Notes under the pieces: model-generated
Told to the model about the DNA's origin: nothing
Databases searched by the model: none
Seen by the model: the letters and a program-made list of their open reading frames with translations, nothing else
Assembly (NCBI GenBank): GCA_016194635.1
Contig: JACQBC010000021.1
Span: forward strand, 62,001 to 126,000
Source: Gammaproteobacteria bacterium
Lineage (GTDB): Bacteria; Pseudomonadota; Gammaproteobacteria; UBA6429; Thiohalophilaceae
Length of the DNA: 64,000 nucleotides
Reading direction: 5' to 3'
Made by a program: the position numbers and the translations under genes
Shown here: positions 1 to 64,000 of the stretch, piece by piece
How positions within the stretch are numbered: position 1 is the stretch's first letter
Layout of the letters: each line of letters opens with the position of its first letter

Positions 1-274
1 CTAGTACCTGCGGCTGGTAAATGCCCCCCTGCTTGGGAACGACGCCGATCACGGTCAGGTTCCTGCCGCCGAAGACTTCCTCCAGCAGGTTCGTCGTCAC
101 GACATAAGCATGCTTCTGGGGCGCCCAGAGATTCGGATTGGTGTCCATCTGGAGACTGCCGATGCGGGTTACTAAAAAAGCAGTGATGCCCAGGATCACG
201 ATGACAACGAGAAGGCGATGCGAAATGATCCACTGCGCATACGGACGGAAAAAACGGGATTTAGCTACTTCCAT
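1..274 (-). CDS. RND/MMPL-family transporter, N-terminal part (cut by window edge)
   Basis: The reading frame starts at the ATG at 274 and runs off the window with about 91 codons visible. It opens with a basic cytoplasmic stretch, then a hydrophobic helix at about residues 16-37 (key stretch WIISHRLLVVIVILG), then a periplasmic-looking segment (MDTNPNLWAPQKH). This is the layout of large RND-superfamily exporters of the MMPL/HAE3 type, which normally have about 800 residues and 12 helices. The substrate cannot be inferred. A degraded close paralogue lies at 1190-1528, so this gene was partly duplicated locally. The family call is fairly secure; the rest of the protein is not visible. Confidence 0.7.
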   Translation of the reverse strand, partial: MEVAKSRFFRPYAQWIISHRLLVVIVILGITAFLVTRIGSLQMDTNPNLWAPQKHAYVVTTNLLEEVFGGRNLTVIGVVPKQGGIYQPQVL

Positions 275-324
275 TTTGAGTCTCCAGGTTTGATGTTTGC
301 GACCAGTAAATAGAACTTTTGCTC

Positions 325-1155
325 CTAAATTCTATGCAGCCGTATGGCGGATTTTCGCTGCATTTTTGTCATGAGTTTGCGAACCGGACTGGTGTGCATA
401 AACTTCCTCATCACGCGATTGAGGCGTCCCGGAATGTGGGACGATTGATTGGCCTGCAGCGCTTTGAGGCCCTCGGCAACGCACTGATCGACTGACATGG
501 GTTTCATTGGCATTGAGTCTATTTCCATGCCAAATTCCTTAACTATAAGATCAGTGTTAGTCGGACCAGGAAGAAGTGTGAAGACATTCACGTTGTGCTC
601 TTTCAGTTCAATGTGAAGGGCTTCACCGAAGGATTCGACATAAGCTTTGGTTGCGGCAATGTTGGCTATATAAGGAACCCCCAAACTTGCTCCCATCGCA
701 CCAACCATCACGATTCCGCCACGCCCCCGGTTCACTAACGTTGGAGCAAAATAATGAACGAGTTCCAAATGCGAAATGAGATTAATACTCAGAACCTCTC
801 GAAGTTCTGCGTGTGAGATTTTCAAGAATGCCCCGGCCTTCCCTGCACCTTGCATTGAAACAAGGAGTCCTATATCGAGACCTTTGACTGCTGTGTCGAT
901 ATCGGAAACAAACCCGTCTTTGCTTAAATCTAGGGCAATGACCTTGCATTGTATTTTGAATTCCCGTGACAGGTTCTGCGAAAGCTCTTCTAATAGAGCG
1001 CCTCTTCGAGCGACCAGAACAAGATTCAAACCAGCACTTGCCAATTGTCTGGCAAATTCTTTTCCTATCCCGGAGGATGCCCCAGTCACTATTGCCCAAG
1101 GACCATATTTATTTTTATCAATGATTGTTTTCATTTTGTTTTCTAGTTTTTTCAT
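325..1155 (-). CDS. Short-chain dehydrogenase/reductase (SDR)
   Basis: 276 residues. A classical SDR with the NAD(P)-binding motif TGASSGIG at about residues 24-31, an ARR segment after beta-2 that favours NADP(H), and a YVESFGEALHIEL helix whose preceding residues give the Y-x3-K-type active site (AATKAYVES; the usual order is shifted here, so catalytic Tyr/Lys assignment needs an alignment). The C-terminus is basic, as in DltE/YqjQ-type SDRs that act on hydrophobic substrates. The start at 1155 has an AAGGG ribosome-binding site. It lies between an RND gene and an RND/NmrA chimeric remnant, in a run of three Rossmann oxidoreductase genes. The substrate is unknown. Confidence 0.85.
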   Translation of the reverse strand: MKKLENKMKTIIDKNKYGPWAIVTGASSGIGKEFARQLASAGLNLVLVARRGALLEELSQNLSREFKIQCKVIALDLSKDGFVSDIDTAVKGLDIGLLVSMQGAGKAGAFLKISHAELREVLSINLISHLELVHYFAPTLVNRGRGGIVMVGAMGASLGVPYIANIAATKAYVESFGEALHIELKEHNVNVFTLLPGPTNTDLIVKEFGMEIDSMPMKPMSVDQCVAEGLKALQANQSSHIPGRLNRVMRKFMHTSPVRKLMTKMQRKSAIRLHRI

Positions 1156-1189
1156 ATGTATATCCCTTTAGTTGCTTGGTTAAATCTCA

Positions 1190-1528
1190 TTACTTCAGCT
1201 CTGCGATGTGGTCCTTCGCCCACTGCTCGAGGGTGCGCGCCGGGCGACTGTTCGATCGCCGCCTGGATGCGCTTGATCTTCGTCAATACTTGCGGCTGGT
1301 AAACACCCCCCTGCTTGGGAACGATACCGATCACGGTGTAGTTCTTGCCGCCGAAGATTTTATCCAGCAGGTTAGTCGTCTTGACATAGACATGCTTCTG
1401 GGGTGACCACAGGCTCGGATGGGAATCAAGTTGCAGGCTGCCCACGATCACAATAACAACCAGCAGGCGGTACGTAATGATCCATTGAACATAGGGATGG
1501 AAAAACCTGACCTCACTGTATTTGACAT
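1190..1528 (-). pseudogene. Chimeric pseudogene: RND transporter 5' remnant joined to NmrA-like 3' tail
   Basis: Read on the minus strand from the ATG at 1528 (with GGAG upstream), the first two thirds match the N-terminus of the RND gene at 1-274. FFHPYVQWIITYRLLVVIVI parallels FFRPYAQWIISHRLLVVIVI, and later PQKHVYVKTTNLL and VPKQGGVYQPQVL. Three lesions are visible. The start codon is out of frame with the homologous frame (20 instead of 18 nt before the FF codons). Ten residues are missing from the helix. Near 1245-1255 the sequence switches, in another frame, to RPARTLEQWAKDHIAELK and stops at 1190. That tail matches the C-terminus of the NmrA-like gene at 2643-3506 (RPPRALNQWAKDYIAALQ). 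It is a fusion of two gene remnants, not functional as either. Confidence 0.8.
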
Positions 1529-1568
1529 CTTGATCTCCGGTTTGGACTTGGTGAATTTTAAGAGTTTG

Positions 1569-2597
1569 TTAGATCGACTGGCACAACCGCGGCCAGGGAT
1601 AGCCTTGCTGCTTCAGGTCAGCAAGCTGTTCACGGATCGTGGTTCGCCAGTCTTTTTCAGGAACATAACCTAGCTTACGCGTGGCGTAATCACTCGGGCA
1701 GATCCAGTTCTCGCACAGGTGCACGATCGAGCGGGTGAGAAACGGGTGACCGGGTAAGAGCGGATGGAGCATCTCCATCAACCCACCGAAGGCGTAACCG
1801 GCCGGATACGGGACGCTGTACAGCGGTTTGGGAAAGCCGGTCTCGGCAGCGATCAAGCTCACCACCTCGCGCAACGTCGGGAACTCGGCTCCGCAGATAT
1901 TGAACGACTCGTAAGCGTCGAGTCCCCCGGCGACAGATGCCCGCGCAAAGGCCTGTCCTAGATCGGTGTCCGCCACCAGCGCTTGGCGTTTATGCCCACC
2001 CGCCAACCACGGCACAAGATAGGTGCGTAAGCGGGGTGTCAGCGCCGGCACGAATCCTAACCGGTTGCCGACGCCGATGAAGCCCCCGAGCCGCAGATTC
2101 ACCATTCCCATGCCGCGCGTGCTGTTGGCGCGCATGTAATCGTCGATGTCGATGAGGCGATCAAGATGCGGCCAGAAGCCGGTGTGTTGTTTTGGCGCGA
2201 AATCATCGATCGGCCGGGGATCGTTAACCTTGGCGGCAATCGCGACGGTGTTGGCTAAGATAAAACGCCGCACGCCATTGCTGATCGCCTTATCGATCAA
2301 ATCGCAGGTGGGCTCGAAGAAATGCGTGCGTTCAAGCTCGCGATGGCTCCACATCGATGCCCAGCCCCCGGCATGACAGATAACATCAACACCCTTGGAG
2401 AACTCGCGCCGGTACTCAGGATCGATCAGATCACCGACGCGGGTTTCGCCTTTAAACCAGGAACTGATTTTGTTTGGGTCGCGGCAAGCGGCGATCGGAT
2501 GGATCTGCGGGTTCTTGCGTAAAGCGCGCAGAATATTACCACCGAGAAAACCGCTAGCGCCGGTGACCAGTACTCGCAATGGGTGCTTGTCTGTCAT
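1569..2597 (-). CDS. NAD-dependent epimerase/dehydratase family protein
   Basis: 342 residues, an extended SDR. The nucleotide-binding motif TGASGFLG lies near residues 13-20. A Y-x3-K-type helix is not obvious: the middle reads WPHLDRLIDIDDYMRAN where the active site is expected, so catalysis by the usual Tyr/Lys pair is uncertain. The C-terminal part (FNICGAEFPTLREVVSLIAAETG) is the typical substrate-domain segment of 3-beta-HSD/dihydroflavonol-reductase-like epimerases. The start at 2597 follows AAGGAGT. It is transcribed with the NmrA-like gene upstream, 45 bp away, and probably belongs to the same unit. The substrate is unknown. Confidence 0.85.
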   Translation of the reverse strand: MTDKHPLRVLVTGASGFLGGNILRALRKNPQIHPIAACRDPNKISSWFKGETRVGDLIDPEYRREFSKGVDVICHAGGWASMWSHRELERTHFFEPTCDLIDKAISNGVRRFILANTVAIAAKVNDPRPIDDFAPKQHTGFWPHLDRLIDIDDYMRANSTRGMGMVNLRLGGFIGVGNRLGFVPALTPRLRTYLVPWLAGGHKRQALVADTDLGQAFARASVAGGLDAYESFNICGAEFPTLREVVSLIAAETGFPKPLYSVPYPAGYAFGGLMEMLHPLLPGHPFLTRSIVHLCENWICPSDYATRKLGYVPEKDWRTTIREQLADLKQQGYPWPRLCQSI

Positions 2598-2642
2598 ACA
2601 TACTCCTTGGAATTTTGAATCCTATGAATGTACGGCCGTAAA

Positions 2643-3506
2643 TTATTGCAGCGCCGCGATGTAATCCTTTGCCCACTGATTAAGAGCGCGCGGCGGGCGA
2701 CCGAGCAACTCGCTTACCGTTGACGTCATGTGAATTCGTCCGGCCTTGACCCCTCCCGCGAAGTAAGCAAGGAGCGATTCCACCACGGGTGGCGGAGCGC
2801 CGGCACTCAGCATCTCCTCTCGCCATGTGGCCTCCGGCACATCCACGTATTTCAGCGGCTTGCCGGTTACCGTTGCGATTTTTTGCACCACCTCGGCAAA
2901 GCTCAATAGCTCTGGGCCGGTCAATTCATAGACCTTCTCCTCGTGTCCGGGCGTCGTGAGCACTTTGACCGCCACCGCAGCGATGTCGCGCGGATCGATG
3001 GGTGCGTCCTTGCCGTTGCCTGCCGGGAAAAACAACCCGCCTCGCGGCACGATCCCAAACTCAATCACATTCGAGTCGAAGAAATGAGGCCGTAGAATCG
3101 TCCAGGCAACACCGATCGCGCGCAGCCGTTTTTCGCTCGCACCGTGCCACTCCGCGAAGGGCGTGCCGGCCATGAAATCGGTCGCAACAACGCTAGATTG
3201 TTTTACGATATGTTTGACGCCTGCTTTTTTCGCCGCATTGAAAGCGTTGCCTTCCAGTTCCGGGAACTCTGGATCTATCGCCGGGAGGACAACATAAACC
3301 TTGTCCACGCCGACAAACGCCGCAGCAAGTGCCTCCGGCTTGGATAGATCTCCCTGCACAATCTCGACTTTAGGGCCGAATTGCGCCGCCTTCGCCAGGT
3401 CGCGCACCATTGCGCGCACTCTGTGGCCACCCTGAACGAGCTGTTTGACGACTTCGCTGCCGACGGTTCCTGTTGCCCCCGTAACCAAGATAAATGTATT
3501 TGTCAT
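2643..3506 (-). CDS. NmrA-like NAD(P)-binding protein
   Basis: An atypical SDR of 287 residues, with GATGTVGS at the N-terminus for dinucleotide binding and a strand order typical of NmrA / NAD(P)H:quinone-oxidoreductase-2-like proteins. I chose the ATG at 3506 because AGGAG lies 9 nt upstream; the frame could extend two codons further to a TTG. The C-terminus RPPRALNQWAKDYIAALQ is the hallmark of this group and is duplicated in the remnant at 1190-1250. Such proteins act as quinone/azo reductases or redox-sensing regulators. The neighbouring TetR gene reads in the same direction and may control this block. Confidence 0.85.
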   Translation of the reverse strand: MTNTFILVTGATGTVGSEVVKQLVQGGHRVRAMVRDLAKAAQFGPKVEIVQGDLSKPEALAAAFVGVDKVYVVLPAIDPEFPELEGNAFNAAKKAGVKHIVKQSSVVATDFMAGTPFAEWHGASEKRLRAIGVAWTILRPHFFDSNVIEFGIVPRGGLFFPAGNGKDAPIDPRDIAAVAVKVLTTPGHEEKVYELTGPELLSFAEVVQKIATVTGKPLKYVDVPEATWREEMLSAGAPPPVVESLLAYFAGGVKAGRIHMTSTVSELLGRPPRALNQWAKDYIAALQ

Positions 3507-3647
3507 TTTCAATTCTCCTATGCCAAAACCTGTTTACTTACACACTAACCTTCTTATCCTCGAATTCTTAACCCCGAACGGAATACCCGCTTCTGTCTGT
3601 ATCACGACGCGGACAGGTATCGTGGATTGAAACCGGTGAGTGCCAAC

Positions 3648-3956
3648 CTAACGCACAAAGTTTGTTTCGCGTCGTAACGCCGAGCTTGTCTGGTGGATTA
3701 TCGTTTTTCCACCTGCCTCGCTAACATCAAGACTTCTATGAAGGTTGCACAGCGGGCATCCCGCAAACCGTCTGAACTGAAGATGGGTGAGTTGCACTGG
3801 ATGGGGAATCTCAACAGGTCCCGACTGAAGGGTCTCAAGTACGCGCTGTTCGATGACATCGCCAACGGTTATTCTTTTCATAAGATTGTCCTTATTGACC
3901 CGTGCCGCGACAGGCAATTTTGTCAGCATCATTTTCTCCATGGCCGGTTGCCTCAT
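3648..3956 (-). pseudogene. Truncated peroxiredoxin-like (AhpC/TSA) gene
   Basis: The 102-codon frame begins at 3956, right at the end of the TetR gene (stop at 3957-3959), so the two are probably co-transcribed. The first ~75 residues end in LQFRRFAGCPLCNLHRSL, which matches the peroxiredoxin-like family that carries a CPxC active site after a conserved LQFRR strand. Family members continue for another ~100 residues of thioredoxin fold. Here the similarity stops right after the active-site segment and the frame ends in unrelated sequence. I read it as a 3'-truncated gene. A short functional protein is possible but unlikely, because most of the fold would be missing. Confidence 0.5.
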
Positions 3957-4523
3957 TCATAGCGAAGTGACCCATTGCTTCAGGCGCGTGGCTTCTCGCA
4001 GCATCAGCGTGGGATCGTTGAAGGCATTGGTCAACAAACTCGCGCCTTGTAACGCTGCAAGAAGATGCAACGCGTGATCGGAGGATGCCTTCCCCATGCC
4101 CAGTAGGTGAAATTGCGCGTCGAGCCACTCCAGCAGCACCGAGAACATGCCCGCTGCCTTGTCGGCCAGCGGGCCACCTTCCTTGTGTAGCTCCTGACAG
4201 AGACTACCGATCGGACAACCGCTTTGCGCGAGGATTTCACGGTTATCGGCCACCGCCTTGATCGCGGCCAAGATCCGCTTGCGCGGATCTGACAACTTGT
4301 CCCACTGGCTAAATTGGCCGTGGAGTATACATTGCGTGCGGTGCTCGATCAGGGCATGGCCAATATCGTCCTTGGTCTTAAAGTAGTAATACACATTGCC
4401 CAACGGCACCTTGGATTCTTGGGCAATATCCGCCAGCGTGGTCTGATTGAACCCCTGTTGCTGAACCAGCTTATCCGCCGCCTCAATCAAGCGACTGCGC
4501 TTATCAATTTTGGATTTTTTCAC
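3957..4523 (-). CDS. TetR/AcrR-family transcriptional regulator
   Basis: 188 residues. The N-terminal helix-turn-helix is clear (LIEAADKLVQQQGFNQTTLADIAQ, then VPLGNVYYYFKTKDDI, about residues 12-58). The C-terminal ligand domain resembles the TetR_C group often linked to control of oxidoreductases (CPIGSLCQELHKEGG). A short perfect inverted repeat, AGTCA-N2-TGACT, lies at 4544-4555, about 20 bp before the start codon, and is a plausible self-regulatory operator. It probably controls itself, the truncated peroxiredoxin-like gene and perhaps the oxidoreductases beyond. The ligand is unknown. Confidence 0.9.
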   Translation of the reverse strand: MKKSKIDKRSRLIEAADKLVQQQGFNQTTLADIAQESKVPLGNVYYYFKTKDDIGHALIEHRTQCILHGQFSQWDKLSDPRKRILAAIKAVADNREILAQSGCPIGSLCQELHKEGGPLADKAAGMFSVLLEWLDAQFHLLGMGKASSDHALHLLAALQGASLLTNAFNDPTLMLREATRLKQWVTSL

Positions 4524-4543
4524 AAGTCAGGATATAGTTAGTT

Positions 4544-4555
4544 AGTCAACTGACT
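4544..4555. promoter_or_regulatory. Putative TetR-family operator
   Basis: AGTCAACTGACT is a perfect 5-bp inverted repeat with a 2-bp centre, in an AT-rich stretch with a TTAGTTAG direct repeat next to it. It sits 21 bp upstream of the TetR-family start codon, where self-repressing operators of this family usually lie. Inferred from position and symmetry only. Confidence 0.45.
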
Positions 4556-4773
4556 TTAGTATCGGCCAAAAATATAGGGCTGTCAATCCGGTCATGCCGT
4601 ATATTTTTCGAGATCAGTGGGGGGGGGTATTCAGTTTCGCACCTTGATAGAAGAGATACGTGCGCGTTATACGCTGCACTCTGCAATCAGGAATCCCACC
4701 ACACGTCCTCTGAGAGAATCGCGGTTCTCCTTACGCGGGGCCAGCGGTTTTTCATCGTAACGCGTCGCCGTAG

Positions 4774-5220
4774 TCACACGATCTTCGCGCCTTCGGGTGG
4801 CTTTATTTCACCAACGGTTTGATAGAACCAAATCTCGTAGCCGCACGGGTCCAACACCTTGAAGGTTTTGTCACCCCACCATTGCAGAGTGAGCGGATCG
4901 GTAATTTTCACACTTGTTTTTTTTCTGAGTTGATCGTGATAGGCCACGATGTCGGCCACCTCGATGTAAATCTCGATGGGTTGCTTGTCGGATCCGGTTT
5001 TACCGCTGGCTGTTTTTCCATGGCTGCGCGAGAACAGATTGCGTGAGAACATAAGACGCGCACCGTCTTTGACCACTGTGCAAAAGTCGAGCTTACCGTC
5101 TTTACCGACCATGCCCATCATGTGATCGAAACCAAGGGCGTCAACGTAGAAGTGGCGGACCTCGTCAACGGACTCGACCCCGATCATGGGCATAATGGTT
5201 TTAGCTGCGGGTTTATTCAT
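4774..5220 (-). CDS. VOC (glyoxalase/bleomycin-resistance) superfamily protein
   Basis: 148 residues with two beta-alpha-beta-beta-beta units. The first begins VESVDEVRHFYVDALGF and the second IEIYIEVADIVAYHDQLRKK, ending in FKVLDPCGYEIWFYQ, the standard C-terminal strand of VOC proteins. Candidate metal ligands are His in the first module and Glu (YEIWF) at the end, but the family is too diverse to name a reaction. The start follows AAGGAG. It is divergent from the TrmB-like regulator at 5323, with about 100 bp between them, which suggests regulator and target. Confidence 0.85.
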   Translation of the reverse strand: MNKPAAKTIMPMIGVESVDEVRHFYVDALGFDHMMGMVGKDGKLDFCTVVKDGARLMFSRNLFSRSHGKTASGKTGSDKQPIEIYIEVADIVAYHDQLRKKTSVKITDPLTLQWWGDKTFKVLDPCGYEIWFYQTVGEIKPPEGAKIV

Positions 5221-5296
5221 GAAACACTCCTTTCGCGCTGAGGCGAATTTGTTTTAGTACACGCCTACATTGCCATCGAGTACTGGTATACTTCAA

Positions 5297-5312
5297 CTAC
5301 TCATGATAGTAG
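5297..5312. promoter_or_regulatory. Putative TrmB-type operator in the divergent VOC/TrmB promoter region
   Basis: CTACT-CATGAT-AGTAG is a perfect 5-bp inverted repeat just upstream of the TrmB-like start codon. A further TACTGGTATAC stretch precedes it. Archaeal TrmB-type regulators recognise symmetric TACT...AGTA elements, although with a shorter spacer, so this is suggestive only. Confidence 0.4.
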
Positions 5313-5322
5313 AAAGACTCGC

Positions 5323-6180
5323 ATGCGCATCCCGGATTCCGCACTGTTAGAAGAAATCGGCCTGACGCTTCATGAGCGTAAATCCCTTGTTGCACTTATG
5401 ATTTTTGGTGTGGCCGATGCCGCCGTGTTGTGCCGCGAGGGTGGGGTGCCCACCTCAAAAATCTACCGTGCCATGGAGAAACTGGCGCAACTTGGTCTTG
5501 TTGAAATACAACCGACTCGACCAAAGATGTATGTCGCGCTGGCACCTGAAGTGGTGACTAATCGTGTTATTGCGATTGCGCGCGAACGCGCCGAACACTT
5601 TGCCGCCGGGGCCGGGGAACTGCAACGGCTATTGGCCGCGCTGCCTGGACGGGTTCGCGGCAAACATCTGTTTGTTGATCTCGCGATGGGTACCGAGAGT
5701 CATGTAAAACGACACCTCGCCACGGCACGCAAGCGTATTTTGTCGTACATGGAGCGCGCCGATCTCAACGCGATCGATCAGGTTATCGATGGCGGTTTCC
5801 CGATCCTCCGTCGTATCGCACGTAACGCGACCGAGCAAAACGTTCGCCACCAAGCGGTATTCGGCTTTTCCTACCAAACCGCGCCGCGGTTGATCGAGTT
5901 TCTAAGAAAACATAGCGCGGAAATTCGTCACCTCACCGGGGTTCGTTACTCGGGCGAGCTCGGCCACCCTTTCCACGTTATCGATGATGACATGGTTGTG
6001 TTGCCCCTCGATCATCCGTTTATTCCCGAGGGCCGTTTTGCATCGTTGCTAGTTCGAGATCACGAGCTGGCAACCAGCCTGGCCGAGGGTTTCGAGGAAC
6101 TGTGGTGCAAGGCGATGAAGAACCTCCAGGAGATCAACTTCGATCCGCGTGGTTCCAACCAACCTCCCGTTGAGAAATAG
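5323..6180 (+). CDS. TrmB-family transcriptional regulator
   Basis: 285 residues. The N-terminal winged helix (about residues 8-75) reads LLEEIGLTLHERKSLVALMIFG...GVPTSKIYRAMEKLAQLGLVEIQPTRPKMYVAL, the TrmB signature in which a recognition helix after VPTSKIY is followed by a wing. A helical linker (ARERAEHFAAGAGELQRLL) and a C-terminal phospholipase-D-like effector domain follow. TrmB regulators of archaea sense sugars; bacterial members have varied and mostly unknown ligands. It is divergent from the VOC gene, its most likely target, and an inverted repeat lies directly before its start. Confidence 0.85.
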   Translation: MRIPDSALLEEIGLTLHERKSLVALMIFGVADAAVLCREGGVPTSKIYRAMEKLAQLGLVEIQPTRPKMYVALAPEVVTNRVIAIARERAEHFAAGAGELQRLLAALPGRVRGKHLFVDLAMGTESHVKRHLATARKRILSYMERADLNAIDQVIDGGFPILRRIARNATEQNVRHQAVFGFSYQTAPRLIEFLRKHSAEIRHLTGVRYSGELGHPFHVIDDDMVVLPLDHPFIPEGRFASLLVRDHELATSLAEGFEELWCKAMKNLQEINFDPRGSNQPPVEK

Positions 6181-6252
6181 TCGCCTCAAGAACGTGATCT
6201 ATGGCTTGTAAAAAGTATTCCGTGTACAAGCGAGATTGATCACGCACGTTTT

Positions 6253-6603
6253 TTACGCTGACACAAAAACCACAAACTGTCGCGCTTCTTTGGCAAGCTG
6301 CAACCATTGCGCGTGGGCTTTCGGTTTAATCGCAATCTACTCTTTCATTACCCGGCCGTGACCGGGGTCGAAATGCTCACCAAGCTGCGCCTCAATCAAA
6401 GCCTCGACTCGTTGTTTGGGAAGTTTTGCCACCAGATTACTTTTCACTAGCATGAGGAATACCTTGCTGTCTGTCTTGAGTCCAACTGAACCCTACCTGC
6501 GCGCGAGGAACACTCCCGCCTGGTTGCGAAAGGCTTCGATGATGGGAGGGAACTGTTCATCTGTTTCGTCAATGACAACGTTGGTGGAGTGTCGCACCGC
6601 CAT
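6253..6603 (-). pseudogene. TfoX-like/DUF gene with two in-frame TAG codons
   Basis: A 116-codon frame from the ATG at 6603 to the TAA at 6253 is intact except for TAG at 6493-6495 and TAG at 6337-6339. Its three segments read as one protein: FPPIIEAFRNQAGVFLARR, then VFLMLVKSNLVAKLPKQRVEALIE...FDPGHGRVMKE, then WLQLAKEARQFVV. LPKxRV...FDPGHGRxMKEW is the signature of small TfoX-N/YjbR-like proteins of about 115 residues. The second TAG sits exactly where the family has Trp, so a TGG to TAG change is the simplest cause. The gene follows the SRPBCC gene on the same strand by 28 bp. It is best called a recently inactivated gene. Confidence 0.7.
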
Positions 6604-6631
6604 CTTTTTTCGTGGCTGTTTTGTTCTCGTG

Positions 6632-7078
6632 TTAACTGCTCTTCTCAATAAATTGTTTAAGGCTGACAAATACTTCCGTGAGTGTCTGATCGAGTTTGCG
6701 GCGCATGACAAACTTGTCCAGCATACGGCCAAGTAAACCGAACTTGACTTGGTATTCCATTTTTTGAGTAACTCGGGTTCCCGTGCCCTCCGGGGTGACC
6801 GCCGTGCGCCAACGCATAAATTCAAGCGGCCATTGACTTTCATACAGTTCCATCGTGACGGCTTGCTGCGGTTCCCAGGCGATTACACGTTCCTTAACCC
6901 AACCTTTCGGTTTTAAATCGCAGTGCCGACCCGCACCGACTCCTTCGCGCAGGGCAGTGGTGTATTCGGCGTGTTTAACGCCTGAGTTATAGTGTTGCAC
7001 CGCCTCGAGGTCGGCCAGCACTGCCCATACTTTCTGGGGTGGGGCGGCGATACAAATTTCGTGATCCAGTTGCGTCAT
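6632..7078 (-). CDS. SRPBCC (START/polyketide-cyclase-like) family protein
   Basis: 148 residues with the helix-grip fold pattern: IAAPPQKVWAVLADLEAVQHYNSGV at the start, a central WEPQQAVTMELYES, and a long C-terminal helix (MLDKFVMRRKLDQTLTEVFVSLKQFIE). Proteins of this type bind hydrophobic ligands in a deep cavity; no reaction can be assigned. GAGGAGAA precedes the start. It is divergent from the HxlR regulator at 7246, and the region between holds a long inverted repeat, so HxlR control is likely. Confidence 0.85.
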   Translation of the reverse strand: MTQLDHEICIAAPPQKVWAVLADLEAVQHYNSGVKHAEYTTALREGVGAGRHCDLKPKGWVKERVIAWEPQQAVTMELYESQWPLEFMRWRTAVTPEGTGTRVTQKMEYQVKFGLLGRMLDKFVMRRKLDQTLTEVFVSLKQFIEKSS

Positions 7079-7170
7079 TTTTCGTTCTCCTCTGATACCG
7101 ATGATGGAAGTAGGCTGGAGAGAGTTTTACACCTGCAAAAACGCCGCTCCACGTTATGACTTTCAAAAAG

Positions 7171-7205
7171 AAAGTGACTAGGGCGAGTTTACTAGAAGTC
7201 ACTTT
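7171..7205. promoter_or_regulatory. Putative HxlR operator between the SRPBCC and HxlR genes
   Basis: A 9-bp perfect inverted repeat, AAAGTGACT...AGTCACTTT, with a 17-bp spacer; inside it a second CTAG...CTAG symmetry is visible. A related half-site (GCAAGTGATAT) follows at about 7213. The site is about 90 bp upstream of SRPBCC and 40 bp upstream of hxlR, where a dimeric winged-helix regulator would control both genes. Inferred from symmetry and position. Confidence 0.5.
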
Positions 7206-7245
7206 ATAATTGCAAGTGATATAGCAACGATGTTATCGTTGGCCG

Positions 7246-7677
7246 ATGAAAAAACGCGGCACGGCCTGCACGGCTAATGAGCTGGGGCGATCCGCCTGCC
7301 CTATCGCCAATACACTCAATTTGATCGGTGACAAGTGGACGCTGCTGGTGATCCGCGATCTTTTGTTTTTAGGGAAACGGCTCTATGGCGAGCTGATGCA
7401 ATCCGCCGAAGGTTATCCCTCTAATATTCTGGCGGATCGCCTCAAACGTCTCGAAGACGCGGGCCTGCTGGAGAAGCACCCCTACCAACACAACCCGGTG
7501 CGGTATGAATATCACCTGACCGCCAAGGGAACCGATATGTTTCCGATTCTCAGGGAAATGATTCTCTGGGGTAACAAACACATTGAAGGCACGACAACAC
7601 CCCCGCCGGGGTTTCTTGATCATTTTGCGCAACAAATTGTGGGCGGACGGAAAAAAACCGGTCGCAAGAAAGGCTGA
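7246..7677 (+). CDS. HxlR-family winged-helix transcriptional regulator
   Basis: 143 residues. The core CPIANTLNLIGDKWTLLVIRDLLF...RLYGELMQSAEGYPSNILADRLKRLEDAGLLEK...RYEYHLTAKG is the complete HxlR signature, including the conserved N-terminal Cys (about residue 18) that in several relatives senses electrophiles or redox state. Many HxlR proteins respond to reactive carbonyls, quinones or hypochlorite; that is family knowledge, not shown here. The C-terminus is very basic. It is divergent from the SRPBCC gene and probably regulates it and itself through the repeat at 7171-7205. Confidence 0.9.
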   Translation: MKKRGTACTANELGRSACPIANTLNLIGDKWTLLVIRDLLFLGKRLYGELMQSAEGYPSNILADRLKRLEDAGLLEKHPYQHNPVRYEYHLTAKGTDMFPILREMILWGNKHIEGTTTPPPGFLDHFAQQIVGGRKKTGRKKG

Positions 7678-8049
7678 TAAGCACCCTCTCTGGGGATCTG
7701 TATTCGTCGCGCCGGGTTTCGTCGTGAGTATATTTAAAAATTTGGATCTTCCGGATGAGGACTTCCTTTGCCGGTTTCAAGATATTTTTTCAAACTGATA
7801 CCCAGGAAGAATCCTCCTTTGCAATAGGGCTTGGGCACGAGTCGGCAGCGATGCACCCGTCCTACTATCTGTCTTCGGAGTAATCCAGCCTTTTCCAAGA
7901 CTTTACAGGAACAGGATACAGCTGATGAGGGGTAGAAAAACCGGGATGGCGAACCATCACGGGGTAAATCTAATCCCCAGAGTAAGGTTTGCGGTTGACG
8001 TTACGAGGCAACTGTCTTGACCGTGAAGACGATGACCTCAGGTGCCATT
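7678..8049. other. Intergenic stretch without recognisable gene
   Basis: About 370 bp downstream of hxlR and downstream of the TfoX C-domain gene, i.e. between convergent genes. Several short frames are open on both strands, but none has a ribosome-binding site together with a recognisable protein pattern, and no strong terminator hairpin with a T-run was found. It may be debris of lost genes, as in the adjacent 6-10 kb segment. Confidence 0.4.
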
Positions 8050-8310
8050 TCATGATAGTCCCTTTTCCAGTATTTCAACCTGGCTGATCAGGGAAAGACG
8101 ATCAGCTCGTGCGACTTCTTTCCAGTCACGCTGTGTCAGCGCACCCTCAATGGCCCATAGCAGGTTCAAACTTGGCGCACAACCCGCACGCTTCACGGCA
8201 ACAAAGGCCGCCGCCGCGCCTTTTGCCCGCAGCTGATCTTCCGTGTTAATTCCTGCCGCCGCAAGCATCTGTTGCGAGCGCTTGCCAAGATTTCGGAGCT
8301 TTCCGATCAT
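8050..8310 (-). CDS. TfoX C-terminal-domain protein
   Basis: The frame contains the whole TfoX C-domain: LRNLGKRSQQMLAAAGINTEDQLRAKGAAAAFVAVKRAG, then SLNLLWAIEGALTQRDWKEVARADRLSLISQVEIL. This helix-hairpin-helix-like domain is the second half of Sxy/TfoX competence regulators and also occurs alone. I prefer the ATG at 8310 (MIGKLRNLG), since homologues begin a few residues before LRNLG; the frame stays open back to an ATG at 8439, which would overlap the TfoX N-domain gene upstream. The two adjacent genes together make a complete TfoX architecture split in two. The role, in competence or otherwise, is unknown. Confidence 0.75.
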   Translation of the reverse strand: MIGKLRNLGKRSQQMLAAAGINTEDQLRAKGAAAAFVAVKRAGCAPSLNLLWAIEGALTQRDWKEVARADRLSLISQVEILEKGLS

Positions 8311-8383
8311 GGTTCCCAGCACCATCCCCGCCAGCGCATTGTCTTGGCACCGCCAGTGCGAGGCAGAGTGATATGACGGCTGG

Positions 8384-8755
8384 TCATTTGCTTCGTTTTT
8401 TACCAACAGGTATTGACAGTGAAGTTGCATATTCAACACTTACTTTTACCCAACGCCGTAACGTTTTTGTATCGTCCAAGATGTCTTTTGGTAAAACCAC
8501 GTAATCTTTCTTGATAGGGCCTTTTGGAAAATAACGTAGCGGCTTAGCACCTGCTTGTTCTATTAAAGTATTTCGCGTTTCTTCTGGTAACTTTATGGCG
8601 AAACCGACTGGAGTGAGTGACATGCAGATTTTTCCATTCGCGTACACGGCCGCCCCGCTAAAGAAATGCTTGTACTCCAAATTTATTCTTTTAATGTTAC
8701 CGGATGTTGCCCGTGTCATTAACGCAGATAGTTGTTCCAGATATTCCTTGGTCAT
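8384..8755 (-). CDS. TfoX N-terminal-domain protein
   Basis: About 123 residues from the ATG at 8755, which has GAGGAAAG upstream; an earlier in-frame ATG at 8788 is less likely. The TfoX_N pattern is clear: LEQLSALMTRATSGNIKRINLEYKHFFSGAAVYANGKICMSLTPVGFAIKLPEETRNTLIEQAGAKPLRYFPKGPIKKDYVVLP. The C-domain of the same family is encoded directly downstream at 8050-8310, in another frame. In E. coli and Vibrio both domains form one protein. This may be a gene split by a frameshift or two natural single-domain genes. Confidence 0.8.
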   Translation of the reverse strand: MTKEYLEQLSALMTRATSGNIKRINLEYKHFFSGAAVYANGKICMSLTPVGFAIKLPEETRNTLIEQAGAKPLRYFPKGPIKKDYVVLPKDILDDTKTLRRWVKVSVEYATSLSIPVGKKRSK

Positions 8756-8882
8756 TAGCAATCTTTCCTCGCAGCATGATGAGCCCATAGAAAAACCTAC
8801 TTTACAACCATAACATCCCCTCTGATTTTTTCAATCGTTTTTCAAAGCGCGTTATCGTTACCATCTTGGGCGTCCCCTCCCC

Positions 8883-9272
8883 TCATTTACCTGATCGAAT
8901 GCGTTTTTTCTTGGTTTTGAGTGGCAACGACTTAACATAATCGTAAGCCAGCCCCAACCATGGTTTGAGCTGTGCGTGATTTTTGACGACCGACGGTGGA
9001 ATAACAACGAACTCTCCCATGGTTCGACCGGGTACCGGTTCAAAACGGGCAGCGCCCGGTAGCTTAAGCAGTTCTGATCGGGATTCGGCCGGTAGTTTCA
9101 GTACCATGCTGTTCTCAAATAATCCGGCGAACAGATAACCGTTCACAAACGCCGCCGGGTAACCAAACATTTTTCGTTGCGTGATACCGGGAATACAACT
9201 CACGGATACGGTGAATATTTCAATCAATTTCGCTGGCGCGGGTTTCCATTTTCTGGGTTTTCGTGTGGTCAT
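8883..9272 (-). CDS. TfoX N-terminal-domain protein (second paralogue)
   Basis: 129 residues. RKMFGYPAAFVNGYLFAGLFENSMVLKLPAESRSELLKLPGAARFEPVPGRTMGEFVVIPP follows the TfoX_N/Sxy-like consensus, in which a small beta sheet is followed by the FxPxxGRxMxEFVV strand. The C-terminal tail is rich in lysine and arginine (LKTKKKRIRSGK). It is only distantly similar to the neighbour at 8384-8755, so the pair is not a recent duplication. No strong ribosome-binding site is visible before the start. The function is unknown; single-domain members are common and mostly uncharacterised. Confidence 0.8.
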   Translation of the reverse strand: MTTRKPRKWKPAPAKLIEIFTVSVSCIPGITQRKMFGYPAAFVNGYLFAGLFENSMVLKLPAESRSELLKLPGAARFEPVPGRTMGEFVVIPPSVVKNHAQLKPWLGLAYDYVKSLPLKTKKKRIRSGK

Positions 9273-9284
9273 GACGGAGCCATG

Positions 9285-9413
9285 TTAATCCATCACTTCA
9301 CTGCAGGATGCGTTGATAATCATGCCGGTCAAATTGCTCGCATAGTCTGACGCCAGAAAACAGACCGTTTTGGCCGTTTCAGAAAGCGTTGGCATGCGTT
9401 TCAACAATGTCAT
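9285..9413 (-). pseudogene. SDR gene remnant (C-terminal tail only)
   Basis: A 42-codon frame ends at the TAA at 9285 and reads LKRMPTLSETAKTVCFLASDYASNLTGMIINASCSEVMD. This is the usual end of classical SDR enzymes (R-P-x-E-VA-xxV-xFLASD-AS-x-TG-xxx-N-x-x-G). A TAA cuts the frame a few codons upstream of 9413, and the Rossmann fold and active site are missing. The remnant marks a gene that was deleted except for its 3' end. Confidence 0.7.
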
Positions 9414-9468
9414 CGTGTGGTTGCCTTTTTATTTCACTACACCCAATACTGTTTTGGGGTGTTTCATT

Positions 9469-9997
9469 TTATTCATCTCTATGGCTCCTAAACACATTTT
9501 TTGGACATCTATTTTCTCCCTGGGACACACAAGGCCAACGGGTTGGCGCGTTGTCGTTAAACATATAGCGGTCAATTTTCCATTGGTGCTCGATCTTGCG
9601 AAATACAAATACCTCCTCAACATCGACTGGTGCAGTTTTCATCCCATCCAGGATGGTAATTGTTCCGCTTGCGTTGCTCTCAAGGATAGCAATGGATGTG
9701 TCCGCGAAGACCTAGCGAAAAATATGGTCTACTTTGAATCTCACTTTGCTGCAAATATCTTGATAGGCTGTTTTTATTTCGTCGATTCCTCGCGCCTCAG
9801 GATGGCTCTTGCGAAGATACACACTATCCCTGTGGTAAACGCTTACAACCCTTTCCGTATTGCCCTCATTGGTCGCACGGAAAAATGTATTGGCAACCAT
9901 TTTGCCTTTGTCTTCAGCATTTGTATGCGCAGCGTGAACGCTAACCGAAAATACCAATAACAGCGGGATAACCAAAAAAAGATGGCCTATTAAACAT
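9469..9997 (-). pseudogene. Exported NTF2/SnoaL-like gene with a T7 frameshift and an in-frame TAG
   Basis: An AAGGAAT site precedes the ATG at 9997. If one T is dropped from the seven-T run (A-run at 9974-9980 on the plus strand), the frame gives a clean signal peptide, MFNRPSFLVIPLLLVFSVSVHA. An NTF2/SnoaL-like domain follows (FFRATNEGNTERVVSVYHRDSVYL...GIDEIKTAYQDI). A TAG at 9712-9714 interrupts it; beyond, the same frame continues (VFADTSIAILESNASGTITIL...VEEVFVFRKIEHQWKIDRYMFN) to the TAA at 9469. With both lesions ignored the protein has the family's usual length, so this is a young pseudogene. The homopolymer shift could be a sequencing error, but the TAG is an independent lesion. Confidence 0.7.
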
Positions 9998-10097
9998 TAA
10001 TATATTCCTTTTGTTTATATTAGCTAGCCTGACGACACACCCAATAGCATCGCATCCATACGTATAACGAACGTGGAGAGTCGATTTCGACAGGAAA

Positions 10098-11315
10098 TTA
10101 TTCGCGTCGCTTAAGTAAAAACTGTCTAACTGCATCGTCTTCACTTAAACCTATTGCCCGCTCAAAAGCATCGGATGCTGCATGTATTCGTCCGAGTTGT
10201 CGGAGAAAATGGGCGCGAACCGCCCAATACGGTTGATACGTGTTCACGGTGTTAAGTTCGATTTTGTCCAGGAGTTCAAGCCCCGCTTCTGGCCCTTTTA
10301 CTTCTGCAACCGCAGCGGCGTGACCGATCCATGCGCCGAGCGTCGGCGATATCTGCATGAGGCTTTCATAAAATAAGGTGATTGCTCCCCAATCGGTGTG
10401 GCCGGTACGCGCGCGCTCGACATGCGCGGATTGAATCGCTGCTTCGAGTTGAAAACGACCGGGGTCCGCATGTTTCGCTGCAATGGAAAGTTCGCGTTCT
10501 GCTTCGTCAATCATGGGTATGGACCACACCTGCACATCTTGTTCAGACAGGGGAACGTACTGACCATCCGCTGCCCGTCGTGCGGGTCGCCGCGCCTCGC
10601 AATAAAGGATCAAAGCCAGCAGTCCTCGTGCTTCCGGCTGATCCGGCAGCCGCTGCGCCAAGGCGCGTGCAAGCCAGATCGCCTCGTCCGCCAAACCGCG
10701 CCGACGTGGATCGGCACCAGCAGCATCCTCCCAACCACTGCCGTATGCGGCGTAGATGGCTTCGAGCACTGCATCGAGCCGGTGTGGTAATTCGCACTCG
10801 CCTGGCACGGCAAAAGTGATGCCCGTATCACGGATCTTTGCTTTAGCTCGTACCAGCCGTTGCCCCATGGTCGTGGGCGAGACAAGAAATGCGCGCGCGA
10901 TACGTGCCGCATCCAGGCCGAGTACCGTCTGCAACATGAGGGGCGTGTGTACATCCGGGTCAATCGCCGGATGCGCACAAACGAAAAGAAGTTTTAGCCG
11001 TTCGTCCGGAAATTGTTCCGACGCTGTTATTTCTTGCGTTTCCTCAGTGATGAGTTGCAACGTCAGTGTATTTGCCGTTCGCATGCGTTCGTGCCGTGCG
11101 CGATCAATGAGGCGGCGACGTGCGGTTGTTAACAGCCACGCCTCTGGTTTCTGCGGGACACCCTCGCTCGGCCATAGTCTTAGTGCGGCCAGCAAGGCCT
11201 CGCTGAGCGCATCTTCGGCACCGGCCACATCCCGCGTACGCGCGGAAAGATAGGCAATGAGATGGCCATACGATTCACGCGCCACCCTCTCGATCGCCCG
11301 GTGGACATCCTCCAT
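10098..11315 (-). CDS. ECF42-type RNA polymerase sigma factor with C-terminal TPR-like domain
   Basis: 405 residues. Residues 1-170 carry sigma regions 2 and 4 (IAYLSARTRDVAGAEDALSEALLAALRLWP; then ARIARAFLVSPTTMGQRLVRAKAKI). The rest is the long helical extension of ECF42 factors (ERELSIAAKHADPGRFQLEAAIQSAHVERARTGHTDWGAITLFYESLMQISPTLGAWIGHAAAVAEV...AHFLRQLGRIHAASDAFERAIGL). ECF42 factors have no anti-sigma factor and are paired with DGPF/YciI proteins. That is exactly the case here: the start ATG follows the partner's stop codon directly. Targets are usually the partner genes themselves. Confidence 0.93.
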   Translation of the reverse strand: MEDVHRAIERVARESYGHLIAYLSARTRDVAGAEDALSEALLAALRLWPSEGVPQKPEAWLLTTARRRLIDRARHERMRTANTLTLQLITEETQEITASEQFPDERLKLLFVCAHPAIDPDVHTPLMLQTVLGLDAARIARAFLVSPTTMGQRLVRAKAKIRDTGITFAVPGECELPHRLDAVLEAIYAAYGSGWEDAAGADPRRRGLADEAIWLARALAQRLPDQPEARGLLALILYCEARRPARRAADGQYVPLSEQDVQVWSIPMIDEAERELSIAAKHADPGRFQLEAAIQSAHVERARTGHTDWGAITLFYESLMQISPTLGAWIGHAAAVAEVKGPEAGLELLDKIELNTVNTYQPYWAVRAHFLRQLGRIHAASDAFERAIGLSEDDAVRQFLLKRRE

Positions 11316-11663
11316 TTACATCGCCACTAACGGCCGGATCTCTACCGCACCGGACACCGCCGCCGGGCAACGCGCCGCCCAATCGAGTGCTGCATCCAGT
11401 GATGGCAGTTCCAAGATGATGTAACCGCCAAGTTGTTCTTTGGTGTCTGCATAGGGACCGTCCTGTACATGGCGCCTGCCGCTCTTTAGGCGAACAGTGG
11501 TTCCTGTTGCGCTTGGTTGCAACGGATTGCCGCTAACATAGACACCGGCATCGGTTATGGCTTTGTGGTAGGCACGCCAGGCTCCCCAAAATACCTCCTT
11601 TTTTTCGTTTGAGCGAGCGTCAAAATCGGCATCCGTTTCATAAATCAACATCATGTATTGCAT
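11316..11663 (-). CDS. DGPF/YciI-related protein, partner of the ECF42 sigma factor
   Basis: 115 residues from the ATG at 11663 (MQYMMLIYET); the frame is open further upstream, but MxYMLLIY is the usual start of the family. The name-giving motif reads VQDGPYADTKEQLGGYIILELPSLDAALDWAARCPA and ends in VEIRPLV. DGPF proteins are ferredoxin-like fold dimers of unknown reaction that are genetically and functionally tied to ECF42 sigma factors. The stop codon TAA is followed at once by the sigma factor ATG, so translation is coupled. Confidence 0.92.
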   Translation of the reverse strand: MQYMMLIYETDADFDARSNEKKEVFWGAWRAYHKAITDAGVYVSGNPLQPSATGTTVRLKSGRRHVQDGPYADTKEQLGGYIILELPSLDAALDWAARCPAAVSGAVEIRPLVAM

Positions 11664-11815
11664 AGCTGTTCTCCAGGTTGGGTTCAGCGCACAATGCGAA
11701 ACTACATTGTGCTTCAACTTATGACGGATAAGAAAAGCCGACTTCGACACAAAGATCAAAAAAATTCACAAAGAAAGCTGCAAAATGCCTACTACCTTTC
11801 ACACTAGACGATCAT

Positions 11816-12427
11816 TCAGGCCGGCATTGGTTTAGGTTCGGTATTACGCATCGACGGCCGCTGGCTAAAGTGGGCATACCAAGCCGCCAGCCGCGGGTAG
11901 GCCGCGCGCCACGGTTCGTCGGCAAAACGAAACTCCAAATACCCCAGCGCGCACCCTACCGTGATCAAACCCAGATGCATATTCGACGCCCAGTGTTGGG
12001 ATTGTGCATTCAAATATTCCAGAGTACGCATCACCGTGTTGCGCTGCTGCGCGTCCCAGTCCGCGGAGCGTAATCCTGGATCACGATTACGTTCTAAGAA
12101 ACGCGTCATGACCGCTTCCATCAGACCATTTGCCAGGGCCTGCAGCCGTAAAACGTCCCACCGCGCTGGAGCTGAGGCTGGAATTAACTTCGTGCTCGTA
12201 TGCAGGCTGTCGAGGTATTCGCAGATCACCGTGGAATCGTAGATCACCTGCCCTGTATCGGTGACCAGGGTTGGAACCTTGGACAAGGGATTATCGGCAA
12301 GCAAGTCCTGATTCACCCCCCATGGGTTGGTCAATACCCGTTCGATCAGGGCGTCTAAGCCGGTTTCCAAGGCGAGCACCGTGACTTTACGTACAAAGGG
12401 CGACGATGTGGAATAATATAATTTCAT
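11816..12427 (-). CDS. Glutathione S-transferase family protein
   Basis: 203 residues. The N-terminal thioredoxin-like domain has the SSPFVRKV active-site segment near residues 8-15, then NPLSKVPTLV with the cis-Pro and a DSTVICEYL motif that binds the gamma-glutamyl part of glutathione. The C-terminal all-helical domain follows (ITVGCALGYLEFRFADEPWRAAYPRLAAWYAHFSQRPSMRNTEP). It resembles YibF-like bacterial GSTs. Glutathione is made by gshA and gshB elsewhere in the window. The substrate is unknown. Confidence 0.9.
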   Translation of the reverse strand: MKLYYSTSSPFVRKVTVLALETGLDALIERVLTNPWGVNQDLLADNPLSKVPTLVTDTGQVIYDSTVICEYLDSLHTSTKLIPASAPARWDVLRLQALANGLMEAVMTRFLERNRDPGLRSADWDAQQRNTVMRTLEYLNAQSQHWASNMHLGLITVGCALGYLEFRFADEPWRAAYPRLAAWYAHFSQRPSMRNTEPKPMPA

Positions 12428-12586
12428 GCGTTTATCCTCAACGAAATTGATAATGAAATCTTGACACTATACATGGACGGCACAATGAGACGCGGCTAAA
12501 TAAAACGCAGGCGCAAATAGTTTACCTGGTCCGTGGGGTACCGTATAGGGATACAAGTTAGTTCAAACCAGTCCTATGGGTAATCG

Positions 12587-12856
12587 CTATTTGTTGCGAT
12601 GTTCATAGTGAAATTTTAAGATTAAAATTGTCAGCGCCAGTAACAGGGTGACGCAGTTTGCCATCACGATAGGCAGGGCCTGCTTAAAAAAACCGTACGC
12701 GGTCCATAACACCAATCCCACACTAAACAAGGCGTACATACCGTAGGAAATATCCTGGGCGGATTTACGTTGCCAGGTTTTGTATACCTGGGGTAGGAAT
12801 GCCAGGGTGGTTAATAGCCCGGCGCTGTAACCTAACCATTCTAATGATGCTGTCAT
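12587..12856 (-). CDS. SemiSWEET/PQ-loop small transporter
   Basis: 89 residues with three predicted helices (about 7-23, 38-56, 62-82). The PQ-loop motif TTLAFLPQVYKTWQRKSAQDIS lies in the first helix. Single three-helix units of this kind are bacterial SemiSWEETs, which dimerise to move sugars such as sucrose or glucose across the inner membrane. The substrate cannot be told from sequence. It lies 26 bp downstream of the HIT gene on the same strand. Confidence 0.88.
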   Translation of the reverse strand: MTASLEWLGYSAGLLTTLAFLPQVYKTWQRKSAQDISYGMYALFSVGLVLWTAYGFFKQALPIVMANCVTLLLALTILILKFHYEHRNK

Positions 12857-12882
12857 GTTTTAACTCAACTGTAATTATGTTT

Positions 12883-13341
12883 TTAAAATTGGCACGGTTT
12901 GAAATTGCCGGCGTGGGCTAACGCCTCGCACAAGGCTTGGGTACGGCTGGTACGTTGCGCGGGAGAATACGCTTGCGCGGGAAATTTGCCCCATACCGGC
13001 GCCGGCCAGGCAATGTCCGTGGTGAAACGCGCGATATGATGCAGGTGTAATTGTGGTACGACATTGCCCAAGGCGGCGATATTGATTTTGTCGGCGTGCA
13101 ATACGTGCTGCATGGTCTCCGCTAATAAACACGACTCTGTTACTAACAAGTGCCGATCGGTCGCAGCAAGTTGGTAGACCTCCCGCAGCCCGTCGCGTTT
13201 GGGTACCAGAATACACCAGGGATACTGGCTGTCGTTCATCAGCAATAACCTACACAGGGTGAAATCACCGATGACAAAGCTGTCTTGGGCAAGTTGTGGA
13301 TCTAATGCAAACATGCAGGAGTACTCGGGAGGTTTCATCAA
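12883..13341 (-). CDS. HIT-family nucleotide hydrolase/transferase
   Basis: 152 residues. The histidine-triad region reads NVVPQLHLHHIARF at about residues 92-105, followed by AWPAPVWG, the pattern of the gammaproteobacterial HIT subgroup (HxHH rather than the strict HxHxH). N-terminal CRLLLMNDSQYPWCILVPKR forms the nucleotide-binding strand. Family enzymes hydrolyse dinucleotide polyphosphates or nucleoside phosphoramidates. The first two residues are both Met; the start may be either. Confidence 0.88.
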   Translation of the reverse strand: MMKPPEYSCMFALDPQLAQDSFVIGDFTLCRLLLMNDSQYPWCILVPKRDGLREVYQLAATDRHLLVTESCLLAETMQHVLHADKINIAALGNVVPQLHLHHIARFTTDIAWPAPVWGKFPAQAYSPAQRTSRTQALCEALAHAGNFKPCQF

Positions 13342-13390
13342 CGAGGGGTTACTATAGCAAAATTAACGGTTCCAGAAGGACGCGTATTCT

Positions 13391-13423
13391 CCCTCACCCC
13401 AGCCCTCTCCCCACGGGAGAGAG
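13391..13423. repeat. REP-like CCCTCACCCCAGCCCTCTCCC repeat with hairpin
   Basis: CCCTCACCCC followed by a CTCTCCC-CAC-GGGAGAG hairpin (13405-13421). Repeats with this sequence are scattered between genes in many proteobacteria. It lies between the XRE gene and the HIT gene, both read on the minus strand, 96 bp apart, and could act as a weak terminator or processing site. One copy only was noticed here. Confidence 0.55.
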
Positions 13424-13436
13424 CAGTCATCCGTCG

Positions 13437-14168
13437 TTACTTTCGGATGGGTTGAAAGACACTCGGCTTCCAGGGTCGACATGCCAGCATCACGGTATAG
13501 GGCTCGCGTTGTTCGAGGGGGGCGGTACGATCTTGTAGGTTCAAGGAATGAAATTCCTGTGCCAGCAATTGGCTTTTTTTACGCAATTGCTCGATCGAAC
13601 CGGCGGTGAGCATGCCCGAAAGGAACTGAAAGGTCGCCGCCCGATCCTCAAAACTGCTTTTTAGAAAGTCGTCCTGCAGATTGGCGGTGAAGAATCGTTG
13701 GATTGGCCCGTTGCGCCGCCAGCTAAAATTGGGAGCGATCAATAATTTAATCCGGTTCTTGGGTAACAACTCGATCAATTTAATCCGATCCAGTTTCGCC
13801 AAGTCGCGGATCAGCTCCGTTTCATTTATGACGTGACGTTGTAAAATTTCATCGAAGGTCCAACCGTTGACCGCCAAGAAAGCAACCAATAACAGCCGCG
13901 TATCCGTGGCTAACTCGTGTTCCTGCGCCTCGCTCAGCTCGTGAATATGTTGTTGATCCGCCTCCATACATTTAACCAGATCGCCGATTTCCATATCCAT
14001 CAGCCGGCAGATCTGTTCGAGCCGCTCCAAGGAAAAATGTTGTTCCGCGAATAAACGTTTGACGCTGGCCTCGCTGAGGTCCAGTCCCGCAGCGACGTCG
14101 CGGTAGGTCAAGCTGTGGGCCTTGAGGCTTTTTTTCAGAGTCGTGACGAGCGCTTGTGCTTGTGGCAT
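13437..14168 (-). CDS. XRE-like helix-turn-helix transcriptional regulator
   Basis: 243 residues. The N-terminal Cro/CI-type HTH (residues ~8-62) reads LKKSLKAHSLTYRDVAAGLDLSEASVKRLFAEQHFSLERLEQICRLMDMEIGDLV. The C-terminal part (FLAVNGWTFDEILQRHVINETELIRDLAKLDRIKLIELLPKNRIKLLI...) looks like a second helical regulatory domain of about 150 residues; I do not recognise a ligand. Two long inverted repeats lie upstream in a very AT-rich promoter region. The MFS gene at 14316-15716 precedes it on the same strand and is a candidate target. Confidence 0.85.
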   Translation of the reverse strand: MPQAQALVTTLKKSLKAHSLTYRDVAAGLDLSEASVKRLFAEQHFSLERLEQICRLMDMEIGDLVKCMEADQQHIHELSEAQEHELATDTRLLLVAFLAVNGWTFDEILQRHVINETELIRDLAKLDRIKLIELLPKNRIKLLIAPNFSWRRNGPIQRFFTANLQDDFLKSSFEDRAATFQFLSGMLTAGSIEQLRKKSQLLAQEFHSLNLQDRTAPLEQREPYTVMLACRPWKPSVFQPIRK

Positions 14169-14210
14169 GGGGTACCCCTCAGTAGTATTGTTTATTGATA
14201 CTTATAGTCT

Positions 14211-14257
14211 CTATTTATTATAAATAGCTATATTAGTAGTAAATATTAATACTAATA
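14211..14257. promoter_or_regulatory. AT-rich promoter region with two inverted repeats upstream of the XRE-like gene
   Basis: CTATTTA-TTA-TAAATAG at 14211-14227 and TATTAGTA-N11-TACTAATA at 14231-14257 are perfect 7-bp and 8-bp inverted repeats. They start about 43 bp before the start codon, in sequence far richer in A+T than the neighbouring genes. They are likely regulator-binding sites, perhaps for the gene's own product. Inferred from symmetry. Confidence 0.4.
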
Positions 14258-14315
14258 AGGGATACGGTAGGATAAATCAAGTCAGGATTTTCTGATTTTA
14301 CTAGTGGAGATCCGG

Positions 14316-15716
14316 CTATTCCGTCGTGAGGTGTTTTCGCATCCGGCTCAAACTGATTGCCAGGCGCCGCCGTGATTTCAGCCGCACTACCCGGCTAAAA
14401 ATTTCGGATCGGCTGATCGAACGTACCTCGCGGATCTCTTGAATACGCGGTAAGAAATACACCACTACCGCTGCGCGCAGCAGCGCTGACAACACAAACA
14501 CCCCGTATAACGCGCTGAACCAGTGCCAGCGCCATTCTCCAAAGTGAATAGACTGTGGCAGGTGTTCGCTCAAATAACCGCCGAGTAGTGCCCCCAGCAC
14601 CACCGCCACACCGGTTAAGCCGTTATGCATAGCGAGATAGGTCGCGCGTTTACCGGCGGGAACCAGTTCGTAAATAAAATTACCGCTACTCAAGGTAAAC
14701 CCCGCCCAGGCGAATCCGCCTAGCATCTGAATAGCAACCAAATACCAAAACGAGGTTGATACCAACCACAACAAGGGCATGAGAGGGATTAGGCTTCCGC
14801 AAAACATCAATACTACCCGATTACCGAATACATCGCTGACCCGTCCCCAGCGTGGCAGGGTGAGGAACTGGGTAATGATCATGGTGGCGGAAACAATGGT
14901 GTATTCTAAATAACTGAGCTTGAGTTCTTTGAGCATATAGACGGTAAAAAACGGCGAGGCCACGGCGACTGAGCATTGAATGGCGGCAAAAAATACCGAG
15001 AACTGGGCCGCCTTTGAGCCGCGTAGGCGTTGGATTAAACCGCGTTGAAACGGTGACTCCATGACGGCCACGTGCCCAGGGGGATCCACCATGCGGTTGA
15101 GATGATAGGCCGACACTAAACGGGCGATGGCTGCCACGATAAATAGACAGACGAAACCCCAGGCGGTGAGATTGTGTTCGCTAAACGCGTGCAGCATCGT
15201 GCCCGCGATCAAAAAAGTAAAAAATGTCACCAAGGAGCAAAACCGGGTACGCATCGCGAAATACCGCCCACGCCGCCGCTCCGGCACCAGGTCACCCATC
15301 AAACTCCACCATTGGGGGGAGGCCAATCCGTTGCCGACGTTAAATAAAATAATCCCTCCGATCAAAACTAAAACCGCATTGCTTGGCAGTAGAAACGGTA
15401 AGAAGATCAGCGGCAGCAACATCATTGCCTGGAAGGTAACGCCGAATAAGATGATGTTATGCCGCGATCGGCCATGCCGCCCCAACCAAGCCGAAAGCAA
15501 CTGCGCGAACGAGCCGATCAATAGTGGTACCGAGGCCAACAAGGCAATTTGTTCGTTACTGGCCTTGAGGTATAAGGCGTAAGCAGAAAAATAACTTTCA
15601 CTGCTACCACTCATTACCGAATAGGCCAGTCCATCCTTGACCGAATGGCGCAACGAGCGATCGACCGTTGTATCGGTGGAAAAACGCCGGAAACGAAATG
15701 AAAATAGAGTTAACAC
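14316..15716 (-). CDS. MFS transporter
   Basis: 466 residues with about 11-12 hydrophobic helices. After a basic N-terminus come GLAYSVMSGSSESYFSAYALYLKASNEQIALLASVPLLIGSFAQLLSAWLGRHGRSRHNIIL (helices 1-2 with the MFS loop-2 basic motif). A second half begins at GLIQRLRGSKAAQFSVFFAAIQCSVAVASPFFTVYMLKEL and has the equivalent loop PRWGRVSDVFGNRVVL. The C-terminal tail is basic (VRLKSRRRLAISLSRMRKHL). The substrate is unknown. It lies 147 bp upstream of the XRE-like regulator on the same strand. Confidence 0.85.
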   Translation of the reverse strand: MLTLFSFRFRRFSTDTTVDRSLRHSVKDGLAYSVMSGSSESYFSAYALYLKASNEQIALLASVPLLIGSFAQLLSAWLGRHGRSRHNIILFGVTFQAMMLLPLIFLPFLLPSNAVLVLIGGIILFNVGNGLASPQWWSLMGDLVPERRRGRYFAMRTRFCSLVTFFTFLIAGTMLHAFSEHNLTAWGFVCLFIVAAIARLVSAYHLNRMVDPPGHVAVMESPFQRGLIQRLRGSKAAQFSVFFAAIQCSVAVASPFFTVYMLKELKLSYLEYTIVSATMIITQFLTLPRWGRVSDVFGNRVVLMFCGSLIPLMPLLWLVSTSFWYLVAIQMLGGFAWAGFTLSSGNFIYELVPAGKRATYLAMHNGLTGVAVVLGALLGGYLSEHLPQSIHFGEWRWHWFSALYGVFVLSALLRAAVVVYFLPRIQEIREVRSISRSEIFSRVVRLKSRRRLAISLSRMRKHLTTE

Positions 15717-15789
15717 CAGTAGATCATTCTAGCAGGTTGGTGCGAATAGACAATTAGCCTGATTTATGAAGGGAAAACTGGGGGAGTAT

Positions 15790-15935
15790 GTGGTGATATC
15801 AGTTGTTGGGGGACATTTACCGTGGCGAGCGACTCGCTGTAAATACTTCCCTGTAGACTCGGCGGCCGCATCCCTGCGGCCCAACGGTCACTCGCCACGG
15901 TAAATGCCCCCCGAACAACCCACATCATCACCGCG
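15790..15935 (-). repeat. Long-arm palindromic element, copy 1 (GGA-hairpin core on minus strand)
   Basis: The outer arms (about 15795-15833 and 15888-15932) are complementary over roughly 40 bp with few mismatches. Read on the minus strand, the core contains GCCGC-AGGGAT-GCGGC (plus 15865-15880) and TAC-AGGGAA-GTA (plus 15844-15855), two short perfect hairpins with GGA in the loop, separated by CGAGTC. The core recurs in copies 2-4 with unrelated arm sequences. It lies between two minus-strand genes, so the GGA hairpins would be present in a minus-strand transcript. Confidence 0.75.
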
Positions 15936-16004
15936 AGACGACAATAGTAATAGGTAAGATCTTGCCAGGACGAAAATATTCAACCTGGCAAGACCCGGTT
16001 AAAT

Positions 16005-16697
16005 TTATTTGTTCACCGCCACAATACGGTAGTGCTGTTGATTATCAACATTCAGCACCAATTGCATTTTATTTTCGGCGGGCTTAAACGCCTTACCGTT
16101 GACCAGCACCATGGTCTTGATGGGGTATACACCTTGGGGCATACCCACCGGCAGGGTGAATTTAAACTCGTTTTTAAATGCACCACTCTTTTTGGTTTTT
16201 GCATTGACCGGCTTGGTCATCGATTTTATCGTCTTGTCGGTTTTTTCATTGTCGTAAATATCAATCCGTTCTTGGATGTCCACGGTTTTGCTCTTGGCGC
16301 TGGGCACGACCACCAGATCCGAGTCTATTATCACAGCCTTGCCGGCGCTAACCACATTGCTGGGTTTGAGCGTGCTGCTGTATTGCACCACATCGGGTTC
16401 TGGCGGCAGTACTTCATGTACCTTTTTATAGTCGTTGATCACTTTGTCTTCATCGCTCACTTGTGAGGATGTGTAGTCGATGATCATGTCGTAGATCAAT
16501 TTTGCCGCGATACCGATCGCAACAATTTTACCGGCGGTTTTGAGATCACGTTCCTTCTCGCATCGCTTTGGATCTGAAGATTTATCGCAGTTATCGGTGC
16601 CCGAGAGTTTATTGGTAACATCACCCAAACCGAACCCGGTCAACATCCCCATGGCGGTTAACACCAACACCGTTACTTTCAAAGTACTTAGTTTCAT
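16005..16697 (-). CDS. Secreted protein of unknown function, partner of the Ser/Thr kinase
   Basis: 230 residues. An N-terminal signal peptide (MKLSTLKVTVLVLTAMGMLTGFG) is followed by a short Cys-x8-Cys loop (CDKSSDPKRC), then a hydrophobic stretch (TAGKIVAIGIAAKLIYDMII, about 54-73) that could be a membrane anchor. The C-terminal half looks like a beta-rich domain (FKNEFKFTLPVGMPQGVYPIKTMVLVNGKAFK...MQLVLNVD), similar in style to an immunoglobulin-like fold. I recognise no family. It follows the kinase by 17 bp on the same strand and is surely co-transcribed, so it may be a ligand, substrate or periplasmic partner of the kinase ectodomain. Confidence 0.7.
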   Translation of the reverse strand: MKLSTLKVTVLVLTAMGMLTGFGLGDVTNKLSGTDNCDKSSDPKRCEKERDLKTAGKIVAIGIAAKLIYDMIIDYTSSQVSDEDKVINDYKKVHEVLPPEPDVVQYSSTLKPSNVVSAGKAVIIDSDLVVVPSAKSKTVDIQERIDIYDNEKTDKTIKSMTKPVNAKTKKSGAFKNEFKFTLPVGMPQGVYPIKTMVLVNGKAFKPAENKMQLVLNVDNQQHYRIVAVNK

Positions 16698-16714
16698 AGA
16701 TCGCTCCTCTTGTG

Positions 16715-18688
16715 TTATCGAATTTCAATTGACTTTTTAAGATTGGAAATTTCTTCTTCGGCCTTGCGTTTTAATTCTACAGCATTCGGATAATTAGGCA
16801 CAAAGGTAAGTGCCGACTCTGACTTGGCTATCGCGCAGCTATAATTTTTTTGTTGAAAGCATTTAGCGCCCTCGTTAAGCACTTGATTGGCCTTATCGAT
16901 GGCCTCCTTGCGTTGCAGCTTTGCGTACGAAGCCTTCTGCGCCAAGGCATCGGCCTCTCTGTCGTTGGGTTTAAAACCCAGGGCCTGTTTCGCCAGCCGC
17001 AGGCTGCAGTCATAATCCTGATTTCTAAAACAAGCCTCGGCGGCCGTCATATTGTCATTGTAATTTTTCGAGTTACTCGCTGCCCGTTGCTGGTTTTTAG
17101 ACTGCAACTCACTGGCCTGTTTATGCATATTTAGCGCGAATAGGTTATTGCTGTCAATCCTTAGAATAACATTACTATTTTCAATAGCGCAATCATAACG
17201 CTGCTCGGCGAAACACCCTTCGGCGGCGGTTTGCGCCACTTTTATTTCAATCTTCTGTTGTAACTCCGCAATCAACGCGGACTGGGGCAAGAGTTGTTTG
17301 ATCGAAGCGAGATTGGCGCGCGCGCAATCCATGTCATTTGCATCGATACATTTTAGCGCCGCGGCATGATAGTATTGTTCCTGGACTTGCAGTGACCCCG
17401 CGCCGGCTTGTTGTTGCAGTTGTTTGGCCAGCTTGTTAGTGGGGTCGAGTTTCAGCACGGCATTGGCGCTTTCCACGGCGCACGCATAATCCTTATTGTC
17501 AAAACATTGACTAGCCTTTTTGAGGGTGGTGGCAACAACCGCCGAGACTTCATTGGGCGCGAAGAATTTATAATATCCTAGCACCGCCGTCATCACCAAC
17601 AATACCAGCGCAACCACCTTTAATATAATATTCTTACGTACATAGGTGAACTCATTCAAGAATGCCTGTACGCTTGCAACCCTGTCGGCGCGCTTTAACT
17701 TTAACCCTGATTCTAAGGCATGCCATTGGTGTTTATTGAGCGTGGCCAGGCGCGTGGGTTTGAGATTTTCTTGCAGGGCCTGATCGGCGGGTTTGCGTTG
17801 ATAGGGGTGTTTACCCGACAACAATTCGTAGGCAATGATCGCCACTGCGTAGACGTCATCGCTCTGATCGGGAGGGTCGCCCTTGATCATTTCCAAACTG
17901 GCATAGGCGGGGGTAAGTGCGCCGATGGAACCGGCGTCAAAATTATCTTTCGTCGGCGCACTGGCGCTAATCCGTGAAATACCAAAATCCAGGACCTTGG
18001 CGCCTTCTTTGGTGATAAAAATATTCCCGGGCTTTAAATCGGAATGGATGATATTTTTCGTGTGCGCATAAATCAGCGCCTCACAAAATTCGCGGATAAT
18101 TTTCTTGGCCTTGGTAAGTTCCACACCGCGATCAAAGTGGGATTTAATATAACTTTCCAGGTCCACCCCGTCTAACAATTCCATGGTCATGAAGATGATC
18201 GCGCCATCCCGATCAAAGTCATGCACCAACACAATATTCGGGTGGGCTAGGATATGCGATTTACTGGCTTCGCGCTGCAAGGTGACGAAGGCATCGGGAT
18301 GATTCTGGAAATCTTCATTGAGCACTTTGATGGCGATATTCGGGTTGGCGTCATTGGCCTCGACCTTGCGTAAATCGCGCGCCTTATATACCGTGCCCAT
18401 ACCGCCGCTGCCGATAATGGAGTCCAGTACAAACCGGTTATTCAGGATGATTTTGTTGCTTTTGAGGGCTTGATTGGCCGCCTGCCGCGCCTTTTCAAAA
18501 CCGGTACTATTGTCGGTGGCCTTGAGGGCTCGGCCGATTTGGGTCAGTGCGCGGGCCTGACCGGTATCAAGGCTAGGGCCGGTCTTAAGCACGGTTTTCG
18601 GGGGGTCGGACTTGGCGGACGGTTGCCCGCTGACACGTGGCTTTATGACCGTGGCACTGTTCTTATCGGGAGTGTCGCTGTTATCCAT
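16715..18688 (-). CDS. Membrane Ser/Thr protein kinase with Cys-paired TPR ectodomain
   Basis: 657 residues. The kinase domain (about 85-345) has the glycine loop GSGGMG (93-98), Lys121 (AIK), catalytic HSDLKPGN (215-222; HSD replaces HRD) and DFG at 234-236. A single helix at about 354-374 crosses the membrane. The C-terminal part has five TPR-like repeats (C-F-x4-Y-x-C-A...L-x-x-x-P-N). Each carries two cysteines eight residues apart: 395/403, 447/455, 492/500, 553/561 and 610/618, and no others in this part. With this topology the repeats face the periplasm, so the pairs may form disulfides between the two helices of each repeat. Hanks-type kinases of this layout signal from envelope to cytoplasm; substrates are unknown. 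The secreted protein at 16005 is in the same operon. Confidence 0.9.
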   Translation of the reverse strand: MDNSDTPDKNSATVIKPRVSGQPSAKSDPPKTVLKTGPSLDTGQARALTQIGRALKATDNSTGFEKARQAANQALKSNKIILNNRFVLDSIIGSGGMGTVYKARDLRKVEANDANPNIAIKVLNEDFQNHPDAFVTLQREASKSHILAHPNIVLVHDFDRDGAIIFMTMELLDGVDLESYIKSHFDRGVELTKAKKIIREFCEALIYAHTKNIIHSDLKPGNIFITKEGAKVLDFGISRISASAPTKDNFDAGSIGALTPAYASLEMIKGDPPDQSDDVYAVAIIAYELLSGKHPYQRKPADQALQENLKPTRLATLNKHQWHALESGLKLKRADRVASVQAFLNEFTYVRKNIILKVVALVLLVMTAVLGYYKFFAPNEVSAVVATTLKKASQCFDNKDYACAVESANAVLKLDPTNKLAKQLQQQAGAGSLQVQEQYYHAAALKCIDANDMDCARANLASIKQLLPQSALIAELQQKIEIKVAQTAAEGCFAEQRYDCAIENSNVILRIDSNNLFALNMHKQASELQSKNQQRAASNSKNYNDNMTAAEACFRNQDYDCSLRLAKQALGFKPNDREADALAQKASYAKLQRKEAIDKANQVLNEGAKCFQQKNYSCAIAKSESALTFVPNYPNAVELKRKAEEEISNLKKSIEIR

Positions 18689-18918
18689 AACCGCGACATA
18701 CTAAATTCCAACCAGACAAAAATCTACAATTAAATTACGTATACCTGCGGTAACGGGTTTACACCCTTGTAATTTTTAGGGGGATTACAGGGAGACAGGA
18801 GGATAATCCAATAAAGATTGTGAACCTTGCGCAGCAGATCAACCTCCGGGCAGAGACTATAGTAATACTAGACGGCAACAGATCTTTCCCGCCCGTTTAA
18901 TTTCCCAGGAGGTATCCC

Positions 18919-19389
18919 ATGGCGATTGCAATGACACTACAACGGTATCTGGAAAGCAGCGGAATTGACTATGAGGTCGTACAGCACACCCACACCCATT
19001 CTAGCCGCGACACGGCCCAGGCCGCCAAGATTCCAATGGCCCACCTGGTGAAATCGGTGGTTTTTGAAGACGAGGTAGGCTATTTAATGGCCGTGGTTCC
19101 GGCCTCGCACCACGTGGCGATCGGTCAACTAAGCCGTCAATTGGGACGGCGGTTGGGCCTGGCCACGGAGCCGGAACTTGCGCAACTGTTTAACGATTGT
19201 GAACAGGGCGCCATCCCCCCCATTGGAAATGCCTATGGCATGGATGTGATCATGGACGACAGCCTGATGCAATGCGAAGACGTGTATATTGAGGCCGGTG
19301 ATCATGTAGAAGTGCTGCACCTCAAAGCGGAGGACTTTTACAGATTAATGCACGGCGCCGATCATGGAGCGTTTTGTTACCGCCACTAA
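18919..19389 (+). CDS. ybaK: YbaK/EbsC-family aminoacyl-tRNA deacylase
   Basis: 156 residues of the INS/YbaK domain: HTHTHSSRDTAQAAKIPMAHLVKSVVFE, with the conserved Lys of the active site (LVKSV), then GYLMAVVPASHHVAIGQLSRQLG, and GAIPPIGNAYGMDVIMDDSLM. Family members hydrolyse mischarged tRNAs (Cys-tRNA(Pro) for YbaK, Ala-tRNA(Pro) for ProXp-ala); the exact specificity is not visible. CAGGAGG precedes the ATG. It is divergent from the kinase gene, and its 3' end overlaps that of the convergent methyltransferase by 4 bp. Confidence 0.88.
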   Translation: MAIAMTLQRYLESSGIDYEVVQHTHTHSSRDTAQAAKIPMAHLVKSVVFEDEVGYLMAVVPASHHVAIGQLSRQLGRRLGLATEPELAQLFNDCEQGAIPPIGNAYGMDVIMDDSLMQCEDVYIEAGDHVEVLHLKAEDFYRLMHGADHGAFCYRH

Positions 19390-19982
19390 GGCGCTAGCTT
19401 CTGCCACACCAGGGTACGATTATTCACCGGCATCTCATGGTCGCGGATCAGCGTAAGCCCGGCGGTGCGCGCGAGTGTTTGTAACTCATCCACATCGCGG
19501 ATCCCGCTGGCCGGGTCGCGTTGTTTGAGCCAGTGATCAAAGCGCGCATTACTTTCGCTCGTATACTGACCGTGGTAATTAAACGGCCCGTACATACAAC
19601 ATGTATTTCCCGCCGCTAATAAATTCCCTATACCCGCGAACATCCGCACCACCATTGGCCAATGCATAATGTGGGTGGTATTGGCGGTGAACACCCCATC
19701 AAAGTGCTGGGGTGGCCAGGGCGATTGCATGACGTCCAGCGGATACGGCCCATGCAAATTGGCGCGCGGGAATTCTTGCAACCAAAGCGCGATGCCCGCC
19801 AGATTCTCGGGCAAATCTGAACAATGCCAGTGCAACTGCGGCAGTTGCGCGGCGAAAAACACCCCGTGCTGACCCGTACCGCTGCCAATCTCCAATACGC
19901 AAGTGGTGTTGGCGAATTCCCGTTGCAACACCGCCAAAATAGGCGCTTTGTTTTGTTCGCTGGCCTCAGAATAGGGTTTCAT
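19386..19982 (-). CDS. DUF938-family SAM-dependent methyltransferase
   Basis: 198 residues. SEASEQNKAPILAVLQREF, then VLEIGSGTGQHGVFFAAQLPQLHWHCSDLPENLAGI (SAM-binding motif I at about 31-40), DGVFTANTTHIMHWPMVVRMFAGIGNLLAAGNTCCMYGPFNYHGQYTSESNARFDHWLKQRDPASGIRD. This order is specific to the DUF938 family, typical of proteobacteria and of unknown substrate. The gene lies 19 bp downstream of the CnoX-like gene on the same strand. Confidence 0.88.
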   Translation of the reverse strand: MKPYSEASEQNKAPILAVLQREFANTTCVLEIGSGTGQHGVFFAAQLPQLHWHCSDLPENLAGIALWLQEFPRANLHGPYPLDVMQSPWPPQHFDGVFTANTTHIMHWPMVVRMFAGIGNLLAAGNTCCMYGPFNYHGQYTSESNARFDHWLKQRDPASGIRDVDELQTLARTAGLTLIRDHEMPVNNRTLVWQKLAP

Positions 19983-20001
19983 TGACGCAACAGGGGCTGG
20001 C

Positions 20002-20874
20002 TTAATGGGAATAACGTTTTAAATAATCGCGGTAGCGCGCTACCAGGGGATGTTCCCGGCCGATAATATTAAATACCCTTAACATCGCCTGTTGGGCATA
20101 GTTAGCATTAAACCCCGGTTGCTGTTCCATAATCGTCGCCAGCTGCGCCAAGGCCAGATCATATTGTTGGGTAATCACATAGTGCGCGACCAGTTGTTGC
20201 TTGATGGAGTTGTCATGCGGCTGTAGTGTCTGTTGCTGCAACAGCGCGGTTAGGTCATGGCTGAAATCCGCTTCGACATAAAAGGTTAACCTATCCCGGA
20301 ACGATGCAATTTCCGTATTTTTTAGGATTTCGGCGGGTAGCGCCTTCAACAAGACCAGCGCATCGTGATAGCGTTCCTGGTGTTTCAATAATTTCGCCAT
20401 GGCTAACGGTAAACGGGGATTCACCGGATCAGCCACAATCGCCTCGGCGATCAGAGCAAGGGCATCTTCTGCCTTACCTTCGGAATAACGCCTAATCGCC
20501 TGGGCTAATGCCAGGTCTGACTCGCGAGTGACAAACCGATCCAATAGCTTGATCAATTCTTCCTCGGATTGATAACCGTGTAGGGTTACCGCAGCCTGCC
20601 CGTGACGAAACAGTTTCAGGGTTGGCACGCTGGCAATGCCGTAATCTTTGGTGACCGCCACTTCTTGTTCGGTATCGACATTGACCAACAACACCTTACC
20701 GTTATAGTGATGGATCAATTTATCTAGAATCGGATACTGCCGTAAACACGGCCCTGCCTTCTTCGACCAGAAATTCACTAATACCGGTCCTTGCTGCGAA
20801 TTATCCAGCACCAAGGCGTTGAAAGTATCCGCGTCGGCGGCGTGGATATAGGGCGAAGCGAGCGTGTCAACCAT
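20002..20874 (-). CDS. cnoX: Thioredoxin-fold/TPR co-chaperone (CnoX/YbbN-like)
   Basis: 290 residues: an N-terminal thioredoxin domain (about 1-110) with FWSKKAGPCLRQYPILDKL where thioredoxin has WCGPC, so only one of the two active-site cysteines remains, and the cis-Pro loop ASVPTLKLF. Then come TPR-like helices (EGKAEDALALIAEAIVADPVNPRLPLAMAKLLKHQERYHDALVLLKALP) and a C-terminal helical region with ...HPLVARYRDYLKRY. This is the CnoX layout; CnoX is a holdase and GroEL co-factor that protects clients under oxidative or bleach stress. The single Cys fits a non-reducing chaperone role. Confidence 0.88.
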   Translation of the reverse strand: MVDTLASPYIHAADADTFNALVLDNSQQGPVLVNFWSKKAGPCLRQYPILDKLIHHYNGKVLLVNVDTEQEVAVTKDYGIASVPTLKLFRHGQAAVTLHGYQSEEELIKLLDRFVTRESDLALAQAIRRYSEGKAEDALALIAEAIVADPVNPRLPLAMAKLLKHQERYHDALVLLKALPAEILKNTEIASFRDRLTFYVEADFSHDLTALLQQQTLQPHDNSIKQQLVAHYVITQQYDLALAQLATIMEQQPGFNANYAQQAMLRVFNIIGREHPLVARYRDYLKRYSH

Positions 20875-21092
20875 CGTGGCATGGTACGATGATTTTACGC
20901 TAACGCAACTACCCAGGTGGGTGGTTACTAAAATTCACCCGCAGAAAGATTACCCTTGGCTTAGCCGGTTACTTGCTTGAACTCCAGCACTTTACAATTC
21001 AATGCAGCGTTTTTTTGATCCCTTTACGGAGGGTAAATCCGGCTCAAGACGGGCTAGGGGTTTGTATCCACACTCGCCCGTCAGCTTCGCGG

Positions 21093-22934
21093 CTACATGT
21101 GCATGCCGTCCATGCCCATAAACATCAAAATATTCGCGGGTAACACCACGAAAGGCCGCATCATCCCGGCGTCTTCATGTTCCAAAATATGGCAGTGATA
21201 CACGTACCGGCCGGTGTATTCCGCGAAGTTCATTCCCACGCTGACGATCTCGCCGGGATTAACCCGGATGTTGTCCTTCCAGCCCCGTTCGTTGGCGTCC
21301 AGCGTTCCATCCGCAACATACGACACCGGCGGTTTACCCACTGTATCCAGATAGCCGCTGAGCGGATCGTAATGGGTACTGGTGTCGGTCACGTCGAACA
21401 CCTGGCGTGATAACGCCTGGAACTTCACCAGGTGTATATGGATGGGGTGGGTATCACCGGTCAAGTTGAGAAACCGCCACACTTCATTTGATCCCGACTC
21501 GGCAAACCAGTTGATCATGTCGGGAAATAAATGCGCGCCGGTGTAATAACGCGACAGCGTGCCGTCTTTATTTTTCAACTCGAATACCGGTTGATTCAGC
21601 GGCGGGTTCTTACCCAGCCCCAGTTCAATCAATTCATTTAAGAACAACATGTTGTTGATGGTATCTTCCACCAAGGCTATCAAGCGGTGTTGTTTATGTT
21701 GAAAGTTATCGTGGGTGATGCGCGTGTAACTCTTGGCCAAGCTTGCGGGCAGCGTGAATTTATCCGTAACCGGTTTGTTGCTCACCCGAAATTGCATGAC
21801 ATTGGGGTATTTGAGCCGATTCATGGCGTCGCTTACGCCCGGAACCACCGGCGGATCATTGCCATTATACGGCGCGGTCGCCGTGTTCACCCAACGCAAG
21901 TTCTTACCTTTGAAATTGGCAAAATTAATAATTAAATCCGCGCGTTCGGCGGGGGCAAGGATAATCCCCTCGTCATTGGCGAAGCTCACCGGTGCACCTA
22001 GCAATCCTTGATCGGTACCGATCTGCTTGATCATGCTGTTACACGGCGTGCCGTTGTCGTCGATCAATACCAGGCGATACACGCGCGCGTTGGAAGCGTT
22101 GAGCACCCGCAACCGGTATTGCCGCGCCTCAACTTCCTTGAACGGCCAAATCTTGCCGTTAACCAGCGTCACCGGACCGAAAAACTCCATCACATCGGTT
22201 TCCACTTTATAGACCAAGGCGCCGTTGAGTTTACCATTGGCCTCGGTGTCCAAATTACGATCCTGAATCACCAACGGAATCTCAAATTCGGCTTCGTCGG
22301 ACTTCGGCACCAACCCCAGCGCCCGCTCTTCCGCATCGCGAATGATCCATAACCCGGACAAACCGGCGTATACATTCAAGCGTGTCGTCGCCATGGCGTG
22401 ATCGTGGTACCACAACATAGCGCTGTTCTGATTATTGGTATACTGCACCAACTGCGATTGATTGGGAAACGCCGCGTTCTCCGGCCAGCCATCGCTATCG
22501 GCCTCGGTCTTGGCGCCGTGTAAATGCACCACGGTCCAGGGGGTAACACTGTCGAGATTGGGTTGCGGCACACCGCCACTGGGACCGGCGTCGTTTTGCG
22601 GCGGTTCGGCGCTACCCGTGGTGGCAATAAAGGCGCGATACGGGACATGACCTTGCAAATGGTTGATCCAATCCACCCTAACTTTCTCACCCCGATTAAC
22701 TTCAATGGTAGGCCCTGGGATTGATCCCTGATACGACCATAATCCAGTTTCGGGAAGTTGCGCGTGTAATTTTACTTTGACATTGCGCAGGCAGATTTGC
22801 AGAACATTGACACAATCTTCATTGTCATCGGTTTTTTTAGGGCGCAGCACCGGAGGTGTCGGTAATGTATCTTGGAAGGGTTGTAATGTGTCCAGTGTAA
22901 TATCCATTGATAAGCTCTCCGTGTTAAATAACAA
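21093..22934 (-). CDS. Multicopper oxidase (laccase/CotA-like)
   Basis: 613 residues, three cupredoxin domains. All copper motifs are visible: VVHLHGAKTEADSDGWPE (first HxH), WYHDHAMATTRLNVYAG (second HxH), THPIHIHLVKFQ and YHCHILEHEDAGMMRPF (HCH plus H and axial Met for type-1 copper). Sequence order fits CotA/bilirubin-oxidase-like laccases. A second possible start is the Met at residue 10 (MDITLDTLQPF). No convincing signal peptide or Tat motif is seen, so the enzyme may be cytoplasmic or spore-coat-like in origin. The upstream region of about 310 bp is AT-rich. Confidence 0.93.
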   Translation of the reverse strand: MLFNTESLSMDITLDTLQPFQDTLPTPPVLRPKKTDDNEDCVNVLQICLRNVKVKLHAQLPETGLWSYQGSIPGPTIEVNRGEKVRVDWINHLQGHVPYRAFIATTGSAEPPQNDAGPSGGVPQPNLDSVTPWTVVHLHGAKTEADSDGWPENAAFPNQSQLVQYTNNQNSAMLWYHDHAMATTRLNVYAGLSGLWIIRDAEERALGLVPKSDEAEFEIPLVIQDRNLDTEANGKLNGALVYKVETDVMEFFGPVTLVNGKIWPFKEVEARQYRLRVLNASNARVYRLVLIDDNGTPCNSMIKQIGTDQGLLGAPVSFANDEGIILAPAERADLIINFANFKGKNLRWVNTATAPYNGNDPPVVPGVSDAMNRLKYPNVMQFRVSNKPVTDKFTLPASLAKSYTRITHDNFQHKQHRLIALVEDTINNMLFLNELIELGLGKNPPLNQPVFELKNKDGTLSRYYTGAHLFPDMINWFAESGSNEVWRFLNLTGDTHPIHIHLVKFQALSRQVFDVTDTSTHYDPLSGYLDTVGKPPVSYVADGTLDANERGWKDNIRVNPGEIVSVGMNFAEYTGRYVYHCHILEHEDAGMMRPFVVLPANILMFMGMDGMHM

Positions 22935-23245
22935 ACTCTATTTTATAAGATGTGAAAAAATAACCGCCCTCACGGGACATGTCAGATTTTTCTTCGCAAT
23001 TGAAGCGATGCAGTCGCGATATTCTGTTGGGTTTAATCTAAAAAATCAACCGAATGGCTTGGTGAATATTTCACAAAAAAACGTATTGCATAGCCTATAA
23101 AAATCCGTGACCATCACGCTTTATGCCGTGGGAATTTTGCTTTCGTCAACACACCTGGCTTGCGCATCGTGCAAACTAAAATAGTGCTTTTATAAAAAAT
23201 CGACGCCAGTCCAAACTTTACACCTTGTGCGGATAAACCTATCCT
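22935..23245. other. Intergenic, AT-rich upstream region of the multicopper oxidase gene
   Basis: About 310 bp of AT-rich sequence before the multicopper oxidase start. Scattered TATAA-like hexamers (for example near 23095 and 23190) could serve as promoters on the minus strand, but no pair with good spacing stands out. No coding pattern or hairpin was recognised. Confidence 0.35.
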
Positions 23246-23446
23246 TCATCGCGCATCGCAATGCCTGCGCTCATCGCCGCGACCAACCGTGGTATTATAA
23301 AGGGATGTTTCAAACGGCCAATAGGTCGCCTGGGTCAGATCATTATTTACCCAAACCAGCATGGGATGCTCTATGCCCTCACGATCGATATCGAGTCCGA
23401 CCATATAAACGCCGTCCTTATGGCGACTAACCCGCGAAAAAACCAT
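23246..23446 (-). CDS. Hypothetical small protein (66 residues)
   Basis: A 66-codon frame starts with an ATG at 23446, with GAGG seven bases before it and an in-frame TGA just upstream. The composition looks protein-like (FSRVSRHKDGVYMVGLDIDREGIEHPMLVWVNNDLTQATYWPFE), with alternating hydrophobic residues as in a small beta-sheet protein. It follows the LprI-like gene by 43 bp on the same strand. I recognise no family, and a chance frame cannot be excluded. Confidence 0.4.
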   Translation of the reverse strand: MVFSRVSRHKDGVYMVGLDIDREGIEHPMLVWVNNDLTQATYWPFETSLYNTTVGRGDERRHCDAR

Positions 23447-23489
23447 CGTGTTGCCTCACATTTTGAACACCACAGATACTATCCTTTTC

Positions 23490-24416
23490 TTACCGGGTTG
23501 AAGTTGCCGGCTTATCCGGCCCCCGAAACACAATACATTCGCGAATGCGGGGATCGAAGGGATCGGCGTATTGGGTGGCGTAAAATAAATTTAATAAATA
23601 ATCCACGCGCGCGATCACGTAGGTAGTGCGGTATTGCGCGCTTTTTTGGGCATGACCCGCACGGCTATTTAAAACGGCGTCGCTGAACGGGAAATCCGCA
23701 TCCCGCAGGGTTTTCCATTCCGCCTGGGCTTGTTTTAGTTTATCTTGGCAATTCGGGCCTAGCCTACCCAAAAATTCTGAATACAACTGCTCCAGTCCCG
23801 CCTCCCATGTTTTATATACCAGGGCTTCACACTCCGCATAATAGGCATCGGCAGGACGCCCGGTTTTTTCAAACCCCTTGTCGCAGAGGGAATAGGCGAC
23901 CCTGGCTTTTTTGTCGATGATCTTTTTATCAAATAAAATTGCATGCGGCAGGGTCACCCCCAGCTCTTTAAGATAACGGCTTGAATAAAACTTACCGTCA
24001 CATACACCCCGTACGGATTCACACCGTAGCGCGATCAGCGTAGTATTCCCGTGCCATAAATAATAATCCAGTTCCGGCGCCAGCTTTTCTCCCGCGCCAA
24101 AATAATCATTAAACGCCTTGATGAGGGCTGGCATCGCTTCGGACTGAAATTGAACGTAGGCGAAACGTTCTTTGTAATAGACGTAGGTAACCGTTGGCAA
24201 GCGTAACGAACCCACCCTGGGTTTATCGTTTTTACGCTCATAGGTAATAATATTGGCATCGGTGGTGCTGGCCGACATCGACCACATCTCGCGAACATTG
24301 TCACTGACGTCGGTCCCCCAGGCGATCCCGTCGAATCCGTTGGTTTCATTCTGGAAAGCAAACCCTGGCGACTGTATAAAAACATACAACAGCAGTAATA
24401 TGCCGATTTTTTTCAT
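23490..24416 (-). CDS. Exported protein with LprI/DUF1311-like C-terminal domain
   Basis: 308 residues with a signal peptide (MKKIGILLLLYVFIQSPGFAF). The N-terminal part (about 25-180) is a beta-rich region (DGIAWGTDVSDNV...TYVYYKERFAYVQFQ) I cannot name. The C-terminal ~90 residues read YAECEALVYKTWEAGLEQLYSEFLGRLGPNCQDKLKQAQAEWKTLRDADF, the lysozyme-inhibitor LprI/DUF1311 pattern with its two cysteines. It is thus a likely periplasmic or lipid-exposed protein. Its start overlaps the stop of the MFS gene (ATGA), indicating translational coupling. Confidence 0.75.
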   Translation of the reverse strand: MKKIGILLLLYVFIQSPGFAFQNETNGFDGIAWGTDVSDNVREMWSMSASTTDANIITYERKNDKPRVGSLRLPTVTYVYYKERFAYVQFQSEAMPALIKAFNDYFGAGEKLAPELDYYLWHGNTTLIALRCESVRGVCDGKFYSSRYLKELGVTLPHAILFDKKIIDKKARVAYSLCDKGFEKTGRPADAYYAECEALVYKTWEAGLEQLYSEFLGRLGPNCQDKLKQAQAEWKTLRDADFPFSDAVLNSRAGHAQKSAQYRTTYVIARVDYLLNLFYATQYADPFDPRIRECIVFRGPDKPATSTR

Positions 24417-25588
24417 GACGCCTCTCGTCTATGTTGTTTTAACCACGCTACCGAGAAAAATACCAGAAAAATAAGCGGTAAAACACCGATATTTATTGCT
24501 TTCCATCCGTACTGGTATTGCAATACACCGGCCGAAAGGCTCGACGCGGTCACCAGGGCGAACACCAGAAAATCGTTGAGCGCTTGGGCCTTGGCCTTTT
24601 CGTCGATGTGATAGGTTTCGGTTAACAGGGTCGAGCCTCCCACAAATAAAAAATTCCAACCAATTCCCAGCAGCAACAATGCCACCCAAAAATGCAATAA
24701 ATCCGTCCCCAATAAATTCACCACGACACAGAGTCCACTGAGTACCGCGCCGGTCAACATGATATTCAACACCCCCAGACGACGGATCAAGTGCCCGGTA
24801 ACAAACGATGGCGCAAACATGCCAAGCACATGCCACTCGATCACAAAGGTTGTATCGTCAAACAGGTGCGCGTGGTGGTGCATCGCCAAGGGCGTGGCCG
24901 TCATGACCAGCGCCATGATCCCATACCCCAGCGCCGCGCCCAGGGCCGCGACGACATAGGCTGCCTGTCGAGCGATCTGTGGCAAGGGGCGGCCGGCGGA
25001 GCGCGCTTCGTCTACCGTCGGAGGCGGTATGCTAAGCACCACTAACGCTAGGAAGGATAAAAGATAAAGCCCCGCCAGCGCGATGTAACTGCCGGTAAAT
25101 TGTGTCGCGGCGAATAAACCGCGGGTCCAATTCGCAAGATTCGGCCCGACCACGGCGGCGATTACGCCCCCCGCCATCACATATGAAATCGCTGTGGGAC
25201 GATAGTCGCTGCTCGCCACATCGGCGGCCGCGAATCGATAGAAGGTTCCAAACCCATTAAACGCGCCCACCAGGGCGGTGCTGATGCAAAAATACCAAAA
25301 ATTCATCTGCGCAATAGACCACGCGCCTAGGCCAGCGCCGCCAATACCCAACAGCGTGCCCAACATAAAACCGTGCCGTCTGCCGATCTGTTTCATGAGC
25401 ATTGACGCGGGGATCGTGGTTAACATGGTTGCAAAAAATTGCACCCCTAACGGCAGGGTCGCTAGTGATTTGTCCGCGGCGAGCTGGTAACCCACCAAGG
25501 ACGACGTCGCCACCAACAACACATTCCCCGTATTCATAAGCGCCTGGCAGAATGACAACAGCCAAACATTGATTTTCATTTTATTCAT
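24413..25588 (-). CDS. MFS transporter
   Basis: 391 residues, about 12 helices. The loop-2 basic motif reads MLMKQIGRRHGFMLG near residues 62-76, and helix 4-5 contains FNGFGTFYRFAAADVASSDYRPTAISYVMAGGVIAAVVGPNLANWTRG. A second half starts at about residue 200. Substrate unknown. It is coupled to the LprI-like gene downstream (4-bp overlap) and is preceded by a 56-codon frame with a signal-peptide-like start. Confidence 0.85.
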   Translation of the reverse strand: MNKMKINVWLLSFCQALMNTGNVLLVATSSLVGYQLAADKSLATLPLGVQFFATMLTTIPASMLMKQIGRRHGFMLGTLLGIGGAGLGAWSIAQMNFWYFCISTALVGAFNGFGTFYRFAAADVASSDYRPTAISYVMAGGVIAAVVGPNLANWTRGLFAATQFTGSYIALAGLYLLSFLALVVLSIPPPTVDEARSAGRPLPQIARQAAYVVAALGAALGYGIMALVMTATPLAMHHHAHLFDDTTFVIEWHVLGMFAPSFVTGHLIRRLGVLNIMLTGAVLSGLCVVVNLLGTDLLHFWVALLLLGIGWNFLFVGGSTLLTETYHIDEKAKAQALNDFLVFALVTASSLSAGVLQYQYGWKAINIGVLPLIFLVFFSVAWLKQHRREAS

Positions 25589-25606
25589 CGGTTTACAACA
25601 TCCTCT

Positions 25607-25777
25607 CTAAAAATTCAGAACCCTCTGAATACCCCAGAGGCCCTCGCGCTTGTGGATTATTGATAACGCTAACATTAAGAGCCCGGATTTAAGCCGCAAA
25701 TCCTGCAACGATTGCCACCAGCCCGCCTGCGACGGTATTGCAAATAACCCAAACAGGCCCAGTACCAACCAACGCAT
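25607..25777 (-). CDS. Possible small secreted/membrane peptide (56 residues)
   Basis: A frame from the ATG at 25777 to the TAG at 25607 begins with a signal-peptide-like sequence, MRWLVLGLFGLFAIPSQAGWW, followed by about 35 residues with a second hydrophobic stretch (LLMLALSII). CGGGGA lies upstream of the start. The stop is 19 bp from the MFS start. It may be a small coupled protein or the truncated start of a lost secreted protein. No family was recognised. Confidence 0.3.
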   Translation of the reverse strand: MRWLVLGLFGLFAIPSQAGWWQSLQDLRLKSGLLMLALSIIHKREGLWGIQRVLNF

Positions 25778-25970
25778 TAACAGATCCCCGGAGATACTTT
25801 TTTTTCAACTAAGCGTCGTAGAGGCTAGCATAATAATGCTATGTTTACAGCGTGTAATACACCTTCGCTGCGCGGTTACTCCTTACCACGGCAATACGCC
25901 CTGTTTATTCAACTGCAGCAGCAGCCCCCACCGTGTAGCCTTCGCACCACAACTCTCCAACCATCAGGTC
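25778..25970. other. Intergenic region upstream of the MFS operon
   Basis: About 190 bp between the methyltransferase stop and the small peptide frame. It holds TAGCA-TAATAA-TGCTA at 25826-25841, about 50 bp before the 56-codon frame, which recalls the palindrome upstream of pilG. No other structure or gene was recognised. Confidence 0.3.
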
Positions 25971-26786
25971 TCAGTGTTTGCAGGCTAACACACCGTCGCC
26001 GTTTAATTCGGTAGAAAACCCCGCTTTGCGTAATCGTTTCGCAACTTCGTTGGACAGATCACGTCCGCCACGGAGTTTATTGGGTGAACCCGTGTAATGA
26101 AACAATTTACCTTTGTACACTAAGACCCGCGCAAGCTGGTCGTAAAAAACCTGCGAGTAGAGTTCCCCGGCAATCCCGAAGCGCGGGGGGTCATGTAAAA
26201 TAGCGTCGACTGAACCTTGGGCAAGGGACCGAATCTGTTCAGTGATATCGCCATGGGTTAAGCTCAAGACGGGATCCTGCGGCGGCGACCAAGGATTGAG
26301 ACTCCGCAACCAGAGTACATCGGCATTTTTTTCATACGAGAATATTTGCTTGGCTCGCCCTTGCAAACACCAAGCGGCAAAATAACCCAGCCCACCGCAG
26401 GTGTCCAAGATCACTTTACCGCGTGGCTGGATCAATCCCACTTTACGCTCGGCATCGGCGTAAGGCGAAACCTGCGCCGTGGGGAGCATTTTGATGCCAT
26501 CGATTTCAAACGTCGGAGGCCCCCACGGGGTCGGCACTAGTTTTATCAACGCCGTCGTGAAACGTGACACCGGCTGAAAGGCCCCGTTAACCCAATAATA
26601 AATCGTTCTGTCATGACTGGTTTGTAGGAAAGGATATAGTGTACCCTGCCATAACCAGCCCTCGGCATTCACCTCGGCGGTCGTGGTCGTACGCCCAAGA
26701 TCAAACGAGCACTCTACCGTGGCCGCGTGGGCGTACAGCGCGGCGCGTAACTGCGCGTGAACCTGCTGGGTTAGCAATGGCCTCAT
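25971..26786 (-). CDS. SAM-dependent methyltransferase (Rossmann fold)
   Basis: 271 residues. An N-terminal region of beta strands (EVNAEGWLWQGTLYPFLQTSHDRTIYYWVNGAFQPVSRF) is followed by a class I SAM domain: GKVILDTCGGLGYFAAWCL (motif I at about 123-131), FSYEKNADVLWLRSLNPW (acidic residue after strand 2), and VDAILHDPPRFGIAGELYSQVFYDQLARVL. The DPPRF segment resembles the D/NPPY/F loop of amino-methyltransferases that act on nucleic acids or protein. This layout is seen in archaeal and bacterial proteins annotated as spermine/spermidine-synthase-like. The substrate is unknown. A multi-codon start region is close to a divergent promoter. Confidence 0.7.
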   Translation of the reverse strand: MRPLLTQQVHAQLRAALYAHAATVECSFDLGRTTTTAEVNAEGWLWQGTLYPFLQTSHDRTIYYWVNGAFQPVSRFTTALIKLVPTPWGPPTFEIDGIKMLPTAQVSPYADAERKVGLIQPRGKVILDTCGGLGYFAAWCLQGRAKQIFSYEKNADVLWLRSLNPWSPPQDPVLSLTHGDITEQIRSLAQGSVDAILHDPPRFGIAGELYSQVFYDQLARVLVYKGKLFHYTGSPNKLRGGRDLSNEVAKRLRKAGFSTELNGDGVLACKH

Positions 26787-26954
26787 ATCGATAAATTTTC
26801 ATTAGCGGTGGCTGGCGAAACTCAATCGTAGCAGTTGTTCAACCCGCTACAAAGCGCGATTTTAATCCAATCGAAGTCGGAGCTCCCGGCCGTTCGGATG
26901 CGCGGGAATTGAACCCGATTGTGGTACACTAAACAGAAACCAAAGGAGGGAGTT

Positions 26955-27188
26955 ATGCTGAGACTAAACGCACTGTTGGTCACGGGTTTGTGCAGTTTAT
27001 CGCTATTCGCATTCGCTGACGGTACCGCCACTACCACGGAACAGGAAAAATACGCTGCTTGGGCAAATCAACTCTGGCAATCCCTTCATCGTCAACACGG
27101 TAAGATCGAATTACCCAATGGAATGGCAACGTTATCGATTGGTGAGAAATTCTATTATCTCAATCCAGACGACGCCGACAAAGCCTAG
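26955..27188 (+). pseudogene. Truncated DUF2167-family exported protein
   Basis: A strong AGGAGGG site precedes the ATG at 26955. A clean signal peptide (MLRLNALLVTGLCSLSLFAFA) is followed by 55 residues ending IELPNGMATLSIGEKFYYLNPDDADKA and then TAG. The pattern LPNGxATLxI-x-E-x-F-YYLNPxDA is the start of DUF2167 membrane proteins, which are normally about 300 residues with C-terminal helices. Here the frame ends right after that motif, and bioA starts 16 bp on. The promoter and start look intact, so a short secreted peptide is still made, but the domain is gone. Confidence 0.6.
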
Positions 27189-27204
27189 ACCTTCTATAAC
27201 GTGC

Positions 27205-28560
27205 ATGAGTACTAACGCCACCTGGATAGACCAAGACCTGGCCGTGGTCTGGCATCCTTGTACTCAAATGAAGGACCACGAATGGCTGCCGTTGATCCCA
27301 ATACGGCGCGGCCAGGGGGTTTGGTTAGAGGATTACGACGGACAACGTTATCTGGACGCCATTTCCTCCTGGTGGGTCAATCTGTTTGGTCACAGCCATC
27401 CCTATATTAATAATGCGCTCCGCGCGCAACTGGACAGCCTCGAACATGTATTACTGGCCGGGTTTACCCATGCACCGGTGATAAGGCTATCGCAGCGTTT
27501 GGTTAAGCTCGCCCCGCCGGGGCTAACACGGTGTTTTTACGCCGACAACGGTTCCTCGGCGATCGAGGTGGCCTTGAAAATGAGTTTTCATTTTCATCGC
27601 AACCAAGGCCAATCGCTCAAAACAAAATTTATTACCTTGAGCAATAGTTATCACGGTGAAACCTTGGGGGCATTGGCGGTGGGCGATGTTGCACTGTATA
27701 AACAAACCTACGCCCCACTGCTGATGCAAGCCATCACCGTCCCCTCGCCGGATTGTTATTTGCGTGAACCGGGCAGCGGCTGGCGGGAGCATAGCATCGC
27801 ACGTTTTGAGGTGATGCGGACGGCACTGCAACAACACGCCCACGAACTGTGCGCAGTGATCGTTGAACCCCTGGTGCAATGCGCGGGCCACATGCGCATG
27901 TATGATCCGGTGTATTTAAAATTATTGCGCCAGGCTTGTGACGAGGTGGGCGTACATCTTATCGTGGATGAAATCGCCACCGGGTTCGGCCGTACCGGAA
28001 CATTGTTTGCCTGCGAACAGGCCGACATCAGCCCCGATATCCTCTGTTTGGGCAAGGGGCTCACCGGGGGTTACCTGCCCTTGTCCGTGGTGCTGAGCAC
28101 CGAAACAATCTATCAAGCGTTTTATGCAGACTATGCACAACTTAGCGGATTCTTGCATTCACACAGTTACACCGGCAACCCCCTGGCCTGTACGGCGGCC
28201 AACGCCAGTTTGGATATTTTTGAGCAACAACCCATCTTGTCACGCAACGCCCAGCTTGCCCGTTATATGCTGGACGCGGTGCAGGAGCTGCGCGCCCATC
28301 CGCATGTCAGCGAAATTCGTCAGCAGGGAATGATCCTCGCCATCGAGTTGATCAAGAATAAAGCCAAGGGTGAGCCTTATCCCTGGCAAGAACGTCGTGG
28401 CCTACGTGTTTATCAACATGCCCTTGCCCAAGGTGTATTGCTGCGGCCGCTGGGCAATGTGATTTATTTCATGCCGCCTTATGTTATTAACCACGATGAC
28501 ATTGATCTGCTGGTGAGGGTTACCACCGACGGTATTCATTTCGCGACCAATGAAGCTTAG
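27205..28560 (+). CDS. bioA: Adenosylmethionine-8-amino-7-oxononanoate aminotransferase (BioA)
   Basis: 451 residues from the ATG at 27205 (MSTNATWIDQDLAVVWHPCTQMKDHE), where homologues start; the frame itself is open further upstream. It transfers an amino group from S-adenosylmethionine to KAPA to make DAPA in biotin synthesis, with PLP as cofactor. The WHPCTQMKDHE segment, the SSWWVNLFGHSHP loop, VDEIATGFGRTG, and the PLP lysine in LCLGKGLTGGYLPL are all present. Other bio genes are not in the window. It reads toward rsmE, 6 bp downstream of its stop. Confidence 0.95.
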   Translation: MSTNATWIDQDLAVVWHPCTQMKDHEWLPLIPIRRGQGVWLEDYDGQRYLDAISSWWVNLFGHSHPYINNALRAQLDSLEHVLLAGFTHAPVIRLSQRLVKLAPPGLTRCFYADNGSSAIEVALKMSFHFHRNQGQSLKTKFITLSNSYHGETLGALAVGDVALYKQTYAPLLMQAITVPSPDCYLREPGSGWREHSIARFEVMRTALQQHAHELCAVIVEPLVQCAGHMRMYDPVYLKLLRQACDEVGVHLIVDEIATGFGRTGTLFACEQADISPDILCLGKGLTGGYLPLSVVLSTETIYQAFYADYAQLSGFLHSHSYTGNPLACTAANASLDIFEQQPILSRNAQLARYMLDAVQELRAHPHVSEIRQQGMILAIELIKNKAKGEPYPWQERRGLRVYQHALAQGVLLRPLGNVIYFMPPYVINHDDIDLLVRVTTDGIHFATNEA

Positions 28561-28566
28561 TGACCG

Positions 28567-29289
28567 ATGCGCATCCCACGGCTTTATCATCCAGAGAAAC
28601 TTTCCGGTAACACGGTGACCCTGACGGCCGACGCCAGCCAACACGTCAGCAAGGTGTTACGTTTGCGTGAAGGCGCGGCCGTGGTTATCTTCGATAATCA
28701 CGGTAGTGTTTACAATGCCCACGTGCAATCCGCCGGTAAGCCCACCGTGCTGCGGTTAGATACACTCCTAACGGAAAATAATGAATCACCGCTACGGCTA
28801 CACGCGGGCATTGCGATGATTAAAGGCGACCGCATGTCCTATGCCTTGCAAAAAGCGGTCGAACTGGGGATCCAAGACATTACACCGTTGGTTACCGAAC
28901 ACACGGTAGTACAACTAAACACCGAACGCCGCGATCATAAACACGATCATTGGACCGGCATCATTCAAAACGCCGCCGAACAAGCCCAACGTAGTCGTAT
29001 GCCTACCCTGCACCCGGCAATACCGTTGCAAACCTGGGTTCATGCGGTACAGGCGTCGCTACGGGTTTATTTTGATACCGAGGCCAGGCATGGATTAGCC
29101 ACACTTGATACACAACCAACTTCGATTGCCTTTTTAATTGGGCCAGAAGGCGGTTTAAGCCCGGCAGAATGCCGGCTCGCGGAGCAGTACGGCTTTATTG
29201 CGGTCCGGTTAGGTCAACGTGTCTTACGCGCGGAAACGGCTGTCGTGGCCGTGGCGAGTGCATTACAAACCCGCTGGGGTGATTTCTAA
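28567..29289 (+). CDS. rsmE: 16S rRNA (uracil1498-N3)-methyltransferase RsmE
   Basis: 240 residues. An N-terminal PUA-like domain (MRIPRLYHPEKLSGNTVTLTADASQHVSKVLRLREGAAVVIFD) is followed by a SPOUT/trefoil-knot domain: KGDRMSYALQKAVELGIQDITPLVTEHTVV, NAAEQAQRSRMPTLHP, and the knot FLIGPEGGLSPAE...RLGQRVLRAETAVVAVASAL. It methylates U1498 in the 30S decoding region. It starts 6 bp after bioA and is probably co-transcribed with it. Confidence 0.95.
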   Translation: MRIPRLYHPEKLSGNTVTLTADASQHVSKVLRLREGAAVVIFDNHGSVYNAHVQSAGKPTVLRLDTLLTENNESPLRLHAGIAMIKGDRMSYALQKAVELGIQDITPLVTEHTVVQLNTERRDHKHDHWTGIIQNAAEQAQRSRMPTLHPAIPLQTWVHAVQASLRVYFDTEARHGLATLDTQPTSIAFLIGPEGGLSPAECRLAEQYGFIAVRLGQRVLRAETAVVAVASALQTRWGDF

Positions 29290-29312
29290 AAACCCGATTT
29301 TTATAGTTACCT

Positions 29313-29840
29313 TTAACTCGCCTTCACCAGATTTATCAAACGCATTTCCAGGTCATCAATATCCGGAATAATCGCGGTGGTGCCGTTGACATTGACCGTG
29401 GATTTGATCGAGGGGCGTACCGCGGGCTCAGGATCGCTAGGATGAATAGCGTTAGGCCGAATGATCTGCAAGCTGGGCAGGCTCTGCATTAAAATTCCAA
29501 AATACGGTAGGCGGTTATTACCATTTAAGGTATTCACGATGGCAATGCGGCAACTCTTATGGATCCGGCTGATCTGACCTTCACTGGCCATCTCCAAGGA
29601 AATCACCGGGATATGGCGCTCGCGCCAATTGATCATGCCAAGCAACCACTCCGGGGCGTCGTCCATGATTTCCGGTTGGATGTAGGGAATGATTTCCGCC
29701 ACCGAGGCATTGGGCAATAACCCGATCTCTTTGTGTAAGGGCAATAATAAACAATGCACGGCATCGTATTGACGGCGTTGCATGGCCTGCAAATTGGCAC
29801 CCGCACCCTGGGCGGTGGTCAGTTCGGTATTGTCAGTCAT
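29313..29840 (-). CDS. chpC: CheW-like adaptor of the Pil-Chp system (ChpC-like)
   Basis: 175 residues with a CheW fold: HCLLLPLHKEIGLLPNASVAEIIPYIQPE, then GMINWRERHIPVISLEMA (the G-x-x-x-x-R/E-G loop that binds receptor and kinase), and PYFGILMQSLPSLQIIRPNAI. It is the last gene of the cluster that starts with pilG, as chpC is in Pseudomonas. There it links extra receptors to the ChpA kinase. Its start follows the cheB stop codon by less than 5 bp. Confidence 0.85.
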   Translation of the reverse strand: MTDNTELTTAQGAGANLQAMQRRQYDAVHCLLLPLHKEIGLLPNASVAEIIPYIQPEIMDDAPEWLLGMINWRERHIPVISLEMASEGQISRIHKSCRIAIVNTLNGNNRLPYFGILMQSLPSLQIIRPNAIHPSDPEPAVRPSIKSTVNVNGTTAIIPDIDDLEMRLINLVKAS

Positions 29841-30923
29841 TTAGCTGGCCGCGCCGTGGTGAGTCATTAAATAACCGGTCAGACGGCGCGCGAGGTATTC
29901 CGGACTGCCCACCACCTGTACGTCGCAACTGCGCCGCACTGTATCCGGCATGCTGCTGATCACGCAAGTTTCCGCCGATTGTACCCACACCTGCCCACCC
30001 AAGGCGCGCAGGTTGCGACAACCCATCGCCCCATCGTCACCCATGCCGCTAAAGATAATCGCCCCGGCGCGTTGCCGATAACGGTTGGCGATGTCGGTAA
30101 TAATGCGATCGATCGACGGTGTGTAATGACCAGGCTGGGAGACGGCCTCCAATTCGAGATTGCCGATAGTGTTGATCCCCAACCGCTCATTGACGGGCGC
30201 CACCACCACTTCTTGATGCCGCAGCAAGTGACCCTCGCTCGCCGGCAGCACCTTCAATTTACATTTGCGGCTGAGCTGCGCCGCTAACAATTGTACGAAA
30301 TTGGCGCCCAAGTGTTGCGCGACAATAAATGCGGCGGGAACGTCGGCGGGTAAACCCGTCAAGAAACGCTTGAGCATATCCGGGCCACCCAGGGACGCGC
30401 CTAATACCCAGATATTTTTAGCGATGACATGGGCGGCATCACGCGGCCGCGCACTATAGTTACCGGACTTAATCAAGGTTTGTTCTATCATCGACAAAGA
30501 AGTCACGTCGAATTTTTCATTCCCAGTAGACTCGGCAATCTTACGTAATAGGCTTTGGTACCAGAGATCGCTGATCTTAGGTTCGTTGACGGTTAAGGCC
30601 GTGACGTCATTAAAAATGATGGGTAAACTGACATTATCCAGCAGTTCACTCAGGACTTCTTCATCGTGTTCGCTGTGGTCGTGCAAATCGAGCAATATCA
30701 CCGCGGCGTTGGCCTTTTCCAGCTTGCGCAAGAATAACCGGGTGAGGGGTTCCATCAACACCACCTGCATGCCGGTGCTCGCCACCACTTTGCGCAACCG
30801 ACTGCGCTGCTGCACGGAGTCCGAGGCAATCGCGATGTTGACATGGTGCAGCGAAAGCTGCGCCACCCCAGTATTCACACTATCGGTACTACTCGGTGTA
30901 GACATAGTTAATCCAGCGTGCAC
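29841..30923 (-). CDS. chpB: CheB-type protein-glutamate methylesterase (ChpB-like)
   Basis: 360 residues. The N-terminal ~140 residues have a degenerate receiver-like fold (VNIAIASDSVQQRSRLRKVVAST). The methylesterase domain (about 165-355) has the catalytic triad: Ser in WVLGASLGGPDML, His in IVAQHLGANFV and Asp in FSGMGDDGAMG. It should remove methyl groups from the PilJ receptor, opposite to PilK. It lies between chpA and chpC on the minus strand. Start alternatives exist (MHAGLTM at residue 1 or the Met at 7). Confidence 0.9.
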   Translation of the reverse strand: MHAGLTMSTPSSTDSVNTGVAQLSLHHVNIAIASDSVQQRSRLRKVVASTGMQVVLMEPLTRLFLRKLEKANAAVILLDLHDHSEHDEEVLSELLDNVSLPIIFNDVTALTVNEPKISDLWYQSLLRKIAESTGNEKFDVTSLSMIEQTLIKSGNYSARPRDAAHVIAKNIWVLGASLGGPDMLKRFLTGLPADVPAAFIVAQHLGANFVQLLAAQLSRKCKLKVLPASEGHLLRHQEVVVAPVNERLGINTIGNLELEAVSQPGHYTPSIDRIITDIANRYRQRAGAIIFSGMGDDGAMGCRNLRALGGQVWVQSAETCVISSMPDTVRRSCDVQVVGSPEYLARRLTGYLMTHHGAAS

Positions 30924-30938
30924 CCCTTACCGTATAGT

Positions 30939-33900
30939 TCATAAGGAGAGTAGTTTATTGATGTTATCCAGCAGTTCCGCTTCGCTATAAGGCTTACCCA
31001 TGTAGATATTTACACCGATGCTCAGGGCACGATCGCGATGTTTCTGACCGGTACGCGAGGTGATCATGATTATCGGTAAACGATTCAGCACCGCATCGTT
31101 ACGGATATTGGTGGCCAGTTCAAAACCGTCCATGCGCGGCATTTCCACATCCAGCAACATAATATCGGGCTTATGTTCTTGTAATTGGGTCAAGGCGTCC
31201 ACACCGTCCTTGGCCGATATCGTATGGAAATTATTACGTTCCAAGAACCGGGTGGTGACCTTGCGCACGGTAATAGAGTCATCAACCACCATCACTAGGG
31301 GAACGTGTTTCTCTGCTTCCTCCGCAACCGTGCTGATCAGGGATGGCTCATTGGCTACAGCATACTCCACGGCGGCGGCGCGGATCAATACACCCAAGTC
31401 GAGAATCAGCACCACGCTACCATCCCCCATGATGGTGGCGCCGGCGATGCCGCGCAGCGCACTGAGCTGGGGGCCCACCGGTTTTACCACAATTTCGCGG
31501 CTACCGATCAATCCATCGACGTGTACCGCGGCACGGTGCTCGCCGGCGCGAACCAACAATAAGGGGATGCGCCGTTGTTCCTCGCCGGGGGGTTGTAAAC
31601 CGGTTAATCCCAGCATCGAACTCAAGTGAATATAGCGATAGTCATTGTCCAGCCATTTATAAGACGCCTGCGGGTCATTCTGTAAACGTAAAATTTCCTC
31701 GCGCGGCACACGCTCAACCGATTCCACACCGATCAATGGGATGGCATAGTTATTTTCGCTGACATGGATCATCAGGGCGCGCACCACCGATAGGCTCAGC
31801 GGCATACTGATACGGAAGCTCGCACCCTTGCCGGGTTCGGTCTTGATTTCTAGGTGTCCACCGAGTTGTTTAATCTCGCTGTTCACCACGTCCATGCCCA
31901 CACCACGACCGGCGATTTGGGTAACCGTTTCAGCAGTGCTAAACCCGGATTCAAGAATGAATTCGATCAAATCATCTTTGCTGACGCTCACCCCAGGTTT
32001 GATCAGACCGCGCTCCATGGCCTTGCTGCGGATGGCCTCTAAATTAATCCCAGCACCGTCGTCACTTACGCTGATAACGATGTCGGAAGACTCGCGCGCA
32101 AAACTTAGTTTAATTTTGCCGGATTCCGGTTTACCGCGGGCCCGGCGTTCCTCGGACGATTCAATACCGTGCGCGATGGCGTTGCGTAACATGTGTTCAA
32201 TCGGTGACATTACCCGTTCCAGCACCGTGCGATCCAATTCGGTGTCCGTGCCAAGGATTTCCAGTTCCGCGCGTTTATGTAATTCATCCGCGGCCTGACG
32301 CACGATACGCCGTAGGCGTGGCACTTGTCCGGCGATGGGCACCATCCGGGTACGCATCAAGCCTTCTTGCAATTCGGTATTAACCCGTGACTGCTGTAAT
32401 AACAAGGTCTCGGATTCGCGTGTAAGATTGGTTAAAATCCCACGCAGGCTATTCAAGTCATTCAAGGATTCCAACATGCCGCGCGACAAGGTTTGCATTT
32501 GGGTAAAACGATCAAATTCCAACGGGTCGAAATCCGGGTTTTTTTGCACGCTGTCTTCGTATCGGTATTGGATTTGGGTTTCGGTTTCTATTTCAAACTT
32601 GCGCAGCTGTTCGCGTAGGCGGGTAACGGTGTCATCCAGTTCTTTGATATTAAAGCGGAACGCGTTGTTTTGCTGCTCCATGCGCGAACGGTAGATACTC
32701 ACCTCACCGGCAAAGTTGACCAGGTTATCCAACAGATCGGCGCGCACCCGCACCTGTTCACCACGAGGCCGGTGCAAACCGCCAGCCTCGGTTATTGTCG
32801 CAACTTCGGTCGCAGGCTCGGGCGCTAACGCCGCGAACTCATGGGACACAGTATCTGCCACTTCCAACGGCGTATCAAACGCCATCTCGACAGTGGGCGC
32901 GGACTCCGGTTCAACCGACTCAAGTTCGGGTAAGGGTTGTATGATGGGTTGCGACGGTAACCCGTCCAGAGAAATATCCACTTCCATGACGATATCGTCA
33001 GGGCCACCAGCAGCAGCACTTTCGGCTGCTACTGGTGTTTCTTTAAAAAAATCGTCGTCTACCGCGTGGCCGATGGCCAGTTCATTGATGATATGGATTA
33101 ATTGTAGCGCCGCTTTTGGAACTTGGTTACCGCGCACAATATCCAGCATACCCACCAAGCGATCCTGGGCTTTTTGTAATACCTGTAACATTTGCGGATT
33201 AACCGTCAGGTCTTGCTCCACCACCGCGGTTAACATGGTTTCAATGCTGTGACTCAGATCGCCGATCTCGGTCACTCCCGCCATCCGCGCGCCACCTTTT
33301 AAGGTGTGCAGTTGCCGTTGCAAGGCACGTAGGTGTTCTTTATTGTCGAGTTCATTCATCCACGCGTGCAAGGTATGATCGCTGTCGTTGAGGATATCCA
33401 CGCCTTCTTCTAAGAAAATCTCCAGCAACTCCATATCGTAGTCGGGCGTGCGATCCAGGTCGGGGCCGCTCTCATTTAAGAGAGTTCTGGCCGCCGTTTG
33501 CCCGCTCGTGGTCGTAACCGCGGCGGGTGTTTGTGGTGCTGGCTGGCTGGGTGGGATTTGTATATCTGGAATTATCGAGGGAATTACCATCAAGGCCTCA
33601 GCCCTGGCGAGTAATCGGCTATTATCGGGTAAAACAGCACCCGGCACATCGAGCAGTTTTACCGTGGTTTGTATGTATTGCTCGCACTCTTGCAGCAACG
33701 AGATAAAATCCGCATCGACGCTGATAGTCTCGTCTTCTAATAGCCGCACGTGGTCTTCGAGGGGACCGAATAAATCGGCGATTTCGGGCACGTCGGCGGT
33801 GCGTGAACTACCTTTAATAGTATGTAACGCTCGTTTTAATTTTGAATTGGCGCTCCGATCCTGACCCGCATACCAACCGTCGATATATTCGTGAATATTC

Positions 33901-36836
33901 TCAATATGCGCATCAATTTCTTTGCGGTAGATATCCAATAGCACCGGATCGATAGCCGGGGCCGGGATCGGAATAATTTCGGTTGAATCGAGCAGCTCCG
34001 CCGAAAGATCAAACGCCGCCGCGGCCAGATCAAACTGTTCGTTAAGCGATGATTCTGGAACAGCATCCAAATCGATATTAATGACGCTGGCTACCTCATC
34101 CAGACTCAGTTCGGGCGTGTCGGTCGCCTCGGGTACGGCCAAGGGCGGCGCATCGCGAGCAAATTGCAAACCGGGATGAGAACCGATTTCTTGGGTGACG
34201 GTGGGTTGGTCATCATCCCATGGGGTTAATTCAAGATCATCGCTTTCCAACTCCCCCACGTTGGGTGCAAGGCTGGGGCTGGTGGCGAGTGGTGGTTCTA
34301 CGGGTGGCGGCGGGCTCACCGGGCTAACAAGGTTAGTCGGGGCCTTAGGTACTTTGACGGCGGTGGTTTTACCTTGACTGATGGCATCCACCCGCGACAT
34401 CAGGTTGAAAATTTCTTGTCCGGGTTTACCCCCCGAGCGAAACAGTTGCAATAACCCAGGCAACTGGTCACGCGCGGTGCCCAATAACTCAAACATCTGC
34501 GGGCTATGCTGTACCGTATGGTCAATCACCCGGTTGAGCATATTTTCAAACGCCCAGGCGAATTCACCCACGTCCACGGCACCCACTAAGCGCCCCGACC
34601 CCTTCAGGGTATGAAAGGAACGGCGTAATTCTTTCAAGGCGGTGGTACTCTCGGGATTGTTGTACCACGCCGGTAACAGCCGGGAAATATTCGCGTGTTC
34701 TTCGTCGGCTTCTTCTAAGAAGATCTCGACAATCTCATCATCCAACTCATCGGCGAGGGTGCTGTTTTGTGTTACTACAGCAATAGGCGGCGGCGCGGCT
34801 GGTTTTGCAGGAGTTGTCGTTGGGCTGTTGGCGGTGGGATTGTTGCGCGGTAAATTGAACTCTTGCGAGATGCTGCCTTCCACCTCGGGTTCTTTGATAT
34901 CGTCGGCTCGATTCAGTTGCGCGAGATTATCGAAGCCGCGAATATCGATCATCGACGAGTCGCCAGTATCTTGCGTGCTTGCTGTTTCTAGATCCGCCTC
35001 CGCTAACGCCGAAATATCCATTTGTTGGGTAACGTCTTGCGCGTCGTCAGGTTCACCGGTCTGGGCCAGATCGACCAGGGTTTGATCGGCTACGGTCGGT
35101 TGTTTCTCCCGCGCCTTGGTAGTGGTTGTGACGGTCTCGCCCTCAAGACGGGTAATGCCCAGATCTAATAAGGATTGCTCCGCCACTTCCAGGATGGAAA
35201 TGGGGTGCCCCCAACTCTCCACCAAGGATTCAAGATAATATTCAACACTGCTGATCGAATCGGCCAATAACTCTAGGCTGCGGGTATCGGGCCGCAGCTG
35301 GGTATTGAGTATTTTGCCCTGGATATAACCCGCGGCGGACTTCAAGATATTCGCGGCACGGCCCAGCGATAACATTGACAATGAACCACGGATACGATCC
35401 AACAGTTCCGGCACGTCTTTTAGTAATTGAATCTGCTTGGGAGCCCGGCCGTATTCATTAAACGCATCTTTAATAACACTCAAGTCCACCTTGGCTTCGT
35501 CTACCACCCGTTTGATGAGTTTGCGCTTCTCCGGATCGAGCAGTTGTTGCGCGGTTTTATCCTCGGCATCGGGTTGCAGCTGGCGACTGGTGGTAGTGAT
35601 CCGTGGCTCGGTTAACACATTTTCAATCGTGAGTAAGGCGCTGGCAACGTTCATTAACTCGGCTTCGCTGATCGCACGTTTACCCTCGAACAGTTCGCGT
35701 AACACCACCAGTTGTTCTACTAGGATGTGGCGTTGATCGCCGAAACCCAGCATCCCGAGGGTGTCGGCCATTTGGCCCAATTTCTCCACCATCCCCTTGA
35801 GCATTATCGGTTGACGATCGGGGTTGCGCATGAACACGTCCAAGGAATCCTTGACCGCCATCAAATCATCGATCATGACGGCCGACACGGTCTTCATTAA
35901 CGCGGCATTGGGCGCGGTAAGATCCGCGCGTGCGCGCGTCAGGGTCTCTTTATCCGGCATCACGGTCGCCAGATGAAAAGCATCCTTAATTTCAGTAACC
36001 CGTGTACCGTCCGAGCTGGAACTGGCAACGTAATAGAGGAGATTCTTGAGCAAATCCAGCGGCGGTTCATTGGAAAGCGCGAATTCACCCTTGTCGATGA
36101 GTTTCTTCACATGGCGATCAACCTGGCCAAGCAACATCTTGACCGCCACCGAGGAATCAATCCCGTGGTCTTGTAATGCCTCGATCACTCCGCTGGCGGC
36201 CCATAACATTCGACTGGCATCGGGTTCGTTGGCCGATTTGCGTAACTTTTCGATCACCGTGCCAATTTTATTCAGCCCGGAATTAATATCATGACCGCGA
36301 AACCAATCCAGCAACCCTAGGTGATAGGCATGGCGTAATTTGCGCGCCAAGGTGTCGATCGGTTGTTCGGCGCGTTCCAGCGGGATAGGCGCATCGACCT
36401 CCAAATTCGGAGAGAACAAGGCGCTCTCGGTGAGCAATCCCGCATTGCGCACGGCGCGCAGATCGTTTAGCAACGGCAATAAGATGATCGGGTAGTCGGC
36501 TTGTCCCGCCTGTAATTTTTCTAAATAATCAGGCAACCGCAACATACCACGCATCAACACCTCATAAGCATCCTCGCGGTTAGCCACGCGCTTATCGATG
36601 ATCGCCTGGGTCGAACGTTCGAGTTCTTCGGCCAACATAGCCGCGCCGTAAAGTTCCACCATTTGTAGCGTGCCGTGCACTTGGTGCAAATAATTCAAAC
36701 AAAATTGCAATTGGGATTGATCGCTCGGCGTCTCGACAAAAGTTTCCAACGCCTGGCGTGCTTGCGCCATGGTGGTATCAATCTCGGCTTTGACCCAATT
36801 TAGAATGTTGCCGTCTAAGGTACGCACTTGTGCCAT
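30939..36836 (-). CDS. chpA: Hybrid sensor kinase ChpA/PilL with Hpt, CheA and receiver domains
   Basis: 1965 residues from the ATG at 36836, which has AAGGTAG upstream; an earlier start at 36878 would overlap cheR by 41 bp. The N-terminal ~600 residues resemble FimL/ChpA and include an Hpt-like helix bundle (LHQVHGTLQMVEL). Three canonical Hpt domains carry HTLKGSGR (about 754), HTIKGSSR (about 1018) and HTLKGGAR (about 1190). A CheA-like dimer/ATPase core follows (LRNAIAHGIE, about 1560; GRGVGMDVV), then a CheW-like region and a C-terminal receiver with its Asp in MLLDVEMPRMDG (about 1906). It autophosphorylates and feeds PilG and PilH to control twitching motility. P. aeruginosa ChpA is longer with more phosphotransfer domains. 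Confidence 0.95.
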   Translation of the reverse strand: MAQVRTLDGNILNWVKAEIDTTMAQARQALETFVETPSDQSQLQFCLNYLHQVHGTLQMVELYGAAMLAEELERSTQAIIDKRVANREDAYEVLMRGMLRLPDYLEKLQAGQADYPIILLPLLNDLRAVRNAGLLTESALFSPNLEVDAPIPLERAEQPIDTLARKLRHAYHLGLLDWFRGHDINSGLNKIGTVIEKLRKSANEPDASRMLWAASGVIEALQDHGIDSSVAVKMLLGQVDRHVKKLIDKGEFALSNEPPLDLLKNLLYYVASSSSDGTRVTEIKDAFHLATVMPDKETLTRARADLTAPNAALMKTVSAVMIDDLMAVKDSLDVFMRNPDRQPIMLKGMVEKLGQMADTLGMLGFGDQRHILVEQLVVLRELFEGKRAISEAELMNVASALLTIENVLTEPRITTTSRQLQPDAEDKTAQQLLDPEKRKLIKRVVDEAKVDLSVIKDAFNEYGRAPKQIQLLKDVPELLDRIRGSLSMLSLGRAANILKSAAGYIQGKILNTQLRPDTRSLELLADSISSVEYYLESLVESWGHPISILEVAEQSLLDLGITRLEGETVTTTTKAREKQPTVADQTLVDLAQTGEPDDAQDVTQQMDISALAEADLETASTQDTGDSSMIDIRGFDNLAQLNRADDIKEPEVEGSISQEFNLPRNNPTANSPTTTPAKPAAPPPIAVVTQNSTLADELDDEIVEIFLEEADEEHANISRLLPAWYNNPESTTALKELRRSFHTLKGSGRLVGAVDVGEFAWAFENMLNRVIDHTVQHSPQMFELLGTARDQLPGLLQLFRSGGKPGQEIFNLMSRVDAISQGKTTAVKVPKAPTNLVSPVSPPPPVEPPLATSPSLAPNVGELESDDLELTPWDDDQPTVTQEIGSHPGLQFARDAPPLAVPEATDTPELSLDEVASVINIDLDAVPESSLNEQFDLAAAAFDLSAELLDSTEIIPIPAPAIDPVLLDIYRKEIDAHIENIHEYIDGWYAGQDRSANSKLKRALHTIKGSSRTADVPEIADLFGPLEDHVRLLEDETISVDADFISLLQECEQYIQTTVKLLDVPGAVLPDNSRLLARAEALMVIPSIIPDIQIPPSQPAPQTPAAVTTTSGQTAARTLLNESGPDLDRTPDYDMELLEIFLEEGVDILNDSDHTLHAWMNELDNKEHLRALQRQLHTLKGGARMAGVTEIGDLSHSIETMLTAVVEQDLTVNPQMLQVLQKAQDRLVGMLDIVRGNQVPKAALQLIHIINELAIGHAVDDDFFKETPVAAESAAAGGPDDIVMEVDISLDGLPSQPIIQPLPELESVEPESAPTVEMAFDTPLEVADTVSHEFAALAPEPATEVATITEAGGLHRPRGEQVRVRADLLDNLVNFAGEVSIYRSRMEQQNNAFRFNIKELDDTVTRLREQLRKFEIETETQIQYRYEDSVQKNPDFDPLEFDRFTQMQTLSRGMLESLNDLNSLRGILTNLTRESETLLLQQSRVNTELQEGLMRTRMVPIAGQVPRLRRIVRQAADELHKRAELEILGTDTELDRTVLERVMSPIEHMLRNAIAHGIESSEERRARGKPESGKIKLSFARESSDIVISVSDDGAGINLEAIRSKAMERGLIKPGVSVSKDDLIEFILESGFSTAETVTQIAGRGVGMDVVNSEIKQLGGHLEIKTEPGKGASFRISMPLSLSVVRALMIHVSENNYAIPLIGVESVERVPREEILRLQNDPQASYKWLDNDYRYIHLSSMLGLTGLQPPGEEQRRIPLLLVRAGEHRAAVHVDGLIGSREIVVKPVGPQLSALRGIAGATIMGDGSVVLILDLGVLIRAAAVEYAVANEPSLISTVAEEAEKHVPLVMVVDDSITVRKVTTRFLERNNFHTISAKDGVDALTQLQEHKPDIMLLDVEMPRMDGFELATNIRNDAVLNRLPIIMITSRTGQKHRDRALSIGVNIYMGKPYSEAELLDNINKLLSL

Positions 36837-36837
36837 A

Positions 36838-37740
36838 TTAACTACCTTGGGCCTGGGTAACGGTTCGTTTATAGGCACAAACGCTCGACGTGACGCTGGC
36901 TGTCATCTGCGGATGCGTCCAGCCAACGGCTTCACCCGGACCTACCATCAGTACCCCGCCGGGTTTGAGGAATGCCACCAGCGCGTTTAATACACTGCGG
37001 CGGCGTTCTGGTTTGAAATAGATTAATACATTTTGACACACAATGATGTCCATCTGCCCGACCTTCTGTGAATCAAGCTGCAAGATATTAATCGGCAAAA
37101 AACACACCCGTTGTGTCAAGCTGGGCTGAACCTGTACATGGTCGCAGTCCACATCTTGCAAATAGGTCCGGCGCATTTTCTCCGGAACGTTCTTGATGCG
37201 GCGTTTATGATACAAACCACGCCGCGCGGATTGTAATGCCGCACGGCTCACATCCGAGGCGGTAACTCCATAATAGACGCCTTGGTCGTATTGGGCGACA
37301 AACTGATCCAGCATCATGGCCAGTGAATACGGTTCTTCGCCGGTGGCGCAACCCACACTCCACACTTGAATAGTATAGGGCCGGGGGTTGTGCTGTATAA
37401 AAGAAGGTAAGAGTTTATTGCGAATATAACTCAAGGAATGTTCATCACGATAGAAACGCGTTTCATGCACGGTAAGGCGATCGACCAGTACCTCCCACTC
37501 AATTTGCCCGAGTGGCTCGCGTACAATCAACTCATAGTAGTGTTGATAATCCTCAATCCGTAATTCCCGCATGCGGATCGCGAGGTTGGTAATTAAAAAC
37601 GTCTTACGCGCAACCGGCAACGTAATACCCGTACGCTCTTCCAGCAGGTCTACCCACTGCTCGAATTGACCGGCTTCCATATCCGCTGGCGCGATGTAGC
37701 GCCAAGCGGCGGACTGTGATTGTTCTTGGGTGGACATCAA
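36838..37740 (-). CDS. pilK: CheR-type chemoreceptor methyltransferase (PilK)
   Basis: 300 residues. The CheR N-domain (FEQWVDLLEERTGITLPVARKTFLITNLAIRMREL) precedes the SAM-binding domain: RFYRDEHSLSYIRNKLLP, IQVWSVGCATGEEPYSLAMML (motif I), and MDIIVCQNVLIYFKPERRRSVLNALVAFLKPGGVLMVG. It should methylate glutamates of PilJ. It starts with two Met codons and lies 20 bp after pilJ and 1 bp before chpA. Confidence 0.92.
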   Translation of the reverse strand: MMSTQEQSQSAAWRYIAPADMEAGQFEQWVDLLEERTGITLPVARKTFLITNLAIRMRELRIEDYQHYYELIVREPLGQIEWEVLVDRLTVHETRFYRDEHSLSYIRNKLLPSFIQHNPRPYTIQVWSVGCATGEEPYSLAMMLDQFVAQYDQGVYYGVTASDVSRAALQSARRGLYHKRRIKNVPEKMRRTYLQDVDCDHVQVQPSLTQRVCFLPINILQLDSQKVGQMDIIVCQNVLIYFKPERRRSVLNALVAFLKPGGVLMVGPGEAVGWTHPQMTASVTSSVCAYKRTVTQAQGS

Positions 37741-37759
37741 TGCGTATCATCCTAATGGA

Positions 37760-39793
37760 TTACAACGGCAATTTAAATCCCGCCACTGAACGACGCAGTT
37801 CATTGGCCAATTCGGCTAAATTACCGATCGATGCCGCGGTTTCATTGGTACCGGCCGAGGTTTGGGTGGTAATTTCTTGAATCACGTTCATGGTATCGGA
37901 AATGTTATTAGCCGCGCTAGCCTGTTGGCGCGCCGAATCGGAAATATTACGGATCAATTCCGCCAAGTGCTTGGACACATTTTCAATTTGTTCCAAGGCG
38001 GTACCGGCGTTCTGTGCCAGTTGCGCTCCCTGTACCACACCGGAGGTGCTTTGTTCCATCGAAGCCACGGCCTCTTTGGTATCGGATTGAATACCTTTTA
38101 CCAGCGCTTCAATCTGCTTAGTCGCATCAGCGGAACGTTCCGCCAAGCGTTGTACTTCGTCCGCCACCACCGCGAAACCGCGCCCGGCCTCACCGGCCAT
38201 GGCGGCCTGAATCGCCGCGTTTAAGGCCAAGATATTGGTTTGCTCGGCAATGTCATTGATCAATTCCACGATATCACCGATTTCCTGCGAGCTTTCACCC
38301 AAGCGTTTAATACGTTTGGATGTTTCTTGGATCTGCTCGCGAATGCCGTCCATACCGCGAATCGTACGGCGCACCGCCTCGGTACCCTTGACGGCGATAT
38401 CCACCGAGTTATTGGCTTCTTCCGCCAGTTCCCCGGCATGGCGTGACACGGCCTCGATCGACACTGCCATTTCATTAATCGCCGAGGAGGCACCGGTGAT
38501 CTGTTGCGCTTGGTGATCCGATGCCTCGGCAAGGTGGATAGCGGTGGCCTGGGATTGTTGCGCGGCCGTGGATACCTGCTGGGTGGTTTCGTTAATCGCC
38601 TGCACCAGGTTACGCAAAGCATCGATAGCGTAGTTAATCGAATCGGCGATAGCGCCGGTGATATCCTCGGTTACGGTGGCTTGCACTGTTAAATCACCGT
38701 CGGCCAAATCACCCATTTCATCCAGCAAGCGCAAAATGGCCTCCTGGTTACGGCGATTAGTATCTTCCGTGGTGCGGCGTTGAGCCTCGGTCGTCGACAA
38801 TTGTAATTTGGAGTCGCGCAGGTAAATGAATCCCAACGCGACAATCAATAACAGTGATAACCCCGCCAACAGATACGCTATGGTCGGCTGCACCCGTTTA
38901 CTGATTAAGCCTTCGTAGGCCCTACCGACTTGTTCAATTTTACTCAGAATTGCGCCAGAGCTCTTTAACACGTCTTCAGCCGAACCGGACACGTTAAACA
39001 TTTCCGACGACTTCTCCATGATCGCGCCGACTTGCAGCTTGATCTGGTTAAACTTGGCGGACACATCCTCCAATTTTTTACGCGCCAGCGGGTCTTTAAT
39101 CCGTTGGATCTTCTGAGTTTGATTGCCATTCAACATCGAATAAATAACGCTGCCGAACAACGCGGCGTCGCGACCGAAACGATCCGACGCCGTCACGGCT
39201 TCTTCACCGCCTTCCAACACCCGGCTGACGTTACCCGAGATACGCTGCACCAACATCAGTTGGCGGGTAGCGATGTAAACCTGATCCGCGGGCGCGCCTT
39301 GTTCTTTCATGGCGTCAACCACTTCGTCGGATTGCGCCAATAAAGTGGGAATTTGGTCGTTAATATTATTAACGCTATTCCGCATGGTTTGCACCACTTC
39401 ACGGCGATTCAAAATCGTATCGATATTGCTGCGATAAGTCTTCCACATTGCGTCCAATTCCGTCAGCGCGGTCATTTCTTTATAGATGGCGGGATTGGAT
39501 TGCTTCATTTGGTAATCCAAAATTTCTTGGAATTGTTTACGCGCGGTATCTAATTGGGGAAATACCTCGACGCGGCCGCGCGCCGCCTGGGAGGCGAGTT
39601 TGGCCAGTTCTTGGGATAACACCCGTTGGTTACCGAGGTTTAAGATGTAGGTCTTATCGTTTTTATCGCTCTGCGCGCCCATAAAAAACATAAACACCAT
39701 GCCGCCGGCGGCACCGATCAATAACACAACCAAGATCAACATGATGCCACCGGAGGTAAAGCCGGTGGTTTGCATCGTTGGCTTCATTTTCAT
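37760..39793 (-). CDS. pilJ: Methyl-accepting chemoreceptor PilJ
   Basis: 677 residues. A helix at about 13-35 and another near 308-326 (PTIAYLLAGLSLLLIVALGFIYLRDSKL) bracket a helical periplasmic sensor (PilJ-type: VLSQELAKLASQAARGRVEVFPQLD...). A HAMP-like stretch (DLADGDLTVQATVTEDITGAIADSINYAIDALRNLVQ) leads to the signalling hairpin with the tip ERSADATKQIEALVKGI and IAEQTNILALNAAIQAAMAGEAGRGFAVVADEVQRLAE. In Pseudomonas it senses pilin retraction and surface contact and drives cAMP signalling. It is flanked by pilI and pilK. Confidence 0.95.
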   Translation of the reverse strand: MKMKPTMQTTGFTSGGIMLILVVLLIGAAGGMVFMFFMGAQSDKNDKTYILNLGNQRVLSQELAKLASQAARGRVEVFPQLDTARKQFQEILDYQMKQSNPAIYKEMTALTELDAMWKTYRSNIDTILNRREVVQTMRNSVNNINDQIPTLLAQSDEVVDAMKEQGAPADQVYIATRQLMLVQRISGNVSRVLEGGEEAVTASDRFGRDAALFGSVIYSMLNGNQTQKIQRIKDPLARKKLEDVSAKFNQIKLQVGAIMEKSSEMFNVSGSAEDVLKSSGAILSKIEQVGRAYEGLISKRVQPTIAYLLAGLSLLLIVALGFIYLRDSKLQLSTTEAQRRTTEDTNRRNQEAILRLLDEMGDLADGDLTVQATVTEDITGAIADSINYAIDALRNLVQAINETTQQVSTAAQQSQATAIHLAEASDHQAQQITGASSAINEMAVSIEAVSRHAGELAEEANNSVDIAVKGTEAVRRTIRGMDGIREQIQETSKRIKRLGESSQEIGDIVELINDIAEQTNILALNAAIQAAMAGEAGRGFAVVADEVQRLAERSADATKQIEALVKGIQSDTKEAVASMEQSTSGVVQGAQLAQNAGTALEQIENVSKHLAELIRNISDSARQQASAANNISDTMNVIQEITTQTSAGTNETAASIGNLAELANELRRSVAGFKLPL

Positions 39794-39849
39794 TTTTTCC
39801 TCTCCACAATCAGCAAATGAGTCATACGGTTACCATCCACAGTAAACGT

Positions 39850-40404
39850 TCATAAACGCGCGGCGACTTCCATGAATTTTTTCGCCGCCACTAAATTACG
39901 CACACTGAATACACCCCACTGGGTATTACCTTGTTTATAGCCGCCTACGATATATTCCTTATACAGCTCGGGCAAGCTGGATAAACCACCGACGCGTTCT
40001 TCATCGAAGAAATGGCGTAATCCCAGCGCATCATCCACCAGCAACCCCACCGCGAGTTTGTTGTAATGCACCACCAAAACGCGACTGCGGCGCCCAAGCT
40101 CGGTCAACCCTCCCTCAATATAGCCGCGTAGATCGATAATTGGCATTAACAAACCGCGCACATTGGCAACCCCCCGTACCCACGGCTTGACCTGGGGCAC
40201 CCGGGTTAAGGTCGGGAAAATTAGTATTTCACTGACCTCTTCCAAGGGCGCAACTAATAATAACTCACCCACCCGAAATCCGATCCCCGACCAGCTGCGC
40301 TGCATTTCAACCTGTTGTGGCAGCCCCAGCGCCTTGGTCCGGCTACGCGTCTCAATTTCTTTGAGCAAGGCATAGGGCGCGGATGGAGACTCAGCAGCAA
40401 CCAT
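39850..40404 (-). CDS. pilI: CheW-like adaptor PilI
   Basis: 184 residues, CheW fold: GIGFRVGELLLVAPLEEVSEILIFPTLTRVPQVKPWVRGVANVRGLLMPIIDLRGYIEGG...LVVHYNKLAVGLLVDDALGLRHF. The GxANxRG loop and the VPxxxxWxxGVA segment are standard for adaptors joining the receptor and kinase. It follows pilH by 4 bp and precedes pilJ. Confidence 0.93.
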   Translation of the reverse strand: MVAAESPSAPYALLKEIETRSRTKALGLPQQVEMQRSWSGIGFRVGELLLVAPLEEVSEILIFPTLTRVPQVKPWVRGVANVRGLLMPIIDLRGYIEGGLTELGRRSRVLVVHYNKLAVGLLVDDALGLRHFFDEERVGGLSSLPELYKEYIVGGYKQGNTQWGVFSVRNLVAAKKFMEVAARL

Positions 40405-40408
40405 TGTT

Positions 40409-40774
40409 TTATTTCTTCAAGACGCTTTTGATCTTGGTTAATAGGTCGTTGCTGTCTACCGGTTTGGCGATGTAATCCTTGGCGCCTTGGCGTAACCCCC
40501 AGACGCGGTCGGTTTCTTGGTCTTTGGTCGTCACAATCAAGATGGGAATATGTTCGGTTTGTGGATCCTTGCTGAGCGCGCGGGTGGCTTGAAAACCATT
40601 CATTCCCGGCATGACCACATCCATCAGGATTACATCGGGCTTGAGCGACTTAGCCTGTTTAATACCTTCTTCGGCGTTATCCGCAGCACTGACCTGATGA
40701 CCACCTTTTTCAAGGATGGCTCGCAACACATGCACCTCGGTGGGCGAATCATCCACAATCAACACTCTTGCCAT
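40409..40774 (-). CDS. pilH: Response regulator PilH (CheY-like)
   Basis: 121 residues, a stand-alone receiver. VLIVDDSPTEVHVLRAILEKGGH carries the acidic pair; DVILMDVVMPGMNGFQATRAL has the phospho-acceptor Asp; IVTTKDQETDRVWGLRQGAKDYIAKPV has the Thr and Lys switch residues. In the Pil-Chp system PilH acts together with PilG to set motor output and pilus retraction. It lies 37 bp after pilG. Confidence 0.94.
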   Translation of the reverse strand: MARVLIVDDSPTEVHVLRAILEKGGHQVSAADNAEEGIKQAKSLKPDVILMDVVMPGMNGFQATRALSKDPQTEHIPILIVTTKDQETDRVWGLRQGAKDYIAKPVDSNDLLTKIKSVLKK

Positions 40775-40810
40775 GTTGCATTACTCCTCAAATAACAAAT
40801 TTATCGAGCC

Positions 40811-41233
40811 TTATGCTTTAACCACGTATTTCTTGATAGCACCTAACAGTTCTTCCTTGGTAAACGGTTTGGTGAGGTATTGTTCAGAACCTACGATCCG
40901 GCCGCGGGCACGATCAAATAAGCCGTCCTTACTGGACAACATGATAACCGGGGTGGATTTAAAAAATTGATTATTCTTTATTAGCGCAGTGGTCTGATAC
41001 CCGTCCAAGCGGGGCATCATGATATCGACAAAAATAATATCCGGACGGTGATCGGCGATCTTGGCCAGGGCTTCAAACCCATCGGTGGCAGTAAACACTT
41101 CACAGCCGGCTTTTTTCAACAGCGTCTCCGCCGTGCGCCGAATGGTTTTACTGTCATCAATGACCATTACCTTCAGTCCGGTAAATTCTTCTTCCATAAG
41201 TTTCTCAGCTAACACGTTGTTTTCCATCCTCAT
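40811..41233 (-). CDS. pilG: Response regulator PilG (CheY-like)
   Basis: 140 residues. Receiver motifs: VMVIDDSKTIRRTAETLLKKAGCEVFTATDGFEALAKI, DIIFVDIMMPRLDGYQTTALIK (phospho-acceptor Asp) and VIMLSSKDGLFDRARGRIVGSEQYLTKPFTKEEL. The N-terminal ~15 extra residues are characteristic of PilG. It is the first gene of the Pil-Chp transcription unit (pilG to chpC), divergent from gshA at 41511, with a promoter-like palindrome upstream. Confidence 0.95.
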   Translation of the reverse strand: MRMENNVLAEKLMEEEFTGLKVMVIDDSKTIRRTAETLLKKAGCEVFTATDGFEALAKIADHRPDIIFVDIMMPRLDGYQTTALIKNNQFFKSTPVIMLSSKDGLFDRARGRIVGSEQYLTKPFTKEELLGAIKKYVVKA

Positions 41234-41268
41234 GAGTAAAATAACGCCCCCACGCTAGGATTTATTCC

Positions 41269-41289
41269 CTATAGCAAATAATGCTATAG
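41269..41289 (-). promoter_or_regulatory. Promoter-like palindrome upstream of pilG
   Basis: CTATAGCA-AATAA-TGCTATAG is a perfect 8-bp inverted repeat about 36-56 bp before the pilG start. Read on the minus strand, TGCTATAGG could be an extended -10 element with TTTTCA 16 bp upstream as a weak -35. It may serve as the pilG promoter overlapped by an operator, in front of the whole Pil-Chp operon. Confidence 0.4.
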
Positions 41290-41510
41290 TGAAAACACGG
41301 TGCGGCGTTATTTAACATAGTTTTGAAGAACAATCTATAAGTATTCATAATATTTAGGATATTTTGCCTCGTGTGTCTGCCAATTGCAGCCAATTTTTTG
41401 CCTGGTTAGTACGGTGTTCTACTTAAATCATCGGGCCGTTGTTAACCCACGACGCAGCCCTTACTTTACGTTAATCTTAGCTTCCAGTGTAACTTCACAG
41501 ACCCCATCCC

Positions 41511-42800
41511 ATGCCTATAGAACATTTGCTCCCGGTTCCCCATTTAACGACCGCCCAATCCGGTCCTTTACATACCCTAGAAGCGCATCTCCTGGAAAAC
41601 CAGACCCAAATCGAAACCTGGTTCCGCCAGCAGTGGCAAAAAATCCCGGCCCCGTTTTACACCTCGGTGGATCTGCGTAACGCCGGGTTTAAGCTCGCAC
41701 CGGTCGACACCAACCTGTTTCCGGCCGGGTTCAATAATCTTAACCCGGCGTTTCAGCATCTTTGTATCCAAGCCATGCAATCCGCGATTGAACGGATCTG
41801 CCCGGATGCAGCCAACATCTTGCTGCTGCCCGAAAATCATACCCGCAACCTGCATTATTTTGAGTCCCTGGCGACCTTGCGTGACATCATCAACAAGGCA
41901 GGTTATTCGGTACGTATCGGCAGCCTGAATCCGGAACTTGAAAAAAACACACTATTTTCATTGCCTTCCGGCCGGTCGGTGGAATTACACCCGCTGTTTC
42001 GCGAGGCAAATCGCCTAAAAATCACCGGCTTCGACCCCTGTGTCATCCTGTTAAACAATGATTTATCGGATGGCATCCCCGAAATCCTTAAGGGCCTGGA
42101 ACAAACCGTTCTCCCTCCCCCGGACCTGGGTTGGGCAATGCGGCTCAAATCGGGTCATTTTGCCCATTACCGCCGGGTAGCCAAGGAGTTCGCCACTATT
42201 ATCGACATTGATCCCTGGCTGATCGACCCCCTATTTCGCAATTGTGGCGAAATTAATTTTTTAAAACGCGAGGGTGAGGAGTGTGTGCGCAAAAATACCG
42301 AAATTGTGTTTGAGCAGATCCGCCAAAAATACGCCCAGTACGGTATCAACCAAGCACCGTTCGTGATCGTCAAGGCCGATGCAGGCACCTATGGCATGGG
42401 TATCATGAGTATTTACAACATCAATGAGCTGCAAGAACTCAATCGCAAGGAACGCACCCGCATGTCGGCCTCGAAGGGCGGACAACCCATCAGTAAAGTT
42501 ATCATTCAAGAAGGCATCTATTCTCACGAAACCTGGGAAGGCGCCGTGGCTGAGCCGGTGGTTTATATGATCGACCACTTTGTCGTCGGTGGTTTCTACC
42601 GTGTCCACCGTGATCGGGGTCCCACGGAAAATCTCAATGCCCCCGGAATGTATTTTGAACCGCTGGCCTTTGCCGAACCCTGCAATACTCCAGACTGCAA
42701 TAAAGCCCCTGACGCCAACCCCAATCGCTTCTACGCCTATGGGGTTATCGCACGGCTGGCCATGTTGGCGGCCGCGCGCGAATACGCCGAACACCGTTGA
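41511..42800 (+). CDS. gshA: Glutamate-cysteine ligase, proteobacterial type
   Basis: 429 residues. It makes gamma-glutamylcysteine, the first step of glutathione synthesis. It belongs to the non-E. coli type of gshA known from Acidithiobacillus, Nitrosomonas and related bacteria: AFQHLCIQAMQSAIERICPDAANILLLPENHTRN, LFREANRLKITGFDPCVILLNNDLSDGIPEIL, VIVKADAGTYGMGIMSI and ARLAMLAAAREYAEHR at the end. The last motif and VIVKADAGTYGMG are nucleotide-binding. It is followed by gshB 28 bp on. Confidence 0.93.
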   Translation: MPIEHLLPVPHLTTAQSGPLHTLEAHLLENQTQIETWFRQQWQKIPAPFYTSVDLRNAGFKLAPVDTNLFPAGFNNLNPAFQHLCIQAMQSAIERICPDAANILLLPENHTRNLHYFESLATLRDIINKAGYSVRIGSLNPELEKNTLFSLPSGRSVELHPLFREANRLKITGFDPCVILLNNDLSDGIPEILKGLEQTVLPPPDLGWAMRLKSGHFAHYRRVAKEFATIIDIDPWLIDPLFRNCGEINFLKREGEECVRKNTEIVFEQIRQKYAQYGINQAPFVIVKADAGTYGMGIMSIYNINELQELNRKERTRMSASKGGQPISKVIIQEGIYSHETWEGAVAEPVVYMIDHFVVGGFYRVHRDRGPTENLNAPGMYFEPLAFAEPCNTPDCNKAPDANPNRFYAYGVIARLAMLAAAREYAEHR

Positions 42801-42828
42801 TCCTACGTTAGCCCACAGACGGTGTAAT

Positions 42829-43782
42829 GTGACGCTCAAACTCGGTGTGGTAATGGATCCTATTGAGACGATCCATTACGCCAAAGACAGTACCCTCGCC
42901 ATGCTAGTGGAAGCCCAGCGCCGGGGTTATGAACTGTTTTACATGCGGCAAACCGATTTATTCATGCGCGACACCACGCCGATGGCCTCAATGCGGCGCT
43001 TGCGGGTCAAGCTCGACCCCGCGCAGTGGTTTGAATGGGGTGATCCGCAGCGGCAGCCGCTCGCGGAGTTGCAGGTGATCCTGCTGCGCACCGATCCGCC
43101 GGTGGACATGAATTACCTTTATACCACCCACTTGTTGGAGTTAGCCCAAAGCCGGGGGTGTCTGGTGGTGAATCGGCCGCAAAGCCTGCGCGACGCGAAT
43201 GAAAAATTATTCATCTTGCAGTTTCCAGAATGTATTCCACCGACCTTGGTAAGCAGCCAGCCGGAATTACTCCGTGAATTCCTCAGCGCGCAGCATGACA
43301 TCATCCTCAAACCCCTGGATGCCATGGGCGGTCGTTCGATCTTTCGCCTCACCCGCACCGATCCCAATCTGAATGTGGTGTTGGAAACCATGACCCAACT
43401 GGCAACCCGACCGATCATGGCGCAGCGTTATCTACCCGAGGTACGCGCCGGCGATAAACGTATTTTACTCATCGACGGGGAACCGATCCCCTACGCGTTG
43501 GCGCGCATCCCGGCAGTGGGTGAAACCCGCGCCAATTTGGCGGCCGGGGGCCAGGGTAAGGGGGTTGAACTCAGCGCACGGGATCGCTGGATCTGCGCCC
43601 AAGTTTCCCCGCAACTCAAAACCAAGGGCTTGTTATTCGTGGGATTGGATGTGATTGGCGACTACCTAACCGAGATCAATGTCACCAGTCCCACCTGTAT
43701 CCGTGAGTTGGATCATGGGTACGGGCTCAACATCAGTGGCACACTGATGGATGCCATCGAATCACGCTTAAGGAAACCTTAG
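42829..43782 (+). CDS. gshB: Glutathione synthetase
   Basis: 317 residues from a GTG at 42829 (VTLKLGVVMDPIETIHYAKDSTLAML), where family members begin; the frame is open further upstream inside gshA. It adds glycine to gamma-glutamylcysteine. The ATP-grasp fold shows DILKPLDAMGGRSIFRL-type glycine loop (IILKPLDAMGGRS), RYLPEVRAGDKRILLIDGEPIPYALARIP, and the metal-binding end FVGLDVIGDYLTEINVTSPTCIREL. Its stop codon TAG is directly followed by the ATG of apbE. Confidence 0.96.
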   Translation: MTLKLGVVMDPIETIHYAKDSTLAMLVEAQRRGYELFYMRQTDLFMRDTTPMASMRRLRVKLDPAQWFEWGDPQRQPLAELQVILLRTDPPVDMNYLYTTHLLELAQSRGCLVVNRPQSLRDANEKLFILQFPECIPPTLVSSQPELLREFLSAQHDIILKPLDAMGGRSIFRLTRTDPNLNVVLETMTQLATRPIMAQRYLPEVRAGDKRILLIDGEPIPYALARIPAVGETRANLAAGGQGKGVELSARDRWICAQVSPQLKTKGLLFVGLDVIGDYLTEINVTSPTCIRELDHGYGLNISGTLMDAIESRLRKP

Positions 43783-44817
43783 ATGCGCCTCCTGTGCTGC
43801 GCCGTCATCCTGGGCTTAAGCGCCTGTCAACGCCTACCGTCTGCGTCGCACAGTCAGCAAGACTTTACAGCCTTTGGCAGCAGGCTCGAAGTAGAGTTAT
43901 ACGCGGTGGCTAAAAGCCAACAAGCCCGTATCTATCCCGAACTGGGCAAAGACTTGGAATATCTAGATTTCGCGCTACACCCCTGGCATGCAGGCTCCTT
44001 GGGACGCACCAACACCTTAATGGCGGCCGGCGGGGATTTTAGCTCCAATGTCTCGGTCCTGCCGCTGCTGGCCATGTCCAAAACCCTGTCGTTGCAAAGC
44101 AATGAACTATTCAACCCTGCCATCGGCCAGCTTATGGCGCTGTGGGGTTATCATCGCGACACCCCGCCACAAGGACCGCCGCCGGAGGACGCCAAGATCA
44201 AAACCCTGCTCGCCCTCACCCCCTCGATGCGGGATTTCACTATTCAGGGGGTACGGATCCACAATACCAATCCCGCGATTCGATTTGATTTAACCGCAGT
44301 GGCAAAAGGATATACTCTGGAAAAACTTACCGAACACTTACGCGCGATGGGTGTCGCCCATGCGTTGCTCCATACCGCTGATAATTACAAGGCGCTGGGT
44401 CAAGCCGGCACTGTCCCCTGGACAGTTACGCTAACGCCCCCCGGAATTAAAGCGTTACCTCTCACACTGGAATTACACGATAACGACGCCCTCGCCACGG
44501 TGAGTAACCAGGATCGCGCCTACGATTATCAGGGCAAACACTACCATTCGGTTATCGATCCGCGTAACGGCTATCCAGCGGATTACTATACCAGTGTCAG
44601 TGTTCTGCATAGCAATGCCACCGTGGCGGACGCGGCGGCCACGGCCATCTTCATCGCCGGACCCGCCGACTGGCCAAAGATCGCCAAACAGATGGGGGTA
44701 GAGGCTGTATTGCTGATAGACCACCAGGCAAAACTGCAGCTGACGCGCGCGATGTATGCGCGCCTTACGCATCAAAAACCACCCGCCACGGCGCTGGATA
44801 TTATTCCACTCCCGTGA
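43783..44817 (+). CDS. apbE: ApbE-type FAD:protein FMN transferase (lipoprotein)
   Basis: 344 residues. A signal peptide with lipobox LSAC (Cys at residue 15) suggests an inner-membrane lipoprotein facing the periplasm. ApbE motifs are present: DLTAVAKGYTLEKLTEHLRAMGV, and near the end SVIDPRNGYPADYYTSVSVLHSNATVADAAATAIFIAGP. The enzyme attaches FMN covalently to Thr of targets such as NqrB/NqrC and RnfG-like proteins. No such target lies in the window. It starts on the base after the gshB stop. Confidence 0.9.
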   Translation: MRLLCCAVILGLSACQRLPSASHSQQDFTAFGSRLEVELYAVAKSQQARIYPELGKDLEYLDFALHPWHAGSLGRTNTLMAAGGDFSSNVSVLPLLAMSKTLSLQSNELFNPAIGQLMALWGYHRDTPPQGPPPEDAKIKTLLALTPSMRDFTIQGVRIHNTNPAIRFDLTAVAKGYTLEKLTEHLRAMGVAHALLHTADNYKALGQAGTVPWTVTLTPPGIKALPLTLELHDNDALATVSNQDRAYDYQGKHYHSVIDPRNGYPADYYTSVSVLHSNATVADAAATAIFIAGPADWPKIAKQMGVEAVLLIDHQAKLQLTRAMYARLTHQKPPATALDIIPLP

Positions 44818-44931
44818 CACGACCCACCCTTTTGGAACGAGTATTTTGCCGTTTTACTGGGAATGATTAGCGTTATACTATTTAGCACTCGTACAACCCT
44901 TGGATAAACAGCGACCCCGCCCATTCACCGC

Positions 44932-45837
44932 ATGTATTACGCCATCGCACAAACCTATCGTCCTCACGGCTTTGACCGCATGGGCTTGACGATTTTTTTA
45001 GCCTTGGTGTTACACGCCCTGGTAATCCTCGGCATCAGTTTTGCCCCGGCCGATCCCACCCGCCGCGATCTGACCAGCACGATGGAGATCACCTTAGTGG
45101 ATTCCCATGCCAAGCAGGCCCCGGACAAGGCCGACTACCTGGCGCAAGCCAATCAATTGGGAGGCGGGAATGTTGAAGAAAAGGTTCGACCCAGCAGCCC
45201 GTTCGCCAATCCGCTGCCCACCAATGAACAGGGCATTGCCCCGAACAGCGAACTGGCCATGACCCCGCCACCGCTGGTGAAAGCTAAAAAGCAAAAAGAA
45301 TTACTCAGCGCGCAAGAATCGCCCTTTGCGGCGGATAGCACGGAGCATAAACGTGAGGTCAAGGACCAAACCATGAGCGTTACCGCGGCACAATTATTCG
45401 AACGCAGCCGCGAAGTGATCGCCATGACCCGCGCCGAGATCAGCGATCACAATCAGGTATTTCAACAGGCCGAGCAACACAATGGTTATACCGGTGTGAA
45501 CGCTCGTCAGTACCGGTATGCCGCCTACATCGAATCGTGGCGCGATAAAGTCGAGCGAGTAGGGAGTTTGAATTACCCCGAAGAAGCGATCCGCAGTAAC
45601 CTTAACGGTCAATGTTATGTCGAAGTGTTGATCAATGCCGACGGCACGGTGCGTTCGGTTAATGTGCTGCGCTCATCGGGGTACTCGTTATTGGATAGTA
45701 CCGCGCTGCGTATCGTAAAAATGGCCGAACCCTACCCCCCGCTGCCCCCCGAAATTCGCAAGGAGACCGAGGTCTTGCCGATCCGTTTGGAGTGGAATTT
45801 CCGCGTAAAACAGGGCTTACGCACCAGCGTGCGTTAA
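44932..45837 (+). CDS. TonB-family energy transducer
   Basis: 301 residues. A short cytoplasmic tail, one helix at about 17-37 (MGLTIFLALVLHALVILGISFA), a long proline- and charge-rich spacer, then a C-terminal TonB domain: YPEEAIRSNLNGQCYVEVLINADGTVRSVNVLRSSGYSLLDSTALRIVKMAEPYPPLPPEIRKETEVLPIRLEWNF. The last part fits TonB proteins that reach across the periplasm to outer-membrane receptors. No exbB/exbD nearby. It lies between apbE and yqgE, transcribed in the same direction. Confidence 0.88.
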   Translation: MYYAIAQTYRPHGFDRMGLTIFLALVLHALVILGISFAPADPTRRDLTSTMEITLVDSHAKQAPDKADYLAQANQLGGGNVEEKVRPSSPFANPLPTNEQGIAPNSELAMTPPPLVKAKKQKELLSAQESPFAADSTEHKREVKDQTMSVTAAQLFERSREVIAMTRAEISDHNQVFQQAEQHNGYTGVNARQYRYAAYIESWRDKVERVGSLNYPEEAIRSNLNGQCYVEVLINADGTVRSVNVLRSSGYSLLDSTALRIVKMAEPYPPLPPEIRKETEVLPIRLEWNFRVKQGLRTSVR

Positions 45838-45866
45838 TCCAAATGCAACCGCCGCGGTTAACCTAG

Positions 45867-46430
45867 ATGCTGCCTACCACCTTGCTTACCAATCATTTTC
45901 TGATCGCGATGCCGGCGCTCGCCGATCCCAATTTTCATCACACCGTAACCTATTTATGTGAACACAACAGTGACGGCGCCATGGGGGTGGTGATCAACCG
46001 GCCATTGGACTTAACCTTTGGGGTATTGCTCGAACACCTTGAAATCACCGGCACACTGGAGAGCGTAAAATCCATTCCTATCTACCAAGGCGGTCCGGTA
46101 CAAACCGAACACGGCTTTGTGTTACACGAAGGGGAGGCACACTGGCACAGCAGTTTACACGTCACAGACACGATCGCCTTAACCGCCTCGCAAGACATCA
46201 TCGAGGCCATTGCCCGAGGTAAGGGACCACGGCGTTTCCTGATCGTCTTGGGTTATGCCGGCTGGGGCAAAGGCCAATTGGAACAAGAACTGGTGGACAA
46301 CGCCTGGCTCAGTGGCCCAGCCGATCCCGCGATTATTTTTACCACCCCCGAGGCCCAACGCTGGAGTGCCGCCGCGGCATTGTTGGGGGTGGAAATTGGC
46401 TTACTCTCACCCGACACCGGTCACGCGTGA
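45867..46430 (+). CDS. yqgE: YqgE/AlgH-family protein
   Basis: 187 residues of the conserved DUF179 fold: LTNHFLIAMPALADPNFHHTVTYLCEHNSDGAMGVVINRPLDLTFGVLLEHL, then GGPVQTEHGFVLH, RRFLIVLGYAGWGKGQLEQELVDNAWL. AlgH/YqgE has no settled biochemical role; in Pseudomonas AlgH affects alginate and other stress genes. It is always next to ruvX in gammaproteobacteria, as here, with a GTGA overlap between stop and next start. Confidence 0.93.
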   Translation: MLPTTLLTNHFLIAMPALADPNFHHTVTYLCEHNSDGAMGVVINRPLDLTFGVLLEHLEITGTLESVKSIPIYQGGPVQTEHGFVLHEGEAHWHSSLHVTDTIALTASQDIIEAIARGKGPRRFLIVLGYAGWGKGQLEQELVDNAWLSGPADPAIIFTTPEAQRWSAAAALLGVEIGLLSPDTGHA

Positions 46431-46861
46431 GTGCGCACCGGACCGTCTTGTGTTTCGACTACGGCTGCAAACGCATTGGTGTCGCGGTTGGACAGGAACT
46501 GACCCGCACTGCCCGTGGTTTAGTGACCCTCAGCCAGACGCGTCAACCGCCGTGGGATAAAATCGCGGCATTAATCCGTGACTGGCGACCGCAGATACTG
46601 GTCGTGGGGTTGCCCGTGAATATGGACGGTAGCGAACATAGCCTCATGCACACCGTCAGGGATTTTGGGGAACAGCTCAAAACACGTTACAATCTCCCGG
46701 TCGAATGGATCGATGAGCGTTTGAGTTCACGCGCGGCCGAAGCGCTCCTGGCCGAGCAGGTCCCATCCCGCCATCGCGCCCAGCATAAACAGGATATCGA
46801 TAAACTTGCCGCCGCTATCATCTTGCAAACCTGGCTTCAGCAGCAGCCCTCAGCCCCCTAA
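46427..46861 (+). CDS. ruvX: Holliday-junction resolvase-like protein RuvX (YqgF)
   Basis: 144 residues from a GTG start at 46427 overlapping the yqgE stop. RNase H-like fold: VLCFDYGCKRIGVAVGQELTRTARGLVTL carries the first acidic residue, PQILVVGLPVNMDGSEH the second strand, and VEWIDERLSSRAAEALL the Asp-Glu pair near the end. It takes part in 16S rRNA 5'-end maturation and possibly DNA repair. The pyrR gene begins 10 bp later. Confidence 0.93.
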   Translation: MSAHRTVLCFDYGCKRIGVAVGQELTRTARGLVTLSQTRQPPWDKIAALIRDWRPQILVVGLPVNMDGSEHSLMHTVRDFGEQLKTRYNLPVEWIDERLSSRAAEALLAEQVPSRHRAQHKQDIDKLAAAIILQTWLQQQPSAP

Positions 46862-46870
46862 GGTGGCCGC

Positions 46871-47377
46871 ATGAATTCCTTACCCCAACCCACCGTCCTG
46901 CTTGAGGCAATGACGCGTAACCTGCAACATTTGTTAGCGCAACGGCGCATCACCGAGATATATATGATCGGCATCCATACCGGCGGTGTCTGGATCGCGC
47001 AGGCCCTGCACCAGGGCTTGAAACTGTCCACCCCCTTGGGAATGCTTAATATTACGTTTTACCGCGATGATTTCACCAATTTAGGCATGCACCCCCAAGT
47101 TACTCCGTCCAATTTACCGTTTAACGTGGATGATAAACACATTGTGTTGGTGGATGACGTACTACATACCGGCCGAACCATCCGCGCCGCCATGAACGAG
47201 CTGTTCGATTACGGCCGCCCCGCCTCGATTATCCTGGCTTGTTTGGTCGAACGCAGCGGTCGGGAATTACCGGTTTGCGCCGATATCGTCGGTACCCATC
47301 TGGACTTACCCCCGCAACAACACGTTAAACTAAATGGCCCTGCGCCCTTGGATTTAAAACTCCAGGAGGTGACGTGA
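46871..47377 (+). CDS. pyrR: PyrR bifunctional protein / uracil phosphoribosyltransferase
   Basis: 168 residues. The PRPP-binding motif is [27 protein letters not shown]; upstream come [15 protein letters not shown] and [10 protein letters not shown]. In Gram-positive bacteria PyrR attenuates the pyr operon by RNA binding; in Pseudomonas-type genomes pyrR lies before pyrB, as here, and acts in pyrimidine control less directly. No pyr attenuator hairpin was identified. Its TGA overlaps the pyrB GTG. Confidence 0.93.
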
Positions 47378-48345
47378 GACAACGGGATATTCAATTCGAT
47401 GCGTCGGGTCAGTTGCGGCATTTTCTGACCATCGAAGGACTTCCCCGTCAAACCCTCATCGATATCCTCGATAGCGCCGAAAATTTCGCAACCGTAACCG
47501 AACAAACCGTCAAGAAAGTCCCGCTGCTGCGCGGCAAGACCATTGTTAATCTGTTTTTTGAACCCAGCACCCGCACCCGCACCACGTTTGAAGTCGCCGC
47601 TAAACGCTTGTCCGCCGATGTGCTCAATATCAATATCAACACATCGTCGACCACCAAGGGCGAAAGCCTGCTCGATATGTTGCATAACTTCGAGGCCATG
47701 CACTGCGATATGTTCGTGGTACGGCACGATCAAAGCGGCGCGGCGCATTTTATCGCCCAACACGTCGCACCCCACATCAGCGTGATCAATGCCGGTGATG
47801 GGCGGCATGCGCACCCGACCCAGGGCATGCTCGATATGTTTACCATCCGCCGCCATAAAAAGTCCTTTAATCGCCTGGTGGTGGCCATCGTCGGTGATAT
47901 CTTGCATTCGCGCGTGGCGCGTTCCGAAATCCACGCCTTGAATATTTTGGGTGTACCGGAGATCCGGGTCATCGCGCCGCAAACCTTGATCCCGCGCAAT
48001 GCGGAAAACCTCGGTGTGCATGTCTACCATGACTTACGCGAAGGGCTGTACGGCGCCGATGTCATCATGACGCTGCGCTTACAACGCGAACGCATGCAGG
48101 GCGCGTTATTACCCTCCGAGGGCGAGTACTTCCGGCGTTATGGATTGAGCGAAAAAACCTTGGCGATGGCCAAGTCCGACGCCATCGTATTACACCCCGG
48201 ACCGATCAATCGCGGCGTGGAGATCGCCTCCAGTGTCGCCGATGGGATGCAATCGGTGATCCTCGAACAGGTCAGCCACGGTATCGCGATCCGCATGGCG
48301 ATCATGTCGATGGTACTGGGCCGCAAACCGGACAAAGAGGACTAA
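47374..48345 (+). CDS. pyrB: Aspartate carbamoyltransferase catalytic subunit
   Basis: 323 residues from a GTG at 47374 with AGGAGGT upstream. It condenses carbamoyl phosphate and aspartate. Signature [19 protein letters not shown] binds carbamoyl phosphate; [12 protein letters not shown] and the [25 protein letters not shown] end are also typical. No pyrI regulatory gene follows; instead an inactive dihydroorotase homologue lies next to it, as in Pseudomonas, where the two form a dodecamer. Confidence 0.96.
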
Positions 48346-48350
48346 GCGCG

Positions 48351-49631
48351 GTGCGTATTCTTATCCAAAACGGGCAGGTCATCGACCCGCTACAGGAACT
48401 CGATACCCTGGCCGATGTATTTATCGCCGACGGCCGGATCGCCGCCATCGGAACCAAGCCTGACGGTTTCGTCGCTGAACAGACCATCGACGCGCGCCAG
48501 CAAATCGTCTGCCCGGGTTTTGTCGACCTGTGCGCGCGGCTGCGCGAGCCCGGCAACGAACACAAGGCGAGCATCGCCAGTGAAACCCGCGCCGCCGCGG
48601 CCGGCGGCGTCACCACGCTGTGTGTGCCGCCGGACACGCAGCCGGTGATCGACACACCGGCGGTGATCGAACTGATCCATCAACGCGCCGAACAAATACG
48701 CGCCTGTCGCGTCTTACCCATAGGTGCTTTAACCCGTGGCTTGGCCGGTGAACACCTCAGTGAGATGGCGCGGTTAAAAAGCGCTGGTTGCGTGGCTGTC
48801 AGCAACGCCCAGCAACCGTTTAATAACACCAATGTCATGCGCCGCGCCTTGGAATACGCCGCGAATAATAATCTCACTGTATTCGTACACGCCGACGATA
48901 GCGGGTTGAGTAAACACGGGTGCGTACACGAAGGGGTGGTAAGCACGCGCCTGGGCCTGCCGGGCCTCCCCGAGGCGGCGGAAACCCTGGCGGTGTCGGC
49001 CTATCTGATGTTGATCGAACAAACCGGCGCGCGGGTGCATTTTTGCCGGCTCTCCACCGCGCGCGCAATCCAAATGATCAACCGCGCCAAATACGACGGT
49101 CACGCCATCAGCTCCGATGTCGCCGCCCATCAATTGCATTTAACGGAGTTGGATATCGGCTTTTTTGACAGTAATTGTCACCTGCGTCCGCCATTACGCA
49201 GCCAACGCGATCGTGACGGTCTGCGCGACGCGGTTAGCAAGGGTCGGATTGAAGCCATTTGCTCGGACCATCAACCGCACGATGTTGACGCCAAGCTAGC
49301 GCCCTTTTGCCAAACCGAACCCGGTATCAGCGCCTTGGAAACCTTGTTGCCGCTGAGCTTGCGGCTGGTGGAAGACCACCTGCTGAGCATGAAAGACCTG
49401 CTGCGCCGTTTGAGCAGCGCCCCGGCGCGGATCCTCGGTATTGACGCCGGCCACCTGCGGGTGGGCGCGCGCGCGGACATCTGTATCTTTGATCCAGAAC
49501 GTCTTTGGACCCTCACTGACAAAACCCTGCACAGCCGCGGCCACAACACCCCGTTTTTAAATTGGGAACTCAAGGGCCGTGTCACCACCACCCTACTCGA
49601 TGGCCAGCCGGTGTTTGAATTACCCCCATGA
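48351..49631 (+). CDS. pyrC': Dihydroorotase-like protein PyrC' (probably non-catalytic)
   Basis: 426 residues from a GTG at 48351. Amidohydrolase fold, type I DHOase-like: CPGFVDLCARLREPGNEHKASIASETRAAAAGGVTTLCVPPDTQP, FVHADDSGLSKHGCVHEGVVSTRLGLPGLPEAAE, HFCRLSTARAIQMI and ICSDHQPHD. The metal-binding D-x-H-x-H-LR motif is replaced by DLCARLR, so both metal histidines are lost. This matches PyrC' of Pseudomonas, which is inactive and needed for assembly of aspartate carbamoyltransferase. An active PyrC must be encoded elsewhere. Confidence 0.93.
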   Translation: MRILIQNGQVIDPLQELDTLADVFIADGRIAAIGTKPDGFVAEQTIDARQQIVCPGFVDLCARLREPGNEHKASIASETRAAAAGGVTTLCVPPDTQPVIDTPAVIELIHQRAEQIRACRVLPIGALTRGLAGEHLSEMARLKSAGCVAVSNAQQPFNNTNVMRRALEYAANNNLTVFVHADDSGLSKHGCVHEGVVSTRLGLPGLPEAAETLAVSAYLMLIEQTGARVHFCRLSTARAIQMINRAKYDGHAISSDVAAHQLHLTELDIGFFDSNCHLRPPLRSQRDRDGLRDAVSKGRIEAICSDHQPHDVDAKLAPFCQTEPGISALETLLPLSLRLVEDHLLSMKDLLRRLSSAPARILGIDAGHLRVGARADICIFDPERLWTLTDKTLHSRGHNTPFLNWELKGRVTTTLLDGQPVFELPP

Positions 49632-50509
49632 ATCGCAAACCCCACCGTAATACCATCGTGGTAGAAGGCGCGCCGGTTCTTGCTCACACTGGCCATGCCG
49701 GAGCGCAACACATTATCCGCCTACACGCGCCACAGATCGCGCAACGCGCCCTGCCTGGTAGTTTCGTCCACCTGCAATGTGATCCGTACCTGCCGATGCG
49801 CCGGCCAATCTCCATAATGCGGGTCGATGCCAAGGCCGGTTGGGTGGAATTTTTATACAAGGTGGTAGGCCACGGCACACAATTGTTATCGCAGCGCAAA
49901 ATCGGTGAATCGCTCAGCCTGCTCGGACCGATCGGTGTGCCTTTTATATTACACGCCGAACGGCCACGGCCCTTGTTGATTGGCGGGGGTGTTGGCATAC
50001 CACCGATGGTATTTATGGCTGATCATATCCGCCTTCACCACCCCGGCTTCAAACCCTTGGTGATCATGGGATCAGAAGTGCCGTTTCCATTTCAAACCCA
50101 GCCTTCCAAAATCATGCTGCCGGGTATACCCGACGGGGTTATCGCCTGCATGCCTTTATTAGAAGACTGGGGGATCGCCTCACGCTTGGCAAGTTTACAG
50201 GCGTATCCGGGTTGTTTCGACGGCTATGTGACCGAGCTGGCGCGCGCCTGGTTAAACACACTCGATCCCAGCCAACGGCAACAAGTGGAAATTTATAGCT
50301 GCGGTCCACAGCCGATGCTGGCCGCCGTGGCTAAACTCGCCGCTGAATTTGCCTTGCCCTGTCAGGTCTCGCTGGAGGAATACATGGCCTGCGCGGTCGG
50401 CGGTTGTGCCGGTTGCACCGTAAAAATCCAAACCCCCGAGGGCCCCTACATGAAACGCGTTTGTGTCGATGGACCGGTGTTTGATGCGTATCAGGTATTT
50501 GGTAACTGA
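49628..50509 (+). CDS. Dihydroorotate dehydrogenase electron-transfer subunit (PyrK-like)
   Basis: 293 residues, ATGA overlap with pyrC'. FAD-binding segment RRPISIM, an NAD(P)H-binding GGGVGIPPMVFMADHI, and the C-terminal 2Fe-2S cysteine cluster CAVGGCAGCTVKIQTPEGPYMKRVCVDGPVF with C-x4-C-x2-C-x15-C spacing. In class 1B dihydroorotate dehydrogenases this subunit pairs with PyrD; no pyrD lies in the window, so the partner may be elsewhere or be a different oxidoreductase. The end of the gene lies 20 bp from repeat copy 2. Confidence 0.9.
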   Translation: MNRKPHRNTIVVEGAPVLAHTGHAGAQHIIRLHAPQIAQRALPGSFVHLQCDPYLPMRRPISIMRVDAKAGWVEFLYKVVGHGTQLLSQRKIGESLSLLGPIGVPFILHAERPRPLLIGGGVGIPPMVFMADHIRLHHPGFKPLVIMGSEVPFPFQTQPSKIMLPGIPDGVIACMPLLEDWGIASRLASLQAYPGCFDGYVTELARAWLNTLDPSQRQQVEIYSCGPQPMLAAVAKLAAEFALPCQVSLEEYMACAVGGCAGCTVKIQTPEGPYMKRVCVDGPVFDAYQVFGN

Positions 50510-50528
50510 CACCGCGATGATTAAGCAG

Positions 50529-50643
50529 ATGTTAGTGGTTGTTGGGGTTTCCTGTTTAGGTGGCTCGCTGTAAATACTTCCCTGTACATCGTCCCTGCGA
50601 CCGACGGTCACCCAAACAGGAAACCCCAACAACCACCAACACC
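50529..50643 (-). repeat. Long-arm palindromic element, copy 2 (GGA-hairpin core on minus strand)
   Basis: Complementary arms at about 50531-50562 and 50609-50640 (GTTAGTGGTTGTTGGGG... against ...CCCCAACAACCACCAAC), two A/G differences in 32. On the minus strand the core shows TAC-AGGGAA-GTA (plus 50575-50586) and GTC-GCAGG-GAC (plus 50591-50601), the same hairpins as copy 1. It lies between convergent genes, at the 3' end of the HD-GYP gene, where it could act as a terminator for both. In the two mismatched arm positions, minus-strand RNA would form G-U pairs. Confidence 0.75.
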
Positions 50644-52608
50644 TCAGATATGTTTGTATTGCTCATAGATCACCAGCAGCTTCGGCAATACCGCTTCCAT
50701 GGCGAGTAACACATCCGGATCAAAATGTTTACCGCTTTCGGAGCGCATCAACCCCAAGGCTTTTTCGACCGGCCAGGCTTCTTTATACGGACGTTTTGAG
50801 GTTAACGCGTCAAACACATCGGCCACCGCGACGATACGCGCCGCCAGCGGGATATTATCCCCGCTGAGCCCGCGCGGATAACCACTGCCGTTGAACTTCT
50901 CGTGGTGCCCCTCGGCAATATCGATACCGACGGTAAATACACTCAAGCCCGCCGCGTTAACCTGGCCTTCGCAACGCCGCAACACCTGCCCACCAATGGT
51001 GGGATGCAGCTGCATTAGATTAAATTCATCTTCGCTAAGCTTACCGGGTTTGAGTAAGATGGCATCGGCCACGCCGACCTTGCCGATATCGTGCATCGGC
51101 GCGAATTGAAAAACATCACGGACATATTGCGGGGTGATCAGCGGCCGGTATTTATCCTGATCCGCCAGCGCCTCAGCGATCAACGCCGAATAACGGCTCA
51201 TCCGGAATAGATGATCGCCGGTTTCCGGATCCCGGCTCTCCGCTAATTTGGCCAGACCCTCGATAGCGGAGACCACCAAACTTTCCATGCCAACCGTCTT
51301 CTCAAAACTATTGCCGATCTGCGTGGCAATATTGCCGAGAAACTCCAGATGATCTTTGTTATATGCGTGTTGATCACTGGAGGCAAACACCAGGATCGCA
51401 CCTTCCATGCGTTTGCCGCCTAAGGGCATCAGCACCACGGAATGTAACTGGTTCTGTTGGAGACGGAGTAAAAATGGAATCGAGGCCCAGGGCAGTGGGT
51501 CGGCCGCCGCGCTGGTTAGATATAACGGGGTTTTATCCGCCAATGATTTTTCAAACAAGGGATCTGAAAAACAAAACTCTTCGCGTTGTGTAATCGTGAT
51601 CGGCTGCCGGGCATAATAGCGATCCAATATATAGGCATTGCTAGCCGGCGAGTGGCGCAATAATCCAACCCACTGCAAGGGCAGGAACTGCGGGAATTCC
51701 TCAAAAGCAAAACGCAGGGTCTCGTCAAGGTTGGTTGCCTGTCCGATACGATCGGTAAGTCGGAACAACGCCGACAAGCGTTGGGTTAATTGATTAAAAC
51801 TCTGGGTCATGACGCCGATTTCGTTGGCGTGCGCGACAGGAACTTTATAGGCTAAATCACCACGGGCGACACGCATGAACCCGGCAACCGTGAGATCGAT
51901 CGGTCTAAAAACCTGCCGGTATAATATAAACACAATGGTAATATTGATCAGCAACATCACCACAATGGAAATTTTATTCAGCCATTCTATCTTGGCTTGT
52001 TTTGCTTCCATCATTTCCCGGAAGACGATACTGAGTTGGCCGGTACTATCATTCAACCAGCGCTGTTGGTCTAAAATATAATGCGCAGCATATTCCAACC
52101 GCGGCTCGCTGCGATTTGGCCCCAACGCGGAATCCAATTCTTGCTTAAACCGTTTCCAGAGGCTAAAGGTGCTTGCCAGCTCCTTCTGGGCGGATTCATC
52201 CCAACTACAATAAATCATTACCTTTGTATCCGCGGATAACTGTCCTGTCGCAGTACTGGGTTGCGCGTGGCGGTCGACAAGACTACTTAAATCAGCTGGA
52301 ATGGCACAGTTCTGCAGCGATTGAATAATATGATCGAACTTGCCAACTTGTTGTTGTAAATCCGCGTGGTATAACCCAAGGTCGCGCGTGTAAGTCACAT
52401 AATCACGCGGAGCGAATTTGACATAACCCACGCTCTGACTCACCATGGTCTGGGCAATCAAGCGTAACTGACCGGTTAAACTTAGAATCAAATAATCGTG
52501 TTGGCGTAGTTGTAATAGATACACCGTGGTGCTCACCACGGCCAACAACACCGCCATTTGCACCAACAAAATCGATAAGATCTGAAATTTTATCGAACCT
52601 GCGCGCAT
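50644..52608 (-). CDS. HD-GYP domain c-di-GMP phosphodiesterase with HAMP sensor
   Basis: 654 residues. One helix near residues 9-30, a helical periplasmic sensor, a second helix at about 208-230 (ISIVVMLLINITIVFILYRQVF), a HAMP domain and a GAF-like region lead to an HD-GYP domain (about 470-650) with DHLFRMSRYS, MHDIGKVGVADAILLKPG and HHEKFNGSGYPRGLSGDNIP. All metal and catalytic residues (HD, HHE, GYP) are present. It should hydrolyse c-di-GMP to pGpG or GMP, lowering c-di-GMP, which fits with the twitching system nearby. It ends against repeat copy 2. Confidence 0.92.
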   Translation of the reverse strand: MRAGSIKFQILSILLVQMAVLLAVVSTTVYLLQLRQHDYLILSLTGQLRLIAQTMVSQSVGYVKFAPRDYVTYTRDLGLYHADLQQQVGKFDHIIQSLQNCAIPADLSSLVDRHAQPSTATGQLSADTKVMIYCSWDESAQKELASTFSLWKRFKQELDSALGPNRSEPRLEYAAHYILDQQRWLNDSTGQLSIVFREMMEAKQAKIEWLNKISIVVMLLINITIVFILYRQVFRPIDLTVAGFMRVARGDLAYKVPVAHANEIGVMTQSFNQLTQRLSALFRLTDRIGQATNLDETLRFAFEEFPQFLPLQWVGLLRHSPASNAYILDRYYARQPITITQREEFCFSDPLFEKSLADKTPLYLTSAAADPLPWASIPFLLRLQQNQLHSVVLMPLGGKRMEGAILVFASSDQHAYNKDHLEFLGNIATQIGNSFEKTVGMESLVVSAIEGLAKLAESRDPETGDHLFRMSRYSALIAEALADQDKYRPLITPQYVRDVFQFAPMHDIGKVGVADAILLKPGKLSEDEFNLMQLHPTIGGQVLRRCEGQVNAAGLSVFTVGIDIAEGHHEKFNGSGYPRGLSGDNIPLAARIVAVADVFDALTSKRPYKEAWPVEKALGLMRSESGKHFDPDVLLAMEAVLPKLLVIYEQYKHI

Positions 52609-52770
52609 CTACTTGACACAAGGTTATGAAGGGGTCCCCTACTATAACGACAATCATAGTCGACGGCTTTAGCAATTCACTGTTCGCGAGTTTCAAACAC
52701 GCATTAAATCATCGCCCTGGCAATGGTGGCTATGTCACTTAAAAATCACTACCACCGCCCTGAGGTAATA

Positions 52771-52990
52771 TTGTTGATGGTTGTCGGGTAGGCCGGTGCG
52801 TGGGACCGTCGACCGCACGAGTGCAAGGATGCACGAGGGGAGCAATGCCGGGAGCCATTGCCGAGGGATGCGGCCTTCGAGCGTACCCAAACCCAGGGAT
52901 GGGTGAGGTAGACAACGTCGGGAACAAGTTGTCGGGGGATATATTCACCGCGAGTTCCCCCGCACCGGCCTACCCAACAACCACCAACAG
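52771..52990 (+). ncRNA. Palindromic element copy 3: array of five GGA-loop hairpins inside an outer stem (candidate RNA)
   Basis: The outer arms 52772-52800 and 52961-52989 pair over 29 bp with two mismatches. Between them, on the plus strand, stand five perfect short hairpins: GTGC-AAGGAT-GCAC (52821-52834), CAATG-CCGGGAGC-CATTG (52843-52860), GCCG-AGGGATG-CGGC (52860-52874), ACCC-AGGGAT-GGGT (52891-52904) and GACAAC-GTCGGGAACAA-GTTGTC (52911-52933). Every loop contains GGA. Hairpins with A(N)GGA in the loop are the binding sites of CsrA/RsmA, and strings of them make up CsrB/RsmZ-type sponge RNAs. A GGGGGA...TTCCCCC stem at about 52935-52962 follows. It lies upstream of the hydrolase/methyltransferase gene and could be its 5' leader or an independent RNA. 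No promoter was established. Confidence 0.5.
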
Positions 52991-53128
52991 TCCTCGCCGC
53001 GAAGTTTAAAATTGATTTTTTGTTCTAGCCAAATTCGTGATACGCAAATGATGGTTCCGACAGGGAGAAAGTGCTATAAGGTGGTTATACTTCTGAGAAA
53101 TTATTTAATCTAGGAGAATTAAGCAGCA

Positions 53129-54910
53129 ATGCAATTGCAAAAGCGCGAAGCACAGGAAAAACAATTTGTTACCCACGACGGTAGCAGTTTGTTCTATCGT
53201 TATTGGCCACGGGTAACCGCAGGCCCGGCGGATCGGGCGCTGGTACTTTTTCATCGCGGCCACGAGCATTCGGCGCGATTACAACATGTGGTGGACGAGC
53301 TGGGGCTGGAGGACAGCGCTTGTTTTGCCTGGGATGCGCGTGGTCATGGGCGTTCCCCCGGCGCGCGCGGTGACAGCCCAAGTTTTGCCGCCGCGGTAAA
53401 AGACGTGGAGTATTTTATTCGCCACCTCCGCCTGGAATACGCTATTCCCCTGGCAAACATCGTTGTTCTTGGACAAAGCGTCGGCGCGGTGTTGGCCGCC
53501 ACCTGGGCTCACGATTACGCCCCGTCGATTCGTGGTCTGGTACTGACCGCGCCTGCCTTCAAAGTAAAACTCTACGTGCCGTTGGCCCGGCCGGCGTTGT
53601 CATTGTGGTATCGATTACGTGGTAATTTCTTTATCACCTCCTACGTGAAAGCAAAATTTCTCAGCCACGACCCCGAGCGGATCCGTTCTTACGATAGCGA
53701 TCCGCTGATTACACGCAATATCTCCGCACGTGTCTTACTGGGATTGTACACGGCGGCCGAACGCGTGGTTGCTGATGCACAAGCGATTCGCTTGCCCACG
53801 CAATTATTGATATCGGACAGTGACTGGGTGGTGCAGCGTGGCCCGCAGGAAAAGTTTTTTCAGCGGCTGGGCTCGGCCATTAAGGAATGTCATCTCCTGC
53901 CGGGTTTCTACCACGACACCTTGGGTGAACGTGATCGCAGCCTGGCGTTGGATAAAATCCGAGATTTTATTCGACGTTTGTTTGCAACCGACCCGGCCGC
54001 ATTGATGCCAAAAGACCCCTTGCTGCAGGCCCATCAGACTGGCTACAGCTACGACGAAGAAATGCGATTACGCGCACCGCTGCCGCCGTGGTCGCCGCGC
54101 TATCTGCAGTTCGCACTAACACGCGTGTTGCTGCACACCTTGGGACGTTGCTCCACGGGCATCCGCTTGGGATTGGCCACGGGGTTTGATTCCGGCAGCT
54201 CGCTTGATTATGTCTACCAGAATCAAGCCCGCGGCAGCTTGGGCCTAGGACGGATCATCGATCGTGGTTATTTAGATGCGATCGGCTGGCGCGGTGTGCG
54301 GATCCGTAAACAGCACGTGCAACATGCGATTAACAGCGCCGCCCAGGCGCTGACAACGGCCGGACAGCCGCTGCGGATCCTCGATATCGCCGCCGGTCAC
54401 GGACGTTATGTGCTTGACGCCGTGGCTGCCTTGCCGACCCGGCCAACGGCCATCCTGTTACGCGATTTCAGTCAGGCCAATGTACTGGCCGGACAGGCCT
54501 TGATTGCCGCCCGCGGCCTGGGCGATATCGCGCGTTTTGAACCAGGTGATGCGTTCGACGCCGCCTCGCTACGCGGGTTAAACCCCGCACCGACGTTGGC
54601 GATTGTATCCGGTCTCTACGAACTGTTTTCCGATAACAGCGCCGTGCTGCAATCGCTCAGGGGCTTGGCGCAGGCCGTCGCAAGCGACGCTTACCTGATT
54701 TACACCGGCCAACCGTGGCACCCGCAGCTGGAGATGATCGCGCGCACCCTCACCAGCCACCGTGATCAGCAAGCCTGGATCATGCGCCGCCGCACCCAGG
54801 CCGAGTTGGATCTGTTGGTAAATACCGCGGGTTTTAACAAAGTAGAACAGTGGATCGACGACTGGGGTATTTTTACCGTCACCCTGGCGCGGCGGCGGAC
54901 ACCTATTTAA
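53129..54910 (+). CDS. Bifunctional alpha/beta hydrolase / class I SAM methyltransferase
   Basis: 593 residues. The N-terminal hydrolase (about 1-300) is monoglyceride-lipase-like: FHRGHEHSARLQHVVDELGLE, CFAWDARGHGRSPGARGDSPSFAAAVKDVEYF, nucleophile GQSVGA, acid in LLISDSDWVV, and His in PGFYHDTLGERD. The C-terminal part has a class I SAM domain (LRILDIAAGHGRYVLDAV at about 416-432, later SGLYELFSDN). This fusion is known next to phospholipid genes such as cdsA and CDP-alcohol transferases in gammaproteobacteria, as here. It may modify or recycle a lipid head group or acyl chain. Substrates unproven. The hairpin element at 52.77-52.99 kb lies in its leader region. Confidence 0.85.
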   Translation: MQLQKREAQEKQFVTHDGSSLFYRYWPRVTAGPADRALVLFHRGHEHSARLQHVVDELGLEDSACFAWDARGHGRSPGARGDSPSFAAAVKDVEYFIRHLRLEYAIPLANIVVLGQSVGAVLAATWAHDYAPSIRGLVLTAPAFKVKLYVPLARPALSLWYRLRGNFFITSYVKAKFLSHDPERIRSYDSDPLITRNISARVLLGLYTAAERVVADAQAIRLPTQLLISDSDWVVQRGPQEKFFQRLGSAIKECHLLPGFYHDTLGERDRSLALDKIRDFIRRLFATDPAALMPKDPLLQAHQTGYSYDEEMRLRAPLPPWSPRYLQFALTRVLLHTLGRCSTGIRLGLATGFDSGSSLDYVYQNQARGSLGLGRIIDRGYLDAIGWRGVRIRKQHVQHAINSAAQALTTAGQPLRILDIAAGHGRYVLDAVAALPTRPTAILLRDFSQANVLAGQALIAARGLGDIARFEPGDAFDAASLRGLNPAPTLAIVSGLYELFSDNSAVLQSLRGLAQAVASDAYLIYTGQPWHPQLEMIARTLTSHRDQQAWIMRRRTQAELDLLVNTAGFNKVEQWIDDWGIFTVTLARRRTPI

Positions 54911-55044
54911 TTCATCACGGCTAACAACACCAAAGTAATATACGGCGATAGTGATCTCTTAAACTATCGGGGAATAGCCACACTGGCGCAGTTCCAGGCT
55001 GGTGTACAGCCTGGCTGGACTGGTATTCTTGCCAGTGAGAATTC

Positions 55045-56016
55045 GTGGTTAGTGTTGAGACTATGGTGAGCACATTTCTTGGGCCGGACGCCCTGTTTCT
55101 AATCTCCGGTATTTTGGCGGTGCTGATACTGGGATCGGTGGTGGGGTGGTTGTTAAAAATCGTCGTGGCGCGGCGGCAACCGCACGCCATCATCGACAAC
55201 GTGATCGCGCGGGTGCAAACGTGGTGGTTAATCGCCGCGGCCTTTGCGGTGGCATTTCTGATCGGGCGCGCGGGGGTGTGTTTGTTATTTGGGTTTGCCT
55301 CGCTGGTGGCCTTGCGAGAATTTCTGCCCCCACAGGTTGCTCGCCCGGGTGAGACTGTTATGCGCCTAGGGGCGTTTTATCTGGCACTCCCCGCGCAATA
55401 TCTGCTGCTGTGGTACGGTGATGAACGTTTACTGCCGTTGTTGATTCCGGCCTATGCTTTTTTGTTAGTGCCGCTGATGGCAATCTTGGCGGGTGATGCG
55501 CGCGATCTACCGCATCGCAGCGTAACCCTATACTGGGGATTGATGCTTTGCGTGCTTGGCGTATCGTTTGTTCCCGCCCTGCTCGGTTTGCAAATCCCCG
55601 GTTATGAAGGCCGTACCGGATTCTTGCTGGCCTTCCTGGTACTGGTCTCACAATTGAGCGATGTCTTTCAGTTTGTATGGGGCACATTGGCCGGACGCCA
55701 CGCCCTGGCGCCGACCGTATCACCGTCAAAAACCGTGGAAGGATTGGTGGGGGGCGTGCTCACGGCGACCCTAATAGGGGTCGCGCTCGCGCCGTTGACC
55801 CCCTTTAATCCGGTTGAAGCGGCACTGATGGCCCTGGTCATCGCACTGTTGGGGACGCTGGGCGGTCTGACACTCTCGGCGATTAAACGCGACCGTGGCA
55901 TTAAGGACTGGAACAGCTACATTAATGGCCACGGCGGCATGTTGGATAGATTGGACTCGTTATGTTTATCCGCGCCGGTATTTTATTACTGGGTTAAATT
56001 TGGCTGGGCTAGTTAA
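55045..56016 (+). CDS. Phosphatidate cytidylyltransferase (CdsA-like)
   Basis: 323 residues, about eight helices. The CdsA signature is complete: SAIKRDRGIKDWNSYINGHGGMLDRLD at about 278-304. It makes CDP-diacylglycerol from phosphatidate and CTP for phospholipid synthesis. The start may be the GTG at 55045 or the ATG at 55063; neither has a strong ribosome-binding site. This is probably an extra, accessory CdsA rather than the housekeeping copy, because it sits with the hydrolase/methyltransferase fusion and a CDP-alcohol transferase, not with lpxD/bamA. Confidence 0.9.
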   Translation: MVSVETMVSTFLGPDALFLISGILAVLILGSVVGWLLKIVVARRQPHAIIDNVIARVQTWWLIAAAFAVAFLIGRAGVCLLFGFASLVALREFLPPQVARPGETVMRLGAFYLALPAQYLLLWYGDERLLPLLIPAYAFLLVPLMAILAGDARDLPHRSVTLYWGLMLCVLGVSFVPALLGLQIPGYEGRTGFLLAFLVLVSQLSDVFQFVWGTLAGRHALAPTVSPSKTVEGLVGGVLTATLIGVALAPLTPFNPVEAALMALVIALLGTLGGLTLSAIKRDRGIKDWNSYINGHGGMLDRLDSLCLSAPVFYYWVKFGWAS

Positions 56017-56023
56017 GCCCTGA

Positions 56024-56620
56024 CTACGTACGTCTACGCCACCAGCAGGCCAACCCCGCCAGCACCAGCCCACCCAGCGCCCCCCCGGCGGCGGTGAGTT
56101 TAGCGGTCGACTTGGCCTCGGTCAGCAGCGTATTGTTAAAAACATTTGACGATAAATGTAATGCGACAACCTTCCATTGGCCGTTGATTTTGGCTGAAGT
56201 AGAACTCCAGTTAGAACTCAACTCGAACGGCTTGCGCGCCACTGGGGTGAATACATCTTGCATGGTGCCATCGGCGACCGCGACGTCCCCGTAGAAACGC
56301 GCATGGGTAGCCAGTTTAGCGGCGGTGGTGTATTTGTTAAGAATATGATTAGGCCCTGTGACCATACGCTGGTAATAGGCTCGAACTTGGTCGGGACCGC
56401 GCGAGGTTTCGCCGTTGAGCCAGGTCACCGTCACGTCCGGCGCCATTTGTGCCACCATACGTTCAATATTTTGCTCATTAATGCCTGCTTCAATCTCGTG
56501 GAATACATTGAGCAGGGCTTGGCGATCCTCCGCGCGGGGATCGGCCACGTCGGCAAATGCGTTTCCATCCAGCAGCGCCCACATCCCAAGGAACAGCAAC
56601 ATAAACCGTATTATTTTCAT
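56024..56620 (-). CDS. Exported NTF2-like protein with C-terminal membrane anchor
   Basis: 198 residues. Signal peptide (MKIIRFMLLFLGMWALLDGNAFA), then a SnoaL/NTF2-like domain (LLNVFHEIEAGINEQNIERMVAQMAPDVTVTWLNGETSRGPDQVRAYYQRM...YTTAAKLATHARFYGDVAVADGTMQDVF), then a C-terminal Gly/Ala-rich helix with a basic end (GGALGGLVLAGLACWWRRRT). The tail resembles GlyGly-CTERM-type sorting tails or may simply be a membrane anchor. It lies convergent to the cdsA-like gene and downstream of the CDP-alcohol transferase. Substrate unknown. Confidence 0.75.
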   Translation of the reverse strand: MKIIRFMLLFLGMWALLDGNAFADVADPRAEDRQALLNVFHEIEAGINEQNIERMVAQMAPDVTVTWLNGETSRGPDQVRAYYQRMVTGPNHILNKYTTAAKLATHARFYGDVAVADGTMQDVFTPVARKPFELSSNWSSTSAKINGQWKVVALHLSSNVFNNTLLTEAKSTAKLTAAGGALGGLVLAGLACWWRRRT

Positions 56621-56678
56621 AGTGACTCCTGATTAGTTAAGTCCGGATAGTAATTAATTGCGTGCGGTGTAGCAACCG

Positions 56679-57296
56679 TTAGTTCACAATAGTATCAACG
56701 TTTCGTAACGCGCCGCGCACACGGTTGAAAGTTGTACGAATTAGTAATAAACAAATTAGTCCTAGCACCCCGTTGACGTAGTTTTCCGGTAGCACGCCTA
56801 AGCCCAACATTAACGCCAGTGTGCCGAGCCATAACGCACGATCGCTCTTGCCCATCGGACCCTGGTACTGGCGCTGCGCCCCGACCTGTACCGCCAGTAC
56901 TCCCGCCATCTCGCAGGTGATCGCCAACACCACCAGGCCCACGATCAACGGCGTGTATACCCTGGGCACTACACCCAAGGGCAAGTACAGCACCGCATCT
57001 GAAATCACGTCCCCCAGTTCGTTTAAGAAAACCCCGAGTCGAGATTGCTGATCATGCTCTCGCGCCAGCATGCCATCCATTGCATTCAAACCCATACGCA
57101 GGAGTAAAACCACCGGCAGCAATAGCAAGGGCCACGCCTGGTAGGGCTGCCATAACACAACCCCGCCGCCAACAATCGAGAGCAGCAGCGCCGCCACGGT
57201 CACTTGATTCGCTGTGACGCCGCGCCCCGCGAGCACATTCACCAACGGACGCAGCAGCGCTTGGAAATGAGACTTCAACTCATATACGGTGGTCAC
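56679..57296 (-). CDS. CDP-alcohol phosphatidyltransferase family protein
   Basis: 205 residues, about six helices. The motif reads DGMLAREHDQQSRLGVFLNELGDVISD: D-G-x2-A-R-x8-G-x3-N/D-x3-D with Asn in place of the third Asp, a form also seen in members of this particular gene cluster. The enzyme would join CDP-diacylglycerol to an alcohol such as glycerol phosphate, serine or inositol. It is convergent with the cdsA-like gene and belongs to the same lipid module. Confidence 0.87.
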   Translation of the reverse strand: MTTVYELKSHFQALLRPLVNVLAGRGVTANQVTVAALLLSIVGGGVVLWQPYQAWPLLLLPVVLLLRMGLNAMDGMLAREHDQQSRLGVFLNELGDVISDAVLYLPLGVVPRVYTPLIVGLVVLAITCEMAGVLAVQVGAQRQYQGPMGKSDRALWLGTLALMLGLGVLPENYVNGVLGLICLLLIRTTFNRVRGALRNVDTIVN

Positions 57297-57564
57297 ACAA
57301 TTTTCCTAAAGGTATTTTTGGAATTACAATCAAATCTTTCTTATCGTCAACACCCGCCAATATCGCTTATCCGGTGATTATTTTAGGCTAAACACCAAGA
57401 ATCCTACACCTAAGACCCTGTTTTCTGGTATTGTGTACCATTACAGCCGCGATCCGCACCGCTCATAACGCTTCATAGCATCGTGAGTACCACCCACTTA
57501 ACCCCGTCACCGCATACCTCATTCCACCCACCGAGGCGGATACGACGCAGGAGCAACGTGTTAC

Positions 57565-57786
57565 ATGGCAAAAGAAGAGTTGATCGAAATGGAGGGCGTT
57601 GTCCTCGAAGTACTGCCGGATTCGCGTTATCGCGTCGAGCTGGCCAACGGCCGCCAGGTCGCCGCCTACGCTGCGGGCAAGATGCGCCGGTTTCATATTC
57701 GTGTGGTCGCGGGGGATAAGGTGAAAATCGAGATCTCACCCTATGATCTCAGCAAGGGCCGTATCAGTTTCCGCCACAGCAACTGA
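57565..57786 (+). CDS. infA: Translation initiation factor IF-1
   Basis: 73 residues, the S1/OB fold of IF-1: [68 protein letters not shown]. It binds the ribosomal A site with IF-2 and IF-3. AGGAG lies about 12 bp before the ATG. It is a single-copy gene away from the ribosomal operons, as common in proteobacteria. Confidence 0.95.
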
Positions 57787-57824
57787 TAGGCGTAGCACCC
57801 AACCAACCAGAGAGGAAGTCGTCT

Positions 57825-58079
57825 ATGAGTTCAGAACCCAGCACACCTTATGTACCGAGCAAATACAGTGTTATTTCGGTCGAAAAGACCGATCCTCCGC
57901 CGGGCATGACGGGCGACGACTGGCATCGTTACGTGATCGGGGTTGGTAATTCCAAGATGGTTGGCTGTAAACCCGGCACCTTAAGTGCCATCACCGAACA
58001 TGCCCGAACCGTGGCCGAAGACTTGAATGCCCGTGCATCGCGCAGCGGTTCGGTCTACGCGCCGCGTTTGAAAAAATGA
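57825..58079 (+). CDS. Conserved hypothetical small protein
   Basis: 84 residues: VISVEKTDPPPGMTGDDWHRYVIGVGNSKMVGCKPGTLSAITEHARTVAEDLNARASRSGSVYAPRLKK. A beta strand then two helices can be read. Similar short proteins (W-x-RY-V-x-x-GN...G-x-L-x-x-x-T-x-x-A-x-x-V-x-x-LN) occur in gammaproteobacteria without known function. AGAGAGGA precedes the ATG. It follows infA by 38 bp and is probably in the same unit. Confidence 0.7.
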   Translation: MSSEPSTPYVPSKYSVISVEKTDPPPGMTGDDWHRYVIGVGNSKMVGCKPGTLSAITEHARTVAEDLNARASRSGSVYAPRLKK

Positions 58080-58122
58080 GTTTGGTCACTGCGGTTAATT
58101 ATGGTTATATTCAAATGTAGGT

Positions 58123-58581
58123 TTAGAGCAACATCCACACTTGATAATTTACCAGCGCTACATAACCCGCCATACACGCGACCAAGATATGGTAACCCCG
58201 AACACCAAACATCTTAAATTGTCTATGCAGCATTATCACTACCACACCTACGGCGGTGATAAGAAACTTCAAGGTAAAAAACCACACCACCCCCTGCTGC
58301 AGTAACCAGGCTGCCACGGGGTTGAATTCGTATAAACCCTGCTCGATTAAACGCAGCGTCAATACCGCGTCCACCGTGCATAACACGATAGTGGTTAACG
58401 CCACGCAGGAAATGAAAAGGCTGTATTCATCGCTGTAATACGCCTGGGGTCCTGTGTCTAGGACACGACGTACACGCCGCCGCTGGGTTTTGGTAAACGC
58501 CAAGAAAAACCCCCGCCAATGCAGACCGCGACGTTCCCTACCGCTACGGCAGTACGAGTTCCCCACCAGCGCCTTGTCCAT
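58123..58581 (-). CDS. DUF5658-type small membrane protein
   Basis: 152 residues. After a basic N-terminus, three to four helices: YSLFISCVALTTIVLCTVDAVLTLRLI, GLYEFNPVAAWLLQQGVVWFFTLKFLITAVGVVVIMLH, and ILVACMAGYVALVNYQVWMLL. The pattern DAxLTLxLIExGxxExNPxxxxLL is characteristic of DUF5658. Function unknown. It lies on the opposite strand to infA and upstream of repeat copy 4. Confidence 0.75.
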   Translation of the reverse strand: MDKALVGNSYCRSGRERRGLHWRGFFLAFTKTQRRRVRRVLDTGPQAYYSDEYSLFISCVALTTIVLCTVDAVLTLRLIEQGLYEFNPVAAWLLQQGVVWFFTLKFLITAVGVVVIMLHRQFKMFGVRGYHILVACMAGYVALVNYQVWMLL

Positions 58582-58744
58582 GTTCAGGTTCCGCCCCTAC
58601 ATCCTTATTTATAATGATGAAATAATAACTGATTGTAGGGCGAGCCACAATTACCGGGGTTTAGCCCTTGATCCAGCCTTGAAAATCAATATGCGACCGT
58701 TATTTTTTAATCCAAAAAATTATGCCTTACACTTACTCTAAGGA

Positions 58745-58862
58745 GGCGTATGGAAAGGATACCCTCCCCCCAAGACCGTCCGCCGCAGGGATGCTGTTGT
58801 CGAGTCTACCGGGAGGGATTGACGGCGTGTCTTGGTGGGGGAGTATCTTTTCCATGTGACTC
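58745..58862 (+). repeat. Long-arm palindromic element, copy 4 (GGA core on plus strand)
   Basis: Arms at about 58750-58781 and 58822-58856 (ATGGAAAGGATAC...CAAGAC against GTCTTGG...TATCTTTTCCAT) pair over about 27 bp with a few mismatches. The plus-strand core GCCGCAGGGATGC...CGAGTCTACCGGGAGGGATTGACGGCG matches the minus-strand core of copy 1 (CGCAGGGATGC...CGAGTCTACAGGGAAGTATTTACAGCG). The arms are unrelated to those of copies 1-3. It lies upstream of the plus-strand gene at 58939, so the GGA strand is again the sense strand of the neighbouring gene. Confidence 0.7.
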
Positions 58863-58938
58863 AGTAATAAACCCGAGGGTCTATATCCCCTAACTCACCC
58901 CTCCAATCACCGCATCGAACCCGAAAGGTTAAATCACC

Positions 58939-59316
58939 ATGCAGCAGCGAATAGTGCTAGTCCTGGTTTTATTATCCGCCCGTCTGTGTTACGCGCACCC
59001 CGTGCTCTATGACTGCCGTTACCCGTCGTATAGCAATGCCGCGGGGATTCACCAGTACGCCCAGGCGTGGCGGGTGAAAATTTCCTATAACACCGTCAGC
59101 AATAGCGCCCGCTTGATCGGCGAGGGCGGAACGGTAAAACTCAAAACCGTAAAGCATCGCGACACCGCCGCCCTCAGTTTTATTGAAATCACCCCCGCGG
59201 GTAACGTCATGACCATCAGCATCGATGCTAGTTCGCATTCGGTCTATAGTCGCAACAGCATCATCGGCGGGAAACTGGTGGCGACACAATCCTACGGCAC
59301 CTGCATTAAACAATAG
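58939..59316 (+). CDS. Hypothetical exported protein
   Basis: 125 residues with a signal peptide (MQQRIVLVLVLLSARLCYAHP). The mature part contains two cysteines (YDCRYPSYS and YGTCIKQ) and alternating beta-type sequence (WRVKISYNTVSNSARLIGEGGTVKLKTVKHRDTAALSFIEITPAGNVMTISIDASSHSVYSR). I recognise no family. It lies between repeat copy 4 and the heme A synthase gene, in the same direction. Confidence 0.7.
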   Translation: MQQRIVLVLVLLSARLCYAHPVLYDCRYPSYSNAAGIHQYAQAWRVKISYNTVSNSARLIGEGGTVKLKTVKHRDTAALSFIEITPAGNVMTISIDASSHSVYSRNSIIGGKLVATQSYGTCIKQ

Positions 59317-59392
59317 GCGAGCACTATTTCTTTTTCGGCTCGCGCCGTGAATTGGGTTGCAGTGCCAGGGTCGGTCGTCAATAATGGCGGCC

Positions 59393-60448
59393 ATGGCCAA
59401 TTTCTTTTCTAACCCGCACCACGATAACCGCCAGCTCGCCTATTGGCTGCTGGGTGTCGCCGTTTTGATTTATGCCATGGTGGTGCTGGGCGGCGTCACG
59501 CGTTTAACCGGCTCGGGCCTGTCGATCGTGGAGTGGGATCCGATCATGGGGGCGATCCCGCCGCTCAACGAAACCCAATGGCAAACGACCTTCACCAAAT
59601 ACCAACAATCACCCCAGTACCAGCAAGTTAACCGCGGCATGAGCCTAGAGGAATTTAAATATATCTTTGGTTATGAATATGCCCATCGATTGCTGGGCCG
59701 TCTGATCGGAGTGGCGTTCTTGCTACCCCTGTTGTATTTTTTATATAAACGTAAAATCCGCGGTCAACTACTCCCAAAGCTTATCGTTATTTTCCTGCTG
59801 GGTGCTTTGCAAGGCTTCCTCGGCTGGTACATGGTGCAAAGCGGATTAATCAACGAACCGCGCGTGAGCCAATACCGCCTGGCGCTGCATTTATCAACCG
59901 CCGTGATGTTGTATGCCGCGATTCTGTGGCTGGCATGGGGGCTGCTGCGCCCCGAACCCGTCCAAACCTGGAAATACTCCATGCAATCCTTACAACGGTG
60001 GGCGCTGGGTGTCACCCTGTTGATCTGTGTCATGATGTTGTCCGGCGCGTTTGTCGCGGGCACCCACGCCGGCAAGGTGTTTAACACCTTTCCCTTGATG
60101 AACGGTCAGTTTATTCCGGCGGGGATCCTGGCCTATTCGCCCTGGTATCACAACCTGTTTGAGAACCTTGCCACGGTACAATTTGACCATCGCCTGATCG
60201 CCTATCTATTAATGGTGTTTATTCCCGGATTGTGGCTCTACGCCCGCCGTTACACCCTCTCGCCCGTTACCCGCTTCAGCCTGCATTTATTACTAGTTGT
60301 ATTCGCTGTCCAAATCGGCTTGGGGATCAGCACCTTACTTGAGATGGCACCGGTGGGCCTGGCCACCGCACATCAGGCCGGCGCCCTGTTGACCTTCACG
60401 CTGGCCCTGCACCTCAACCATACGCTGCGTCGTGGCCGCTCCTTTTAA
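59393..60448 (+). CDS. ctaA: Heme A synthase (COX15/CtaA family)
   Basis: About 351 residues if the ATG at 59393 (MANFFSNPH) is used; an ATG at 59384 is also possible and neither has a strong ribosome-binding site. Eight helices. Conserved His ligands appear as YEYAHRLLGRLIG, LALHLSTAVML, VQFDHRLIAYLLM and LATAHQAGALLTFTLALHLNHTL; GGVTRLTGSGLSIVEWDPIMGAIPP is the family's N-terminal motif. It converts heme O to heme A for aa3-type oxidases. No heme O synthase or oxidase gene lies in the window. Confidence 0.94.
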   Translation: MANFFSNPHHDNRQLAYWLLGVAVLIYAMVVLGGVTRLTGSGLSIVEWDPIMGAIPPLNETQWQTTFTKYQQSPQYQQVNRGMSLEEFKYIFGYEYAHRLLGRLIGVAFLLPLLYFLYKRKIRGQLLPKLIVIFLLGALQGFLGWYMVQSGLINEPRVSQYRLALHLSTAVMLYAAILWLAWGLLRPEPVQTWKYSMQSLQRWALGVTLLICVMMLSGAFVAGTHAGKVFNTFPLMNGQFIPAGILAYSPWYHNLFENLATVQFDHRLIAYLLMVFIPGLWLYARRYTLSPVTRFSLHLLLVVFAVQIGLGISTLLEMAPVGLATAHQAGALLTFTLALHLNHTLRRGRSF

Positions 60449-60524
60449 GTTACCTGTCAGCTGCACATAGTACTACCGGTCTTATGGATATTATCCCGGG
60501 TTTATAAGGTATACTTTTCACATC

Positions 60525-61499
60525 ATGCTACGCGATCCCTTCGGCCGTTCGATTGATTATGTCCGGGTCTCCGTGACCGATCGCTGCGACCTGCGCTGTA
60601 CTTATTGCTTGCCCAAAAAATTTAATAGCTTTAAAGAACCCGAGGAATGGCTACGTTTTGAGGAAATTGAACGCATCGTGCGCGGTTTTGCCGCACTAGG
60701 CACCCGCCGCATCCGCCTCACCGGCGGCGAACCGTTGGTACGCCACAACTTGCCGGATCTCGCACAACGCCTAGCGGCTGTTGCGGGTATCGAGGATTTA
60801 TCCTTAAGCACCAATGCCACCCGCTTGAACAAAACCGCGGTCGCGCTCAAACACGCCGGCATCACCCGCATCAACGTCAGTCTAGACAGCCTACATGCCG
60901 AACGCTTCGCGGCGATCACCGGCGGTAAACTCGCCAAAGTTATCGCCGGATTGATGGCCGCCAAAGCCGCCGGTTTTACGCCGATCAAAATCAACATGGT
61001 GGTCATGCGCGAGGTGAATGCTGACGAGGTCGAGGCCATGGTGGACTTCTGTATTGAACACGACTTTACCTTGCGGCTGATCGAAACCATGCCGATCGGC
61101 GAACCGGGTCGCGACGCTGTTAATAAATACATCAGCTTGCAAGAAATCAAGGCGCGTTTAGAACGCCGTTATAGCTTGATCCCCGGGCTCATGCCCGGCG
61201 GTGGACCGGCGCGTTACGTACAAGTGGCGGGAACTGATCTGCGTATCGGTTTTATCACTCCCATGTCGCAACATTTCTGCGCCAGCTGCAATCGCGTGCG
61301 TTTGTCCGTGGACGGCACCTTGTATCTATGTTTGGGACAAAACGACGTCTACCCGCTGCGCGAACACTTGCGCCGTGGTATCAGCGATGCCGAACTGCAG
61401 CAACACATCATCACCGCCATCGGCCACAAACCCGAACGCCATGAATTCAACGAACGGCCGCAGCAGATCGTGCGATTCATGGCGCAAACCGGCGGGTGA
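60525..61499 (+). CDS. moaA: GTP 3',8-cyclase MoaA
   Basis: 324 residues. Radical-SAM cluster C-x3-C-x2-C in DRCDLRCTYCLP, the LTGGEPLVRHNLPDL loop, and the second iron-sulfur cluster CASCNRVRLSVDGTLYLCLG with C-x2-C-x13-C; the protein ends in Gly-Gly (AQTGG), needed for catalysis. It makes 3',8-cyclo-7,8-dihydro-GTP, the first step of molybdenum cofactor synthesis. No other moa gene is near, and no moco riboswitch was recognised in the 76-bp leader. Confidence 0.96.
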   Translation: MLRDPFGRSIDYVRVSVTDRCDLRCTYCLPKKFNSFKEPEEWLRFEEIERIVRGFAALGTRRIRLTGGEPLVRHNLPDLAQRLAAVAGIEDLSLSTNATRLNKTAVALKHAGITRINVSLDSLHAERFAAITGGKLAKVIAGLMAAKAAGFTPIKINMVVMREVNADEVEAMVDFCIEHDFTLRLIETMPIGEPGRDAVNKYISLQEIKARLERRYSLIPGLMPGGGPARYVQVAGTDLRIGFITPMSQHFCASCNRVRLSVDGTLYLCLGQNDVYPLREHLRRGISDAELQQHIITAIGHKPERHEFNERPQQIVRFMAQTGG

Positions 61500-61561
61500 T
61501 CGTACATAGTTAATGATGCTTAAGCCGCCAAGCTCCCCAGCGCCATTGCCTCTCCCCCCTG

Positions 61562-61987
61562 TTATCGACACTCCCCCAAGCGCCTCGCCGTAAAACGATA
61601 ACGCAACGTCGTGTTCTTTCCCGCCACATTACCCGCATAGGTACGCGACTCGCCGCTGGCCTTGAGCACGTGAAAATTGATTTTACCCTCGTTATACACC
61701 CGCCCGTGATCGGTCTGACAGTTCATCTTCCACGACACGGTTCGATACAGGGTTTTCATTTCCGCCACAGCGCACTCACTGGCTTGCAAGAATGATTTCG
61801 GAATCGGTTGATCTTGTTGCAAACACTCACGATAAATCAACGTCGGCAACCCCACCGGCAAACCACTGACATCTTGCTGCACGGTTAATTCCCATTCGCC
61901 ACCAGCGACAAACTCCTCGGCGTCAACAGCGTGAAAAAAATACACTCCACAAAAAAATAGCACCGCGCGACAAGATATATTACTCAT
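61562..61987 (-). CDS. DUF3617-family exported protein
   Basis: 141 residues with a signal peptide (MSNISCRAVLFFCGVYFFHAVDA). The mature part reads GGEWELTVQQDVSGLPVGLPTLIYRECLQQDQPIPKSF...CAVAEMKTLYRTVSWKMNCQTDHGRVYNEGKINFHVLKASG, with W-E-x-T at the start, ECL, and paired cysteines: the DUF3617 pattern. Function unknown; such proteins are periplasmic and common in proteobacteria. It is convergent with moaA. Confidence 0.8.
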   Translation of the reverse strand: MSNISCRAVLFFCGVYFFHAVDAEEFVAGGEWELTVQQDVSGLPVGLPTLIYRECLQQDQPIPKSFLQASECAVAEMKTLYRTVSWKMNCQTDHGRVYNEGKINFHVLKASGESRTYAGNVAGKNTTLRYRFTARRLGECR

Positions 61988-62154
61988 AACTTAAAAGTGT
62001 AGCTATTCATACTATGATGTCTACACCTTAAAACAACAGGCTATCGTGTGCTGACTGCAAAAATCTTTGAATCAGCGAAACTGTATACTCCTGGGGTTTA
62101 ATAACCATAAGGTTGGAAAAACTTCAGCGTGAGATAGCACCTGAACTATAACAA

Positions 62155-62183
62155 CGCCAGGAGGTAATCACCACTGCCTGGCG
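62155..62183. other. Stem-loop between the LysR and DUF3617 genes
   Basis: CGCCAGG-AGGTAATCACCACTG-CCTGGCG pairs 7 bp with a 15-base loop. It lies downstream of the LysR gene on the minus strand and upstream of the DUF3617 gene; no run of T follows on either strand. It may be a terminator of low efficiency or an RNA-processing site. Confidence 0.35.
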
Positions 62184-62264
62184 GTTCTATCGCGTACTAT
62201 CAAGTGCATGATTGGATAAGGGCCGGCAACCCCATCCTTCACTGTTCCGCTCTGGTTTTATTAC

Positions 62265-63158
62265 TCAGGCCAATTTTTGGCGTAAATGGTCGCTCATCCA
62301 CTTCACAAACCGCTGTACTCTTGCCGATAAAAATTTACGGTACGGATAGACGATATTAACCGGTATCGGCGGTGGTTCATATTTTTCCAAAACGATTTTT
62401 AGTTTTTTTGTCTGCACGTAAGGCTGAACTTGGTACGACAGAAACACGCCAAACCCCCTACCGTCGACGCACGCGTCAATGGCGGCAGCGGCCTGGTTAC
62501 AGCTCAGGTGACCGTTGACGGGTATTTGCAATGACCGCCCCTTTTCATGGAATGGCCATAGGTTGCCGGGTATCAGGTCGGTCACCCGCACGCACTCGTG
62601 GTGTGAAAGTTGCTTGGGATGATCAGGTATACCGCTACGCCGTAAAAATCGCGGACTGGCGCAAACAACGCGGCGGATATGCCCCAGCGCAACGGCCACC
62701 AGGGAGGAGTCACTGAGATTGCCGATGCGTATTGCAACGTCGACATTTTCTTCCACCAGATTTACCAGTCGATCCAGCAGTAGCATGTCGACGTGCACCT
62801 GAGGATAACGTTCGATAAATTTACTGACCAGCGGCGCGAAGTGCATTTGTCCGAATAACACCGGCGCGGACACCAGCAGATTGCCTTTGGGTTCCTGCTG
62901 CTGGCTACTGAGGGCGGATTCCATTTCTTCAATTCCGGTAAGGATAACTCGGCATTGATCCAGGTAGTAACGACCCTCATCGGTCAGTGCGATGCGTCGC
63001 GTGGTACGGTGCAATAGACGAACATTAAGATTTTCCTCCAAGCCGGCCAACAGCCGAACCATGGTCGGCGGGGACGAACCCATGATTTCGGCGGCGCGCG
63101 TGAGACTGCCTAATTCGGCAATTTTGATAAAGGCCGCCATCGCCAGGAGTTTATCCAT
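62265..63158 (-). CDS. LysR-family transcriptional regulator
   Basis: 297 residues. Winged helix (about 1-60): MDKLLAMAAFIKIAELGSLTRAAEIMGSSPPTMVRLLAGLEENLNVRLLHRTTRRIALTDEGRYYLDQC. The periplasmic-binding-type effector domain follows (VSAPVLFGQMHFAPLVSKFIERYPQVHVDMLLLDRLVNLVEENVDVAIRIGNLSDSSLVAVALGHIRRVVCASPRFL). It resembles the DsdC/AaeR subgroup. The alpha/beta hydrolase at the window edge lies upstream on the same strand, 167 bp away, and may be its target. Confidence 0.9.
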   Translation of the reverse strand: MDKLLAMAAFIKIAELGSLTRAAEIMGSSPPTMVRLLAGLEENLNVRLLHRTTRRIALTDEGRYYLDQCRVILTGIEEMESALSSQQQEPKGNLLVSAPVLFGQMHFAPLVSKFIERYPQVHVDMLLLDRLVNLVEENVDVAIRIGNLSDSSLVAVALGHIRRVVCASPRFLRRSGIPDHPKQLSHHECVRVTDLIPGNLWPFHEKGRSLQIPVNGHLSCNQAAAAIDACVDGRGFGVFLSYQVQPYVQTKKLKIVLEKYEPPPIPVNIVYPYRKFLSARVQRFVKWMSDHLRQKLA

Positions 63159-63325
63159 CCATAGATATTATTCTGAAATCTGAAATAGTCAAATACAATT
63201 TCGCCTATTTATTTCAATGATGAAAGCGGCCAAGCATATACTTCGTTCAGAGTGTCGATTCAATACAGCACATGGCGAATATTTTCTGACGATGACATAT
63301 TACGAGTGAATCGATACTGCTTAAA

Positions 63326-64000
63326 TCAATCCGCGATTTCGCTATTATGCAAGACGCGTTTCAGAAAGCGATGCATCAGTGCGGCAATTTCCGTTCCGTG
63401 GGTTTCCAAGGCAAAATGCCCGGTGTCTAATAAATGAAATTCCAGATTGGTCAGGTCGCGTTTGAACGGCTCTGCTCCTGCCGCGGAAAAGATCGGATCG
63501 TTCTTACCCCAAACCACCAACGTAGGTGGCTGGTAGGTGCGTAAATATTCCTGCCAGACGGGATAGAGTTCGACGTTGGTTTGATAATCATAAAACAGGT
63601 CGAGCTGAATCTCATTGTTGCCAGGCCGGTCTAATCGGTATTGATCGACAGTCCAGGTATCCGGGCTGACAAGTGAAACGTCCGCTACACCAAAGGTATA
63701 CTGGAAAATGGTCGCGTCGATTTTTAGAAATCCGCGTAACACCTCACGACTGGCAGGTGAATTGTCCTGCCAATACTGACGAAACGGAACCCAGAACTCG
63801 CCCAATCCCTCCGCGTAGGCATTACCGTTTTGCACGATCAGAGCGGTAACCCGTTCCGGATGACGCACAGCCAAGCGAAAACCAACCGGGGCTCCATAAT
63901 CCATCAAGTAAAGCGCATAATTTGAAATTCCAATATTCTGCGTGAAGTGTTCAATCACCAACGACAGATTTTCAAACGTGTACTTGAACGCCGCGCGCTC
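63326..64000 (-). CDS. Alpha/beta hydrolase (cut by window edge)
   Basis: The frame runs from beyond base 64000 to the stop at 63326; about 225 residues are visible. ISNYALYLMDYGAPVGFRLAVRHPERVTALIVQNGNAYAEGL shows a nucleophile elbow of the M-D-Y-G-A type: Asp is the likely nucleophile, as in haloalkane dehalogenases and epoxide hydrolases. PTLVVWGKNDPIFSAAGAEPFKRDLTNLEFHLLDTGHFALETHGTEIAALMHRFL gives the acid (Asp) and His. The N-terminal part with the oxyanion residues is missing. Substrate unknown. Confidence 0.88.
   Translation of the reverse strand, partial: ERAAFKYTFENLSLVIEHFTQNIGISNYALYLMDYGAPVGFRLAVRHPERVTALIVQNGNAYAEGLGEFWVPFRQYWQDNSPASREVLRGFLKIDATIFQYTFGVADVSLVSPDTWTVDQYRLDRPGNNEIQLDLFYDYQTNVELYPVWQEYLRTYQPPTLVVWGKNDPIFSAAGAEPFKRDLTNLEFHLLDTGHFALETHGTEIAALMHRFLKRVLHNSEIAD

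Follow-up and report, generated by a model that had tools for sequence, protein, structure and literature searches.

The known systems closest to the element analysed here are the YPAL or RU-2 repeats of Yersinia and the RNAs of the Csr/Rsm systems. The 168-nt RU-2 (YPAL) repeat sequence of Yersinia is printed in PMC2759123. According to the review PMC2229807, YPAL is mobile, with target duplications of 3–26 bp at sites of dyad symmetry, and is expressed (‘co-translated’) together with upstream genes, where it may affect RNA stability. The genome comparison in PMC2847712 gives YPAL as abundant in every Yersinia genome compared but that of Y. ruckeri. The sRNA family Ysr224 is given in PMC9029176 as one of the most abundant in bacteria, an abundance that would be explained by a dispersed repeat. 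A literature search found no text linking YPAL/RU-2 to CsrA; the TAACTGA repeats of Beggiatoaceae also came up in it.

The SELEX consensus of the CsrA site is given as RUACARGGAUGU, with loops mostly of six bases (PMC7652899); the high-affinity Rsm site has its hexaloop, ANGGAX, placed directly on a stem (PMC4005645). In what follows, a strict CsrA-type hairpin is a hexaloop ANGGAN on a stem of at least 4 bp.

Hairpins and surroundings of the element

The element lies at positions 52771–52990 of the window, by which we mean the whole stretch of 64,000 nucleotides analysed. The preliminary description of this DNA had placed five GGA hairpins inside one outer stem, two of them close to the CsrA SELEX-type site. 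The arms and the stem-loops were found again. An inverted-repeat search gave a left outer arm of locus-specific sequence at 52772–52805 (+) and a right outer arm at 52956–52989 (+), 34 nt long and 91% complementary; the 29-nt arms reported earlier correspond to 52772–52800 and 52961–52989. Hairpin 1 (GTGC-AAGGAT-GCAC, 52821–52834) and hairpin 4 (ACCC-AGGGAT-GGGT, 52891–52904) have CsrA-type hexaloops. Hairpin 2 (GCAATG-CCGGGAGC-CATTGC) lies at 52842–52861, hairpin 3 (GCCG-AGGGATG-CGGC) at 52860–52874 and hairpin 5 (GACAAC-GTCGGGAACAA-GTTGTC) at 52911–52933, all five being on the + strand. Bases 52860–52861 are common to hairpins 2 and 3 and, because of this overlap of two bases, no more than four of the five hairpins can form completely at the same time. 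The folding ensemble predicted open GGA bases for hairpins 1, 4 and 5 (unpaired 0.81–0.88, 0.86–1.0 and 0.92–0.95), intermediate ones for hairpin 2 (0.42, 0.80 and 0.68) and mostly paired first two bases in the GGA of hairpin 3 (0.38 and 0.26).

Two pieces of a family core were assigned to the element by eye. The first, at 52804–52816 (+), is a 5' remnant (GACCGTCGACCGC) corresponding to the 5' side of the canonical hairpin 1, and the second, at 52942–52956 (+), is a degenerate 3' tail (TATTCACCGCGAGTT; consensus TATTTACAGCGAGTC).

The + strand of the element folded far better than its shuffles (z -6.6) and so did the - strand (z -8.6), as its arms are palindromic. The number of GGA triplets was unremarkable, 8 compared with a mean of 6.3 in shuffles. 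Both hexaloop hairpins are strict ANGGAN hairpins, and 2000 dinucleotide shuffles gave none in 1951 cases, one in 49 and two in no case. Over the 64-kb window as a whole such hairpins were not enriched: one strand had 3 and the other 4, where five shuffles per strand gave 2.2 and 4.2.

The element is situated ∼140 nt upstream of a gene at 53129–54910 (+) for a serine aminopeptidase-type hydrolase fused to Methyltransf_20 (PF12146, E 3.8e-70; PF12147, E 4.7e-136). The upstream, divergent neighbour at 50644–52608 (-) encodes a HAMP-GAF-HD domain protein. This HD-domain gene has a short repeat copy at 50542–50634 (-), ∼10 nt beyond its stop codon and in the sense direction, as well as the long copy at 52771–52990 (+) on its divergent side. 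The covariance model of the family gave this short copy, in which hairpin 1 is partly missing, 50.4 bits. Two ordinary short copies were also found in the window by the same model, one at 15811–15914 (-; 84.7 bits) and one at 58749–58851 (+; 68.5 bits).

A dispersed repeat family and its distribution

The preliminary description had also stated that the element is built from a dispersed repeat, and matches to parts of its length were indeed present elsewhere in its own genome. Of the 13 DNA matches, one was the element matching itself and two came from its arms being aligned with each other. A hand-made consensus gave 61 matches, several of which were two pieces of one copy. Most copies read had a short form consisting of a locus-specific arm, a core near GACCGTCGGCGGCAGGGATGCCGCCGTCGAGCGTACAGGGATGTATTTACAGCGAGTC and then the complement of the arm, the usual unit thus being two GGA-loop hairpins enclosed by a long outer stem. 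The arm sequence varied from copy to copy; in 39 short copies the median arm length was 35 bp and the arms were perfect in 15. A covariance model made from 55 copies found at least 149 copies in this genome, 150 of 983 candidates having been scored.

The family model scored the window element at only 14.9 bits (E 0.07), and its membership rests on the DNA matches together with the shared core pieces. Judged on this basis, the window element is a long-form, rearranged member of a dispersed palindromic repeat family. Nine other places in the same genome were likewise of long form, the consensus being matched between positions 37 and 85. The long form has extra GGA hairpins inside the core, by eye within the loops of the two canonical hairpins.

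The RU-2 sequence was 82.7% identical to the family consensus over 52 nt and contained both ANGGAN loops. The family shares with YPAL/RU-2 its core sequence as well as many dispersed intergenic copies. The Rfam model of Ysr224 (RF02770) scored a copy from Yersinia similis at 126.5 bits and one from Pectobacterium at 73.3 bits, both of which had been found by the family pattern. On the own-genome loci tested it gave at most 35.5 bits, which is under the curated cut-off of 70 bits, and the window element itself had no Rfam match. The TwoAYGGAY RNA motif, which we take to be two hairpins with AYGGAY loops, gave no match so named in 16 loci at E up to 5 or 1, assuming that its model was present in the library.

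The family was also found outside this genome. A pattern scan of a collection of 84,980 species, in which the flanks of loop 2 were fixed and loop 2 itself was left free (NNNNN), matched at least 116 stretches. The 80 titles among the matches listed presumably all belong to Gammaproteobacteria, to judge from their genus names, with L123 described simply as Proteobacteria. Within the class of the window, the exact pattern matched in 32 of 370 genomes, while a reversed control pattern matched in none of the genomes listed; the covariance model was positive in 80 of the 370, with 10 candidates scored per genome. A sample of 397 genomes of the phylum, of which the number outside the class is not given, was scored in the same way with 10 candidates each and gave 34 positives, all 34 of the window's class and one of them the own genome. 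In another genome of the class, G255, 20 evenly spaced stretches of 20 kb yielded 42 copies at a threshold of E 1e-6, including two truncated at a stretch end, and extrapolation from these gives ∼500 copies per chromosome. The plasmid, phage and E. coli collections gave no match to the 58-nt core, and the plasmid collection gave none to the window element. One copy, L185, is on a contig filed as viral and has arms that are nearly those of the Yersinia similis copy in L103; this may be host DNA flanking a prophage.

Among 11 pairs of copies less than 700 bp apart in the own genome (G000), nine were ordered - then +, with their 5' sides facing, and zero had the reverse order. In G255, 10 of 11 close pairs shared one orientation. 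These differing orders indicate that the repeat families have spread differently in the two genomes.

GGA loops, stems and putative CsrA sites

Several sets of copies were compared: a public set (gtdb, 125 copies), 90 copies from G255, a Marinobacter set of 36 made up of orthologues and of loci from three genomes, and two partly overlapping sets from the own genome, namely 35 copies from 20-kb stretches and the 39 short copies. For the analysis of structure, 49 of 79 deduplicated public copies and 6 own-genome copies were chosen by hand for a clear two-hairpin form and aligned. In these 55 sequences 88.0% of cells were paired, compared with 56.9% after shuffling, both sides had changed in 31 of 36 pairs and the covariation score was 0.737, compared with 0.178 when shuffled and at most 0.209 when slid; the sample is not unbiased, the structure was derived from this very alignment and the covariation effect may be inflated. 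The C-G pair closing loop 1 was present in 52 of the 55 while the remaining stem of hairpin 1 varied.

A search of 12 genomes, reached by way of public loci, with one locus found seven Marinobacter orthologues of a single copy. In these, 98.4% of cells were paired and 12 of 36 pairs had changed on both sides, compared with at most 2 when slid, while the intergenic DNA flanking the orthologous copy had largely diverged. All seven orthologous loci were filled, and therefore gave no empty insertion site; a same-genus genome, only 66–78% identical, offered no clean site either.

When loop 2 was left free, it read N-GGA-N, with the outer bases free, in 126 of 127 copies (125 genomic and 2 from the viral collection). 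A hand count in the class sample gave the same loop in 129 of the 136 places listed. The loop of hairpin 1 contained GGA in 102 of 117 copies of the public set, 31 of 33 short copies and 13 of 16 copies from 20-kb stretches of the own genome, 53 of 59 copies of G255 and 21 of 21 of the Marinobacter set, compared with 21 of 178 in a shuffled control; these counts omit copies with no recognisable core 2 (17 of 35 own, 6 of 39 own short, 31 of 90 in G255 and 15 of 36 in the Marinobacter set) and copies with no hairpin (2 own, 8 public). Another counting method gave ANGGAN in hairpin 1 of 83 of 106 public copies and 28 of 33 own copies, with 25 skipped. Taken together, the aligned copies show predicted GGA loops that persist throughout the class, with stems rewritten by compensatory change. 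A loss of the GGA loops in relatives, which the preliminary description had named as evidence against its reading, was thus not observed.

The own-genome consensus segment GTACAGGGATGT (GUACAGGGAUGU) matched the SELEX sequence RUACARGGAUGU at 12 of 12 positions. Single copies were looser: the exact 12-mer was present in 10 of 39 own short copies, 3 of 35 own copies, 16 of 125 public copies, 2 of 36 in the Marinobacter set and 0 of 90 in G255. The motif TACANGGANGT was more frequent than the exact 12-mer: 32 of 39 own short copies had it, as did 18 of 35 own copies, 71 of 90 copies in G255 and 27 of 36 in the Marinobacter set, and also 124 of 125 public copies, in which its flanks were fixed by the search pattern. 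Two CANGGANG motifs were found in 32 of 39 own short, 24 of 35 own and 92 of 125 public copies and in all 36 of the Marinobacter set. In G255 just 16 of 90 copies had two such motifs even though GGA is common in its hairpin-1 loops; hairpin 1 of this genome seems often to depart from the strict predicted site, with a different loop. In the consensus the two GGA motifs are separated by 20 nt, a spacing that a CsrA dimer can bridge.

The absence of CsrA from the genome had likewise been named earlier as speaking against the reading; one csrA gene was found, and both of these checks therefore favoured it. Across the class, CsrA was present in 79 of 80 genomes bearing the repeat by the model and in 245 of 290 others (Fisher p 1.7e-4, the lists being compared by eye). 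By the exact pattern it was present in 32 of 32 repeat-bearing genomes and 292 of 338 others (p 0.02). This co-occurrence is confounded by phylogeny and genome reduction. One genome, G212, had 9 repeat matches and no CsrA hit; its draft assembly, in 270 contigs, is 98% complete.

Strand, genome context and possible explanations

Mismatches in the outer arms were counted under a scoring scheme in which G.T and A.C weigh the same. Loci at which G.T exceeded A.C on the GGA strand outnumbered the reverse by 70:8 in the public set, 69:4 in G255 and 21:1 in the Marinobacter set, orthologues included; arms were missed in 18 of 125 public, 8 of 90 G255 and 1 of 35 own copies, and copies that share descent or arose by amplification do not count as independent. 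The own genome had no such polarity (15 vs 9 and 11 vs 10 in two sets). Outside the window's own genome, the mismatch counts show that it is the GGA strand that is kept foldable, as far as predicted pairing goes.

This polarity was compared with the direction of the neighbouring genes. Both neighbours were sense or both antisense to the GGA strand in 21:29 cases in the public set (16:34 with a cruder gene caller in place of the codon model) and 9:9 in the own genome. A second count gave 23:22 in G255 and 12:10 and 8:8 in the own genome, and the Marinobacter set gave 3:17, many of these being orthologues; all these counts omit edge and duplicate copies. The ratio of G.T to A.C loci was alike in the two gene-direction contexts (60:12 and 86:21). 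Since the polarity is independent of gene direction, mRNA of the flanking genes cannot be what selects the GGA strand and, given also that no sense excess was seen, a reading of the repeats as leaders or 3'-UTR elements is weakened. We infer that either the repeats have transcription of their own GGA strand or the folded form is at least partly single-stranded DNA. A promoter-like signal upstream of the copies was slightly stronger on the GGA strand than on the mirror (7.99 vs 7.78; 287 copies, p 0.002). T-runs gave no excess on the GGA strand and were stronger on the UCC side (3.53 vs 2.87).

The explanation that we favour, with a probability of just under one half (about 0.47), is that a family of YPAL/RU-2 type extending across Gammaproteobacteria presents predicted CsrA sites, which may titrate CsrA. 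Under this explanation the GGA strand would be transcribed from its own weak promoter, by read-through or by convergent transcription, and each transcribed unit would be one CsrA/Rsm dimer site. Many copies together would bind and titrate CsrA, or CsrA binding would aid the persistence or spread of the repeat, and long forms such as the window element would carry more sites per transcript. The probability is held under one half mainly because flanking mRNA cannot select the strand, because the promoter excess is small and because single-stranded DNA offers an alternative. Also speaking against the CsrA explanation are the modelling of Ysr224, the Yersinia sRNA matching the repeat, on the UCC strand, the missing polarity of the own genome, the scarcity of the exact 12-mer in single copies, the second motif lacking in most G255 copies, the low model score of the window element and the CsrA-negative genome G212. 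It is rather doubtful whether the repeats go as far as forming a distributed, partly mobile Csr sink, in which from a few to ∼500 copies per genome, each a covarying scaffold for one CsrA dimer and in some lineages extended to longer arrays, would set the level of free CsrA through background transcription and insertions would add sites to transcripts.

The single-stranded DNA alternative, which is somewhat unlikely in our estimation, holds that the GGA strand folds in the course of replication or transposition, that its two GGA loops are read by a mobility enzyme or some other protein and that they resemble CsrA sites by coincidence or convergence. It agrees with the mobility and the target duplications described for YPAL/RU-2 (PMC2229807), with the absence of sense bias and with a polarity that ignores gene direction. 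Mismatches containing G are in general favoured and fit DNA hairpins as well as RNA, and the second strict CANGGANG is absent from most G255 copies. In G255 the orientation of copies followed the replichore (52:27 vs 29:42, p 0.003) in a test made after a run of + copies had been noticed, and with skew taken per bin the counts were 38:45 vs 43:24 (p 0.03); the GGA strand of this genome favours the strand of negative skew, that is the lagging strand. Against it, the G255 test was post hoc and the own genome had no replichore bias (36:28 vs 21:18, p 0.84) among 103 of 149 copies on 12 contigs sampled for skew. Moreover, orthologous copies keep their structure by descent at a fixed site, which is more than mobility needs, and loop 2 agrees with a known RNA ligand at the fixed positions and varies at the free ones.

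The repeats might instead be ordinary palindromes of 3' ends, stabilising mRNA or acting as bidirectional barriers to transcription with incidental GGA loops. In favour of this, convergent exceeded divergent placement in the public set (40:16) and the own genome (15:4), where copies lay near stop codons (medians 37–81 nt). The expression of YPAL with upstream genes and its possible effect on RNA stability (PMC2229807) point the same way. We nevertheless regard this as improbable: a stabiliser needs neither conserved GGA loops nor a fixed 3' tail, the T-run that follows the arms is weak and, of the two strands, the UCC strand has the stronger one, and G255 had no convergent excess (18 vs 18). 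A neutral mobile repeat with no host role, its perfect arms arising from template-switch correction, would account for the near-perfect, locus-specific arms of the own genome and their lack of strand polarity. The strand polarity in the other genomes, and the conservation of loop and tail across the class (the flanks of loop 2 being fixed by the search pattern), make it very unlikely. The preliminary description had proposed a CsrB/RsmZ-like RNA or a leader. An outer stem enclosing four or five GGA loops, ∼140 nt upstream of a gene, would suit a dedicated sRNA gene of CsrB/RsmZ type or a leader through which CsrA controls the hydrolase gene. The window and the own-genome loci matched no Csr/Rsm family of Rfam at gathering or relaxed thresholds. 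The genome has at least 149 copies, of which the element is a single one, and a search of 57 relatives with the element gave matches in 6, none over more than 59 of its 220 nt. With no sense excess to neighbours, the element is unlikely to serve this one gene as a leader, and a dedicated sRNA or leader here is hardly credible. The earlier CsrA reading is supported at the level of the family, in the form of predicted CsrA-type sites.

The distinct finding is a class-wide repeat of YPAL/RU-2 type with a covarying pair of predicted CsrA-type GGA loops, present in at least 149 copies here and in ∼500 by extrapolation in G255. If CsrA binds, palindromic repeats of a kind described from Yersinia in 2006 would be a genome-wide pool of ligands, with hundreds of sites, for a global regulator. 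The tuning of Csr/Rsm signalling by dispersed repeats would become testable, and the conserved loops of an Rfam-listed sRNA repeat would be explained. Even if CsrA is not the ligand, a strand-specific structure kept in hundreds of copies, whatever the gene direction, demands explanation.

Compared with known systems, the family has features of several. It resembles the GTAG- and CGTC-tagged REPs in being a short palindromic intergenic repeat of many copies. Identity with these was rejected, there being no fixed tag beside the hairpin and the base after CGT varying in the alignment of 55; its loops and stems are also unlike those of the CGTC families as presented in PMC3733652. With CsrB, CsrC and RsmX/Y/Z it shares the repetition of CANGGANG-type GGA hairpin loops, of which each long-form element has several, and the window element does have several GGA motifs in hairpin loops. 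Unlike those RNAs, it consists of dispersed short units rather than one or few regulated genes, and it has a long outer stem. Runs of strict ANGGAN hairpins, 22–52 nt apart, were seen in other genomes of the same taxonomic family, at L009 1431–1515, L010 1379–1458, L016 1271–1393 (-) and L017 1431–1514 (-); these are nearer to CsrB in layout than is the window element. With YPAL/RU-2 the family is alike in being dispersed, intergenic and palindromic and in having the same core. It differs in that arms of copies in the window's genome differ among themselves, and in that YPAL/RU-2 (167–168 bp) is described for Yersinia and Erwinia carotovora whereas the window family is class-wide. Ysr224, for its part, is modelled on the UCC strand, opposite to the GGA strand of the window family.
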